From Sulfurimonas sp. (lineage in GTDB: Bacteria; Campylobacterota; Campylobacteria; Campylobacterales; Sulfurimonadaceae), in NCBI GenBank assembly GCA_016744115.1, contig JADGEZ010000015.1:1-50296 (forward strand): a stretch of 50,296 nucleotides of DNA, in the 5' to 3' direction. The position numbers were made by a program, and so were the translations under genes. Shown piece after piece: positions 1 through 50,296 of the stretch; positions within the stretch are counted from its first letter, which is position 1, and each line of letters opens with the position of its first letter. Under the pieces are notes generated by a model, which saw only the letters and a program-made list of their open reading frames with translations, did not search any database and was not told the origin of the DNA.

Positions 1-94
1 TAAGTAATAGACCTTAAATAATTTCAAAATTAAAATCATTGAAAAATTTAGATTTAATGTGAACTTGACTAGATTAAATATGCTTAAGTTTAAT
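1..94 (+). repeat. 94-bp inverted repeat, left copy
   Basis: Bases 1-94 are the exact reverse complement of 49354-49447, with position k matching 49448-k. I checked this block by block and found no mismatch; identity stops at base 95. The copy begins at the first base of the window, so it may continue further left. It includes part of an open C-terminal reading frame that runs to 160, so this side looks like the ancestral, coding copy. In the right copy the same sequence is cut by the end of a MITE-like element. Confidence 0.9.
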
Positions 95-160
95 GAGAAA
101 ATAGATTATAACTTACCGATTTCTTTATCTAAAAAAGAGCTTTTATATCTGTTTTTATAA
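11..160 (+). pseudogene. C-terminal gene fragment of unknown family
   Basis: A 49-codon open frame runs from base 11 to a TAA at 158-160. In-frame stops lie just before it (5-10), and there is no start codon until an ATG at 80. The product ends with NLPISLSKKELLYLFL and is lysine/leucine rich, as many IS transposase tails are, but I do not recognise the family. The first 84 bases of the frame lie in the 94-bp inverted repeat. In the right copy the frame instead runs into the MITE-like element and ends as NRLLAKLLYASE. That makes a remnant of a mobile gene likelier than a functional small gene. Confidence 0.4.
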
Positions 161-199
161 GCTATTTTTTATGAATTTCATCATTTAACTATACATCCC

Positions 200-228
200 T
201 TGACATAGCAGTTCTATTTGTCTATAAT
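200..228 (+). promoter_or_regulatory. sigma70-type promoter of the tRNA cluster
   Basis: TTGACA (200-205) and TATAAT (223-228) are both perfect consensus hexamers separated by 17 bases. The tRNA-Lys gene starts 31 bases after the -10 box. Campylobacterota promoters usually lack a conserved -35 box, so a full consensus is notable and fits strong stable-RNA expression. Confidence 0.8.
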
Positions 229-259
229 TCCCATCCACAAACAGAGATGTTTGCGTCAT

Positions 260-335
260 GTCTTGTTAGCTCAGCTGGTAGAGCACGTCACTTTTAATGA
301 TGTGGCCGATGGTTCGAATCCATCACAGGACACCA
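260..335 (+). tRNA. tRNA-Lys(TTT)
   Basis: The 7-bp acceptor stem GTCTTGT pairs with ACAGGAC (one T-G pair), followed by discriminator A and an encoded CCA (333-335). The anticodon loop CTTTTAA carries TTT, the TTCGAAT T-loop is present, and the D-arm reads AGCTCAGCTGGTAGAGC. It is the first gene of a three-tRNA cluster behind the consensus promoter at 200-228. Confidence 0.95.
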
Positions 336-356
336 TTTAACAAAACGCATTCAAGT

Positions 357-431
357 GGCCCCGTCGTCTAGCGGTTAGGATCCATGGTTTTCATCCATGT
401 TACAGGAGTTCAATTCTCCTCGGGGTCACCA
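357..431 (+). tRNA. tRNA-Glu(TTC)
   Basis: The acceptor stem GGCCCCG pairs with CGGGGTC (one G-T pair), then discriminator A and an encoded CCA. The anticodon loop TTTTCAT carries TTC inside a CATGG/CCATG stem. It starts 21 bases after tRNA-Lys and is probably co-transcribed with it. Confidence 0.95.
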
Positions 432-504
432 CTTTTACTTTGCTATATAAGAGCTTAAATACTAGTATAGATTTTAAACAATGTCCATATACTATTGCTA
501 AAAT

Positions 505-581
505 GTCAGGGTAGCTCAGCTGGTTAGAGCACTGGTCTCATAAGCCGGGGGTCGGGGGTTCAAGTCCCCCCTCTGACACCA
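505..581 (+). tRNA. tRNA-Met(CAT), elongator type
   Basis: The acceptor stem GTCAGGG pairs with CTCTGAC (one G-T pair), then discriminator A and an encoded CCA. The anticodon loop CTCATAA carries CAT. Position 1 pairs with 72 as G-C, unlike the unpaired first position of initiator tRNA, so elongator Met is the better reading. A tRNA-Ile with a lysidine-modified CAT anticodon cannot be excluded by eye. Confidence 0.9.
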
Positions 582-1044
582 TCTACAACATAACTCAAAC
601 CACCACGAATACACACTTTCAAAGCTTAAGAGAAACTTTTAAGAAACTTAAATTTGCTGAGAAACAATTAAAAAAACTTGGATTATTTAATACTAAATAT
701 CTTATAAAAAGAATAGGTAAATCCCATGAAAAATAAAACAAACCTTAATCTAATATTTCTGCTCAAATAGTTCAGCTGTATAATCATCTCTATTTAATAG
801 TCTTGCTTTTTTAGTCCCTTATATTAGTTGAGTTTGTGAGTTTTTAAGACTTTTTTACTTTTAGTAAACTTCATAAGTTTTCACTTATAATAGTTTAGCA
901 TCTGCATCTTTAAATGCAACTTTTTAAAGTTTCAGACTCTACTTGTAGAGTTTGAAAATCTTAGAACTTTTTCTTTTTTAGATGTTGTACTTTAGTTTGG
1001 TACATAACGGCTATCATGAGCGATAATTTTCCCGCTAGGGTAAA
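582..1044. other. gene-poor gap with gene scraps
   Basis: No intact gene is visible. On the plus strand an open tail ends at 734-736 with LGLFNTKYLIKRIGKSHEK and has no start, so it is a C-terminal scrap. On the minus strand a short frame beginning TKKARLLNRDDYTAELFEQKY reads from about 814 down to 751. Its first 25 bases (793-817) recur in opposite orientation at 36420-36444. A stem ACTCTAC/GTAGAGT lies near 928-945. The region looks like decayed accessory DNA beside the tRNA cluster. Confidence 0.4.
793..817 (-). repeat. 25-bp repeat shared with 36420-36444
   Basis: The reverse complement of this stretch (GGACTAAAAAAGCAAGACTA followed by TTAAA) is identical to 36420-36444 on the plus strand. 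Weaker similarity continues on the upstream side. Read as protein, both copies start with TKKARLL, then diverge and stop, so they look like two scraps of the 5' end of one lost gene. Confidence 0.6.
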
Positions 1045-1872
1045 TTATTCGTTCCTCGTATTTGTTAGGTTTGCCACTTCTTGTATACTCAATCCTGTTT
1101 TTAAAGCTATGGTTTTAGTGTCCAATACATCCAATAAATTTTTAGCTATTTCAATATCTCTTTTTTTAATAGCAGTCTCCAAAGCATTTTTATCATCAGC
1201 TTGTTTTAAATGCATAGAATCATAATATTCTAACTCTTTTTTATTCCATGAAAATTTATTTGCTATTTCAAATGCTTCTTTAAATTCTATTATATTTTCA
1301 TACTCATGTGGGATTAAATCAAAGTTTGAAGCATTATTGATAAAGTATATCCACTTGTCAATAGTTGAATTTAAATCTGCTAGTTTAGTATTGAATTTTT
1401 TTAGTTCTATAAAAGTAAATTCAAAGTCTTTTAAATCTTGTGTGGCAGTTTCTTGGTTTATAATAAGATGTCTTGATATATAGTTCTTATTTTCAAACAT
1501 ATTAAAATTAAGTATAGCTATATAGTAAACTTTTTTGAGGTTTATTATCTCTTCACCTTTCTCTATTTGAGAGATATAAGCTTTTGATGTATAATACAAG
1601 CTTCGTTTAGCAAAGTTTGATAAATCTTTTTTTTGCATTTCAACGATAAACTTATCACCATTTTGATTGGTAGCTTTTATATCTAATATGGTTTCTTTCA
1701 ACTCTTTTATATCTGGAAGTTGGTAAGGATTATCTAAGATTACATCTACTATGATTTTTTCATTTTTGAAGTCTAAAATACTATTTAAGAAAGAGATTAA
1801 AATCTCTTTCTTATTTTCATTGCCAAAAATCTTTTTAAATGCTAAATCATTTTTTGGGTCTGCAAATTTCAT
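1045..1872 (-). CDS. Rpn-family PD-(D/E)XK nuclease / putative transposase
   Basis: This 275-residue protein opens with MKFADPKNDLAFKKIFGNE, the usual start of the Rpn (recombination-promoting nuclease, PDDEXK_2) family. The nuclease core is the ILDIKA strand followed by FIVEMQ (D...ExQ), near residues 63-80. The length is normal for the family and the C-terminal tail ends GLSIQEVANLTNTRNE. Known relatives are magnesium-dependent DNA nucleases that promote RecA-independent recombination and are often multicopy. A second member runs off the right end of the window with a very similar tail. The gene stands alone between the tRNA scraps and a decayed GTPase gene, so transfer by a mobile element is plausible. 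Confidence 0.85.
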   Translation of the reverse strand: MKFADPKNDLAFKKIFGNENKKEILISFLNSILDFKNEKIIVDVILDNPYQLPDIKELKETILDIKATNQNGDKFIVEMQKKDLSNFAKRSLYYTSKAYISQIEKGEEIINLKKVYYIAILNFNMFENKNYISRHLIINQETATQDLKDFEFTFIELKKFNTKLADLNSTIDKWIYFINNASNFDLIPHEYENIIEFKEAFEIANKFSWNKKELEYYDSMHLKQADDKNALETAIKKRDIEIAKNLLDVLDTKTIALKTGLSIQEVANLTNTRNE

Positions 1873-1930
1873 ATTAACTTATCCTTGTTTTAATAAGATT
1901 ATTATAGCCAAGATAAAATCAAGGTTTTAT

Positions 1931-2308
1931 TTATATCTTTAACTTTCTTTTTTCTTTTGGCATATTATCAATAAATAAATCCATTAAAATATCTATATTG
2001 TAGTTATGTTCAGCAGAATAATAGATTGGTTTTATAATTTTAACTCCAGTAGCTTCCTGTACTCTTCGTTGAATAGAATCTACTTGTTCTTTTAAAAAAG
2101 TTTCTAATTTTTTCATAGGTTTACTTTTATAATAATCCCAACGCCTACCTTTCATTGCCATATCTGCTTGATTAACAGCAACTAATATCCTACTTTTTTG
2201 AAAATTTGGAACAATCACTTCATTTAATAATTTATAATTTGTTCCCATATCTCTATTTGAACCCTCAATTATTACTAAAACTATAATGTCCTCCATTGTC
2301 AAGACCAC
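1931..2308 (-). pseudogene. N-terminally truncated YeeP/YfjP-like GTPase
   Basis: The 125 residues match only the second half of a GTPase of the YeeP/YfjP/HSR1-like group: a hydrophobic strand followed by GSNRDMGTNY, then the G4-type motif NQAD, a basic helix, and PIYYSAEHNYNIDILMD at the end. The P-loop and switch motifs are missing. The sequence upstream of 2308 is non-coding and only about 50 bases separate it from the next gene. Without a P-loop it should not bind GTP, so I call it a remnant. The assignment rests on remembered family features. Confidence 0.65.
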
Positions 2309-2359
2309 TTAACTAAGTTTTCTTATTCGATTAACCTACGATACTTTTTGCAAGTGACT

Positions 2360-3517
2360 CTATAAATCAAATTTTTTCTTTAAAATTAAAAAGTACTTAA
2401 CAGTTCTATATTGTATGAATACTAATGGAAGCATAAATAGAAAATAAATAATCGAGTACTTGTCAATAATTCCATTAAACTCTAATCCGAAATTTATAAA
2501 AAACATACTAAATATTACAAAAGCTACACCTGGACAAATAAGTGCAAAACTCGTAGGTGATTTTTTATCGCTATGTATAAACTCTTCAAAATAACTAATA
2601 GATTTCATAAGTTTATAACCCATTAAGCCAAATATTATTTGCAAAGTTATAACAGTACTTGTAAGCATAAAAAGTGATGATTTTGCTAAATTTTGGTCAA
2701 AATGATGATCAAGTCCAATATTGATTCTAATGAATGTTATTCCAAGTAAGGTTAAGATTGGTATGACAATCCACATTGAGGGACTTGCTTCTGTTGATAT
2801 ACCATGTTCAAACATACTTTTAAAACCTAGTATAAGTTTAATAAGTAAAATTAAAATAGCAATTGTGCTAAAAAATATTGCACCAAAGAGACCAATTGCG
2901 TTGATTGATATATGATGACTCATAGCTCCAGGAGCTGCAAATCCAACGGCAACCATAGAAAATGCGAATATAGAAAGCATTTGAGATAAATTGTTATTTT
3001 TAGAACAATCAAAATCTCCAGTTACTAAAATACGGTTAAAATATTCTAAAAATATTTTGATTGCATAATAGCCTATAGTTATAAAGCCGATAAGAGCGAG
3101 AGGAAAGAGGTACTCAACATAATCCCATAGTGAGGGTATAAATATAGCACTTAAAATAAAACTAATATTTAAGCTCATTGCAGCAGTTAATGGTAAAGCC
3201 ATCAATGTCACTTCTGCATTACTAGTGACTAGCGTATTATATTCTTTTGTTTTTTTAAATAATTTATATTGTTGTATATTCCAAAATAATAATTTGAAAT
3301 GCAAGAATGAAAAATAGATTATAAAAACTAGTGATATAACTGTGATAAGGGAGATATAATCAGCTTTTAGAATTGCTTCATATATAAAATGAAAAGTTGC
3401 TATAGGTGTTCCTTTATGCGGAACGAGAAACATTAAATACATAAAAAAAGATACGGATAAGCCTCCAGCACCCAAAGCGGATAAAAAGTATAATGGTGAA
3501 TAGTTGTTTTTTAGCAT
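2360..3517 (-). CDS. TsoY-like polytopic membrane protein
   Basis: This is a strongly hydrophobic protein with about ten membrane segments. The pattern YSPLYFLSALGAGGLSVSFF near the start, the segment beginning TSNAEVTLMALPLTAAMSL, and APGAMSHH recall the TsoY family of (seleno)proteins, which resembles TDT-type transporters; this is recollection and the function is unknown. I start at the ATG at 3515-3517 because AAAGGA lies 7 bases upstream, although the frame stays open for 12 more codons, to 3553. It follows the EEP gene by 78 bases on the same strand and may be co-transcribed with it. Confidence 0.6.
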   Translation of the reverse strand: MLKNNYSPLYFLSALGAGGLSVSFFMYLMFLVPHKGTPIATFHFIYEAILKADYISLITVISLVFIIYFSFLHFKLLFWNIQQYKLFKKTKEYNTLVTSNAEVTLMALPLTAAMSLNISFILSAIFIPSLWDYVEYLFPLALIGFITIGYYAIKIFLEYFNRILVTGDFDCSKNNNLSQMLSIFAFSMVAVGFAAPGAMSHHISINAIGLFGAIFFSTIAILILLIKLILGFKSMFEHGISTEASPSMWIVIPILTLLGITFIRINIGLDHHFDQNLAKSSLFMLTSTVITLQIIFGLMGYKLMKSISYFEEFIHSDKKSPTSFALICPGVAFVIFSMFFINFGLEFNGIIDKYSIIYFLFMLPLVFIQYRTVKYFLILKKKFDL

Positions 3518-3595
3518 AATAAATCCTTTAGTAAAATTATATTCTAACATCATATAGTAAACTTATAAATAAAATAAGTAAACTATATAAATATA

Positions 3596-4576
3596 TTAAG
3601 ACCTGAATTTAAATTTTGCAACTACTCCAAGATGATCTGAATATCCTTTGCCTTTATGTTTTTTTATTCTTCCATAACTCATCTGCCACCTGAAGATATT
3701 TTTCTTTTTAAATAGATATTTTTTGCCATAATTTGAGATAGAGCCTTTGATATAGGAAACTCCTTTTTTATGTAAAAGTGATTGAGAAATTATTATGTTA
3801 TCTAAGGCTTCTTTTTTTCCTCTGAATATATAAGAATATCTATCCTTTATATTTGCGTCATACCAAAGGTTATAAAAGTTATTTTTACCTTTTTTTATTG
3901 TTCTTAAAATATGGTTGATTCCTGTTTTACCATAGGTGTCGTTATGTCTTCTTTTTCGTTTAAATTTTATATATTCTTCATAATCAGAATTAAAATCCCC
4001 TATTAAAATAAAATTTTTGTCTAACCCTAAATTCTCAACTCTTTTTCTTAAAACTTTTGCTGAAATTATTCTCATGCTTTCTGCTCCAGCTTTTGATTTC
4101 CAGTGATTTGTGAAAATATATAGCTCTTGATTGTTGATTTTAAATTTTGTTTCTAAAATATTTCTGTATCTATAGGAGGATTTTACTTTTAACTCTCTTG
4201 AATAGACAAATGGAATTTTACTTAAAATTGCTACTTTAGTAGTAGTGTTTTTTGCATCAGCAAGGGATAAATACTGATAATACAAACCTTGTTTTTTTAG
4301 CTCAAACTTTAAGTCTTTGAGTGCTTTGAGTGAGCCTATCTCTTGAAGAGCAATAATATCTGCGTTTATACCTTTAATTACTTTTGCGATATTTTGTAAC
4401 TTGATTTTATAATGTTTTTTATTCCAAAGAGACTTACCATAAGCTTGGTACTCTTTGTATCTATATTTTGACTGAGTTAAATCAAAAAGATTTTCTACAT
4501 TATATGTGGCGATTTTCAATACTACATCTCCAAAACTTAAACTTATTAGAAATACTAAAAGAGTGAAAATTTTCAT
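3596..4576 (-). CDS. secreted endonuclease/exonuclease/phosphatase-family protein
   Basis: The protein has 326 residues. Residues 1-16 form a signal peptide (MKIFTLLVFLISLSFG). The mature part is a DNase I-like EEP fold: TYNVENLF (24-31), LQEIG with the metal-binding Glu 79, NHWKSKAGAES (157-167), GDFNSDY with Asp 194 and Asn 196, and a closing SDHLG near residue 314. All metal and catalytic landmarks are present, so it should be an active periplasmic or secreted phosphodiesterase. Whether the substrate is nucleic acid, a lipid or a sugar phosphate cannot be told. Its ATG shares one base with the TAA of the upstream oligopeptidase gene, indicating translational coupling. Confidence 0.8.
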   Translation of the reverse strand: MKIFTLLVFLISLSFGDVVLKIATYNVENLFDLTQSKYRYKEYQAYGKSLWNKKHYKIKLQNIAKVIKGINADIIALQEIGSLKALKDLKFELKKQGLYYQYLSLADAKNTTTKVAILSKIPFVYSRELKVKSSYRYRNILETKFKINNQELYIFTNHWKSKAGAESMRIISAKVLRKRVENLGLDKNFILIGDFNSDYEEYIKFKRKRRHNDTYGKTGINHILRTIKKGKNNFYNLWYDANIKDRYSYIFRGKKEALDNIIISQSLLHKKGVSYIKGSISNYGKKYLFKKKNIFRWQMSYGRIKKHKGKGYSDHLGVVAKFKFRS

Positions 4577-6525
4577 TAAGAGATGCCATTGAGCCTCAAT
4601 AGATTAGATGGATTTGGTTCACGCCCCATAAGTTCTTTAAAGAGTTCACTCATGCTCTTAGATCCACCTCCACGAAGTACAATGTCGAAATATTTTTTTG
4701 CAGTGCTTGAGTTAAATATTTTTTCATCTATTACTGCGAAAAACACATCAGCACTCAAAACCTCCGCCCATTTGTAAGAGTAATATCCAGCAGCATAACC
4801 ACCTGCAAAGATATGTGCAAAACCATTTTGAAACTTGTTATAAGAGGGTACTTTAATAAGCGCTGTATCTTGGCGGATTGTATCAAGAAGATTTTGTACT
4901 TCATTGCCACTATAAGTTTTCATATGAAGTTTAAAATCAAAAAGAGAAAATTCTAGTTGCCTTAACATCCCCGATGCACAAAGAAAGTTCTTGCTTTTTA
5001 CAAGTTTTTCTATCATAGCAGAAGGGATAACCTCTTTAGTTTTATAATGCTTAGCAAAGAGTTCTAAAACTTTTGCCTCATAGGCAAAGTTCTCTAAAAA
5101 CTGCGATGGAAATTCAACTGCGTCCCACTCAACTCCATTTACCCCACTTACTTCATTTTCATCTACATCACTTAACATGTGGTGGATAGCATGACCCATT
5201 TCATGAAATAGTGTTACCACATCATCATGTCTTAAAAGAGATGGATTTGTATGAGTTGATGCAGGAAAATTACACACAACAAAGGCAGAGGCCAATTGTT
5301 CTACTCCTTCTTCATCTGTACAATGAGCCTGAAAGTTATGCATCCAAGCTCCGCCTCTCTTTCCTTTTCGTGCTTCTAAGTCAAAGTAAAGTCTAGCAGT
5401 TAGCTTGTCTTTGACATAGAGATTGTAAGCTCTTGCTTTTTCATCCCATAAAGTAGCTCCAACTTGTTCAAATCGAAGTCCAAAAAGTGTTTCTAAAAAT
5501 TTAAATGTTCCATTAACAACACTTTCCTTTTCGAAGTAAGGACGGTACTCTTCTTCATCAATATCGTACTTTTCTTTTTTTAAAATTTCTGAATAAAATG
5601 CACTATCAAAACTTTGTAAAGTATTTGGAGCAATAGCTTGGAGTTCATTTAGTTCTGCCTTTGCCTGTGATTTAGAATTTTTGATTAAATCCTCTAAAAA
5701 TCCTAAAACAACACTTTCATTTTGAGCCATTTTTCCAGCTAAAGAATATTCAGCATAACTAGTAAATCCTAGAAGTATGCTCATCTCATTTTTAAGTGCT
5801 AAAATCTCATCAATGATAAGCGCATTTTGCGGGGATCTTGTTACGAATGCTTTATATAAAGTTTCACGAATTTTAGCATTTTTCCCATAAGTCATATAAG
5901 CGATATATGAGGGCATTTGTAAGGTAAATTTATATTTTGTGACACCATCGTCCTCAAATTCTGCTGCGGTAATGTCACTTTGAGCTAAACCCTCAATATC
6001 TTTTTTATCTGTGATAATGTACTCATAAGCATTCGTAGCATCAAGTAGATTTTGTGAAAAACTATTTGAGAGTTCACTTTTTTTGATATTTATCTCTTGG
6101 AGTCTTGATTTTGTTGCATCGTCTAAATGTGCGCCACTATGTTCAAAATGCTCGATATTGAGTTTTATTACCCTTTTTTGAGTGTAGTTTAGAGTTTCTT
6201 TTTTATTTGCCTCTATCTCTTTATAAGCCTTATATATATCAATATTTTGTGAAAGTTTTGTAGAGTACTCCGTGATAATAGGGAGTGAATCACTATAAAC
6301 TTTTTGTGTTTCATCTGTGTTACTTACAGCGTTTATATGTGAAAGTGGAGTGAAAAACTGTTCTAAGTATTCATTCATGATTTGCAATGGTTTTACAAAG
6401 TTAGCGTAGGTCTTTTTTTCTTGTGCTAAAAGCCTAGAAACTTTGGTTTCATTTGTATCAAGTCTTTTTTTTAAGTTTGCAATAAATGTATCTAAGTCTA
6501 TTTCAAATTCTATAAATTCGTTCAT
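4576..6525 (-). CDS. prlC: oligopeptidase A (M3 family)
   Basis: This 649-residue M3 metallopeptidase has its zinc motif HEMGH (HExxH) near residue 441 and the third ligand region in the GVEWDAVEFPSQF segment about 25 residues on. Length and closing sequence (LFKELMGREPNPSNLL) match oligopeptidase A. The enzyme clears short peptides in the cytosol, including cleaved signal peptides. It sits 2 bases after the trypsin-like protease gene and overlaps the EEP gene by one base, so it is the third gene of a four-gene run. Coupling to the protease suggests a shared role in peptide turnover, which is inference. Confidence 0.9.
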   Translation of the reverse strand: MNEFIEFEIDLDTFIANLKKRLDTNETKVSRLLAQEKKTYANFVKPLQIMNEYLEQFFTPLSHINAVSNTDETQKVYSDSLPIITEYSTKLSQNIDIYKAYKEIEANKKETLNYTQKRVIKLNIEHFEHSGAHLDDATKSRLQEINIKKSELSNSFSQNLLDATNAYEYIITDKKDIEGLAQSDITAAEFEDDGVTKYKFTLQMPSYIAYMTYGKNAKIRETLYKAFVTRSPQNALIIDEILALKNEMSILLGFTSYAEYSLAGKMAQNESVVLGFLEDLIKNSKSQAKAELNELQAIAPNTLQSFDSAFYSEILKKEKYDIDEEEYRPYFEKESVVNGTFKFLETLFGLRFEQVGATLWDEKARAYNLYVKDKLTARLYFDLEARKGKRGGAWMHNFQAHCTDEEGVEQLASAFVVCNFPASTHTNPSLLRHDDVVTLFHEMGHAIHHMLSDVDENEVSGVNGVEWDAVEFPSQFLENFAYEAKVLELFAKHYKTKEVIPSAMIEKLVKSKNFLCASGMLRQLEFSLFDFKLHMKTYSGNEVQNLLDTIRQDTALIKVPSYNKFQNGFAHIFAGGYAAGYYSYKWAEVLSADVFFAVIDEKIFNSSTAKKYFDIVLRGGGSKSMSELFKELMGREPNPSNLLRLNGIS

Positions 6526-6527
6526 TA

Positions 6528-7619
6528 TTAGTCTTCCTCATCTCGTTTTTGTTTTATGGCATTGTATCTGTTTATTAAAATATCATCATATTTATTTGAA
6601 TCTTCAATCAACCTTTTTATTGCAACTTTCCCTTCTATAAGGGTAAGAGAAGAATCTATTATAAGATATGAAAGATATACGCTGTTCTCATTGATAGAAA
6701 ATTGCAAATAAGATAATTTTTCATTTTGAGCTAATAAATAATCATATAAAACTTCAATATTTTCAGAAGGGATTCCGCAGAGTTTAGCATCGCCAATAAT
6801 AATGCCATTTTCATAGTAGTTTATTTCTATTCTTGCAGTTCCCTTATCTATTCGCCATGAGGATTGGCTTCTTCTTGAGAGTTGTACATCAACATCAAGA
6901 GATGTTAGAATATCTTCTAAAAGTTTTGTTGAACCTGTTGGTTTGTAGCCTTTTCGTCTAAGTTTTGCTGTCTGCATCTTCACACCACAAAGAGAACAGT
7001 AGTCATTTTTAATACTCTCTTCTTGAATAAGATTTTTACAAGAACTGCATTTTATAATATTTATTTTTTTTGTAGCTAGGTAGGAATTAAGGGCTTCTTG
7101 AACATAAAAATAAGGAAGTGCAAATCCTAGGTTATTTGCATTTTGAATAATAAAAGTGTTTACCCCTATCACTTCTCCTTTTTCATTTAAAAGAGGTCCT
7201 CCACTATTTCCAGGGTTTATTGCTGCGTCAATTTGAATATATTCTAAATCATCTTGAAGTCGTGATGCACGAGATACAATCCCCTCCGTTGCAGAATAGT
7301 TTAAGCCATAAGGATGTCCTATAGCAATAGTTGTATCTCCGTCTGAAACTGTAGCAGTGCTAAGATTTAAAATAGTTTTAGGAATTTTTAAAGATTTTAA
7401 TCTTATGAAAGCTAAATCAAAATAAGGGTCATCATAAACAACCAAAGCATGAACTCTTTTGATTTTTTTTGCAGACACAACAACTTCTTTAAACCCACTT
7501 ACAACATGGGAGTTTGTGATGATTAAATCGCCAATAATAAAGCCTGTACCTGTTCCATAAGGTGTCATAATTTGGATAATATTTTCTATATATTTTTCGA
7601 GGATAACTTGAGTATTCAT
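6528..7619 (-). CDS. cytoplasmic trypsin-like (S1C) protease with zinc ribbon and YbjN-like tail
   Basis: The 363 residues hold three parts. Residues 10-185 are an HtrA/DegP-type trypsin fold with the full triad: His 38 (ITNSHVV), Asp 68 (YFDLAFI) and Ser 139 (NPGNSGGP). Residues 191-211 form a four-cysteine zinc ribbon (C191, C194, C208, C211). Residues 230-350 resemble a YbjN/CesT-like alpha/beta domain. There is no signal peptide and no PDZ domain, so it differs from periplasmic DegP/DegQ and probably acts in the cytoplasm. The start has AGGAGA 5 bases upstream, and the preceding stop directly abuts the ATG, so it is coupled to the unknown gene before it. Confidence 0.8.
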   Translation of the reverse strand: MNTQVILEKYIENIIQIMTPYGTGTGFIIGDLIITNSHVVSGFKEVVVSAKKIKRVHALVVYDDPYFDLAFIRLKSLKIPKTILNLSTATVSDGDTTIAIGHPYGLNYSATEGIVSRASRLQDDLEYIQIDAAINPGNSGGPLLNEKGEVIGVNTFIIQNANNLGFALPYFYVQEALNSYLATKKINIIKCSSCKNLIQEESIKNDYCSLCGVKMQTAKLRRKGYKPTGSTKLLEDILTSLDVDVQLSRRSQSSWRIDKGTARIEINYYENGIIIGDAKLCGIPSENIEVLYDYLLAQNEKLSYLQFSINENSVYLSYLIIDSSLTLIEGKVAIKRLIEDSNKYDDILINRYNAIKQKRDEED

Positions 7620-8936
7620 TTATATCTCCTCAAAATTTAAGTTTTGAATTTGAAGATAAAAACTGTTTGAAAACTCATTTAAAGAACTAAAGTTTAGTTC
7701 TTCTCCAAAAGCTTCTAAAAGTTTAAATCGTGCTAGATGAGGCTCAATTATATCTTCAATTTTAGAGATAATTTTTTTTCTAGCAAAACTTTGTTCCTCT
7801 TCATCATAAAGTTTAGCATATCCAAGAGAATGAAAAAATGCAGGATTTTGAATCTCTACGAGAGTATGAAGTAACTCTTTAACTACAGGATTGAGACCAT
7901 AATTATAAAGTATATAATAGGAAATATATTTATAAATTGTTGGAATGATTTGCTTATAACGATTGTTTTTATACCAGCGAATTTTTAAAAGAGATTCATT
8001 TATGAAACTGTCCATATCTTCTTTAGGAGTTTTATCTATTTGATTAAAAGTGTATGTGGCATTATAAAAATTAGATGAAAACTCTTCAAAGTTCATAGCT
8101 TGAAGTTTGTTTATGTAGATTCTTAATTCTTTATTTTTCGCTTCTATTGTAGAGTATTCTTCACTAAAATACTCTTGCACTTTTTTACTTGTTTTTTGGT
8201 AAAAATTGTATTTTGGAACTAAAAGATAATCTATCATATAGAGTGTATTTAAAAGTAAAAATGCTTGCATCCCTGCATTGTCATTTGATGGAAGGGTTTC
8301 TATTTTCTTCTCTACTTCTAAAATATTTTTTTGCATGAAATCATACTTGATTTGCAGTTCATCAACATCAAGTTTTTTGAGATGTGAAATCTCTTCAAGT
8401 CTAAGACCCTCAAACTCACTTTTTATATATTCTTTATCAAAATCAGCATTTAAAGCTATCTCTCGTAGTGGAAAAAAGATTTTTTGCGGTGTCATGGTGA
8501 TGTTGTCATGATAAAGCTTGAGCTTAATAAACTCTGAGTCCGAAAAATAATACGCATAAGTAAGTTGATAGTTTCTATCGAGAATATGGCGTTTAAGAGC
8601 TACACTAGCAGAAGATTTTTTTGTAATAATAGCTTCAGCGTAAAGGTTTTCTTGAGTGATATAACCTGTAATTTTTGCACAACCTTGAAATATTGTAAAA
8701 TGAAGCTTATCCTCTTTCATAGTTGTAATAATATTATTATTAGCTGTATCATTTGTAAAATTTTCTAAAGATTTAAAAAAATACTCATAAGCTTTTAATA
8801 TCTCTTTATGTTCAAAAGCTTCATAAGACTTGTTAAAAAGCTCTTCTTCATCTTCTGAAAGTTTAGCATTTATTCCCCTACCAAAAGGATGTTTAAGGGG
8901 TGTAGTTTTATTATGAAAAAAATTTAACCAGTTCAT
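7620..8936 (-). CDS. unknown protein, partner of the trypsin-like protease
   Basis: This 438-residue soluble protein has no signal peptide or membrane segment and I do not recognise it as a whole. Residues 15-55 are an acidic helical stretch that could be TPR-like (AYEYFFKSLENF). Residues 70-165 (IFQGCAKITGYITQENLY, then a long N-R-N-Y-Q-L stretch) have the alternation of a YbjN/CesT-like domain. The rest is mostly helical. It heads the minus-strand run: its TAA touches the ATG of the protease, followed by oligopeptidase A and the EEP gene. Such tight packing suggests it delivers substrates to, or is a target of, the protease; that is inference. Confidence 0.55.
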   Translation of the reverse strand: MNWLNFFHNKTTPLKHPFGRGINAKLSEDEEELFNKSYEAFEHKEILKAYEYFFKSLENFTNDTANNNIITTMKEDKLHFTIFQGCAKITGYITQENLYAEAIITKKSSASVALKRHILDRNYQLTYAYYFSDSEFIKLKLYHDNITMTPQKIFFPLREIALNADFDKEYIKSEFEGLRLEEISHLKKLDVDELQIKYDFMQKNILEVEKKIETLPSNDNAGMQAFLLLNTLYMIDYLLVPKYNFYQKTSKKVQEYFSEEYSTIEAKNKELRIYINKLQAMNFEEFSSNFYNATYTFNQIDKTPKEDMDSFINESLLKIRWYKNNRYKQIIPTIYKYISYYILYNYGLNPVVKELLHTLVEIQNPAFFHSLGYAKLYDEEEQSFARKKIISKIEDIIEPHLARFKLLEAFGEELNFSSLNEFSNSFYLQIQNLNFEEI

Positions 8937-9054
8937 TCACTCTCTTTATGTTATGTAAGCATTCATCCAAATAAGTAAAATGAAATTTATTAAAGTTATT
9001 ATAATAAAATCAGACTTATAAGCAGTTTGATAATGTTATCTTGAATTACTTAGT

Positions 9055-9322
9055 AGACTTCTTGCAAAACTCCTATATGTCTCAGCACTTTATAGAGAGT
9101 TTTAATCAAGGCAAATATTCTCAAGCGTAGCCAAAGCTACGGTTGGGGTTATTTACGCTCAAGTAAAGCTCTCTATAAAGTGTCCTACGGAAGTGATAAG
9201 AAGTGCCAAGCTTGCATAAAAAAATATTTTATCCTTAGCTTAGGCTAGGCATAAAAATTTGTTTTACACAATCTTAGCACTTCTTATCACTCTGAGGCAT
9301 ATAGGAGTTTTGCAAGAAGTCT
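9055..9322. mobile_element. 268-bp MITE-like element with 26-bp terminal inverted repeats
   Basis: Outer arms 9054-9079 and 9298-9323 are perfect 26-bp inverted repeats, extendable to 32 bp with one mismatch. With element ends taken as AGACTT...AAGTCT, it is flanked by AGT on both sides (9052-9054, 9323-9325), a possible 3-bp target duplication. No gene lies inside. Two further 14-bp stems (9086-9099/9169-9182 and 9192-9205/9278-9291) and a small hairpin (9126-9141) sit between the arms. The TTGCAAAA core recalls ends of IS5-group elements, so it may be moved in trans by such a transposase. The right 88 bp recur exactly at 49266-49353. It ends 8 bases beyond the stop of the permease gene. Confidence 0.8.
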
Positions 9323-9330
9323 AGTATAAT

Positions 9331-10533
9331 CTACTCATTTCTTAACACCGTTAATACATCCACTTCACTTGCTTTTTTTGCTGGATAATAAGCAGAAGTA
9401 AGTACAATTACAAAAGCTCCTCCAATAATTAACATAAAATCTTTCACACTTAAATCAAGAGGTAGGGTTGATGTTGGATATACATCTTTTGGTAAAGAGA
9501 TAATCTCAAATGTTCCTAAAACCCAAATAGAACCTAAACCTAAAAATATACCTGCAACTATTCCACCAATTCCGATAACAACACCTAAATAAAGAAACGT
9601 TTTTTTAACCTCTAGTCTTGTAGCCCCTAAAGATAGAAGTAAAGCTATTTCAGCTCTTCTATTCATCACCGTCATTAAAAGTGATGAAATTATATTGATA
9701 GATGCTATCAATATTATAAGCATCAAAACAATGAATAAAGAAGCTTTTTCAAGTTCAAGTGCTGCAAAAAAGTTTACATTATCTTCCCACCAACCTTTTA
9801 TTGCCACCCCTTGAGGTAACTGGGCTTTAATCATTAAAATATCAAGATGTGGATTTGGAGAATAGATATGAATACCATCATATTGATTTGAGGGTATATG
9901 CATCATAGCTTGTAAGGAGGATAAAGTAGTATAACTATAAGCCTTGTCATAAGCTACTAAACCAGAATCAAAAATCCCTTTGACTTTAAAGCGTTTAATT
10001 TTTGGAGTAACTGAGAGTCCTCCTGGTTCTAAATGCGTAAAGATGTACATAAGTTTATCATCAGTAAAAAGTTTGAAATCTTCTTGGAGTTTTTTACCAA
10101 TTAAGACATCAAATTTATTTAACTCTGTATCTACTAATGCTTTTTTCAAAACAGCGTTTACTTTTATTTCATCTTTAAAATTTACACCAAAGAGATAACC
10201 ACCCTCTATTTGAGAGCCACTTCTAGTCATGATTGAGGATTGAATAAAGGGGCTAAAAGATAAAGAGGGAAATTTTGTCTCTAAGTCTATCAAAAGATTT
10301 TCATTCACAGAAGCATAAAACTTAGGAACAATAGTCATAGGATAATTCATAATAGTGAGTTTTTTTCTAAATTCTTTATCAAAGCCATTCATAAGTGCCA
10401 TAGCAATTAACAAAACTGTTACGCCTAAGGATATTCCTAAAAAAGCTAAAATTGCTGATAAAAATATAAAGGGTTGATCTGTATCAAACCTTAAAAATCT
10501 TCTTACAAGATAAGTAACTATATTTTTATTCAA
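9331..10533 (-). CDS. LolC/LolE-type lipoprotein-releasing ABC permease
   Basis: The permease subunit (about 400 residues) has the classic layout: one N-terminal membrane helix ([19 protein letters not shown]), a periplasmic domain of roughly 200 residues, and three C-terminal helices with the [20 protein letters not shown] coupling segment. With its ATPase it extracts lipoproteins from the inner membrane and passes them to LolA, which is encoded at 13241. The frame is open back to an ATG at 10575, but that would lie inside the conserved SEC-C end of secA. I prefer TTG at 10531-10533, which overlaps the secA TGA as TTGA and is followed by [16 protein letters not shown], the normal family start. 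Confidence 0.85.
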
Positions 10534-13112
10534 GAAGCAAATACACCTTTTTTGGGACCACTTTTTCCACAACATTGCTTATATTTTTTGCCACTACCAC
10601 AAGGACAAGGGTCATTTCTCGCTATTTTCTTTTCTGTAGTTTCCCCAGATGTGTTTGAGTGATTAAAAACTCTAGCTGCTTCTTTGAGTCTTTGTTCTGC
10701 GGCTAATTTTTCTGCAATTCTTGCAGCTTCCTCTTGGGCTGATTCTTCTTTAAACTGTATAATTTGAAGAGTTTTGATAGTGTTGAATTTAATCTCATTA
10801 ATCAACTCAGCAAAAAGATTGTAACTCTCTTTTTTATACTCTACAAGAGGATCTTTTTGGTTATATGCACGAAGCCTAATACCAGTTTTCATAGTATCCA
10901 TCGCATAAAGATGCTCACGCCAAGCAGAATCTAACTCTTTTAAATAGAACTCTTTTTCAATATCTATGCGTATTTCAGCATCTAAAACCGACATCTTATC
11001 ATCGTAAGATTTTTTAAGACTTGAAGTTATTTTTTCTAAAAGTTCTTCATATTCTAAAGAGCTGATATCTTCTAAAGTTAAATCAAAGTTCATTTCCTCT
11101 TTTAAGAGTTCAGAAACTTTTTTGAGATTAAAATCTTCTTTATCTCCGCCATCAAAAATATCACAAAGTATTAAAATATTTTCAAGATATTGAACTCTTA
11201 TCTCATCTATCTTACTTGCAATATCATATTCTTTACTTAAGAGCTGATTTCTAAATTTATATACAATCTTTCTTTGCTCATTGGCTACATCATCATACTC
11301 AACAATTTGTTTACGCCCTTCATAGTGCATATTTTCAACTTTCATTTGAGCTTTTTCAACTGCACGAGTGACCATTTTAGATTCTATATATTCTCCATCT
11401 TCTACCCCTAATCTTTCCATGATAGATTTTATCTTATCACTTCCAAAAATTCGTAAAAGATTGTCTTCTAATGATAAATAAAATTGTGTTGTTCCTGCAT
11501 CTCCTTGACGACCAGAACGCCCACGAAGCTGGTTGTCAATTCGGCGATTTTCATGTCTCTCTGTTCCAATAATATAAAGACCACCAAGTTCTCTTACTTC
11601 ATCACTTACTTTAATATCAACACCACGCCCAGCCATGTTAGTAGCAATCGTTACAGCACCTTTAGCACCAGCTGATTTAATAATCTCACCCTCTTGTTCA
11701 TGGTTTTTTGCATTCAAAACCGTGTGAGCAATTTTTTCTTTTTTAAGCACTAAATGTAGGGCTTCTGATTTTTCAATTGAAGCTGTACCAATAAGTACAG
11801 GCTGTCCAGTTTTTGAAAGTTTTTTTATTGTATCAATAACGGCTAGAAACTTTTCTTCTTCTGTTTTATATATAAGATCATTTAAGTCTTCTCTTAATAC
11901 TGAAACATTTGTTGGAATAGATACAACATCAAGTGAATATATTTGAGAAAATTCTGTTGCTTCGGTTTCAGCAGTTCCTGTCATCCCAGCTAATTTATCA
12001 TACATTCTAAAGTAATTTTGAAAAGTAATGTCTGCTAAAGTTTGCGTTTCTTCATTTACTTCAACACCCTCTTTTGCTTCTAAAGCCTGATGTAAACCAT
12101 CTGAATATCGTCGCCCCTCACTCAATCGACCCGTAAATTCATCAACGATTACAACCTCTCCATCATTAACAACATAATCAACATCTTTTTCAAAAAGATA
12201 ATTCGCCTTTAGGGCTTGATCTATCGCATGAGGTAAAGAAGCGTTCTCTGCACTATAAAGATTTTCAACATTAAAAAGCTCTTCAGCTTTAGTAATGCCC
12301 TCTTCTGTAATTAGAATCACCTTATCTTTTTCATCTACAGTAAAATGCTCATCTTTAAGCATTTTAAGAACTATTTTATTTGCATCTGTATAATCTTGCA
12401 TATTTCTATTTGTAGGGCCAGATATAATTAAAGGTGTTCTTGCTTCATCAATTAAAATAGAATCGACTTCATCAACAATAACAAAAGCGTGAGATTTTTG
12501 AGCCATTGACTCTGCAGAATAACTCATATTATCTCTTAAATAATCAAATCCAAACTGATTATTTGTTCCATAAGTTATATCACAATTATAGGCTGCTTTT
12601 TTTACTTCATCTTCATTCATATCTTCTAAAATTACACCTACTGAAAAACCAAGAAAATTATAAAGCACACCCATATCAGCAGCATCTCGTGATGCAAGAT
12701 AATCATTGACTGTAACTAAATGAACACCCTTATCAGCCATTGCATTTAAGATAATTGCTAAAGTTGCTACAAGTGTTTTACCCTCACCTGTTTTCATCTC
12801 AGCAATACGCCCCTCATGAAGTACCATACCACCGATAAGCTGAACATCAAAGTGTCTCATATTTAGCACTCGTTTACTAGCTTCTCTTGTAATTGCAAAA
12901 GATTCAGGCAAGACATCTTCTAAGCTTTTTTCTTGTGCTTTTATACTTTCTTTTAATTTATTAAATTCTTCTTTTAATTCATCATCATTGAGAGGCTCGT
13001 AATTCGCTTCAAGGGCATTTATCTTTTCTACTCTTTTTAAATACTTTTTAATTTCTTTATCGTTGGCAGTTCCGAAAATTTTACCTATTATTGATTCTAG
13101 CAATTCTATCAC
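10530..13112 (-). CDS. secA: preprotein translocase ATPase SecA
   Basis: This 860-residue motor of the Sec export channel carries the Walker A motif MKTGEGKTL (106-114), the [14 protein letters not shown] helicase motif near residue 213, the [11 protein letters not shown] motif of the second ATPase fold, and the C-terminal zinc-binding SEC-C motif [14 protein letters not shown]. All domains are complete and the length is normal. It is divergent from lolA, so export and lipoprotein carriage are neighbours here, and the lipoprotein permease follows it with a 4-base overlap, which implies co-expression. Confidence 0.98.
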
Positions 13113-13240
13113 CTTTTATTAGCCATTTCTACTTTAGCTATATTTTTGTTCTTATTTTACCATAAGTAAATGTTACAAAAGAGATAATTAAAAAATATGT
13201 AAACAATCACTTTGATATAATCAAAATATAAAGGAAAAAA

Positions 13241-13756
13241 ATGAAACTAATATTAGCTACTCTCCTATGTTCTACTTTAAGCTTTGCTTCTTTTGAGAAT
13301 ATATATTCTTTTAAAGCAGATTTTTTACAAAGCATTACTGATGATAAAAATGCCACTTTAAGTTATAGTGGAACATTAAAAGCTAAAAAACCTCAAGAGG
13401 CTGTTTGGAACTATACTCGACCAATTAAAAAAGATGTTTACATAAATAGATTTCAGGTAACAGTGGTGGAACTAGAGATAGAACAAGTTATAGTACGAAA
13501 TATTGAATCAAGCTTTGACTTTTTTCAAATAATTCAAAACGCTAAAAAAATCTCTAAAGATAAATATGAAGGATTTTATAAAGAGACTAAGTTTTTTATT
13601 GCCATAGAAAATAATCTTATTAATTCTATTTTTTATAAAGATAGTTTTGAGAATAATGTAGAGATTATATTTACAAATCAAAAACAAAATGTAAAAATTG
13701 ATGAAGAAGTGTTTATTGCTAAGTATCCCTTAGAGTTTGATGTAATTAGAGATTAA
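13241..13756 (+). CDS. lolA: outer-membrane lipoprotein carrier LolA
   Basis: This 171-residue periplasmic protein starts with the signal peptide MKLILATLLCSTLSFA. The mature part has the LolA signature of FKADFLQSITDD, then YSGTLKAKKPQEAVWNY and a run of beta strands. It ferries lipoproteins released by the LolC/E complex across the periplasm. The start is supported by AAAGGA just upstream and a TATAAT box at 13216-13221. It is transcribed divergently from secA and converges on acnB, with a bidirectional-looking hairpin between the two. Confidence 0.85.
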   Translation: MKLILATLLCSTLSFASFENIYSFKADFLQSITDDKNATLSYSGTLKAKKPQEAVWNYTRPIKKDVYINRFQVTVVELEIEQVIVRNIESSFDFFQIIQNAKKISKDKYEGFYKETKFFIAIENNLINSIFYKDSFENNVEIIFTNQKQNVKIDEEVFIAKYPLEFDVIRD

Positions 13757-13784
13757 ACTATTAGAGATCTTGCAAAATAAAAGA

Positions 13785-13811
13785 CAAGAATGTAAATAAA
13801 TTACACTCTTG
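13785..13811. terminator. hairpin between convergent lolA and acnB
   Basis: CAAGAATGTAA and TTACACTCTTG pair over 11 positions with one mismatch around a 5-base AATAA/T loop region. It lies between the stop codons of the two facing genes. The flanks are A/T rich rather than true T-runs, so it is a plausible bidirectional terminator but not a textbook one. Confidence 0.55.
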
Positions 13812-13820
13812 CTTAGATAA

Positions 13821-16406
13821 CTATACTGGTTTAACAGTCATTCCGTATTTTTCTTCAGCAATTGTACGTGCTTGAAGTGCATAGTTATTTATTTCATTAA
13901 AGTTAAGATACTTGTATATTTTATCTTCTTTACCAGCAATTTTAGCAGGTACAAAGTCCATATATTCTTTAACTGTAGGGATTTTTCCAAGTTTAGCACA
14001 CATTGCTGCAAGTTCTGCAGAACCTAAGAAAACTTGAGTACCTTTACCTAAACGGTTATTAAAATTACGAGTTGAAGTTGAAAAAACTGTTGAGTCTTTA
14101 CGAGCAGATGCTTGATTACCCATACATAAAGAACAACCTGGAATTTCTGTAGTCGCTTCAATAGCTTGATACACATCATAATAACCCTCGTTAATAAGTT
14201 GTTGCTCATCCATTCTTGTTGGTGGAACAATCCAAAATTTCTCAACACTATGTTTCCCCTCACCTCTCATGATTTCACCAGCAGCACGGTAATGACCAAC
14301 ATTAGTCATACAAGAACCTAAAAATACTTCATCAAGTGCAGTTCCAGCAACTTCAGATAAAAGTTTTACATTATCTGGATCATTTGGACATGCTAAAATT
14401 GGTTCAGTTATTGTATTTAAATCAATCTCAATTACCGCTGCGTATTCTGCATTAGCGTCTGGTTTCATTAATGTAGGATTATCTAACCAGTCTTGCATTT
14501 TACCAATACGACGCTCTAGCGTTGTAGCATCAGCATAACCATCTTTAACCATGGCCTTGAGTAAAGTAACATTAGATTTTAAGTATTCTTCAACTGGAGC
14601 TGTATTTAAAAGAACTGTACACGCTGCAGCAGAACGCTCAGCAGACGCATCGGAGAGTTCAAATGCTTGCTCAGCTTTAAGATCAGGTAAGCCTTCTATT
14701 TCCATAATTCTACCAGCGAAAACATTAATTTTTCCCTCTTTAGGTACTGTTAACAGACCTTTTTTAATTGCAACATAAGGGATAGCATTTACAAGGTCAC
14801 GCAAAGTGATACCAGGTTGCATCTCGCCGCTAAAACGAACAAGTACAGATTCTGGTACACTTAGAGGCATAGCACCAGTAACACCTGCAAATGCAACAGC
14901 ACCACTTCCTGCAGGAAAAGAGATTCCGATTGGGAAACGAGTATGGCTATCTGCCCCCGTACCAACACTATCTGGAAGAACCATTCTGTTTAACCAAGAG
15001 TGTATGATACCATCACCTAAGCGTAAAGAAACACCTGAACGATTTGAGATAAATTCTGGTAAATTTGCGTGCATTTGAGCATCAGAGGGTTTTGGATATG
15101 CCGCAGTATGGCAAAAAGTTTGAAGTACAAGATCAGCATTAAAGCCAAGAGCGGCTAGTTCTTTAATCTCATCTCTAGTCATTGGACCTGTTGTATCTTG
15201 AGAACCAACAGTATTCATTTCAGGCTCAACATACATACCAGGACGAACACCAGCAAGTCCAGATGCTTTACCGATCATTTTTTGAGCAAGTGTATAACCT
15301 TTGCCTGTATCAGCTGGTTGCTCAGCAGTTAAGAATGCTTCAGAAGCACCAAGACCTAAAACACCACGAGCCTTAGAAGTAAGACCACGACCAATGATTA
15401 ATGGAATACGACCTCCTGCTTGAACTTCATCGGTGATAGTGTTAGGAGTTAATTTAAAAGTTGAAATACATTTTCCACCTATATGTGCTTCACCTTTATA
15501 AGGATAAATTGTAACTTCATCACCAGTCTCCATACCAGAGACATCAAGTTCTAATGGAAGAGCACCAGAATCCTCACAAGTAGCAAAGAAAATAGGAGCA
15601 ATTGTTTGACCAAGAACAACACCACCAGTACGCTTGTTTGGAACACCGTCAATATCTACACCTATGTGCCATTGAACAGAATTAAGACCTGATTTACGAG
15701 ATGAACCAGTACCCACTACATCACCAACATAAGCGATAGGATTGCCTTTTTTCTTTAACTCTTTTAAAACTTCTAGTGGATTATCCATTCTGTTGATTAA
15801 AAGTGAATTACCGTGTAGTGGAATGTCTGAACGAGTAAACGCCTCAGAAGCTGGAGATAAATCATCGGTATTTGTTTCGCCAGGAACTTTATATACTGTA
15901 ATAGTCATCTCTTTAGGGATGGGTGCTTTTGAAGTAAACCACTCAGCATTTGCCCATGAAGTAAGAACCTTAGTTGCCGCTGAATTTCCTTCTTTATGGA
16001 GTTTTTCAACATCATTAAACGCATCATACACTAAAAGAGTTTTACACAATGCAGTGACTGCAGTATCAACAACTTGAGAATTTGATGAAGCTAAAGCATT
16101 GACTAAAGGAAGAACATTAAATCCACCTAGCATCATGCCTAACATCTCAACCGCTCTTGAAGCAGTGATAGAATCAACTGAAATATTTTCAGCTGCAATT
16201 TCATTTAAAAACGCTGCTTTTACCTGTGCTGCATCATCAACACCAGGTGCTACACGGTTTGTAAGTAAGTCAAGTAACTCACTCGTACAATCTGTTTTAA
16301 TTAACTCGATAACTTGTGCTGTTTGCTCTGCGTTAAGTGCTAGTGCTGGAACACCAAGCTCGGCTCTTTGGGCTGCATGTGCCTTATAATCTTCGATAAA
16401 TGCCAT
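13821..16406 (-). CDS. acnB: aconitate hydratase B
   Basis: This 861-residue enzyme interconverts citrate and isocitrate in the TCA cycle. The family order is complete: N-terminal HEAT-like domain, the swivel domain with [13 protein letters not shown], then the catalytic domains with the cluster cysteines in GSCMTNVGH and [12 protein letters not shown]. AcnB is the usual aconitase of Campylobacterota and can act as an iron-responsive mRNA-binding protein in other bacteria. An AGGA lies upstream of the ATG. The gene appears to be a single-gene unit, facing lolA. Confidence 0.98.
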
Positions 16407-16602
16407 TATTATTCCTATTAAAATTAAATTTTAATGATTATATCCAAATATGAATAACTAAATTTAAGCATGTTACTTATCTAAACATATGGAGAGTATT
16501 TTGTTTAATTTATGTATATATAAGTAACACTAAAAATCGTATCAACCTGCCCTATACTCACTAGATGTAAAACTTTTATTGATAAGAAATACTAAGACTC
16601 TC

Positions 16603-17154
16603 TTAATAAAAATACCTAATTGATGCAAAACCATAAGGGTTTACTTTCTTGATTAGTTCTAGTTCTTCTACCTTAATAATGCCACCAAGTGCAAAAATTT
16701 TAATATCACACTTATTTAGAAGTATATCTAAATCCTTTATCCCTTTTGGTTCACCCTTATTTGGTGATGTGAAAATCGGGCTATATGTAACAGCATCAGC
16801 CCCTAGAATTTGAGCCTTTAACACCTCTTTGTGAGTATGTGTACTTACAATTACTTCAAGACCTAGTTGTTTAGCCCTCTGAATCTCATCAAACTGTAAT
16901 GATGTCAGATGCACCCCATTAGCCCCTAAAGTTTTAGCCAAATTTACTTTTTGATGTATAAAGCTTTTAACACCTTTAGAAGAAGCACACACTTCTACCA
17001 AACTCTTCGCTTGATTTTCATAGTCTTTATTTAATTTATCACGGTATAAAACATAATCTACTTGATGCTTTAAAATTTGAGTGCTTAATATTTCTTTAAA
17101 TTTATCTTTATTATTTGTATAAAATTCTTGTGATGTTATTAGATACTTTTTCAT
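16603..17154 (-). CDS. ThiE/TenI-like thiamine phosphate synthase family protein
   Basis: This 183-residue TIM barrel resembles thiamine phosphate synthase, with LGANGVHLTS, then VIVSTHTHKEV, the phosphate-binding SPIFTSPNKGEPKG loop, and a final ALGGI. It is shorter than canonical ThiE (about 210), and the early substrate-binding segment reads YVLYRDKLN. It may be true ThiE, joining the pyrimidine and thiazole halves of thiamine phosphate, or a TenI-like relative. It is divergent from the fliK-like gene with only 64 bases between, so the two probably have back-to-back promoters. Confidence 0.7.
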   Translation of the reverse strand: MKKYLITSQEFYTNNKDKFKEILSTQILKHQVDYVLYRDKLNKDYENQAKSLVEVCASSKGVKSFIHQKVNLAKTLGANGVHLTSLQFDEIQRAKQLGLEVIVSTHTHKEVLKAQILGADAVTYSPIFTSPNKGEPKGIKDLDILLNKCDIKIFALGGIIKVEELELIKKVNPYGFASIRYFY

Positions 17155-17218
17155 ATTTACTCGTTAATTTTTCATATTATACTTAAGTTTTTAACGCCTT
17201 TAACGATATACTAAAACT

Positions 17219-18889
17219 ATGATAAATATTTCAACTTCTAAGCATCTTGACATTATCCTACCTAACACAAATAAAGCACTTGCTAAAATATTTAATACTG
17301 CAAGTCCCCAAGAACTTGAGGTTATTACTAAGGCTAAGGATTTAAAATCTGTTATAAATAATATTTTAAAACAAAGTACATCCTCAACAGATAAGGACTT
17401 ACTCCAACTTGTTAAAAATAATCCAACCCTCAAAAGTTTAGGGGAAGTTTCTATAACTATAAAAGAGCTTCTCACTTCAATAAAATCAGATGAAAAACCT
17501 TTACCTATGGAAAAAGTATTAAAAAACTTTTTAACAAATATCAAAGATATTAAAAACCATGAATTTAAACAAAAATTAGAAAACTCTGGAGTATTTTTAG
17601 AATCTCGTCTTAAAAATGCAAAAAACCCACAGGTAGAATTAAAAAATACTATTATCTCTTTAGTTAAAACATTAGAAAATAGTAATCATGCACACAATAG
17701 AAGCATTCTCAGTGAATCAAAAACACTTCTAAATACTCAAGTCTTAAAATCAGCTACACAATTAGATATACTTAAAAATGATAACAATAACACCAAACAA
17801 CTACAGCAACTCACATCAAGTCTTGATGCTCTTATATCAAAAATAAAAACTACCCTTAAAGGTTCTGACACCATACATAATCCTAGCCTTTTAAAAGCTA
17901 TAGAAAAACTAGAACATCAGTTTGAGGTAAAAAGTAAAACAAATGAACAATTTAAAACAATAAGTGCAGAAAAATCCTTTGAAAATTTTAAAAATCAAAT
18001 TCAAAGTAAAAATTTTCTAGAGCTTAAAACTATTTCACCTGAAAACTTTAAACTCTCCAATATCCAAGAGTCTTTAAAAGAAGTTTTTATCCATGTAAAT
18101 AAAAGTTTTACTATGGAATCCAAGGGTATATTAAATTCTTTAGAAAAAATCTTCCAAGTGCTTAAAAATGTAGAACAAACTTCTACTACACCTCAAAGTG
18201 CTATCAACAAGCTACTAGAACAAAACACCCCTCAAGAGATACTCAAACTAACAGAAAAAATAAAAGATGTCATTTTAAAAGCTGATCCAATTTTTTCAAA
18301 AGATACAAGCACGATTTTAAATAAATTAGAATCTTTAAACAAACCCCAAGCACTCAGTCCTCAAAACAATGTTAAAGAGATTATATCTACTGACTTAAAA
18401 GCTATTTTGCTCCAAGCTACAGAAGAAATCGCTAAATCAACACACCCCAATCAAAATGAAATTTTAAAACAGATGGATAAGCTTTCTCTTCAAATAGATT
18501 ATTATCAACTTTTATCTCATTTATCAAATGGAACTTCAATGTATCTCCCTTTTTCATGGGATATGATGCAAGAGGGAAATATCACGATGAAAAAAGATGA
18601 TGATGAAAAATTTTATTGTGATATTGATTTAAAACTCAAAGAATATGGCGACTTAAATCTTAAACTTACTCTTTATGATAAAAATCAACTCAACATTCAT
18701 ATATACTCCTCTAGCGATACATTTAAAGCACTCCTTAAAGAGAATATCCCTCATCTAAGATCATCCTTGATTGATGCACAAATTACACCACGAGAGATAA
18801 GAATTTTTGAGCCAAAAGTACAAACTCCCCTCTCCCCTTATCAAGTACAAGAAGATTCTATCTATATGGGATTTGAGGTAAAGGGATGA
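17219..18889 (+). CDS. FliK-like flagellar hook-length control protein
   Basis: The protein has 556 residues. The first 400 are low-complexity, rich in Lys, Asn, Ser and Leu, and probably extended and helical. The C-terminal 120 (from YLPFSWDMMQEGNITMKKDD to about 545) match the FliK C-terminal domain that switches export specificity when the hook is complete. The next gene is an FlhB C-terminal homologue, the known partner of that domain, overlapping by four bases (ATGA), which strongly supports the call. The leader is very short: a TATACT box lies only a few bases before the ATG. Confidence 0.7.
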   Translation: MINISTSKHLDIILPNTNKALAKIFNTASPQELEVITKAKDLKSVINNILKQSTSSTDKDLLQLVKNNPTLKSLGEVSITIKELLTSIKSDEKPLPMEKVLKNFLTNIKDIKNHEFKQKLENSGVFLESRLKNAKNPQVELKNTIISLVKTLENSNHAHNRSILSESKTLLNTQVLKSATQLDILKNDNNNTKQLQQLTSSLDALISKIKTTLKGSDTIHNPSLLKAIEKLEHQFEVKSKTNEQFKTISAEKSFENFKNQIQSKNFLELKTISPENFKLSNIQESLKEVFIHVNKSFTMESKGILNSLEKIFQVLKNVEQTSTTPQSAINKLLEQNTPQEILKLTEKIKDVILKADPIFSKDTSTILNKLESLNKPQALSPQNNVKEIISTDLKAILLQATEEIAKSTHPNQNEILKQMDKLSLQIDYYQLLSHLSNGTSMYLPFSWDMMQEGNITMKKDDDEKFYCDIDLKLKEYGDLNLKLTLYDKNQLNIHIYSSSDTFKALLKENIPHLRSSLIDAQITPREIRIFEPKVQTPLSPYQVQEDSIYMGFEVKG

Positions 18890-19137
18890 AAACTAAAGCA
18901 GCTGCACTAAGGTATGATAAAAAAAAGGACAATGCACCTAAAGTAGTTGCTAAAGGTGAGGGGAAAGTTGCTGAGAATATCATCAAAATTGCTCAACTTC
19001 ATGATCTCCCCATTAGAAAAGATGAAGACCTTATCGAACTTCTCTCAAATGTAGAACTTGATAAAGAAGTCCCAGATGCACTTTATAAGGCTGTAGCTGA
19101 AGTGTTTAGCTTTATTTATAAGACTACTAAAAAGTAA
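18886..19137 (+). CDS. stand-alone FlhB C-terminal-domain protein (FlhX type)
   Basis: The 83 residues match the cytoplasmic end of FlhB/EscU: a start of AAALRYDKKKDNAPKVVAKG, then IIKIAQLHDLPIRKDEDL and VPDALYKAVAEVFSFIY. It lacks the autocleavage NPTH motif and all membrane helices. In Campylobacterota, such FhlB/FlhX proteins can replace the cleaved C-terminal part of FlhB in the flagellar export gate. Its overlap with the fliK-like gene indicates a two-gene unit. A weak hairpin (TAAGT/ACTTA plus T-run, ending near 19157) may terminate it. Confidence 0.8.
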   Translation: MKTKAAALRYDKKKDNAPKVVAKGEGKVAENIIKIAQLHDLPIRKDEDLIELLSNVELDKEVPDALYKAVAEVFSFIYKTTKK

Positions 19138-19157
19138 GTGAGTAATTGACTTATTTT

Positions 19158-19457
19158 TTACTGGTAGCCTTTATCTCTAAAGTGCATAAACTTATCCCAC
19201 TGTGTTTTTTTCTTTTCATGGTAGGCTGTCATTTCTCTATCTGCTTTAGAGTCAGCAAAACCCTGTGCTGAGATATTTACCATATCTTTAGCGTATCTCT
19301 CTAGGTTTGATGTATTGTTTTGAATTTTGTTTAAACTTCTTTTAATATTATTCATAACACTTTTAAATGTTCTTACGAAATCTTTAAACTCTTGTGATTC
19401 CAAATGTCTAAGCGTTGCGTCACTATCATCAAACTTTTCTTGGAGTAAGTCATACAT
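19158..19457 (-). CDS. small helical protein of unknown function
   Basis: This 99-residue protein has no signal peptide or membrane helix. The middle (MNNIKRSLNKIQNNTSNLER) looks like a coiled coil, and the charged tail ends WDKFMHFRDKGYQ. I do not recognise the family. It converges on the flagellar pair with 20 bases between stops. Coding character is reasonable, with even amino-acid use and an upstream gap, but the function is open. Confidence 0.5.
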   Translation of the reverse strand: MYDLLQEKFDDSDATLRHLESQEFKDFVRTFKSVMNNIKRSLNKIQNNTSNLERYAKDMVNISAQGFADSKADREMTAYHEKKKTQWDKFMHFRDKGYQ

Positions 19458-19505
19458 TCTATTTGTAACTATAATATAACCAACTTTTGCATTACCCCTA
19501 TACTC

Positions 19506-19613
19506 TTATGCATTTCTTTCTATTTGTTTTGCTTTGATTAAAAGCTTTCTAGCTTTTTTCTCTAACTTCGCTTCTTTTTAAAAAATCCACTAAACAAACC
19601 TAAATCAGTGTAT
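19506..19613 (-). pseudogene. short frame-broken gene tail
   Basis: Read on the minus strand, one frame gives KKYTDLGLFSGFFKK and then stops. The shifted frame continues without a break as EAKLEKKARKLLIKAKQIERNA to a TAA at 19506-19508. Joined, they look like one small lysine-rich C-terminus split by a frameshift in a run of A and G. Nothing longer is left. The family is not recognised. Confidence 0.3.
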
Positions 19614-19616
19614 TTT

Positions 19617-19970
19617 TTAACTTCTATATATATCTATTTTTAAAATCTCTTCTTTAAGGGTTGGAAGTTTATGTTTTACAATAGAGTAAACAATCTCCAT
19701 ATCAACGCCAAAATATTCATGTGCAAGAACATTTCTAAAATCTTTGACTGTACGATAATCAATATCTGGATACTTTTCTTTTAATTTTTGTGAAATTTTA
19801 CCAGTTGCTTCGCCAATTATTTCAAGTTCTCTAATAGTCGCAGAATAGAGCATTCTATTTTCAATAAATGTATTGTAATCTACTTCATGTATATATTTTT
19901 CTATCGCTAAAATAGAATCAATAATATCATCAATATATAACTTATCATCTCTTTTTTTAGATATATACAA
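19617..19970 (-). CDS. hepT: HepT-like HEPN toxin (DUF86)
   Basis: The 117-residue all-helical HEPN protein has the ribonuclease motif RNVLAHEY (Arg 79, His 84) plus the Tyr 86 position that the MntA partner AMPylates in studied systems. Nothing is missing, so it should be an active RNase toxin when unmodified. It overlaps the MntA-like gene upstream by 14 bases, the usual antitoxin-first order. It belongs to a small toxin-antitoxin island reaching 20954. Confidence 0.85.
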   Translation of the reverse strand: MYISKKRDDKLYIDDIIDSILAIEKYIHEVDYNTFIENRMLYSATIRELEIIGEATGKISQKLKEKYPDIDYRTVKDFRNVLAHEYFGVDMEIVYSIVKHKLPTLKEEILKIDIYRS

Positions 19971-20247
19971 TATCTTTCTCTATATATTGCTTAATGGATT
20001 TTTTAAGTTTACTCTCTATCCCTAAATCAATTTTAGTACTTAAATTATCTTCTAAAAAGTGAAGTAATCCAAAATAATTATCAGCTTTATTTTCTTTTAC
20101 AAGTTCAACTGCTATGTCTATGTCAGAACTAGCTACTTGCTCATCTCTAGCATAACTACCAAAAAGACCAATAGAGATAACGCCATATTGTATTTGCAAA
20201 AAAGTTTTTCGTTTTTTTAAGAATATCAGTATTTCATTTTTTGTCAT
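19957..20247 (-). CDS. mntA: MntA-like nucleotidyltransferase antitoxin
   Basis: This minimal nucleotidyltransferase (about 96 residues) carries the motif GSYARDE...SDIDI (Gly 30, Ser 31, Asp 42, Asp 44), the GSx10DxD pattern needed for catalysis. The frame is open back to an ATG at 20337, but I choose 20245-20247 because MTKNEILIFLKKRK is the normal family start. In MntA/HepT pairs this enzyme neutralises HepT by transferring AMP to the tyrosine next to the HEPN motif. It overlaps the toxin gene by 14 bases. Confidence 0.8.
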   Translation of the reverse strand: MTKNEILIFLKKRKTFLQIQYGVISIGLFGSYARDEQVASSDIDIAVELVKENKADNYFGLLHFLEDNLSTKIDLGIESKLKKSIKQYIEKDIVYI

Positions 20248-20422
20248 TCCATAGCCTTTATCTACAAAATTAAAGTATATTTTACTATTTTTACTCTTTA
20301 TGTTCTCTTCATTGAGATAGATTGTTCCAACACGCAAACATTTTCAAAGAGAACTTCAACACTTAGTATCAATCCAATTATTTTTCCATTTTATACATAA
20401 AAGTTTTAGAGACGGATACCCC

Positions 20423-20698
20423 TCATTTTATTATCTGACAAAGTGAACTTTGAATTATTTCTAACTCTTTTTTATTTAAAACAGATAACTTCTCTTTTAC
20501 TCTTGTTTTAGACAAGGCTCTTAGCTCATAAATACAAGCATCACTGTCTTTTTCCAACTTATCTCTTGAAGAAATTAAAAACCTATACGGTAAAGCGTCA
20601 GCTTCTACAATCGTAGAAAGAGGTATGACAATGATGGTACTTAAAACTTCATTATCATCTTTATCACTTATGACTATAGCAGGTCTTAGTTTCCCCAT
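20423..20698 (-). pseudogene. MazF/PemK toxin with a broken N-terminus
   Basis: The ATG-started frame gives 91 residues beginning MGKLRPAIVIS, but MazF/PemK proteins normally have a first strand such as DIVLVNFNPSKGAE before it. Those residues are encoded in frame just upstream (about 20743-20699), yet a TGA precedes them and no start codon is available. The sequence there is GGTGAGATATAG: removing one GA would join it to an open upstream frame. A 2-base slip therefore probably inactivated the toxin, though the short form could still be made. The cognate antitoxin gene ends 70 bases upstream. Confidence 0.7.
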
Positions 20699-20771
20699 CT
20701 CTGCACCTTTACTAGGATTAAAATTAACAAGGACTATATCTCACCAACACTATCTTTAAGACTTGCTTTGG

Positions 20772-20954
20772 CTACTCTATGTAATAGTTTTCTTTTTCTA
20801 GTTCAGCTAAAAAAGCTTCAAATTTGTCTTTAAATATTATAGGTACAAAGTAAGCAATATCTTCTTTTTTTCTGCCATTAACAATATGGACTACTTGTCT
20901 TGTCTTAAAAAATGAAGCAGATTGTCTCAAGTCTGCTAATGTTGCTTCTATCAT
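20772..20954 (-). CDS. small antitoxin upstream of the MazF-like gene
   Basis: The 60-residue acidic protein (MIEATLADLRQSASFFKTRQ, ending ELEKENYYIE) is placed directly before a MazF/PemK toxin, the standard position of an antitoxin. The N-terminal half could be a short DNA-binding segment and the acidic tail a toxin-binding helix, as in other MazE-like proteins; I cannot name a family. Since the toxin reading frame appears damaged, it may now be an orphan antitoxin. Confidence 0.6.
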   Translation of the reverse strand: MIEATLADLRQSASFFKTRQVVHIVNGRKKEDIAYFVPIIFKDKFEAFLAELEKENYYIE

Positions 20955-21000
20955 ACATAATCCTTTTACATATTAATGTTGCAAACTATTATAACATAAT

Positions 21001-21150
21001 CATGGAAATCTTATGTCACCCTGAACTTGCACCCAAAGGGCATACCAATTCAGGGTCTAATGTCTTATGCTAGATTCTGAATCAAGTTCAGAATGACGAC
21101 ACATCATCCCAATGACGACATCTCAAGTTCAGAATGACAATACGACAAAA
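21001..21150. repeat. palindromic dispersed repeat cluster (TTCTGAA...TTCAGAA type)
   Basis: The stretch holds several partial copies of a palindromic unit: ATTCTGAA-TCAAG-TTCAGAAT at 21073-21093, plus CAAGTTCAGAATGAC again at 21123-21137 and CCTGAACTTG near 21019. Bases 21064-21096 are identical, in opposite orientation, to 37473-37505, and similarity extends to the CATACCAATT flank. Such units are common dispersed repeats in bacterial genomes. It fills the gap between the polA stop and the antitoxin gene and may act as a terminator for transcripts from both sides. Confidence 0.75.
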
Positions 21151-21166
21151 AATAAATTAAGTAGTT

Positions 21167-23884
21167 TTATTTAAGTTCGCCCCAATTGTTTCCGATATTC
21201 ACACTTACTTTAAGTGGTATGCGAAGCTCTATTATGTTTTGCATAATCTCTTTGAATCTATCTCCTAAACTCTCGGCTTGTGAGGCATCAACTTCAAAGA
21301 TAAGTTCATCATGAATTTGTAAAAGCATTTTTGCGTCAAGATTTTCTTCTTTAATTACCTTATGAATTTCATTCATAGAAAGCTTTATCAAATCACTTGC
21401 ACTTCCTTGAAAAAGAGAGTTTACTGATTCCCTCTCATACGCTGCCTTAAACATAGGTGTTGCATTTTCATAGTCAAAATATCTTCTTCTTTTGAGTAGT
21501 GTCTCAACATATCCATCCTCTTTTGATGAATCAACTATACTTCTAAAGTAGGATTTTACTGTAGGAAAACTCTCAAAGTATTTTTCTATTATTTCTTTTG
21601 CCTCTTTTGTTGTGATGCCTAAGGTTGCTGAGAGTTTTTTCTGTCCCATTCCATATAAAAGCCCAAAGTTTACTGTTTTAGCCACTGAACGCTTTGATGG
21701 GGCTTCTTCTTCACCAAAAAGTGCAATAGCCGTTTGCATATGAATATCTTTATCACTCAAAAAAGCATCGAGCAAGATACTATCTTGTGAGAAATGTGCT
21801 AGAAGTCTTAACTCAATTTGCGAATAATCTATCCCAATAAGCTTTTTACCCTCCCCTGCGATAAAAGCTTCTCTTATTTTTAAGCCTAAAGAAGTTCTAG
21901 CTGGTATATTTTGCAAGTTTGGATTTCTTGAACTCAATCGTCCTGTTGCTGTTCCTGTTTGAACAAAAGAGGTGTGGATTCTACTTTTTTTATCCTCTTT
22001 TGCAAGTTTTAGAAGTGGTTCTATGTAGGTAGAGTAAAGTTTGTAAACCTCACGATATTCTAAAAGTAAAGGGATTATCGCATGAGAATCTTTTAAAGAA
22101 GAAAGTACTGCCTCGTTTGTAGAGTAGCCAGTTTTAGTTTTTTTACCAACTGGTAAGCCTAGATGCTCAAAAAGTACTACGCCTAACTGTTTTGTAGAGT
22201 TTATGTTAAATTTACTTTGAGCTAAATCATGAATACCATCACTAAGTTTTGACAAAGTTTCTTGCACCTCTACTAAAAATATCTCTAAAAACTTTGTATC
22301 AACTTCGATACCCTCTTTTTCCATAGCCAAAAGTGTAGAAATAAAAGGGATTTCAATATCCATAGAGTGCTTAATAAGATGATTTGCATTTTGAAATTCT
22401 AATTTTTCATTTAAAAGATAAAATAATTTTAAAGTTATAAAAGCATCTTCTGCAGCGTATTTACAAGCTGATTCTAAATCTACATCACCAAAGGTTTCAC
22501 CTTTTTTTACAGTATCTTTAAAAGCCACCATTGTGTGATTTAAAAGTTTATCTGCTAACTTATCCATAGCAAAGGCACTCTCTGGATTTACTAGCCATGC
22601 TAAGATGATACTATCTCCATAGACATTTAAAGTATCATCTTCTAAAAATCTACTAACAAAATGCAAGTCAAATTTGATGTTATGCCCTACTACACGAGAT
22701 GTAAATATTTTTCTCATTGCACTTTTCGCCGCTTCGATGCTCACTTGACTACCTACACCTAAATAAAAATGTGCAAAAGGAACATAATAAGCTTCCTCTT
22801 CATTAAAACAAAAACTAAAACCTACGAGTTTATCTTTTTCATATTCTAAACCTGTTGTTTCTGTGTCAAAAGCGACAATAGTATCTTCTTTTAAAGTAGA
22901 GAGAATTTTATTTAACTCTTTTTCATCATCTATTAAAATCGCTTTAAAGTCTAGTTTTCGTTGCTCTTTTTGTATAAGCTCTGAGTTTTGTACAGCCATT
23001 TCTTGAGTATGAGTATCTACAAGATTTTTTGCATGTAATACTCTAAGAATTGCATTTTGTTCATACTTTACTAGTTCATCATAAATATTCATAAATGGAT
23101 TTTCAATATCCATCTTATATGCTTGGAAATCAAAACTCTTTAAAACATCCGTTCTTAGCGTTACTAACTCTTTAGACATATACGCTTTTTCACGAGATTC
23201 GATAAGTTTTTTTTGATTTGCACCTTTTATAAAAGCTAGGTTCTTATAAATATTGTCCAAATTACCAAACTCTTTTAAAAGCTTCTCAGCCCCAACTTTT
23301 CCAATCCCTTTAACACCAGGAACATTATCAGCACTATCCCCTAAGATAGATTGATAATCAATAAACTGTTTTGGAGTTACACCATACTTTTCAAAACAAG
23401 CTTCTTCATCCATAGTTTTTCGTTTCACGGCATCAACAACTACTACCTTACCATCGTCTATAAGCTGATAGAGGTCTTTATCATGAGATATTACACGAAC
23501 ATTATAAGCCTTGTCTTTAGCATGTTTTACCACGCTCGCTATCATATCATCTGCTTCAAAACCCTTTTGTCCAAGAGTTTTATAGCCCATCTTTTCAATC
23601 CACTCTATAGCAACTGGCAATTGCATGATTAATTCTTCTGGGGGAGAAGAGCGATTTGCTTTATAATTTGGGTCTATCTCATTTCTAAAAGTATTTCCCT
23701 TTGTATCAATGGCGAATATAATATAATCACTATCATGTTGTTTTTGAAGTGTTGAGATAAAGTTTGTAAATCCTGTTAAAAGCCCTGTTGGAAAACCATC
23801 TTTATTTTTAAGATGCTGAGGAAGTGCATAAAAACTACGAAAGAAAAATCCAAATGTATCTATTATTGTGACTGTTTTACTCAT
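21167..23884 (-). CDS. polA: DNA polymerase I
   Basis: This 905-residue enzyme has all three domains. Residues 1-290 are the 5'-3' flap nuclease (GFEADDMIASV and ILGDSADNVPGVKGIGKVGA visible). Residues 320-500 are a 3'-5' proofreading exonuclease, with the DxE pair in FDTETTGL near residue 336 kept, unlike in Taq-type enzymes. Residues 530-905 are the polymerase, with TATGRLSSRNPNLQNIPAR, DYSQIELR and QIHDELIFEV. It works in Okazaki-fragment maturation and repair. It is transcribed away from the HDOD gene and ends in a repeat cluster. Confidence 0.98.
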   Translation of the reverse strand: MSKTVTIIDTFGFFFRSFYALPQHLKNKDGFPTGLLTGFTNFISTLQKQHDSDYIIFAIDTKGNTFRNEIDPNYKANRSSPPEELIMQLPVAIEWIEKMGYKTLGQKGFEADDMIASVVKHAKDKAYNVRVISHDKDLYQLIDDGKVVVVDAVKRKTMDEEACFEKYGVTPKQFIDYQSILGDSADNVPGVKGIGKVGAEKLLKEFGNLDNIYKNLAFIKGANQKKLIESREKAYMSKELVTLRTDVLKSFDFQAYKMDIENPFMNIYDELVKYEQNAILRVLHAKNLVDTHTQEMAVQNSELIQKEQRKLDFKAILIDDEKELNKILSTLKEDTIVAFDTETTGLEYEKDKLVGFSFCFNEEEAYYVPFAHFYLGVGSQVSIEAAKSAMRKIFTSRVVGHNIKFDLHFVSRFLEDDTLNVYGDSIILAWLVNPESAFAMDKLADKLLNHTMVAFKDTVKKGETFGDVDLESACKYAAEDAFITLKLFYLLNEKLEFQNANHLIKHSMDIEIPFISTLLAMEKEGIEVDTKFLEIFLVEVQETLSKLSDGIHDLAQSKFNINSTKQLGVVLFEHLGLPVGKKTKTGYSTNEAVLSSLKDSHAIIPLLLEYREVYKLYSTYIEPLLKLAKEDKKSRIHTSFVQTGTATGRLSSRNPNLQNIPARTSLGLKIREAFIAGEGKKLIGIDYSQIELRLLAHFSQDSILLDAFLSDKDIHMQTAIALFGEEEAPSKRSVAKTVNFGLLYGMGQKKLSATLGITTKEAKEIIEKYFESFPTVKSYFRSIVDSSKEDGYVETLLKRRRYFDYENATPMFKAAYERESVNSLFQGSASDLIKLSMNEIHKVIKEENLDAKMLLQIHDELIFEVDASQAESLGDRFKEIMQNIIELRIPLKVSVNIGNNWGELK

Positions 23885-23914
23885 GTTTTTCCTAGTCTTA
23901 TTGTTTTAATTTAT

Positions 23915-24712
23915 CTAATATGTATTAATAGCTTCTTCTAATATTTCTTGCTCATAACCTGCTTTACTTGCCTTTTGTAGTCCTATATTTATAGCGACTT
24001 CAGAAAATGGTTTATTTACTGGTACTATTGTTTTTATAATGTTTAAAGCTCTTGCAAATTCTTTTACACTCTCTGGTGCAGTATCTGGATTATCTGCAAA
24101 CTTAATCATCTCTATAAACTCTTCATCAAAATTCCAATGCTCAAAAACTTTTGCTGTCACCTCAGAAGAACTCACATCAAGGTACATTTTCTCTACTTGT
24201 GCAAGATTATTTGAGAGTTCTACTTCACAATAGAATGAAGTAGTTTCATCATCTTGAATTATATCACTTGCAATTAGGATTTTACCTGTTTCTTGTAAGA
24301 AAGATGCTAGGTATAATTTATCAGCCTTAGTTCTATCTATCTTTTTATACCAACGCATCATTAAAGTTGATTGTAACTCTGAAATTTCTGCAAATCTCTC
24401 AGGTGTTACTCCGTAAGGTTGCATATCTACATTTAAAAGTTTTCTTATCTCATTTGAGAGTGCGATAGATCTTGTCATACTCATACCAAAGAGAGAAACA
24501 GCCTGTGCAGCATTTTGAATGTTTTTTGTAAAACCATAAAGTGGAGAGTTCGCTGCTTTTAAAAGGTTTGCGATAATCATAGGATCACGCTCTATAACTT
24601 TTGCTAAATCTTGTATAGAAGAGTCTTCATCCGCGTATACCTTATTTATATCCATAATCGTTTTAGAAAGTGGTGGTAATGCTTTTATATTGTTAGTTAT
24701 TGAATTTTTCAT
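23915..24712 (-). CDS. HDOD-domain signalling protein
   Basis: The 265 residues fit a stand-alone HDOD domain: LPPLSKTIMDINKVYADED, then VIERDPMIIANLLKAANSP, and AVSLFGMSMTRSIAL. The metal-binding HD residues are absent, as expected for this group. HDOD proteins act in signalling and regulation, often beside chemotaxis or c-di-GMP proteins. The next two genes upstream encode an HD-domain protein and a receiver-PAS-EAL protein, so the region is a small signalling cluster. The exact partner is not known. Confidence 0.8.
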   Translation of the reverse strand: MKNSITNNIKALPPLSKTIMDINKVYADEDSSIQDLAKVIERDPMIIANLLKAANSPLYGFTKNIQNAAQAVSLFGMSMTRSIALSNEIRKLLNVDMQPYGVTPERFAEISELQSTLMMRWYKKIDRTKADKLYLASFLQETGKILIASDIIQDDETTSFYCEVELSNNLAQVEKMYLDVSSSEVTAKVFEHWNFDEEFIEMIKFADNPDTAPESVKEFARALNIIKTIVPVNKPFSEVAINIGLQKASKAGYEQEILEEAINTY

Positions 24713-24790
24713 TATTAGCCCTTTATATAGTTGTAAATTTGCGATATTATAGCACTCTAAGCTTATAAGATTAAAGTTAGACTATAGAAC

Positions 24791-25264
24791 TCATCTTTTT
24801 TTCTTACCCTTACCTTGGTCATCAAATCTTAAAAATATATTAAGATCTTCACGCATTTCATCTGAGAGTAAATTCCATACCTTTATTTTGCGTTCATATC
24901 TAGCTTTATTTTCTGTAAAGGATTTTTTTATATCACGAATTAAATAGTGATATCGAACCATATTTTTTGTATATTGACTCAAAAAGAACAAATTTTTAAT
25001 CATCTGGTAACTTCTCTCTTCATGGTCACTGAAACTATATTCACTATACTTTTCATCCTCTTCATCTTTGACAAAAGCACTTGATGGTTTTCCTATATCA
25101 TGAAATAATGCTGTCGCAAACATCTTAAATTTTCTTGCTTTTAAAGTATAATAGACGACCCTCAGCGTATGTATTAAAACACCATGCTGATGCCATTTAT
25201 TTTGAACAAAAAAGAGTGATTCTAAACTTTCTTTAGAGAAAAAATTATTTTGTATTTCTAACAT
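24791..25264 (-). CDS. HD-domain metal-dependent phosphohydrolase-like protein
   Basis: The 157-residue protein contains ALFHDIGKP (residues 52-60), the HD dyad typical of nucleotide phosphohydrolases, with an upstream His in QHGVLIHTLRV (residues 26-36) and further His in SFSDHEERSY. It is therefore likely catalytic, though the nucleotide is unknown. The ATG shares a base with the stop of the receiver-PAS-EAL gene (TAATG), so the two are translated together, which hints at joint work in second-messenger signalling. Confidence 0.75.
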   Translation of the reverse strand: MLEIQNNFFSKESLESLFFVQNKWHQHGVLIHTLRVVYYTLKARKFKMFATALFHDIGKPSSAFVKDEEDEKYSEYSFSDHEERSYQMIKNLFFLSQYTKNMVRYHYLIRDIKKSFTENKARYERKIKVWNLLSDEMREDLNIFLRFDDQGKGKKKR

Positions 25265-27240
25265 TATTTCATTAAATCAGGTTTACCAAAATAATATCCT
25301 TGAGAATATTCCACTCCAATATTTTTGAGTATTTTATAAATATTTTCATTTTTTACATATTCTGCTACCATCTCGATATTTTGCTCTTTGGCAAAAGAAA
25401 CAATAGTTTTTACAACTGATAAAGAGTAGTTATCTGTTTCGATATGTTTAATCAAACTACCATCTATTTTTAAAATATCTGGTTGATATTTTAAGAGCCT
25501 TTCAAAATTTGAATACCCTGCTCCAAAGTCATCAATAGCTATACGAACCCCATAAAATTTTACTTTTGAGATGAACTGTGTTATCTCTTCAATATCTTTA
25601 ACTTCTTCATCTTCTAAAAGTTCAAATACTATTCTATTAGCATCAGCACGATTACTCTCTAGTAGTTCAAATATTTTTTCAACTGTTGATGGCTTTTCAA
25701 TATCAAGTGCAGAAATATTAAGCGTAATACATTTGCTAGTCTTATTTAGAGCTTTAAATGAGTTCTCAAGTACCCTATTTGTAATTTGTGCATAATACTT
25801 TCCTTTTTTTGCAATATCTAAAAAGAAATAAGGGGATATTACATTGTTATCTTCATCAATTAAGCGTACAAGTGATTCATATTTAACAATTTCTTGAGTA
25901 TTATTATCTACAATTGGCTGAAAATAAGAGATTATCTTTGAATTTTCAAGTGCTTTTTTTATCATTTTAAGTACTTTGAGATTATTTTCCGCTTCTTCTT
26001 GCTCTGTTTGTGCCAAATTATTGGCTATTATGAGATCTTGTTTATTTTTTTCTAAGGCTTTAATCCCATAATGAACATTTTCTATACATCCCTCGCCATT
26101 TGCTATACTAGCAACTACCGATATATCATAATCAATTTCGCTAATACCTACCTTTAAGTCATTCACCATTCGCTGTAACATTTTCAAATCATCCACTAAC
26201 TGTTCAATAAAATATGAGTTTGATACTTCAATATCTTGGGCAAATATATATTCACCATTTCCTATAATGTAAAATTTATCAAAGCCTAAGTGCTTTGGCA
26301 TCAATTCAAATAGATTATTAGCAAATCCCTCAGCTATCTCTTGAGATAATTTATACCCATAAAATTTTTCAATATCAAGAAAATCATCTGTTTTTAAAAG
26401 AACTAAAAGCGGTTCTTTAGCAAATTCTACAAAATCATAGAGTTGTTTTTTTGGACTCATGATTTCTGTGATATTTTTTCTTAGTGAAATATATTCTATA
26501 ATATTATCATCTATATCTAAGATAGGTTTTATAGCCATGTCAGCGTAATAAATTTTTCCTGATTTTGTTTTGTTTCTAAGGATACCTTTCCACATCTCTT
26601 TTTTATTTTTAATACAATGCCATAAATCACTATAAATTGAAGCTATGTTTTCAGGATGCCTTACAATGTTATGATTTTGACCAATAAGTTCAGCTCTTGT
26701 ATAACCACTAAGCCTACAAAATTCAGAATTAACATAAGTAATTATACCCTCTAAATCTGTTTTAGATACTGCTGAGTAAGAATCTGTTAATGTTTGATAC
26801 TGTTTTAAAAATATCAAATTATTATTAAAACTTTCTTGAAGTTTTATTTTTTGGATAAGCTTTTCAAGACTCTTTAAAAAAACATCAATCTTTAATGGTT
26901 TCAAAAAATATGCATCAACATTTAACTCTATAGCTTTTGTAAAATATTCACTTTCATTATGAGCTGAGTTAATAAATATTGAAATACTCTTGTCAAAATC
27001 CATCATTTTTCTAGCCATATCTAGCCCATTAAGTTTGGGCATATTTATATCACTAAAGACTATATTTATCTTATTGTTATAAAATTTATCCATGCCATCC
27101 TCGCCATCAATAGCTAAGATAACCTTTGCAAATAATTCTTGAAATATCATGAGTGTTGTATCTCGTATTTCTTTATTATCTTCAACATATAGTAAGGTCA
27201 TTTTTTTTGTATATGTTAAAATTTCTTCTAAATTATTCAT
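25264..27240 (-). CDS. response regulator with PAS, degenerate GGDEF and EAL domains
   Basis: The protein has 658 residues. The receiver domain (1-125) has phospho-acceptor Asp 64 in VFSDINMPK and a Lys in FLKPL. A PAS domain follows (about 150-265; YVNSEFCRLSGYTRAEL). Residues 270-400 are a GGDEF relative in which the active loop reads GNGEY, so cyclase activity is unlikely. The C-terminal EAL domain (about 425-655) has YESLVRL in place of EAL and keeps IDDFGAGYSNF, ITLNIS and KIDGS, so c-di-GMP phosphodiesterase activity is plausible. It probably lowers c-di-GMP in response to a histidine kinase not seen here. Confidence 0.85.
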   Translation of the reverse strand: MNNLEEILTYTKKMTLLYVEDNKEIRDTTLMIFQELFAKVILAIDGEDGMDKFYNNKINIVFSDINMPKLNGLDMARKMMDFDKSISIFINSAHNESEYFTKAIELNVDAYFLKPLKIDVFLKSLEKLIQKIKLQESFNNNLIFLKQYQTLTDSYSAVSKTDLEGIITYVNSEFCRLSGYTRAELIGQNHNIVRHPENIASIYSDLWHCIKNKKEMWKGILRNKTKSGKIYYADMAIKPILDIDDNIIEYISLRKNITEIMSPKKQLYDFVEFAKEPLLVLLKTDDFLDIEKFYGYKLSQEIAEGFANNLFELMPKHLGFDKFYIIGNGEYIFAQDIEVSNSYFIEQLVDDLKMLQRMVNDLKVGISEIDYDISVVASIANGEGCIENVHYGIKALEKNKQDLIIANNLAQTEQEEAENNLKVLKMIKKALENSKIISYFQPIVDNNTQEIVKYESLVRLIDEDNNVISPYFFLDIAKKGKYYAQITNRVLENSFKALNKTSKCITLNISALDIEKPSTVEKIFELLESNRADANRIVFELLEDEEVKDIEEITQFISKVKFYGVRIAIDDFGAGYSNFERLLKYQPDILKIDGSLIKHIETDNYSLSVVKTIVSFAKEQNIEMVAEYVKNENIYKILKNIGVEYSQGYYFGKPDLMK

Positions 27241-27294
27241 GTTCGATTGTACCTAGATTATACTTAGTAATATATAAGTTTTATATCAATCATC

Positions 27295-28110
27295 TTAGCT
27301 CATAGGATGGCAAAGTTGTATAGTTTTTTTTAAGTCTTGTTTTTGGATATGTGTATATATTTGAGTTGTCAAAAGTGAAGCATGTCCTAGGAGTTCTTGT
27401 ACAACACGCAAATCTGCACCTCCGAGTATAAGTCCTGTTGCGTAGGAATGTCTTAAAACATGAGGCGATACTCCAAGGTATTTTTGAGTAATTTTGTAAG
27501 CAGAAATTCTACTGAGTTTTTGAGCTTTGTAATTACACCATATATAATCTTTTTCATACTTAAATTCTCTTAAATACTCTTCTATCGCTAAGCTAGCTAC
27601 TTTAGCCAGTGGAACTATCCTCTGTTTTTCCCCTTTTGCATGTCTTATATTTAACCATTCACCATTAATGTCTTCTCGTGAGAGTTCTAAACATTCTGAA
27701 ATTCTTGTTCCTGAAGCATATAAAAATAAAATCAGAGCATAGTCTCTAAGACCTATCCATGAACTTCTATCGATCAACTTTAATCCATTTTTAACTTCAT
27801 CAAAGGAAAGAAATTTTGGAAGTAACTTGGGTATTTTAGAAAGTTTAATTTTAGAATAGTTATCAGAAAAATTACTTTTGTAACAAAAGTTAAAAAAAGA
27901 GTTCAGAGAAGAAAACTTTCTGTTAAGAGTTCTTTTATTTTTATACTTAACAAGCAAGGCTAAAATCATACTTAACTCTAAATAAATAAGTGGCTTTTGT
28001 AATTCCTTTTCTATACTCAACAAATCACTAGTATAAGCTTGAACACTTTTTTTACTGAGTGATTTAGTTATGCTTATATATTCTAAAAAGGCTTCTAATT
28101 CATTTGACAC
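27295..28110 (-). CDS. tyrosine recombinase (XerC/D/H type), copy 1
   Basis: The 271-residue integrase-type recombinase has the complete active site: Arg 136 (GTRISE), Lys 159, His 217 and Arg 220 (HVLRHS), His 243 (LGHAS), and the nucleophile Tyr 252 (TQIYTHI). It has the small two-domain build of Xer proteins. Campylobacterota resolve chromosome dimers with a single recombinase (XerH) at a difH site, and I cannot say by eye whether this one or the second copy at 45711 is XerH. It is the last gene of a run behind the BamB-like and YfgM-like genes, 2 bases after the former. Confidence 0.85.
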   Translation of the reverse strand: MSNELEAFLEYISITKSLSKKSVQAYTSDLLSIEKELQKPLIYLELSMILALLVKYKNKRTLNRKFSSLNSFFNFCYKSNFSDNYSKIKLSKIPKLLPKFLSFDEVKNGLKLIDRSSWIGLRDYALILFLYASGTRISECLELSREDINGEWLNIRHAKGEKQRIVPLAKVASLAIEEYLREFKYEKDYIWCNYKAQKLSRISAYKITQKYLGVSPHVLRHSYATGLILGGADLRVVQELLGHASLLTTQIYTHIQKQDLKKTIQLCHPMS

Positions 28111-28112
28111 AA

Positions 28113-29108
28113 TTATTTTACTGAAATATACGCATCATTTACATAAAACTTATCTTCAGTTACAAATACAAAACCTTCATCTATATCTACTTCATATACT
28201 TCATAAGTTGATAAATCTTTAGGGGCTACAACAATATAACCTTCCTTTTCTAAAGCAAACACTTTCTCCTCTGTAACGATTAAGCCTAAAAAATGTGCGA
28301 ATGGAAATTTCAACTTAGCATTTTGTTTCAAGTCAGAAGTTAAAGAAACTATCTCTCCATGCTTAGTTGTAAGAAAAATATCTTTTTTATTATAGGCTAC
28401 ATTTCTAATCTCAAATTTTTCTCTTTTTTCATCCTTAGACATAGCAAGAATTGTATACGCAGTTGTTGCAATTATTTTTTGGTTTATGAGATTAAAAGAC
28501 AAAACATTGTTAAAATTTTCTTCAGAAGAGATGATAGTGGAACGCAATTTTTTTCTATTTTTTATATCAATAATCGTTATTTTTCCATCAAGTGTTGGAA
28601 AAACTACAACACCCCCTAAAAATTGGGGAGTTACCGTCCTTGAATCTACAATAAGTGTAGTCCCACCCTGCTCTTTTAAAAGTAGCTCTTTTGATGATAT
28701 AGCATATAATGCCATCTCATTGTCTGCAAAAAGAACAGCTAATATATCATCCTCAACACTAGCACTTGCTATAGTTTTACTAAGATTAAAGTCCTCATTC
28801 ATACTTTCATCATCTATAAACTGTAACTTTAAATTTCCATCTATTGTTGAACTTATAACCCAACTATCACTTGATGCTAATAGCCTATAACCCTTAGGTA
28901 CTTTTACATCAATAATATCATCTTTTGTGAGAATTTTTCTATTTTCAAGTAATGCTACATTTGAAGTTATCTCAATAATCACTTGATCTAATTCACCATA
29001 TTTATCCCAATCATTTTTTACATTTTTAGGCTCATATACACGCTTAGAGCTACATGCACTCAAAAAGACTAAAACTAATGATAAACTTAAAAATAGTAAC
29101 TTTTTCAA
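28113..29108 (-). CDS. BamB-like outer-membrane lipoprotein
   Basis: The 331-residue protein carries a lipoprotein signal peptide with lipobox LSAC (cysteine at 20). The rest is made of repeating beta units such as WVISSTIDGNLKLQF and GGVVVFPTLDGKITIIDIKN, consistent with a PQQ-type propeller like BamB of the beta-barrel assembly machine. Similarity to BamB is low by eye. The neighbour upstream looks like YfgM, which adjoins bamB in E. coli, and this context is the main support. It should sit on the inner face of the outer membrane. Confidence 0.55.
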   Translation of the reverse strand: MKKLLFLSLSLVLVFLSACSSKRVYEPKNVKNDWDKYGELDQVIIEITSNVALLENRKILTKDDIIDVKVPKGYRLLASSDSWVISSTIDGNLKLQFIDDESMNEDFNLSKTIASASVEDDILAVLFADNEMALYAISSKELLLKEQGGTTLIVDSRTVTPQFLGGVVVFPTLDGKITIIDIKNRKKLRSTIISSEENFNNVLSFNLINQKIIATTAYTILAMSKDEKREKFEIRNVAYNKKDIFLTTKHGEIVSLTSDLKQNAKLKFPFAHFLGLIVTEEKVFALEKEGYIVVAPKDLSTYEVYEVDIDEGFVFVTEDKFYVNDAYISVK

Positions 29109-29111
29109 AAG

Positions 29112-29699
29112 TTATTTTACCCCGTAATGTAGTAATGATTTGGCTATTTTATTTAAAGATGAGGTCTCGCTTATTAAGTGTAGTTTTGCATGTGCTTTTT
29201 TTACCTCACCTTTCTTAATCAAGAATATTGCATTTTGGATTCTAGCTAAGTCTTTATATATTGCATTTTGATTTAAGCTATATGTTTCTAAATCTTTTTC
29301 ATTACTAAGAGATTCATACTGTGCTAACTCAGGTATAATCAAAGCTTGTGAAGTTTTTAAACTTTTTATAGTTTCTAAGTCTTTTCTTGCTATTGCTTTT
29401 GAATAAATGTAAGCATCATATAAACTAGGACTTAAAACTTGTAATCTTGTTAAAGCATTTTTATCTGATGGCTTGATACTAAGCTCATTAAATGCCTCAT
29501 TTGCAGCTAATATTGTTGATTCTTTATTAACATTGTAAGCTATGTTTATAACTATAAGTAATACTATTGATATTACTAGACCAATAAGAAGATTTTTATA
29601 CTTCTTTAAAAACCTTTCTGTTATTACCGTTTTTTCAAAAAACTTCTCTTGGGAAGTGAGTTCTTCTCTTACCATCTCAATATCATTTTTAATGCTCAA
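29112..29699 (-). CDS. YfgM-like membrane-anchored TPR protein
   Basis: The 195-residue protein has an N-terminal cytoplasmic segment, one membrane helix (residues 35-53, LLIGLVISIVLLIVINIAY) and a helical periplasmic part with TPR-like pairs. That layout matches YfgM, a SecYEG-linked periplasmic chaperone assistant. It starts the run yfgM-like, bamB-like, recombinase, with gaps of 2-3 bases. It is divergent from gatC with 116 bases between, which must hold both promoters. Confidence 0.55.
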   Translation of the reverse strand: MSIKNDIEMVREELTSQEKFFEKTVITERFLKKYKNLLIGLVISIVLLIVINIAYNVNKESTILAANEAFNELSIKPSDKNALTRLQVLSPSLYDAYIYSKAIARKDLETIKSLKTSQALIIPELAQYESLSNEKDLETYSLNQNAIYKDLARIQNAIFLIKKGEVKKAHAKLHLISETSSLNKIAKSLLHYGVK

Positions 29700-29815
29700 A
29701 AAAATTCCTTAAAATTATTATTATTGATATACTATCGAATATTTAATTAAATTTTCATCAAATATATATCTTTTTTTTGTTACAATCGAAATAATTATAA
29801 ATACTAAGGAGTTTC

Positions 29816-30106
29816 ATGCAAGTAGATGAAGCATTATTAACAAAATTAGAAAAATTATCATTTTTAAAAATATCTGATGATAAAAGAGAAGAAATTATAA
29901 ATCAAATGTCAGAAATAGTAAGTTTTGTAGATAATCTAAGTAAACTAAATACTGATGGAGTTGATGAGACTTTTGCCATGAGTGATGCTTCAACACATTT
30001 AAGAGTTGATACACCCTCTTGTGATGCAAATGTAAATGACAATATCTTAAAAAATGCTCCACAAAGTGCAGATCATTTTTTTATCGTTCCAAAAATCATA
30101 GAGTGA
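29816..30106 (+). CDS. gatC: Asp/Glu-tRNA amidotransferase subunit C
   Basis: The 96-residue protein is a typical GatC: an LTKLEKLSFLKISDDKREEI start, IVSFVDNLSKLNTDGVDET in the middle, and a PQSADHFFIVPKII end. It is the small stabilising subunit of GatCAB, which makes Gln-tRNA (and Asn-tRNA) by transamidation. gatA and gatB are not in the window. It opens a plus-strand run (gatC, arsC-like, pilT, globin, receiver-like), with 3 bases to the next gene. Confidence 0.95.
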   Translation: MQVDEALLTKLEKLSFLKISDDKREEIINQMSEIVSFVDNLSKLNTDGVDETFAMSDASTHLRVDTPSCDANVNDNILKNAPQSADHFFIVPKIIE

Positions 30107-30109
30107 TTT

Positions 30110-30451
30110 ATGATAAAAATTTATGGAATTAAAAACTGTAGCAGTGTACAAAAAGCTCTTCTTTTTTTTAAAGAAAATAAACTTGAATATTCTTTATTTG
30201 ATTTTAAAAAGGAAAAAGTACCTTCTAACAGCATCTCTTCTTGGTTAAAAAAAACAGATATAAAGACACTTTTTAACTCCAAGAGTACTACTTATAGAAC
30301 ATTAAAATTAAAAGAATTAAATTTAGATGATGATGCAAAAGAAGAATGGCTTTGTAAAGAGAATATGCTTATTAAAAGACCCGTAATTGAATATGGTGAT
30401 GAACTTTTAGTAGGCTATGATGAAGAAAAATTTAAAGGAGTGTTTTTATGA
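30110..30451 (+). CDS. ArsC/Spx-family thioredoxin-fold protein
   Basis: The 113-residue protein opens with YGIKNCSSVQKALLFFKEN. Only one cysteine is present in the CxxC-like position (NCSSVQKA), as in arsenate reductase ArsC and the YffB/Spx group. The motif DIKTLFNSKSTTYRTL and the RPVIEYGDELLVGYDE end fit the family. Without ars genes nearby, a YffB-like role is as likely as arsenate reduction. It overlaps pilT by four bases. Confidence 0.75.
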   Translation: MIKIYGIKNCSSVQKALLFFKENKLEYSLFDFKKEKVPSNSISSWLKKTDIKTLFNSKSTTYRTLKLKELNLDDDAKEEWLCKENMLIKRPVIEYGDELLVGYDEEKFKGVFL

Positions 30452-31539
30452 GTAAAGAAATTCCCTCTCAAGGAAGCAGCTTAGATATAAAAAAACTATT
30501 AAAAAGTGTTTTAGCTTATGGTTCGTCTGATTTGCACCTAGTGGTAGGAAGTGAACCCCAAATTAGAATAGACAAGGAACTAAGAGCCTTAAATCTTCCA
30601 ATCTTATCTGCTAAAGATGTTGAGGAGATGTCCTATAGTTTAATTAAAGATACTGAAAAAAAAGAGTTTGAAGAGCATAACGAGCTTGACTTTTCTTTTG
30701 AACTCAAAAATATCGGTAGATTTCGTGCCAATTACTATCGCACTATCCATGGTATTGCCTGTGCCTTTCGTATGATTCCTATAGATATTCCAACACTTGA
30801 TGAGTATGGAAATCCCCCTGTTTTTAAAGAACTTATCAAAAGAGAAAAAGGGCTTATTTTAGTAACTGGTCCAACTGGATCTGGTAAATCAACTACCCTA
30901 GCCTCAATGCTTCATGAGATAAACATTACCGAAAGACGACACATAATAACTATAGAAGACCCTGTCGAGTTTGTCCATAAAAATAACAAGTCTCTTTTTT
31001 CCCAAAGAGATGTAGGGAGTAACACCGCCTCATTTTCAGCAGCACTCAAGTATGCTTTAAGACAAGATCCAGATATTATACTCATCGGTGAGATGCGTGA
31101 TGCTGAAACTATTGGAGCTGCATTAACAGCAGCAGAAACTGGTCACTTGGTTTTTGGAACACTCCATACTAATTCTGCACCAGGAACTATTAACCGTATC
31201 ATTGATGTATTTGATGGGCAAGAACAAGCACAAATACGAGCACAACTTGCAACTTCACTTGTTGCTGTAGTCTCTCAAACTCTTATACCTAAAATAGGAG
31301 GAGGAAAAGTTGCTACGCAAGAAATTTTGATTACAAACCCTGCTGTTCAAAATCAGATACGAGAAGATAAAGTACATCAAATTTATTCTCAAATGCAATT
31401 AAATCAAAAAGAAACACATATGACAACACAAACTCAGGAGCTTTTAGAGCTTGTTAAAAAGAATGTAATTACAAAGGAAAATGCTATAAAAAATTCTAAT
31501 CGACCAGAAGAGCTTGTTAAGACTATGAATTTATATTAA
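30448..31539 (+). CDS. pilT: type IV pilus retraction ATPase PilT
   Basis: The 363-residue secretion ATPase has the Walker A motif GPTGSGKSTT (141-150), the Asp-box IEDPVEFVH, the Walker B region ILIGEMRDAETI, the His-box TGHLVFGTLHTNSA, and the AIRNLIRE-like C-terminal stretch here read as NPAVQNQIRED. It pulls pili back, driving twitching and DNA uptake. The PilM/N/O-like genes at 43612-45714 could be part of the same machine. Overlap with the ArsC-like gene suggests joint transcription from the gatC promoter. Confidence 0.92.
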   Translation: MSKEIPSQGSSLDIKKLLKSVLAYGSSDLHLVVGSEPQIRIDKELRALNLPILSAKDVEEMSYSLIKDTEKKEFEEHNELDFSFELKNIGRFRANYYRTIHGIACAFRMIPIDIPTLDEYGNPPVFKELIKREKGLILVTGPTGSGKSTTLASMLHEINITERRHIITIEDPVEFVHKNNKSLFSQRDVGSNTASFSAALKYALRQDPDIILIGEMRDAETIGAALTAAETGHLVFGTLHTNSAPGTINRIIDVFDGQEQAQIRAQLATSLVAVVSQTLIPKIGGGKVATQEILITNPAVQNQIREDKVHQIYSQMQLNQKETHMTTQTQELLELVKKNVITKENAIKNSNRPEELVKTMNLY

Positions 31540-31541
31540 AT

Positions 31542-31946
31542 ATGCTTAACGCTAAAGGGATTAATGTGCAACTTCAAGATAATATAACAAGAGATAATCT
31601 AAAATTTTTAATGACATTATTTTATAAAAAAGCGATCAATGATTCAGTTTTAGCTTCTTTTTTTATAGATGAGCTAGGAGATGACATTACTAGCGAAGAC
31701 TGGATAGAACATATAGAGCTTTTAGCAGATTTTTGGTTAGCTGAGCTTTTAGGAGAAAAAACTTATAAAGGGAACTTTGTAGGTGCTCATATAAAACTCC
31801 CTCGTATAAAAAAAGAAACTTTTAGTAACTGGATAGAACTTTTTTCTCTCTCAGCGGATGAAGTGTATGTAGCAGATATAGCTAATGAGTTCAAAAAACG
31901 AGGAATACTTTTATCTCAACAATTTATATCTGACTTAAAACTCTAA
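31542..31946 (+). CDS. group III truncated haemoglobin
   Basis: The 134-residue globin looks like the group III (P) truncated haemoglobins, such as Ctb of Campylobacter: Tyr 28 in LMTLFYKKA (distal position B10), ADFWLAELLGEKTYKGN, a proximal-type His 83 in VGAHIKLP, and Trp 97. This group binds O2 and NO very tightly and is thought to help in NO or oxygen stress. The frame starts at ATG 31542, but GTG at 31566 has AAAGGG spaced 6 bases upstream and may be the true start. It lies 2 bases after pilT. Confidence 0.85.
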   Translation: MLNAKGINVQLQDNITRDNLKFLMTLFYKKAINDSVLASFFIDELGDDITSEDWIEHIELLADFWLAELLGEKTYKGNFVGAHIKLPRIKKETFSNWIELFSLSADEVYVADIANEFKKRGILLSQQFISDLKL

Positions 31947-31958
31947 AGAAGGAAGAAA

Positions 31959-32330
31959 GTGAATACAAATAAAAAATACAGTGTCCTCTATATCAAAGAA
32001 GAAAATTCATTCTTAGATTCCGATACTAAAATATTTAATCAACTATTTAGTAGGATAGATAAAGTATTTAATACACAAGAAAGTCTCAATCACTTCGATA
32101 GCAATAAATACGATATTATTATTGGAGATTTAACACTCAATCCTGACAATAGCATTATACTTTTAAAAAAGATTAGAGATAAACAACCCGAACAAACAAT
32201 CTTTGCCTTACTCTCACCCAAAGATTCTGATAAACTCTATAAGATAGCAAATCTCAATATTCATGCCTTTGAATTAACCCCAACACAGTTTAATCAAGCA
32301 TTAGAAGAAATTGCAAGGTTTAGTTCTTAA
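31959..32330 (+). CDS. degenerate receiver-domain protein
   Basis: The 123 residues fold like a CheY receiver: KYSVLYIKEENSFL at the start, YDIIIGDLTLNPD where the phospho-Asp should be, and IFALLSPKDSDKLYKI. The acidic pair after strand 1 is replaced by KEEN-type residues and the usual Lys is not obvious, so phosphorylation is uncertain. The start is a GTG with GAAGGAAG just before it. It closes the gatC-pilT run, 12 bases after the globin gene, and could be a regulator of the pilus or the globin (inference). Confidence 0.65.
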   Translation: MNTNKKYSVLYIKEENSFLDSDTKIFNQLFSRIDKVFNTQESLNHFDSNKYDIIIGDLTLNPDNSIILLKKIRDKQPEQTIFALLSPKDSDKLYKIANLNIHAFELTPTQFNQALEEIARFSS

Positions 32331-32385
32331 GTCTAATAGATACAAGATGATATAATTCGCAAACAACTACTTCAAATGGATTAAA

Positions 32386-33192
32386 ATGATTAAATTTAAA
32401 AAATGGATATATTTAGCGATATTACTAGGTTTATTTTATTATATATTTATTGTAAACATATTAATAACACTCTCAATTATAGCCTCCTTGTATCTTGCCT
32501 TTCGACTCTATAAGGTATATGTTAAAAATAAATTAAGAAAAATGTCAAGTTCTAAAGAATCCTTTAAAAAAAGTGAACTAGGTCTTTTTATCGCTCTTGT
32601 TGCAAAAGTTGCAAAGGCAGATGGAAGGGTACAAGAGTTAGAAGCTCAACTCATAGGTATTATGTTTGATGATATTTCTAGGATATTTCCAGATAAAGAA
32701 AAAACAAGACTTATCTTAAAAGAAATTTTCAATGAAGAAAAAGAGAGAGATGATGACACAACAGATATAGCCCAATCTTTAAATGATCTACTTGGTTCTA
32801 GCAAATTAAAACCTAAACAATTTGTAGAATTTTTAATCCAACTTGCCTTTGTAGATAATGGAATTAGTTCCGATGAAGATAGAGTTTTGCGTGAAATTGT
32901 GCATGAATTAAATATAACTTCTGATGAATACATACAAATGCTGAGCAAGTTTGAGCAAATGATGAAAAACAAACAACAAAGCATGAGTTTACAAGAGGCT
33001 TGTAAACTCTTAGGTGTCAAAGAGAGTGATGATATTAGTATAGTGAAAAAAACATACAGAAAACTTGTACGCCAATACCATCCTGATATTATAAAATCAC
33101 AAGATAAAGATGACAAATATATAGAGGAAGCAACTGCTAAAACTCAAGAAATAAATCAGGCCTATGAGATTATTAAAAATCAAAAAAAATGA
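32386..33192 (+). CDS. DjlA-like co-chaperone (TerB and J domains)
   Basis: The 268 residues have an N-terminal membrane region (about 8-43), a TerB-like helical domain (about 65-195; VAKVAKADGRVQELEAQLIG and FVDNGISSDEDRVLREIV show the repeat with acidic metal-like ligands), and a C-terminal J domain with the HPD motif (YRKLVRQYHPDI). This order matches DjlA, a membrane-bound DnaK co-chaperone. A TATAAT box at 32351-32356 gives it its own promoter, 55 bases after the receiver gene. It ends 3 bases from the convergent gene at 33196. Confidence 0.85.
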   Translation: MIKFKKWIYLAILLGLFYYIFIVNILITLSIIASLYLAFRLYKVYVKNKLRKMSSSKESFKKSELGLFIALVAKVAKADGRVQELEAQLIGIMFDDISRIFPDKEKTRLILKEIFNEEKERDDDTTDIAQSLNDLLGSSKLKPKQFVEFLIQLAFVDNGISSDEDRVLREIVHELNITSDEYIQMLSKFEQMMKNKQQSMSLQEACKLLGVKESDDISIVKKTYRKLVRQYHPDIIKSQDKDDKYIEEATAKTQEINQAYEIIKNQKK

Positions 33193-33195
33193 TTT

Positions 33196-33711
33196 CTAAG
33201 GACTTAATCTCATACTTTTTATAGCCTTATTTGTTATTTCAAGTTTTGATTCTAGCTCTGGTATTCTTTCATATTTCTCTATCGCATTTATAATACGACG
33301 GATTAACTGGTTAGCATCCTGAAGATTTATTTTAGATATAAACTCTCTTCCACCTAGATAATTCATTACCCATATTTGCTTGTCAGTAGGGTGGAATGTT
33401 TTTTTAATGTTGAGACTAGACATAAGCGTTAGAAAATCTTCGCCCCTGCTTTGGCTGTCTTTTGAAACTACATGATTAATGCTGTGCATCAAAGAGGATA
33501 TGTTTTCTGCTTCTAAATCAAAACTTTGTTTTTCATCTAACATAGCTATGAGTTTTGAGAGTTTTTTGAGGTACTTATACTCTGGTTTTAAACCCTCTAT
33601 CAAGACATTACGAGCATTGCCAAACTTGTTAATTACTTCTAAAACCACTTCAAAACTCTCTTCATCCGTGCTTAATCCGTACTCTTCTATGATTAGCTTT
33701 GCTTCTTTCAT
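33196..33711 (-). CDS. protein of unknown function (171 residues)
   Basis: A soluble, mostly helical, charged protein without signal peptide. No catalytic motif stands out. The final segment (IINAIEKYERIPELESKLEI) is a likely coiled coil. It overlaps the 190-residue unknown gene by four bases (ATGA), so the two are produced together, behind hemF and mogA. I do not recognise the family. Confidence 0.5.
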   Translation of the reverse strand: MKEAKLIIEEYGLSTDEESFEVVLEVINKFGNARNVLIEGLKPEYKYLKKLSKLIAMLDEKQSFDLEAENISSLMHSINHVVSKDSQSRGEDFLTLMSSLNIKKTFHPTDKQIWVMNYLGGREFISKINLQDANQLIRRIINAIEKYERIPELESKLEITNKAIKSMRLSP

Positions 33712-34280
33712 TCTAAGTATCCACCTTCTCTTAATTTTTCAAGTATCACTTGATCAGAAAAACCTTTTTTCTTATAAACATTTGCCCAAACCTGTGCTTC
33801 TTCACTATACTGGATTGATTCTTGTGAGTGCATTGATTGGTGTTCTAATGTGTTAAAATGTTTAATAAGGTTTCCTATATTCATTATATACTCTCTATGA
33901 AATCCTGCCTTAGGGTTCTTAGAAAAAAGCCATTGAATGGCATCTATAAACATTTGCGGTGTTCGTTGTGTTTCATGGAGGTGTTTTCTTAGTAAGTATT
34001 CTCCATCAACATTTCTATACTCCACTCGAACAAAATTAGCTTGAATACTTTTTCTTTTCACATCAAACAAATTCACTATACGCCCTATTTCAGTTTGTTG
34101 TTTTTGCAATAACTCATTTTTAGACTCTTGAATTTTTATCTCTTTGGATGGATTTAACTTCTTATGAAGAGTTTGTATCTCCTCTTCATGCTCATCAACG
34201 ATACGATTTAACATAAGCTTTATTTTACTATAATCATGATAATTAGCACTATAATATTTAAGTATCTCATCTCTTGTCAT
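33708..34280 (-). CDS. protein of unknown function (190 residues)
   Basis: A soluble protein with an N-terminal helical stretch of heptad type (IVDEHEEEIQTLHKKL), a basic centre, and a C-terminal module (MFIDAIQWLFSKNPKAGFHR, then MNIGNLIKHFNTLEHQS). The last module resembles DNA-replication or phage protein tails, but too weakly to assign. It starts 13 bases after hemF and overlaps its partner gene by four bases. Confidence 0.5.
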   Translation of the reverse strand: MTRDEILKYYSANYHDYSKIKLMLNRIVDEHEEEIQTLHKKLNPSKEIKIQESKNELLQKQQTEIGRIVNLFDVKRKSIQANFVRVEYRNVDGEYLLRKHLHETQRTPQMFIDAIQWLFSKNPKAGFHREYIMNIGNLIKHFNTLEHQSMHSQESIQYSEEAQVWANVYKKKGFSDQVILEKLREGGYLE

Positions 34281-34293
34281 TCCTCACTTTACC

Positions 34294-35325
34294 TCAACTA
34301 TGATTTTTAACAGTAGGAGGAATTATACCCCCTGATGCTTGCATACTTAAAGCTTTTGGGTTCTCGGTGTAATGATCTCTCACTGCTTGAGCGAGTTTGC
34401 TTTTTGTTAGGACATCTACAGGTGTTGGTATCTCATTTGGTAAAACTTTAAGGAGTGAAGTTACTAGCTTGTCTTGAGGGGAAGTTACTTTTTCTATCCA
34501 TGAGGATAAGAGTTCTCTGTTTATATGAGATGGGATTGAACCCATGATTCCAATATCATTTTGAGAATGCACAAGTAAACCTGAGGTAGTTCCACGATCG
34601 AGTGTTAAGACTTGAAAAAGATATAGTGTATGATAGGCTAACTGTTGTGCTTTTTCATCTTGTGTAAAGGATGGATTTTTCTGTATGGCTGAGGATATAA
34701 TCTCTATATAGGTATCAATCACTTTTTCGCCTATGTTTTTTGCATAATTATAATCTGTTTGAAAATTTCCAGTATTAAAGTTTTCAAGATAAAAATGACT
34801 TACGCCACGAGTACGATTGAGAGCTGGGATATAGAAGTACTTATCTCCGCTTTGTATCCCCTCTTGTGCAAACTTACCTGCTTCATCTTTAAAAATATTA
34901 GTAAACTTTTCTTTTGCACTCTCTTCTTCTATGGATGGATTTAAATCAGCCATAATACGCCAATATCCTAGCTCATCTCGTATTTGTGTCCAAGAGATGT
35001 GCATGTGCATTGATGGTACATGAGGGTTATGAGGATGTATAATAGTCGATATTGCAGTAGCAGAAGCTAGTTTTTTTTGAGGCATATCATCATACTGAAT
35101 TTGAGATACATTTATAGAAGCACGGTTAAAAAGTGTTTCATCATTGGCTTCATAGCGTGAACCTCCGCCATGTTTGCCCTCATCTCTTAGCCAAGTCACC
35201 TTTTCAAACTCTTTAGAAGCACCAAACTTAGCACTTACACTATTTAATCTCTTTGCAAAATAAGTTTGTAAATATGTCACTAACTCATAAGCTTTTTTTG
35301 CTTCTAAAGATTTTGCTTTTATCAT
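34294..35325 (-). CDS. hemF: oxygen-dependent coproporphyrinogen III oxidase
   Basis: The 343-residue enzyme fits HemF: the signature IIHPHNPHVPSMHMHISW with metal-site histidines, a YFYIPALNRTRGVSHFYLEN stretch, and the family's GLLVHSQNDIGIMGSIPSH end. It makes protoporphyrinogen IX for haem with O2 as the oxidant. Campylobacterota usually rely on anaerobic HemN, so this one suits a microaerobic or oxic niche. The frame is open to an ATG at 35385, but TAGGAAAAACAT precedes the ATG at 35323-35325; the longer form would also overlap mogA by 41 bases. Confidence 0.8.
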   Translation of the reverse strand: MIKAKSLEAKKAYELVTYLQTYFAKRLNSVSAKFGASKEFEKVTWLRDEGKHGGGSRYEANDETLFNRASINVSQIQYDDMPQKKLASATAISTIIHPHNPHVPSMHMHISWTQIRDELGYWRIMADLNPSIEEESAKEKFTNIFKDEAGKFAQEGIQSGDKYFYIPALNRTRGVSHFYLENFNTGNFQTDYNYAKNIGEKVIDTYIEIISSAIQKNPSFTQDEKAQQLAYHTLYLFQVLTLDRGTTSGLLVHSQNDIGIMGSIPSHINRELLSSWIEKVTSPQDKLVTSLLKVLPNEIPTPVDVLTKSKLAQAVRDHYTENPKALSMQASGGIIPPTVKNHS

Positions 35326-35344
35326 TATGTTTTTCCTAGATAAT

Positions 35345-35872
35345 TTATTTTGCTTTGGGTCTAAATACTTTGATAACTTCTTCATTTGTTTGGATATATG
35401 GACCTTCTATTAGGTCTATGCAGTAAGGAACTGCTGGAAAAACTGCGTCAAGACATTCACGAATAGATTTTGGTTTTCCAGGGAGATTGATGATCAAAGA
35501 TGATCCTCTAACTCCCGCTGTTTGACGAGATAATATAGCAGTAGGAACATACTGTAAACTCACCTGACGCATCAACTCTCCAAAACCTGGCATCATCTTT
35601 TGACATACATTCTCAGTAGCTTCTGGTGTTACATCTCTAAGTGCTGGGCCTGTTCCACCTGTTGTGATAACCAAGCAACAGCCCTCTTTATCGCATAAGT
35701 CTTTCATAGTGTTTTCTAGTACATCCTGCTCATCTGGCACACATCTATAGACTATCTCAAATTCATTCTTTAAATAATCTTTCATAGTGTCTTGAATTGC
35801 AACTCCTGAAATATCTTCATATATCCCTTTACTTGCTCTATCACTTGCTGTTATTACACCTATTTTTATCAT
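35345..35872 (-). CDS. mogA: molybdopterin adenylyltransferase MogA/MoaB
   Basis: The 175-residue protein has the MogA/MoaB features IGVITASDRASKGIYEDISG at the start, the TTGGTGPALRDVTPEAT loop, and RGSSLIINLPGKPKSI. It adenylates molybdopterin before molybdate is inserted, in cofactor synthesis for molybdoenzymes such as nitrate reductase. AAGGATTAAAT precedes the ATG. It heads a minus-strand run with hemF 19 bases downstream, linking two cofactor pathways. Confidence 0.92.
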   Translation of the reverse strand: MIKIGVITASDRASKGIYEDISGVAIQDTMKDYLKNEFEIVYRCVPDEQDVLENTMKDLCDKEGCCLVITTGGTGPALRDVTPEATENVCQKMMPGFGELMRQVSLQYVPTAILSRQTAGVRGSSLIINLPGKPKSIRECLDAVFPAVPYCIDLIEGPYIQTNEEVIKVFRPKAK

Positions 35873-35918
35873 ATTTAATCCTTGTATAATTAAGTTTTCT
35901 TTTTAATGTAAGCTTTTA

Positions 35919-36233
35919 TCAAATAAAAAAAGATTCATCCACATATTTACGAATAGAGCTATAAGAAACTCCTGATTTATCTTTAATGAGTTTTTTTGTT
36001 ATTGGAATATTTTCTATTTTAAGTAAGCTAATGGCGTCTTGTATCTTAGATTTTGTAGCATCAGAATGCACTTTTCTTGCTTTTTGAGTAGCATTTCTTT
36101 TCTTATCTGAAACATTTTTTGATTTTCTTCTTTGAAATAATAATTTACGTATAATTGCAGTATTTTGTTTTTTAGATAAGAGTAAAGAAGAGATAATCAC
36201 TCTTAGTTCTTCTTCTGTAATAGCTAATCGCAT
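35919..36233 (-). CDS. small basic HTH-like accessory protein
   Basis: The 104-residue protein is very basic. The C-terminal half (TKSKIQDAISLLKIENIPI, then KKLIKDKSGVSYSSIRKYV) looks like a winged or simple helix-turn-helix of the kind found beside transposons and on plasmids. It is not a recognised family by name. It lies at the edge of a mobile-element scar (36420-37530). Its ATG overlaps the stop of a 19-codon leader frame (36224-36283). Confidence 0.55.
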   Translation of the reverse strand: MRLAITEEELRVIISSLLLSKKQNTAIIRKLLFQRRKSKNVSDKKRNATQKARKVHSDATKSKIQDAISLLKIENIPITKKLIKDKSGVSYSSIRKYVDESFFI

Positions 36234-36283
36234 GATACGTTTACACTCATAGCCTTGTAACTTCGTTTACAAAAATCTAGCAT
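36224..36283 (-). CDS. possible 19-residue leader peptide
   Basis: GAGGGAAAC directly precedes an ATG at 36281-36283, a better ribosome site than that of the next gene. The frame MLDFCKRSYKAMSVNVSCD ends in a TAG at 36224-36226, overlapping the ATG (36231-36233) of the HTH-like gene in another frame. This is the layout of a translationally coupled leader, or of an N-terminus displaced by a frameshift. A TATAAT-like box lies about 20 bases upstream. Confidence 0.4.
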   Translation of the reverse strand: MLDFCKRSYKAMSVNVSCD

Positions 36284-36419
36284 GTTTCCCTCTTTAATTA
36301 TATTGTTATAACATAATAACATAATTTAATAAACAACACTAAATGTCATTCTTAGCTTGACTGGGAATCTAATCCTTATTCTATATAAATCAGATTAAGC
36401 AGGTTTTCTTAACTATAAT

Positions 36420-36444
36420 GGACTAAAAAAGCAAGACTATTAAA
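36420..36444 (+). repeat. 25-bp repeat shared with 793-817
   Basis: Identical to the reverse complement of 793-817 and preceded by TATAAT-like sequence in a similar position. Here the frame reads TKKARLLKQLIYFPI and then stops. It marks the left side of the mobile-element scar, 34 bases before the IS3 remnant. It is probably the first bases of a lost gene. Confidence 0.6.
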
Positions 36445-36477
36445 ACAACTTATTTATTTCCCCATTTAGCTGTTACT

Positions 36478-36680
36478 TTATGCTACATTTTCAACATAAT
36501 TCAAATATACATTCATTGGTTTTTTATAATTTAGGGAAGAGTGAAATCTTTTAAAATTATATTTATACATCCAGTTTTTTACTCCTTCTTTTAATTCTTT
36601 AATTTCACTATAGTCACTAACATGAATATTGTTACTTAACTTTCGCACATAGATTCCAATAAATCCATAGACTTAACTTG
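36478..36680 (-). pseudogene. IS3-family transposase (OrfB) C-terminal remnant
   Basis: On the minus strand an open frame reads GIYVRKLSNNIHVSDYSEIK and then ELKEGVKNWMYKYNFKRFHS, SLNYKKPMNVYLNYVENVA and a TAA at 36478-36480. The pattern YNFKRFHSSLNYKKPMNVY is the hallmark end of the IS3/IS150 integrase-type transposase, just after its last catalytic Glu. The rest of the transposase, including the DD residues, is gone and no start is present. It is a dead fragment about 65 codons long. Confidence 0.8.
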
Positions 36681-36689
36681 AATATTAAA

Positions 36690-36710
36690 GCCTATAAATA
36701 GGCACTTTTT
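36690..36710 (+). terminator. hairpin with T-run upstream of the IS4-type transposase
   Basis: GCCTA-TAAA-TAGGC (36690-36703) followed by ACTTTTT. On the plus strand it is a small rho-independent terminator 50 bases before the transposase ATG, the typical place for a structure that shields an IS from outside transcription. It also marks where the IS4-type element begins. Confidence 0.55.
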
Positions 36711-36754
36711 AGTATAATTTTGTTCCAATAACATCATTATAAAAGGCTTATTTT

Positions 36755-37438
36755 ATGGAACTTGCAAATTATATCAATTATGCTATGAAGAGTATATTAA
36801 AGAATCCTATCCTTGAAGTTTTATATGAGATAAATATTTCTAAAATACTTAAACAAAGTAACTTTGTAAAAAGAGATGTAGGCTATCCACCATTTGAGAT
36901 AATTTTACACTTCATTTATATGCTAGTGATGCAAAAGAGACAATCAACTTTTATAAAAAAGATAAAGCCATTACATAAAAAAGGTGAGTATAAGCTCCTC
37001 ATTATTGATGATACAGTTGAAGCTAAACGAGGTAAATTTATAGAAGGAAGTTGTAAATATATTTGGAGTAATAAAGAACATAGAAGTATTAATGCACTCA
37101 ATATTGTATCTCTAAACTATGCAGATTCACATTCTACTTTTCAACTTGACTTTGCTATTAAAATGAATGATAGCAAAAGAAAATCTATATCAGAATTTAC
37201 AACTAAACTTCATCATAGAAGTAATGCGTATCAAAGAAGAAGTGAAATCACTAAAGGCAAAAACACTCTTGCTATTGAGATGCTAGAGAGAGCTTTAGAT
37301 AATGGTGTTGAAGCTGATTATCTGCTTGTAGATAGCTGGTATTCTAAACCAAACTTCATAAAACAAGCGAATGACTTAGGGATGCCAATCATTGCAAGGC
37401 TTCCAAATAATAAACTCATTAGACTTCTTGCAAGTTAG
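36755..37438 (+). pseudogene. IS4-type DDE transposase with internal and C-terminal deletions
   Basis: The 227 residues carry the first catalytic Asp in LLIIDDTVEA (85) and the second in LLVDSWYSKPNF (193), but the third (Glu) region is missing. The protein ends NNKLIRLLAS, where the last codons (AGACTTCTTGCAAGT) are not transposase but the end sequence of the MITE-like element. About 60 residues also seem lost between QKRQSTFIKK and IKPLHKKGEY, where family members carry a helical linker. It cannot be active. The family call is from the D-to-D spacing and IDD/DSW motifs. Confidence 0.75.
37420..37433 (+). repeat. isolated 14-bp end of the MITE-like element
   Basis: TAGACTTCTTGCAA matches the outer end of the element at 9054-9067. 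The rest of the element is not there: the next bases (GTTAGATTTCC) differ. It coincides with the point where the IS4-type transposase loses its homology. It could be a deletion junction using this end as breakpoint, or chance for a 14-mer; its position argues for the former. Confidence 0.55.
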
Positions 37439-37472
37439 ATTTCCTTTAGTCACGGCTTTTTCACACAGTCTA

Positions 37473-37530
37473 TCATTCTGAACTTGATTCAGAATCTAGC
37501 ATAAGATACTAGACCATAAATTGGTATGAA
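37473..37530 (-). repeat. palindromic dispersed repeat, second copy
   Basis: Bases 37473-37505 are identical, inverted, to 21064-21096; the flank up to TTGGTATG (37527) is also similar to 21040-21063. It holds the same TTCTGAA/TTCAGAA stem. It lies just right of the truncated transposase and left of two small genes, as repeats of this type often mark accessory DNA borders. A degenerate third copy may exist at 36346-36375. Confidence 0.75.
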
Positions 37531-37556
37531 TCAGCCATTTCCTTTGATTTTTATGA

Positions 37557-37829
37557 TTATTTGTCGTAAAGTTTGGCTACCTCTGTCATAGCCGTAACCA
37601 GTTCTTCTCTAGTGTCAAAAACTAAGGTTGTTTTATTTTTCACCTCTTGATTTAATGGCGTAAAATCAAATACTAAAACATAATGCACCAGTTTTACTTT
37701 ACTTGCATTATCCTCCATCCATTCTAAACTCATCTCAGCCACCTCGCCGTACATATCGATAACAGCTGCTGGATACAGTCTTGTAATTTTGGATAAATTA
37801 ATGTCCCCATCTTTTGATTTATATATCAT
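37557..37829 (-). CDS. small protein of unknown function (90 residues)
   Basis: A soluble alpha/beta protein starting MIYKSKDGDINLSKITRLYP, ending with a helix (REELVTAMTEVAKLYDK). No known motif. Its first codons overlap the last 11 bases of the small membrane protein gene upstream, so the pair is translated together. I do not recognise the family. Confidence 0.6.
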   Translation of the reverse strand: MIYKSKDGDINLSKITRLYPAAVIDMYGEVAEMSLEWMEDNASKVKLVHYVLVFDFTPLNQEVKNKTTLVFDTREELVTAMTEVAKLYDK

Positions 37830-38070
37830 TTTCTGCCTTGTGAAGTGTCTTATTCATCTCACCCTTTTTCATTTTCATGTATGCCAAAAAACCAAAACCA
37901 GTTCCCGTTATAATAAAAAAGCCTCCTGTATAATCGTTTTTCTCAAACGCCATTATAATCCAACACACATCAGCAAACAAATACACAATAACCGCTTGAT
38001 AAATCTTTCCTTTGTATGTTAAAAATGCACCTATGTTTAAGAAGATTCCACCTAAAATTGCAAAACTCAT
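37819..38070 (-). CDS. small membrane protein (83 residues)
   Basis: Three hydrophobic stretches (about 2-20, 24-42 and 48-66) separated by short loops, with a charged cytoplasmic tail KMKKGEMNKTLHKAENDI. No family recognised. It is upstream of, and overlaps, the 90-residue gene. It is divergent from katA, with 150 bases between holding both promoters. Confidence 0.6.
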   Translation of the reverse strand: MSFAILGGIFLNIGAFLTYKGKIYQAVIVYLFADVCWIIMAFEKNDYTGGFFIITGTGFGFLAYMKMKKGEMNKTLHKAENDI

Positions 38071-38182
38071 ATCTTTCTCCGAAATTTGTTTAATTTTATA
38101 AATTATTATACTTAATTCTGTTTAATAAGAAGTTTACTAAAATAATTATATCTTAAGCTTTCAAGTGGCATATTTTATTAAA

Positions 38183-38197
38183 GGATAAAAATTATCC
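38183..38197. promoter_or_regulatory. inverted repeat upstream of katA
   Basis: GGATAA-AAA-TTATCC is a perfect 6-bp inverted repeat 23 bases before the katA start. A second A/T-rich imperfect palindrome (TTATAAATTATTATA, near 38095-38109) resembles Fur/PerR-type boxes. Catalase genes of Campylobacterota are often PerR controlled, so either may be an operator; this is inference from position. Confidence 0.35.
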
Positions 38198-38220
38198 AAC
38201 TTATTTTAAAAGGATTCCAA

Positions 38221-39648
38221 ATGAAAACGATAACAACAACAGCAGGTGAGCCTGTAGGAAGTCATCAAGATGCTTTAACAGCTGGTTCAAGAGGTCCTGT
38301 TTTGATGCAAGATTACTATTTAATGGAGAAATTAGCTCACCAAAATAGAGAAAGGATTCCAGAGCGTACTATGCACGCAAAAGGTTCAGGAGCACATGGC
38401 ACATTAAGTATAACTCATAATATTTCAAAATATACAAAAGCTAATATATTTAATGAAGTTGGTAAACAAACTCCTTTGTTTTTACGTTTTTCTACAGTTG
38501 CAGGTGAAAGAGGAGCAGCAGATGCAGAAAGAGATGTAAGAGGATTTGCAATAAAATTTTATACACAAGAGGGAAATTGGGATTTAGTAGGAAACAATAC
38601 ACCAGTATTTTTTGTAGCTGATCCTTATAAGTTTCCAGATTTTGCACATACTCAAAAAAGAGATCCAAGAACAAATATGAGAAGTACAACAGCAATGTGG
38701 GATTTTTGGTCTTTAACTCCTGAGAGTTTACACCAAATTACTATATTGTTTTCAGATCGTGGTTTACCTATAAGCTATAGACATATGCACGGTTTTGGCT
38801 CACATACTTATAGTTTTATAAACAAAGAAAATAAAAGAACATGGGTAAAGTTTCATTTTGTGACGCAACAAGGTATCAAAAATATGACTAATGAAGAGGG
38901 AAATAAAATCATTGCTCAAGATAGAGAAAGTTCACAAAAAGATTTATATGAATCAATTGAAAATGAGCAATATCCAAAATGGGATTTTAAAATACAAGTG
39001 ATGAGTGATGAGCAAGCTCAAAACCATAAAGATAATCCATTTGATTTAACGAAGGTTTGGTCTAAAAAAGAATATCCTTTAATAGATGTTGGGGTACTAG
39101 AGTTAAATAAAAATCCAAATAATTATTTCAATGAAGTAGAACAAGCTGCTTTTAGTCCCTCAAATACAGTCCCAGGAATTGGACTCTCCCCTGATAAAAT
39201 GTTACAAGCTAGAGGATTTGCATATCCAGATGCACAAAGATATAGAGTAGGAACACATTATGAAGCCCTACCTATTAACAGACCTTTAAATGAAGTAAAT
39301 ACTTATCATAAAGATGGTTCTATGAATTTTGAAGATATTACTAAAGAAGCTGCATTAATTTATGAACCAAATAGTTTTGGTGGTGCAAAAGAAGACCCTC
39401 AATACTTAGAACCAGCCTTAGAATTAGATGGAGATGCACAAAGATATGATAGAAATACAGATAATGACCATTTTTATCAATCAAGAGATCTATTTAACCT
39501 TATGAATAATGATCAACAAAATCAACTCTTCTCAAACATAGCAGAAGCTATGCAAGGTGTGCCATTAGATATTATAGATAAGCAGTTAGCTCTTTTTGAA
39601 CAAATTTCAAGTGAATATGCCAATGGTGTAAAAAGAGCATTATTATGA
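38221..39648 (+). CDS. katA: haem catalase
   Basis: The 475-residue clade 3-type small-subunit catalase has its catalytic His 52 in [13 protein letters not shown], the distal Asn region in VGNNTPVFF, and the haem-ligand Tyr near residue 335 in [14 protein letters not shown]. It breaks down H2O2 in the cytoplasm. AAAAGGATTCCAA supports the ATG. The next gene, an ankyrin protein, overlaps by four bases (ATGA). In C. jejuni the equivalent neighbour (Cj1386) delivers haemin to KatA, so the two are a functional pair. Confidence 0.97.
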
Positions 39649-40139
39649 AAATATCACAAGAAGAAGAAATAAGATATGAGCAGCTCCAGCTAATGGCTTT
39701 AGATTTTGCAAGAGATGGACTAACTAATGATTTAGAGCAAATGATAAAGCACGGTATGAATGTAGATTTATCTACTTTAAAAGATGATACATTATTAATG
39801 TTAGCAACTTATAATGGAAATTTAGAAACTTCTAAAATGTTACTTAACTATGGTGCTAGTATAGATAAAATAAATCAAAGAGGACAAACTCCCTTAGAAG
39901 GAGTTTGTTTTAAAGGAGATTTAAATATAGTAAAATTACTAGTTCAAAATGGTGCAAACTTTAAAGGTAAAGCTATAGCCTATGCCTCAATGTTTGGAAA
40001 TAAGGATATAGTAGAGTACTTAAAAAAGCGAGGGGCAGATAAAAAAGTATTCAAAGTATTTGATACAAATTTTATTGTTGCTATTACAGCTTATATAAAA
40101 AACTATAAAATTCCATATTTAAATAGAGTTAGAATTTAA
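39645..40139 (+). CDS. ankyrin-repeat partner of catalase
   Basis: The 164-residue protein carries three to four ankyrin repeats (about 40-135; [20 protein letters not shown] and [20 protein letters not shown]), with no signal peptide. It is coupled to katA by an ATGA overlap. In Campylobacter jejuni the same-position ankyrin protein Cj1386 binds haemin and passes it to KatA, so a haem-delivery role is likely. Its end overlaps the convergent flavoprotein gene by 21 bases. Confidence 0.85.
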
Positions 40140-41273
40140 CGCCCTTGCGCAAAGAACCCCACTAGAAAAAGCCCATTGGAAGTTATATCCACCTAACTCG
40201 CCTGTAACATCTACCACTTCACCTATGTAGTATAGATTTTTTATCTTTTGAGATTCCAAGGTTTTTTCATCTAGTTCTTTGGCTAAAATTCCTCCACGAG
40301 AAACCTCAGCCTTTGTAAAACCAAAGTTACCAGCTGGAGCAAACTCGTAGTTATGAATGGCTGCTAGCTTTTCTTTCATACTTGAAGTTATTTTTCTGCA
40401 CTCTATATCTTGCACATCTATCGCACTTAAAAGTGCTTTTGAGAGTCTTTTTGGAAGAGGGATTACTGAACTCAATAGTTTTTTACTGTTTTTACTTAAT
40501 GCGAAAATGCTATCATTTGGTAAAAAATCTATACTTATGTTTCCTTTTTTCCAATAAAGTGATGTTGATAGAATACAAGGACCACTAATACCCTTGTGGG
40601 CAAAAAGCATCTCTTCTTTGAGTAGTTTTTCATCTACTCTTATATGCACATAACACGATAAACCACTTAAGTCTTTCATCCAAAACTCTTTGGGTTGTAA
40701 AGTCATACCAACAAGTGCTGGAGTAAATTCTTTTACTTTTATGTCAAAACTTTTAGCAATACTCAAACCTATATCTGATGCACCTAATGTTTTAAAACTT
40801 TTTCCTCCTGTTGCTACTACTAAATTATTTGTCATAAAAAGCCCCTTTGATGTTGTCACTTCAAAAATGTCATCTATTTTTTTTACTAATATTACAGTTG
40901 TATTAAGTAATATTTCTGCCTTAGAGGATTGTTTTTTCAAAACATTTATAATCTCATCAGAAGAGTTAGGACAAAAATAATAACGGTTTTTTCTAATCAC
41001 TGCTTGAATGTTATTTCGCTGTAGGAACTCCAGTAAGTCATCTTTTGAAAAAACTTCTAAAGCACTCCTAACTAAAGAAGCATCTCCATCAAAATTATCA
41101 CAACTTAGCTCAACATTGGTGATGTTACATTTACCGCCACCTGAGACTTTTAATTTTTGTGCTAGTTTTGGATTATTATCTATTATCGCTACATCTAAGG
41201 AAGACTTTAAATGACTAGCACACATAAGTGAACTAGCCCCACCACCAAGGATTAATACATCATATATTTTCAT
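40119..41273 (-). CDS. YhiN/HI0933-type FAD-dependent oxidoreductase
   Basis: The 384-residue flavoprotein has an N-terminal FAD-binding motif LILGGGASSLMCA (8-20), the family hallmark SGGGKCNITN (44-53), VVATGGKSFKTLGASDIG, and the closing GELGGYNFQWAFSSG. The reaction of this widespread family is unknown. It lies between two plus-strand units and is probably a single-gene unit, divergent from rimO with about 48 bases between start codons. Confidence 0.85.
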   Translation of the reverse strand: MKIYDVLILGGGASSLMCASHLKSSLDVAIIDNNPKLAQKLKVSGGGKCNITNVELSCDNFDGDASLVRSALEVFSKDDLLEFLQRNNIQAVIRKNRYYFCPNSSDEIINVLKKQSSKAEILLNTTVILVKKIDDIFEVTTSKGLFMTNNLVVATGGKSFKTLGASDIGLSIAKSFDIKVKEFTPALVGMTLQPKEFWMKDLSGLSCYVHIRVDEKLLKEEMLFAHKGISGPCILSTSLYWKKGNISIDFLPNDSIFALSKNSKKLLSSVIPLPKRLSKALLSAIDVQDIECRKITSSMKEKLAAIHNYEFAPAGNFGFTKAEVSRGGILAKELDEKTLESQKIKNLYYIGEVVDVTGELGGYNFQWAFSSGVLCARALNSNSI

Positions 41274-41321
41274 AAAGAGATTATACGATATAATTACAAA
41301 AAATATTTATAAAGTGAAATA

Positions 41322-42635
41322 ATGAGCAACAAACTACACATAGTATCTCTAGGCTGTACGAAAAATCTTGTCGATTCAGAAGTGATGATGGGGAAACTTC
41401 AAAACTTTCAATTAACGGATGATAGCGATGATGCTGATGTAATCATTGTCAATACTTGTGGATTTATTGACGCTGCTAAAGAGGAGTCTATAAATACGGT
41501 TCTTTCTCTTGATGATAAAAGAAAAGAAGATTCTCTTTTAGTGATGGCTGGATGTTTAAGTGAGAGATATAAAGACGACTTGATGGAACAAATCCCAGAA
41601 GTTGATATATTTACAGGAGTGGGAGATTATGATCATATTGACGAGCTTTTAGTCGAGAAAAAAAGCCGTTTTTCTGATGAGGTTTATCTTATTGATGGAG
41701 CAGAGCGAATAGTGACTGGTTCAACTTACCACGCTTACATAAAACTCTCCGAGGGCTGTAATCAAACTTGTAGCTTTTGTGCTATCCCCTCTTTTAAAGG
41801 CAAACTTAATTCTCGTAACCTAGACTCAATTGCTGCAGAAGTAGAAGGTCTTGTTAAAAAAGGCTACTATGATTTTTCTTTTGTATCTCAAGATTCTAGT
41901 TCTTATCTGCGTGATCAAAATATCAAAGATGGGCTAAGTCTTTTAATCCAAAGAATTGAACTCATAGAGGGTGTGACATCTGCTAGGATTTTATATCTTT
42001 ACCCCTCAACTACTAGCTTGCGTTTACTTAAAAACATCGCTAAAAGTAGCGTTTTTCATAACTATTTTGATATGCCGATTCAACATATAAACGATGATAT
42101 GCTTCGCTTAATGAAACGAGGTTTTGGCAAGGATAAAACTCTTGAACTCTTAAACTTTATGAGAAAGCTTCCTAACTCTTTTGTCAGAACAAGCTTTATA
42201 GTTGGTCATCCTGAAGAAACTCAAGAGATGTTTGATGAGATGTGCGAGTTCGCATCAAACTTTGGCTTTGATAGAGTCAATGTTTTTTCTTATTCTGATG
42301 AAGAAACTACATCTGCTTATGATATGAAAAATAAAATCTCTTCTGAAGTAATCGCTCAAAGAGCTGAGATTTTAGGAGCTATTACGGATGAATGTATGCA
42401 AAAATCTTTATCTCAAGAAATAAACCAAGAGATAGAGCTTATTATTGATGGAGAGAGTGATGAGCATGAGTATCTCCTCAGTGCTAGAAAAACTATCTGG
42501 GCACCTGAAATTGATGGCGAAATTTATGTTAATGACCGCACTAAAGATGAGAACTTAGACTACGCTAGGATTTATAAAGCCAAAGTAACTGAGCTTGTAG
42601 GAAACATCTTAACTGCTACTGTGGATAATGCTTAA
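41322..42635 (+). CDS. rimO: ribosomal protein S12 methylthiotransferase RimO
   Basis: The 437-residue radical-SAM enzyme has MTTase cysteines 12, 47 and about 82 (SLGCTKNLVDSE, NTCGF, AGCLSE), the radical-SAM triad CNQTCSFC (146, 150, 153), and a TRAM domain at the end. The start SLGCTKNLVDSE is characteristic of RimO rather than MiaB; MiaB is separately encoded at 47592. A TATAAT box lies at 41289-41294. It overlaps tilS by 8 bases. Confidence 0.95.
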   Translation: MSNKLHIVSLGCTKNLVDSEVMMGKLQNFQLTDDSDDADVIIVNTCGFIDAAKEESINTVLSLDDKRKEDSLLVMAGCLSERYKDDLMEQIPEVDIFTGVGDYDHIDELLVEKKSRFSDEVYLIDGAERIVTGSTYHAYIKLSEGCNQTCSFCAIPSFKGKLNSRNLDSIAAEVEGLVKKGYYDFSFVSQDSSSYLRDQNIKDGLSLLIQRIELIEGVTSARILYLYPSTTSLRLLKNIAKSSVFHNYFDMPIQHINDDMLRLMKRGFGKDKTLELLNFMRKLPNSFVRTSFIVGHPEETQEMFDEMCEFASNFGFDRVNVFSYSDEETTSAYDMKNKISSEVIAQRAEILGAITDECMQKSLSQEINQEIELIIDGESDEHEYLLSARKTIWAPEIDGEIYVNDRTKDENLDYARIYKAKVTELVGNILTATVDNA

Positions 42636-43638
42636 ACTCTCTACACTAGAATCTTTAAGAGATAAAAAAAATCTTCTTGCATTCTCCGCAGGAGTTGATT
42701 CAACCGCACTTTTCTTCTTGCTCCTTGATGCTAAAATTGACTTTGACATAGCCATAGTAGATTATGCTGTGAGAGAACAAAGCATGCAAGAAATAGCCTA
42801 TGCTAATAAACTTGCAAAAAAATACAATCTTACTTGCCATCATCTCAATGCTCCAAAAATAGATAAAAATTTTGAAGCCAATGCTAGAAAAATAAGATAT
42901 GATTTTTTTGAGAAACTTATAAAAGAAAATTACTATGAGAATCTTTTAACCGCACATCACCTAGGCGATAGGCTTGAATGGATGTTAATGCAGTTTTGTA
43001 AAGGTGCAGGATGCTTAGAACTTGCTAAAATGAAAGAGTTTGACAAAAGAGAAAAGTACCATCTAGTTCGTCCACTTTTACATCTGGATAAATCAGAACT
43101 TTTAAGCTATTTACAAAAGAGTAATATTCACTATTTTGAAGATCAAAGCAATCTAGATTTAAGTATTAAAAGAAATTCATTTCGACATAAATACTCAAAT
43201 CCAATGTTACAAGAGCATCTACAAGGAATTAAAAAAAGTTTTGAGTATGTAGACAAGGATATAAAAAGCCTTGATAAAGAGATGCAAATACATAGCATCA
43301 AAAAACTTTTTTACTTCCAAAGTTCAAATAATAAAATAGCTGATATTAGAACCATAGATGCGTACTTAAAACAAAATGATTATATGCTTAGTGCAAAAGA
43401 GAGAGCCTCACTTGAGATAAATAAAACTCAAATAGTGGGTAGAAAGTTCCTTATAAACCAAGAGCATAGTTTCATTTTTTTATTAGCTTGCCAAACGCAA
43501 AAAAACACTCTTCCAAAAGAGTTTAAAGAACAATGCAGATTACTTAAAATAGAACCTAAACTAAGACCTTATCTGTATGAAAATAAAACTGTCTTTTTAA
43601 AAGTTAAACTTTTACTCGCTAGCATCACTCATGCTTAA
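42628..43638 (+). CDS. tilS: tRNA(Ile)-lysidine synthase
   Basis: The 336-residue protein has the PP-loop in LLAFSAGVDSTALFF (about 16-30; SAGVDS in place of the usual SGGxDS) and LTAHHLGDRLEWMLMQFCKG. It converts C34 of the CAT-anticodon tRNA-Ile to lysidine, needed to read AUA. Short length is usual in the Campylobacterota. Overlap with rimO shows the two are translated together. Its last 27 bases overlap the end of the opposing PilO-like gene. Confidence 0.93.
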   Translation: MLKLSTLESLRDKKNLLAFSAGVDSTALFFLLLDAKIDFDIAIVDYAVREQSMQEIAYANKLAKKYNLTCHHLNAPKIDKNFEANARKIRYDFFEKLIKENYYENLLTAHHLGDRLEWMLMQFCKGAGCLELAKMKEFDKREKYHLVRPLLHLDKSELLSYLQKSNIHYFEDQSNLDLSIKRNSFRHKYSNPMLQEHLQGIKKSFEYVDKDIKSLDKEMQIHSIKKLFYFQSSNNKIADIRTIDAYLKQNDYMLSAKERASLEINKTQIVGRKFLINQEHSFIFLLACQTQKNTLPKEFKEQCRLLKIEPKLRPYLYENKTVFLKVKLLLASITHA

Positions 43639-44175
43639 GTCTGTTTGATTACTATCTTTTGTAATGCCATATACTTTCATCGTAAAACTAGAGCGAATTA
43701 TATCATTGACTCGTTTAAATTTTATAGGAAAATTTACAGCTATTATCCAGTCACTTCTATTTACTTCATCTAAAAACTCATAAAAGCTTTGTGGTGAATT
43801 TATCTGTGATGTTGTATTGACCTCATAAACACTAAATTTTTCCTCATTTTTTTGCTTTTCTGTGGATGATACTATAAGTGATATAAAATGTGCACTATGA
43901 ATATTTTGAAATCGTATAGCATCAAATTTTCTATCAAAAGCTTTTATAATATTTCTATTTTCACTTTTTAGTTTTGTTACTTCTTCTAAAACTTCATCTC
44001 TATAATCTTTATATTGTTTTAATTCTTTAAAATCTTTTCGCATCTCAAATTTATTACTTCTATATTCTTGTCCCTTAGGGATTAAAAGTGAAAAAGAAAA
44101 AATAAATACAAAAAATAAAAGAAAAATAGAAAGGGATAATAAATAAATATTTTGTCTTGAACTGTTAATATTCAT
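43612..44175 (-). CDS. PilO-like pilus/transformation protein
   Basis: The 187 residues begin with a short cytoplasmic segment, one membrane helix (12-32), a coiled coil (FEMRKDFKELKQYKDYRDEV) and a small periplasmic domain, the layout of PilO/GspM-like inner-membrane proteins. It is the last gene of the set whose first two members look like PilM and PilN, so it likely forms the alignment complex of a type IV pilus or the Campylobacter-type transformation (Cts) system. Sequence similarity alone is weak. Confidence 0.55.
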   Translation of the reverse strand: MNINSSRQNIYLLSLSIFLLFFVFIFSFSLLIPKGQEYRSNKFEMRKDFKELKQYKDYRDEVLEEVTKLKSENRNIIKAFDRKFDAIRFQNIHSAHFISLIVSSTEKQKNEEKFSVYEVNTTSQINSPQSFYEFLDEVNRSDWIIAVNFPIKFKRVNDIIRSSFTMKVYGITKDSNQTDLSMSDASE

Positions 44176-44704
44176 CTTTTTCTTCCTCTTTAGTTTCTTC
44201 TTTTATATCTACATAGTTAGTTGAGACAAACCGCAACCAACCATTTTGAGCTGGATAAAAACTACTGTAAGTACGATGAAATATAGAACGAAGTGGTGCT
44301 TGGAGCATAAAATTATACACATCTTTATTTGGTGTGATTCCATATAAAATAAGACCATTTTCCAGAAGGTTTGCCTCTGATAAAGTTATTCTTTGTGGAA
44401 CTAAATCAAACATATTTACTATCGAATCTTTTAAAACTGTATTTTTCGTGTAAATACTTTGAGATAAAGCACTCTCATTTCTAATGAAAGATATACTGTC
44501 TTCAATGTTTTTTATCTCTTTGATTGTAAATGTTTTAGCATGTAAAACTTCTTGTTTTTCTTTCTTAAACATATAATCTTTAAAAAGTAAAAAAGTGTAG
44601 GTAAACACTAACATTCCAATTGTTATACCGAAAAAAACGCTTAGAAGGTGTATCTCTGGAGTAAAGACAGATTTTTTTCTAGGACGGATGTAACTATATT
44701 TCAT
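44165..44704 (-). CDS. PilN-like pilus/transformation protein
   Basis: The 179 residues have a cytoplasmic N-terminus with a basic patch (YIRPRKKSVFTPEIHLLSVF), one membrane helix (about 21-45) and a periplasmic coiled coil plus alpha/beta domain, as in PilN. It overlaps the PilM-like gene by four bases and the PilO-like gene by 11 bases. Its highly charged C-terminus (KEETKEEEKDEY) is unusual. Confidence 0.55.
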   Translation of the reverse strand: MKYSYIRPRKKSVFTPEIHLLSVFFGITIGMLVFTYTFLLFKDYMFKKEKQEVLHAKTFTIKEIKNIEDSISFIRNESALSQSIYTKNTVLKDSIVNMFDLVPQRITLSEANLLENGLILYGITPNKDVYNFMLQAPLRSIFHRTYSSFYPAQNGWLRFVSTNYVDIKEETKEEEKDEY

Positions 44705-45714
44705 TCTAGTTCCATTTTAGTAACCTGAGACACTTCTACGCATAAATCTACTTTCCTTATATAAACATTTATAAACATCTCTTCTTCTAAAAATTTTTTC
44801 AAATCATTACTCTTACATGCACCATCAGCAATATATAAATTTTCAATAAATTCACTCTCAAATTTTTCATTTTGATAAAAATTATTTATTGAACTTTGAA
44901 TTAAAAGAAACCTTTGATAATCTTTATGTACTTTAGCAGAATCTGTAATAAAGATACCACCTTTTTCACTTGCTTCTTCTGTTTCTTTGGTGTCATCAAA
45001 CTCATCAAGCTCTTCTATAGAATCTAAATCCGCAATATCACCGAAATCACCAAATTCATCAAGTTGATCAAGTTCATCAAGACTTTCCATCTTCTCTAAA
45101 TCAATACTAGTATTATCATCATCTAAATTAATGTCACTTAACTCTGTCTCTTCTATAACTAAATCATTTTTATCAATATCCAAGCTTATATCCATGTGTT
45201 CAGCATACAACAATTTAGATTCTTTAAATACACCCATACTTAAAGAATCTTCTTCTAATAAAATATACATAGCAACATTTTCATGAATTTTATCTTTAAA
45301 AAAATTCCTTAGTATAATAAATGGAGAAAATATAAAATCTACTCCAATCTTTTCATAAGTTTTTTCAATATTGTAAAGATCACTTTTAGACGTATAATAA
45401 GACCATTTTTTATCATAGCATTTATATTCACTAGAACTCAAATCATAATATGAATTTATTTGATGTTTTGAACATGTCGGTATTGCCCCCTGAGATGGAG
45501 ATGTATCTAAAATAGAAATATAAAAAAAAGGTGATTCTCTTGTAAATGAGTATATATATTCATACATTTTTAGACTTAATATCTCTGTTTCAAACTCGGA
45601 TTTATCAGTATTAACAATACCTTTTTTATTTAAAAGCTCTATATAGACAATAGTTTTTGAATCTCTTCTTACAATACTTACAATTACTTTTAAATATAAA
45701 AATTCTAAGATCAT
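44701..45714 (-). CDS. PilM-like protein with a long acidic insert
   Basis: The 337 residues lack membrane segments, apart from a hydrophobic first stretch. Folded parts flank a low-complexity acidic insert at residues 176-252 (about half Asp/Glu, with LDELDQLDEFGDFGDIADLD). Position directly before the PilN- and PilO-like genes suggests a PilM/GspL role as the cytoplasmic ring of the pilus base; Campylobacter transformation (Cts) proteins are an alternative. It has four cysteines in the first 110 residues. The ATG overlaps the Xer stop (ATGA-type). Confidence 0.5.
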   Translation of the reverse strand: MILEFLYLKVIVSIVRRDSKTIVYIELLNKKGIVNTDKSEFETEILSLKMYEYIYSFTRESPFFYISILDTSPSQGAIPTCSKHQINSYYDLSSSEYKCYDKKWSYYTSKSDLYNIEKTYEKIGVDFIFSPFIILRNFFKDKIHENVAMYILLEEDSLSMGVFKESKLLYAEHMDISLDIDKNDLVIEETELSDINLDDDNTSIDLEKMESLDELDQLDEFGDFGDIADLDSIEELDEFDDTKETEEASEKGGIFITDSAKVHKDYQRFLLIQSSINNFYQNEKFESEFIENLYIADGACKSNDLKKFLEEEMFINVYIRKVDLCVEVSQVTKMELE

Positions 45715-46562
45715 AATTCATTATCTTTACATAGAGGATGCGCTTGATTGTAATTTTTTTGTTTTAAAGAACTTGCTAGTTTAGTATATATCTGTGTAGT
45801 AGCCATACAAGAATGACCTAGAAGTTCACTTACATCAGATATGCGTGCATTATTATTTAACAGTTCTGTAGCAAAGGAATGACGAAGTTGATGTGGTGTA
45901 ACTTTCAAAGCAACCCTTTTAAAGACTTTACTAATCGTATATCTTAAACTATTTTCGCTTAATTTTTTATCATTTTTTTCAAAAAGATATTTTATTCTTA
46001 GATTTTTATCCAAATACTCATCAATAAGCTCTTTTGTAATCTTTAAAAGTGGTATATCTCTTTGCTTATTTCCTTTGCCGATTACTCTTAACCATTCATT
46101 TGAAATATCTATAATTTCTAATGAAGAGAGTTCTGATATTCTAAGACCCGAAGTATATAAAAGATTTACTAGAAGTTCTTCTTCTAAACTTGCTTTTTCT
46201 ATCGCTTGAAGAATATGCTTATGAGGAATGGGTTTTGGTAATGTTTTTGCTATTTTTATCGTATCATCTACTTTTAAAATACACTCTATTTTATTCTCTT
46301 GTAAGAACTTTACAAAACTTCGTATTGAACTTAATTTCCTTGATATTGTTTTTGCATTTAAATTCGCTATTTTTATTCTATAGGGCATTAAATTAACAAT
46401 TGTACCAGTTGCATCTTCAATAACTTCTACATAATTTGAAGCTTCTCTCAATGTTTCATCATAACTTTTAATAGTTAAATCAGAATATCCCCTTAAACTT
46501 TCAAGAGATTGTAAAAATTGTTTTTTATTGTCTTTTAGTAACTTTTTCAAGTAATTTCTCAA
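45711..46562 (-). CDS. tyrosine recombinase (XerC/D/H type), copy 2
   Basis: The 283-residue recombinase has the full active site: Arg 141 (GLRISEL), Lys 163 (GKGNKQRDIP), His 224 and Arg 227 (HQLRHS), His 250 (LGHSCMATTQIY), and Tyr 259. It differs clearly from the copy at 27295. It is embedded between a small membrane protein gene (38-base overlap) and the PilM-like gene (4-base overlap), an odd home for a chromosome-dimer resolvase. One of the two is probably XerH. Confidence 0.85.
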   Translation of the reverse strand: MRNYLKKLLKDNKKQFLQSLESLRGYSDLTIKSYDETLREASNYVEVIEDATGTIVNLMPYRIKIANLNAKTISRKLSSIRSFVKFLQENKIECILKVDDTIKIAKTLPKPIPHKHILQAIEKASLEEELLVNLLYTSGLRISELSSLEIIDISNEWLRVIGKGNKQRDIPLLKITKELIDEYLDKNLRIKYLFEKNDKKLSENSLRYTISKVFKRVALKVTPHQLRHSFATELLNNNARISDVSELLGHSCMATTQIYTKLASSLKQKNYNQAHPLCKDNEL

Positions 46563-46986
46563 ATTTTTTATTGTATCTAGCGCTCTTTTTTATGAGCTTT
46601 ATATCTGTAATTACACTAGGTGCTAGTTTAGTATAGGAGCGAATCATAATCTCACACATAATGCGTATTTTCGCTTTATCAGCCTCAGTAATAAACTCAT
46701 GTTTAGCTATCTTGTCTATCTCTTTGACATAATCATTACCCATATTTATATACTTAACATATTTCAATGATATTACAGATTGAGCCATAACAGTTGATGC
46801 CATACGGTTATACAAATCTAGCGAAAATGCCTCTCTCGCTAATACTAAGGCTTCATCATACTCTGCAATTTCAAAATAATATTTCGCACGAACTGATTTT
46901 TCATAAGATGGATTTAATAAAAAAAATCCACCCATTAGTACTATAAAAGATACAGCGACAAGCGGTATTATTAATTTATTACTCAT
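46525..46986 (-). CDS. small membrane-anchored protein of unknown function
   Basis: The 153 residues have an N-terminal membrane helix (5-24, LIIPLVAVSFIVLMGGFFLL) and a helical soluble part with TPR-like pairing (AKYYFEIAEYDEALVLAREA). No family recognised. It sits between DUF374 (8-base overlap) and the recombinase (38-base overlap), so it is fully embedded in the miaB operon. Confidence 0.6.
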   Translation of the reverse strand: MSNKLIIPLVAVSFIVLMGGFFLLNPSYEKSVRAKYYFEIAEYDEALVLAREAFSLDLYNRMASTVMAQSVISLKYVKYINMGNDYVKEIDKIAKHEFITEADKAKIRIMCEIMIRSYTKLAPSVITDIKLIKKSARYNKKFEKLLEKVTKRQ

Positions 46987-47599
46987 GTTTTAATAAACCT
47001 TTTTGAATAATTTCTTTAGTAACTTGCATCTCCATTTGTGAAAGGTCAATTAAATCACTAATATAATAGTTAATTATACCAAATGGTTTAGGAATTATAA
47101 ACCTATCCCAAGAATTTATTTGCCAAAATTTACTCGGCTTAATCTCCACTAAGACAATTTTTACCTTTGTTTTTTGAGCCATAAGTACAATACCATCATG
47201 TACTTCATGTCTAGGACCTTTAGGTCCATCGGGGGTGATGCCTAAGTCATAACCTTTTTTAATCTCTTTAATCGACCCAATCAAAGCCTTAGCCCCACCA
47301 CGAGTGCTAGAACCTCGAATAGTTTCAAAACCAAAATAGTTTAAAGTTTTCGCAATTAGGTTTCCATCAAAATGTTCAGATATAAGAAGTTTTACCTTAG
47401 GGATTTTTCTATATTTTTTATAAGCATAAGGAATCATTAAAAGTTGACCATGCCAACAAGCCATGATAAACTGTTGCTCTCCTAAACTCTCAGGAGCATG
47501 AAAAACCTTTTTATTTGTCAAAGAGAGAAGTCTGATTAAGAGTGAACCAAGAAGTGGGACTATAAAAATTGCTAAGTAACGGAGAGTTTTTTTAAGCAA
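46979..47599 (-). CDS. DUF374 lysophospholipid-acyltransferase-like protein
   Basis: The 206 residues begin with an uncleaved membrane anchor (7-27) and contain [28 protein letters not shown] and [12 protein letters not shown], the signature of the DUF374/HP0270 acyltransferase-like group, with His and Asp near the expected catalytic place. It probably adds or transfers acyl chains in lipid A or phospholipid synthesis; the substrate is not fixed by sequence. The order HP0268-like, miaB, DUF374 is the same as in H. pylori. Confidence 0.8.
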
Positions 47600-48893
47600 T
47601 AACTTCGCCAGTTAAGATTGTTCTACCGATAGAAATAATTTTTACATCTCTAAAAGTTCCCAAAAGTTCTTCGCTTCCTTTGACTTTTATGACAATATTG
47701 TTATCACTTCTTCCAGTTACATAAGCATCACGGTGTAAATCTTCAAAATAAACTCTATAAATATTTCCAAGAAGCTTTGCATTGTTTTGATCTATAATCT
47801 CATTATGAATTGATTGCAAAAATGAAAGTCTCTGCGATGCTACATCACCATCTACTATATTTGTAAAGCGTTCAGCTTCTGTCTGGGGGCGAGGAGAGTA
47901 TTTAAATGAAAAAATCTGATCAAACTGCACTTGTTTCATCACATCTATAGTATCTTCAAAATCTTCATCACTCTCCCCTGGAAAACCTACAATAATATCA
48001 GTGGAGATAGTAGCCTCTGGACACATGGTTTTTAATTTTTGAACACGATTTAAAAACCACTCCTTTGAGTAGCCTCTTTTCATCTCTTTGAGTACTTTTG
48101 TAGAACCACTTTGTAATGGCATGTGCATTGACTTGCATATTTTAGGATTTGATGAAAACTCTTCTATAAATTCATCATCCATATGAAAAGGGTGAGGAGA
48201 GGTAAAACGGATACGCTCTAACTTTTCTATCTTAGAAAGCCTACGAAGAAGTTTAGTAAAATTCATTTTTTCATGCTCACCTGAAAAACGGCGACCATAA
48301 TTGTTTACATTTTGACCTAGGAGAAAAATCTCCTTAGCTCCCATTTCAACAATTCGTTTAGCTTCGTTAATGATAAGAGAATCAGGGATAGAAATCTCAT
48401 CACCACGAGTCTTAGGAACGATACAAAAAGTACAAGATTTATCGCAACCTATAGAGATATTGATGAAGCCTTTAAAAGAAGATGAACGAAAGTCTTTAAA
48501 AGCAAACTCACTTTCATCATAATTTATATCTATCTCAACTGCCTTGTCTTTATGTAAAACTTCTGAAATCCTAGATACATTTCTAGCCCCTAAAACAAAG
48601 TTTACATAGGGAGCTTTTTTTATTATTTCTTCCCCTAAATGCGAGGCGGTACAACCACAAACACCTATCTTTGCACCTTTTTTCTTATGCTTATTAAAAC
48701 CACCGAGTTCACTAAAAAGCTTGTGAACTGGTCTCTCTCTTACCGAACAAGTATTTATCAAAATCAAGTCAGCTATTTTAAAATCATCTGTAGTTTCATA
48801 ACCCTCTTTTTCACGCAATTCTGCAATCATATGTTCTGAATCACGAGAATTCATAGCACATCCAAGAGTCTCAATAAATAGTAATTTGCCCAA
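47592..48893 (-). CDS. miaB: tRNA-2-methylthio-N6-dimethylallyladenosine synthase MiaB
   Basis: The 433-residue radical-SAM methylthiotransferase has MTTase cysteines 12, 49 and 81 ([27 protein letters not shown]), the radical-SAM triad CDKSCTFC (150, 154, 157) and a C-terminal TRAM domain. It adds the methylthio group to i6A37 of tRNAs reading U-starting codons. The start codon is TTG (48891-48893), with a weak AGAGA upstream. It follows the HP0268-like gene by 10 bases. Confidence 0.95.
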
Positions 48894-48903
48894 TATAATT
48901 TCT

Positions 48904-49149
48904 CTAGTTTACGATGTGAACTTGGTATACATATTCGTTATCAGATAAACCATACTTTACTTCACTCATGTAAAAACTTTTTCCTTTTTCTTCAAAGTGA
49001 CTTTGAAGCTCTAGTAAATCTTTGTGAGAATTATCTCTATCAAAATAAAAAATAACACTATCATCTTTTTTTACGCTTGCTTCTATTTTTGCAACTTCTG
49101 CTTTTTTTGGTTTTTGATCTATCTCTGTTCTTGCAAATTTTAAATTCAT
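48904..49149 (-). CDS. HP0268-like small nuclease-family protein
   Basis: The 81 residues end in the HP0268 pattern [20 protein letters not shown], then [20 protein letters not shown] and YVYQVHIV, preceded by a lysine-rich linker. H. pylori HP0268 has been described as a nicking endonuclease/purine-specific RNase. It is next to miaB, as HP0268 is to HP0269. It begins the long minus-strand run to 43612, with AAGGAATTTTTAAA just upstream. Confidence 0.75.
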
Positions 49150-49251
49150 TTTAAAAATTCCTTTGTGATATTAAATGTATTGCATTGTACTTTAAATCTA
49201 CTAAAAATCGTATTAAGTAATAGGACAGAAATAAATTCATAGCTGATGAGA

Positions 49252-49353
49252 AAATTATATTATCATTAGCTTAGGCTAGGCATAAAAATTTGTTTTACAC
49301 AATCTTAGCACTTCTTATCACTCTGAGGCATATAGGAGTTTTGCAAGAAGTCT
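49252..49353. mobile_element. right half of the MITE-like element
   Basis: Bases 49266-49353 are identical to 9235-9322, with weaker similarity back to 49252. The left half of the element is absent. The element end (AAGTCT) abuts the 94-bp inverted repeat at 49354, so the open frame seen in the left copy is cut here. It is an incomplete, probably fixed copy, or a rearrangement joint. Confidence 0.85.
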
Positions 49354-49447
49354 ATTAAACTTAAGCATATTTAATCTAGTCAAGTTCACATTAAATCTAA
49401 ATTTTTCAATGATTTTAATTTTGAAATTATTTAAGGTCTATTACTTA
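49354..49447 (-). repeat. 94-bp inverted repeat, right copy
   Basis: Exact reverse complement of bases 1-94. Here one side borders the MITE-like element and the other lies in a truncated VapC gene (49431-49499). Thus two breaks meet within 100 bases. Reading on the minus strand, the frame shared with base 11-94 ends inside the element as NRLLAKLLYASE. Confidence 0.9.
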
Positions 49448-49499
49448 TATTTTTAGTAAAAGCATAGAGTAATATATTTGTATCAAAATATACCATCAT
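49431..49499 (-). pseudogene. truncated VapC (PIN-domain) toxin
   Basis: The ATG at 49497-49499 (or 49494-49496) opens MMVYFDTNILLYAFTKN, the typical first strand of a PIN-domain VapC with its first catalytic Asp (DTN). After about 17 residues the frame enters the 94-bp repeat (49447) and stops at a TAA at 49431-49433. About 110 residues with the other metal-binding acids are lost. It overlaps the antitoxin gene by 17 bases, the normal antitoxin-toxin layout. Confidence 0.75.
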
Positions 49500-49716
49500 T
49501 TACCATTTCATTTGTGTTTGTTGCCATTTCCATTGTTAATGTTATTTTATTATTTGATGCATCTCTTAATCTGCGAAATGTATCTAATTTAGATACATTA
49601 TTATTTTGTTCTTTTTGTATAGTTACATTTTTAATTATATTTTGTTTTAAATTAGATAATAAATCTACAACAAGATTTATATATCTATCTTCAACATCTA
49701 CTACTAATCTTTGCAT
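49483..49716 (-). CDS. antitoxin of a broken VapBC-like pair
   Basis: The 77-residue protein MQRLVVDVEDRYINLVVDLL, then SNLKQNIIKNVTIQKEQNN, resembles small type II antitoxins of the kind placed before PIN toxins in Campylobacterota: an N-terminal beta/helix dimer part and a C-terminal tail (MEMATNTNEMVNDGIF) for toxin binding. It appears intact, but its toxin is truncated, so it may survive as an orphan repressor. Naming as VapB rests on context. Confidence 0.65.
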   Translation of the reverse strand: MQRLVVDVEDRYINLVVDLLSNLKQNIIKNVTIQKEQNNNVSKLDTFRRLRDASNNKITLTMEMATNTNEMVNDGIF

Positions 49717-49789
49717 AGTTTCTACCTTTTAAATTTAATATATCAATTATATCATATTTTTAAAATAGATATTTACTCTTCTTCCCTAT

Positions 49790-49870
49790 ACTCCAGTATG
49801 GGAATACATACTTAATTTTATCTTGTTATTGTGGCTCGATTGTAGTGATGGGAACGAGGAAAAGAGTGGA
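49790..49870. repeat. palindromic dispersed repeat (TTCCC...GGGAATACATAC type)
   Basis: TTCCC-T-ATACTCCAGTAT-GGGAA forms a hairpin with one bulged T near 49793-49812, followed by ATACATAC. A second part reads GATGGGAACGAGGAAAAGAG. Both blocks recall a palindromic repeat widely spread in bacteria, with core TTCCCACGCTCCAGCGTGGG; this is from memory. No gene is visible between 49717 and 49989 besides this and the next hairpin. Confidence 0.5.
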
Positions 49871-49882
49871 TATTCAATCACA

Positions 49883-49915
49883 GGGGTGTAGTCTCATGAT
49901 AAACCCCTTTTGTTT
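49883..49915 (+). terminator. rho-independent-looking terminator without a visible gene
   Basis: AGGGGT (49883-49888) pairs with ACCCCT (49904-49909) around a 15-base loop and is followed by TTTGTTTTATTTTTG on the plus strand. No plus-strand gene precedes it. It may end a small transcript that starts in the repeat at 49790, or be a leftover of a lost gene. Confidence 0.45.
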
Positions 49916-49989
49916 TATTTTTGTTTTTTCTTCACTTTTTTGTGTACTTGACAATATCAAGCTTTAAACTACTTTTAAGCAGATGCTTA

Positions 49990-50296
49990 CTAGTTCCACC
50001 GATTTGTTAAGTTAGCTAACTCTTTGTCAGTTAATCCTGTACTTAGTCTGATTGTTTGTTTATCTACATTTGAGTTTAATAAACTCTCTAGCATGTTTTT
50101 TAGCTTGTCATTTGCTTTTTTTTCAGCTTCTTTTTTCCCTTCAATCTTCCCTTCAATTTTCCCCTCAATCTTTCCTTCAATTTTCCCCTCAATCTTCCCT
50201 TCTTTCTTCCCTTCCTTCTTCCCCTCAATCCTACCAATAACATATGTAGACTCATAAGCACTAGCTTGCTCGTGTAAGGATTTTTGGTATTTGTTA
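49990..50296 (-). CDS. C-terminal part of a second Rpn-family nuclease with EGKI repeats
   Basis: An open minus-strand frame enters from the right edge and stops at a TAG (49990-49992). It reads SLHEQASAYESTYVIGRIEG, then about eight copies of a 4-residue, 12-base unit of the EGKI/EGKK type, a coiled stretch (KKEAEKKANDKLKNMLESLL) and the tail STGLTDKELANLTNRWN. That tail resembles the end of the Rpn protein at 1045 (TGLSIQEVANLTNTRNE), and repeat-rich C-termini are common in this family. The nuclease domain lies outside the window. Confidence 0.75.
   Translation of the reverse strand, partial: NKYQKSLHEQASAYESTYVIGRIEGKKEGKKEGKIEGKIEGKIEGKIEGKIEGKKEAEKKANDKLKNMLESLLNSNVDKQTIRLSTGLTDKELANLTNRWN

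Follow-up and report, generated by a model that had tools for sequence, protein, structure and literature searches.

Positions 37421–37433 of the window (the whole 50,296-nt stretch of DNA analysed here) hold 13 bp, AGACTTCTTGCAA, that are the outer end of a mobile element whose body is absent. This solo end begins at the exact base at which a transposase gene loses its DNA homology to intact relatives (37420|37421), directly after a canonical target for the element. That an element was inserted here, and that its body and the 3′ part of the gene were then lost, is well supported. The fuller reading, in which insertion at ATT was followed by a short-repeat deletion that took out the element body together with the 3′ half of the gene, is considered probable. 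The stub is a remnant rather than a complete element, since no second inverted end with a copy of ATT lies within 3 kb (the closest candidate differs at 4 of 13 positions).

Table 1. Features of the scar, of its host gene and of related elements in the window (positions in the window).
Feature	Position	Strand	Basis
Intact MITE of the same family as the stub, 268 bp	9055..9322	+	AGT on both sides
5′ part of IS4-family insertion sequence (TIR, leader, first half of transposase gene; predicted)	36629..37420	+	blastn to relative L105; NCBIfam IS4_4
Truncated transposase ORF, 227 aa	36755..37438	+	Final codons RLLAS from inserted element end
Junction of internal ~100-bp deletion in transposase gene	36957..36962	+	6-bp direct repeat AAAAGA; overlapping blast segments and L105 sequences
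ATT insertion target, left copy of ANT duplication	37418..37420	+	ATT kept in 14/14 relative rows; ANT pattern of element copies
Solo 13-bp terminal end of MITE/IS5-family element	37421..37433	+	55 exact genome copies; homology break directly before
REP-like repeat unit, many copies in own genome, adjoining scar	37447..37521	+	Other copies without the 37421–37446 stretch
Second MITE family, hosting the 86-bp remnant	49213..49436 (limits approximate)	.	94.5% identity to L170 (55 bp, one side); shared sequence on the opposite side
86-bp one-ended remnant of first MITE	49268..49353	-	AAT on both sides (49265–49267, 49354–49356); inside second MITE

From profile matches, the truncated reading frame is predicted to belong to an IS4-family transposase of the NCBIfam NF049925 type. 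By blastn, the DNA of the insertion sequence, which starts near 36629, aligns with relative L105 in two stretches ending at 37420, one of 334 bp at 86.5% identity and one of 464 bp at 84.9% (798 aligned bp in all). NCBIfam IS4_4 matches the fragment with an E of 2.5e-34 and 118.8 bits, under the cut-off of 250, and its best stretch ends at profile position 241 of 449; with 271 bits, an intact Poseidonibacter ostreae relative passes the same cut-off and reaches position 421, through the break point. The Pfam DDE_5 match on the fragment stops at profile position 212 of 272, so that the DDE catalytic domain is incomplete. The protein terminus reads ...NNKLI-RLLAS, with homology stopping at I222 (codon 37418–37420). 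In 14 of 14 relative rows the sequence continues after ATT with TGG (Trp), and in the window with AGACTTC; two of these rows are one place, and others may represent a single organism with two handles. The first-pass annotation had described the 14-mer TAGACTTCTTGCAA at 37420–37433 as an element end without its element, supplying the last codons of a transposase deprived of its final catalytic region, and both statements hold. A natural origin of the 14-mer in intact transposases was rejected, as none of the 14 rows carries it.

The surroundings of the IS4 copy are a pile of broken insertion sequences. On the minus strand, a fragment at 36478–36648, putatively the C-terminal part of an IS3-type transposase, breaks off where the IS4 copy begins. 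The transposase gene itself also bears an internal deletion (Table 1) that the earlier annotation did not record. The missing IS4 3′ half is absent at the locus. Its sole large counterpart in the same genome, at C71:5018-5535, starts 77 nt beyond the break and abuts a different MITE, and small IS4 pieces persist on contigs C31 and C43. The abutting MITE is of the second family in Table 1 (ends TTAAGTAATAGGGCATAAATAACTTCATAGC; L158:2016-2290, L170:96-225, window 49213–49436).

The exact 13-mer occurs four times in the window, at 9055, 9310 (reverse), 37421 and 49341 (reverse). With one mismatch allowed, 0.20 occurrences are expected in the whole window, and none of 100 shuffles reached four. 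The genome of origin (G000; 74 contigs, 2,054,860 bases) contains 55 exact copies, 24 forward and 31 reverse, and no copy of the reversed-sequence control. The 13-mer is the outer end both of the 268-bp MITE and of an autonomous element with ends AGACTTCTTGCAAAACTCTAAAAG and AGACTTCTTGCAAAACTCATTTTC, of which this genome retains only ~95-bp pieces at contig ends. Copies carry on either side a 3-bp direct repeat with the pattern ANT, found on the outer side at 35 of the 42 surveyed sites that have a partner end. The ATT before the stub fits this duplication; only the left copy is present, and the right copy is not assignable because the right flank of the stub has been lost.

The parent element is assigned to the IS5 family by sequence comparison, because NCBIfam IS5_4 matches the 49-residue C-terminus encoded by a G052 copy of an insertion sequence with these ends (E 6.6e-7), and because a 0.9-kb insertion sequence on the Sulfurospirillum plasmid pSulSP, both reading frames of which match IS5_4, shares the near-identical end AGACATCTTGCAAAACTC. 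A Pfam search with the same 49 residues gave no match. The terminal repeat of the stub is common to an autonomous IS5-family element. ANT is the target duplication of one IS5 subgroup (ISL2). Literature searches on IS5/ISL2, ANT, MITE, imprecise excision, microhomology and Campylobacterota did not return this element family, a result that does not in itself prove it unpublished.

Several variants of the family were observed. In a 151-bp MITE version (L144, L151, L152, L021, L014), the right end comprises only 9 bp, AAGAAGTCT, apparently converted from the internal look-alike GATAAGAAGTGC; of the six copies shown, five have a matching duplication, and L014 reads AAT/ATT. In G041 and G064, 99–137-bp MITEs (L232, L233, L202, L227) combine the same left end with a body of REP-like palindromes; on the right they carry the diverged end ATGAAAGAAGTCT, and their duplications match. 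A link between REP-like repeats and IS5-family transposition is therefore possible. In L230, L231 and L224, two such ends form 20–29-bp hairpins followed by T or A runs near gene ends, and these may now serve as terminators.

All 55 sites in the genome were displayed and classed by inspection. At 52 of them a recognisable MITE or IS body follows; the exceptions are 37421, C21:41240 and C68:88125. The first two are ANT-flanked, and each sits at a break in homology or synteny; the third has the flank CTT and its sequence reads through an open frame, and it is probably a chance match. This display is the genome-wide examination that the first-pass annotation had suggested.

At C21:41240, a 15-bp solo end with an AAT flank coincides exactly with a break in synteny. 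Many relatives align on the aspC promoter side, and in most of them the alignment ends at the solo end. Of 11 relative loci examined, nine continue without a break across this point into cysE, namely L292 and eight of the 10 others, which align to L292 in one piece; the remaining two of the 10 have interruptions of their own. In the present genome cysE follows ~1.5 kb past the solo end; the segment in between contains two ORFs, one of 117 aa and one permease-like, the latter label being a by-eye reading of the sequence. This two-ORF segment (C21:41200-42755, equivalent to L303:1-1555) separates aspC from cysE, which are adjacent genes in relatives, and its right end has no recognisable terminal repeat. 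C21:41240 is a replacement, not a simple loss, and it is a better second case than 49354.

At the latter site, a gene frame had been described as cut by the element end. What lies there is an 86-bp MITE remnant within the non-coding second MITE, with AAT duplicated and both flanks kept. Contig 73 (L170), part of the second MITE family, represents the empty site, with the same surrounding sequence and no insertion. Likewise, the proposal of three occurrences at breakpoints does not survive: among the sites concerned, only 37421 lies at a true homology break, and 9055 and 9310 are the two ends of the intact, AGT-flanked MITE. Nearby, tandem KKEGKIEG-type repeats occupy 50100–50260 in an ORF at the contig end.

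Across 119 genomes searched, the present one included, the 13-mer occurs in 45, and the reversed control gave two hits overall. A survey of 96 sites, drawn among the matches listed and excluding G078 C212, C217 and C261 (contig-end), all G104/G039 sites and several paired ones, was classified with thresholds of our own choice into 42 sites with a partner, 15 sharing body sequence with another locus, four near a contig end and 35 solo. These 35 include the 49354 remnant, L236 (whose partner is more diverged), and L224 and L241 (possibly in hairpin terminators). An ANT flank is present at 19 of the 35, where the background rate is 9% (binomial p 1.2e-11), from which it follows that most ANT-flanked solo sites are true element ends; the 16 with other flanks fit chance coding matches. 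Most of the ANT-flanked solos match the shared terminal repeat for 13–17 bp only. A longer piece is seen at G023:C194, where 22–24 bp of the MITE are kept between two intact flanking genes and the orthologous site in G014 is empty; G014 has ~12 nt at this point that are missing from G023, and the spacer varies among relatives.

On the right of the stub, a REP-like unit (Table 1) begins after 13 nt that have no match above chance. None of the 14 copies of this unit examined is preceded by the 13-mer end. Farther right, the 90-aa gene at 37557–37829 occurs in many relatives; in G036 and G062, which were examined for the pre-deletion state, the window is unmatched to the left of this gene.

It is proposed that an IS5-family/MITE element with ends AGACTTCTTGCAA and an ANT duplication inserted at ATT 37418–37420 in the IS4-family transposase gene. 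A later deletion would have extended from a point 13 bp into the element to some point downstream. The element would thereby have lost its body and far end and the gene its 3′ half, and the 13-bp stub would have come to adjoin unrelated DNA, 13 nt short of the REP-like unit. The likeliest process would be loss between short direct repeats, by slippage or end-joining, proceeding without transposase amid many broken mobile elements. We infer this process at 37433 from other junctions: short direct repeats are present at all three junctions with readable parents, namely AAAAGA (6 bp) within the transposase gene, CTAA (4 bp, common to the MITE body and its lost end) at the inner end of the 49354 remnant, and TAT (3 bp) at G023:C194. 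These 3–6-bp repeats favour ordinary short-repeat deletion over a transposase-driven event. At 37433 itself, the parent sequence beyond the stub is lost and a short repeat is not demonstrable. Two further points weigh against the proposal. Retained ends cluster at 13–17 bp, which is not what random deletion of 150–900-bp elements predicts, although part of this clustering may arise from the recognisability of the shared terminal repeat alone; and at C21:41240 the stub is followed by the 1.5-kb two-gene segment.

The clustering of retained lengths leaves room for a role of the transposase, and the first-pass annotation had suggested element-driven deletions. The positional part of that suggestion stands, as the end coincides to the base with the 3′ loss at an ANT target; action of the transposase is not borne out, the readable junctions looking like short-repeat deletions. 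Abortive excision or one-sided cutting, with destruction of the adjoining DNA and survival of the terminal repeat alone, would account for the recurrence of ANT-flanked 13–17-bp solo ends in several genomes and for the position of both such ends of the present genome at breaks. In classical adjacent deletion, however, the element remains whole, and here its body is gone and 13 bp are kept at the deletion end; together with the direct repeats at junctions of known parentage, this makes a transposase-driven deletion at 37421 unlikely. A more general proposition is likewise rather doubtful, namely that such solo ends recur throughout Campylobacterota as a scar specific to this IS5-family group. 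They would then stem from a failure linked to the transposase, either abortive excision or one-ended insertion, in which DNA on the inner side of the element is deleted or replaced; if true, these 13-mers would mark past deletions and gene replacements.

The stub could instead belong, as its left end, to an element that is harder to recognise and has the downstream REP-like sequence as its body. The REP-like unit does lie 13 nt past the stub, and the G041/G064 elements join the same end to REP-like palindromes and a right end; yet no right end with an ATT copy was found within 3 kb, the intervening 13 nt match nothing above chance, and the IS4 3′ half does not resume downstream, its large piece on C71 having a different start and a different neighbouring MITE. 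This reading is accordingly quite improbable. An assembly artefact is very unlikely: the genome is a 74-contig draft in which many contigs end within the MITE/IS5 repeat family, but they end after 93–99 bp of shared repeat, so that an overlap of 13 bp should not join contigs. Chance matches to the 13-mer do exist, as C68:88125 and the 16 solo sites with non-ANT flanks illustrate, but coincidence is hardly credible for a 13-mer that starts at the exact base of the homology stop, after a canonical target, when 0.20 near-matches are expected per window.

With insertion followed by short-repeat deletion as the preferred reading, the scar provides a base-exact trace of two successive events in a mobile-element graveyard. 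The biology is ordinary genome decay via mobile elements, and the scar is unusually clean. In draft genomes, the 13-bp terminal repeat combined with the right 3-bp flank can locate points of deletion or replacement, as between aspC and cysE.

Among known systems, the host copy resembles IS4-family insertion sequences in its 84.9–86.5% DNA identity to the L105 copy, and differs from them in its ~100-bp internal deletion and in the loss of its 3′ half. The source element shares terminal repeats, a 3-bp ANT duplication and a related transposase C-terminus with IS5-family insertion sequences and MITEs; unlike these, the site at 37421 holds 13 bp of one end only. Truncated MITE copies are also a feature of QMITE2 in Coxiella burnetii. 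A review reports that some QMITE2 copies are shorter by ~40 bases at their 5′ end, and that truncated copies devoid of duplications and terminal repeats look like REPs (PMC10969869). Compared with these QMITE2 truncations, the present scar is of another form: here the end is retained and the body is gone.
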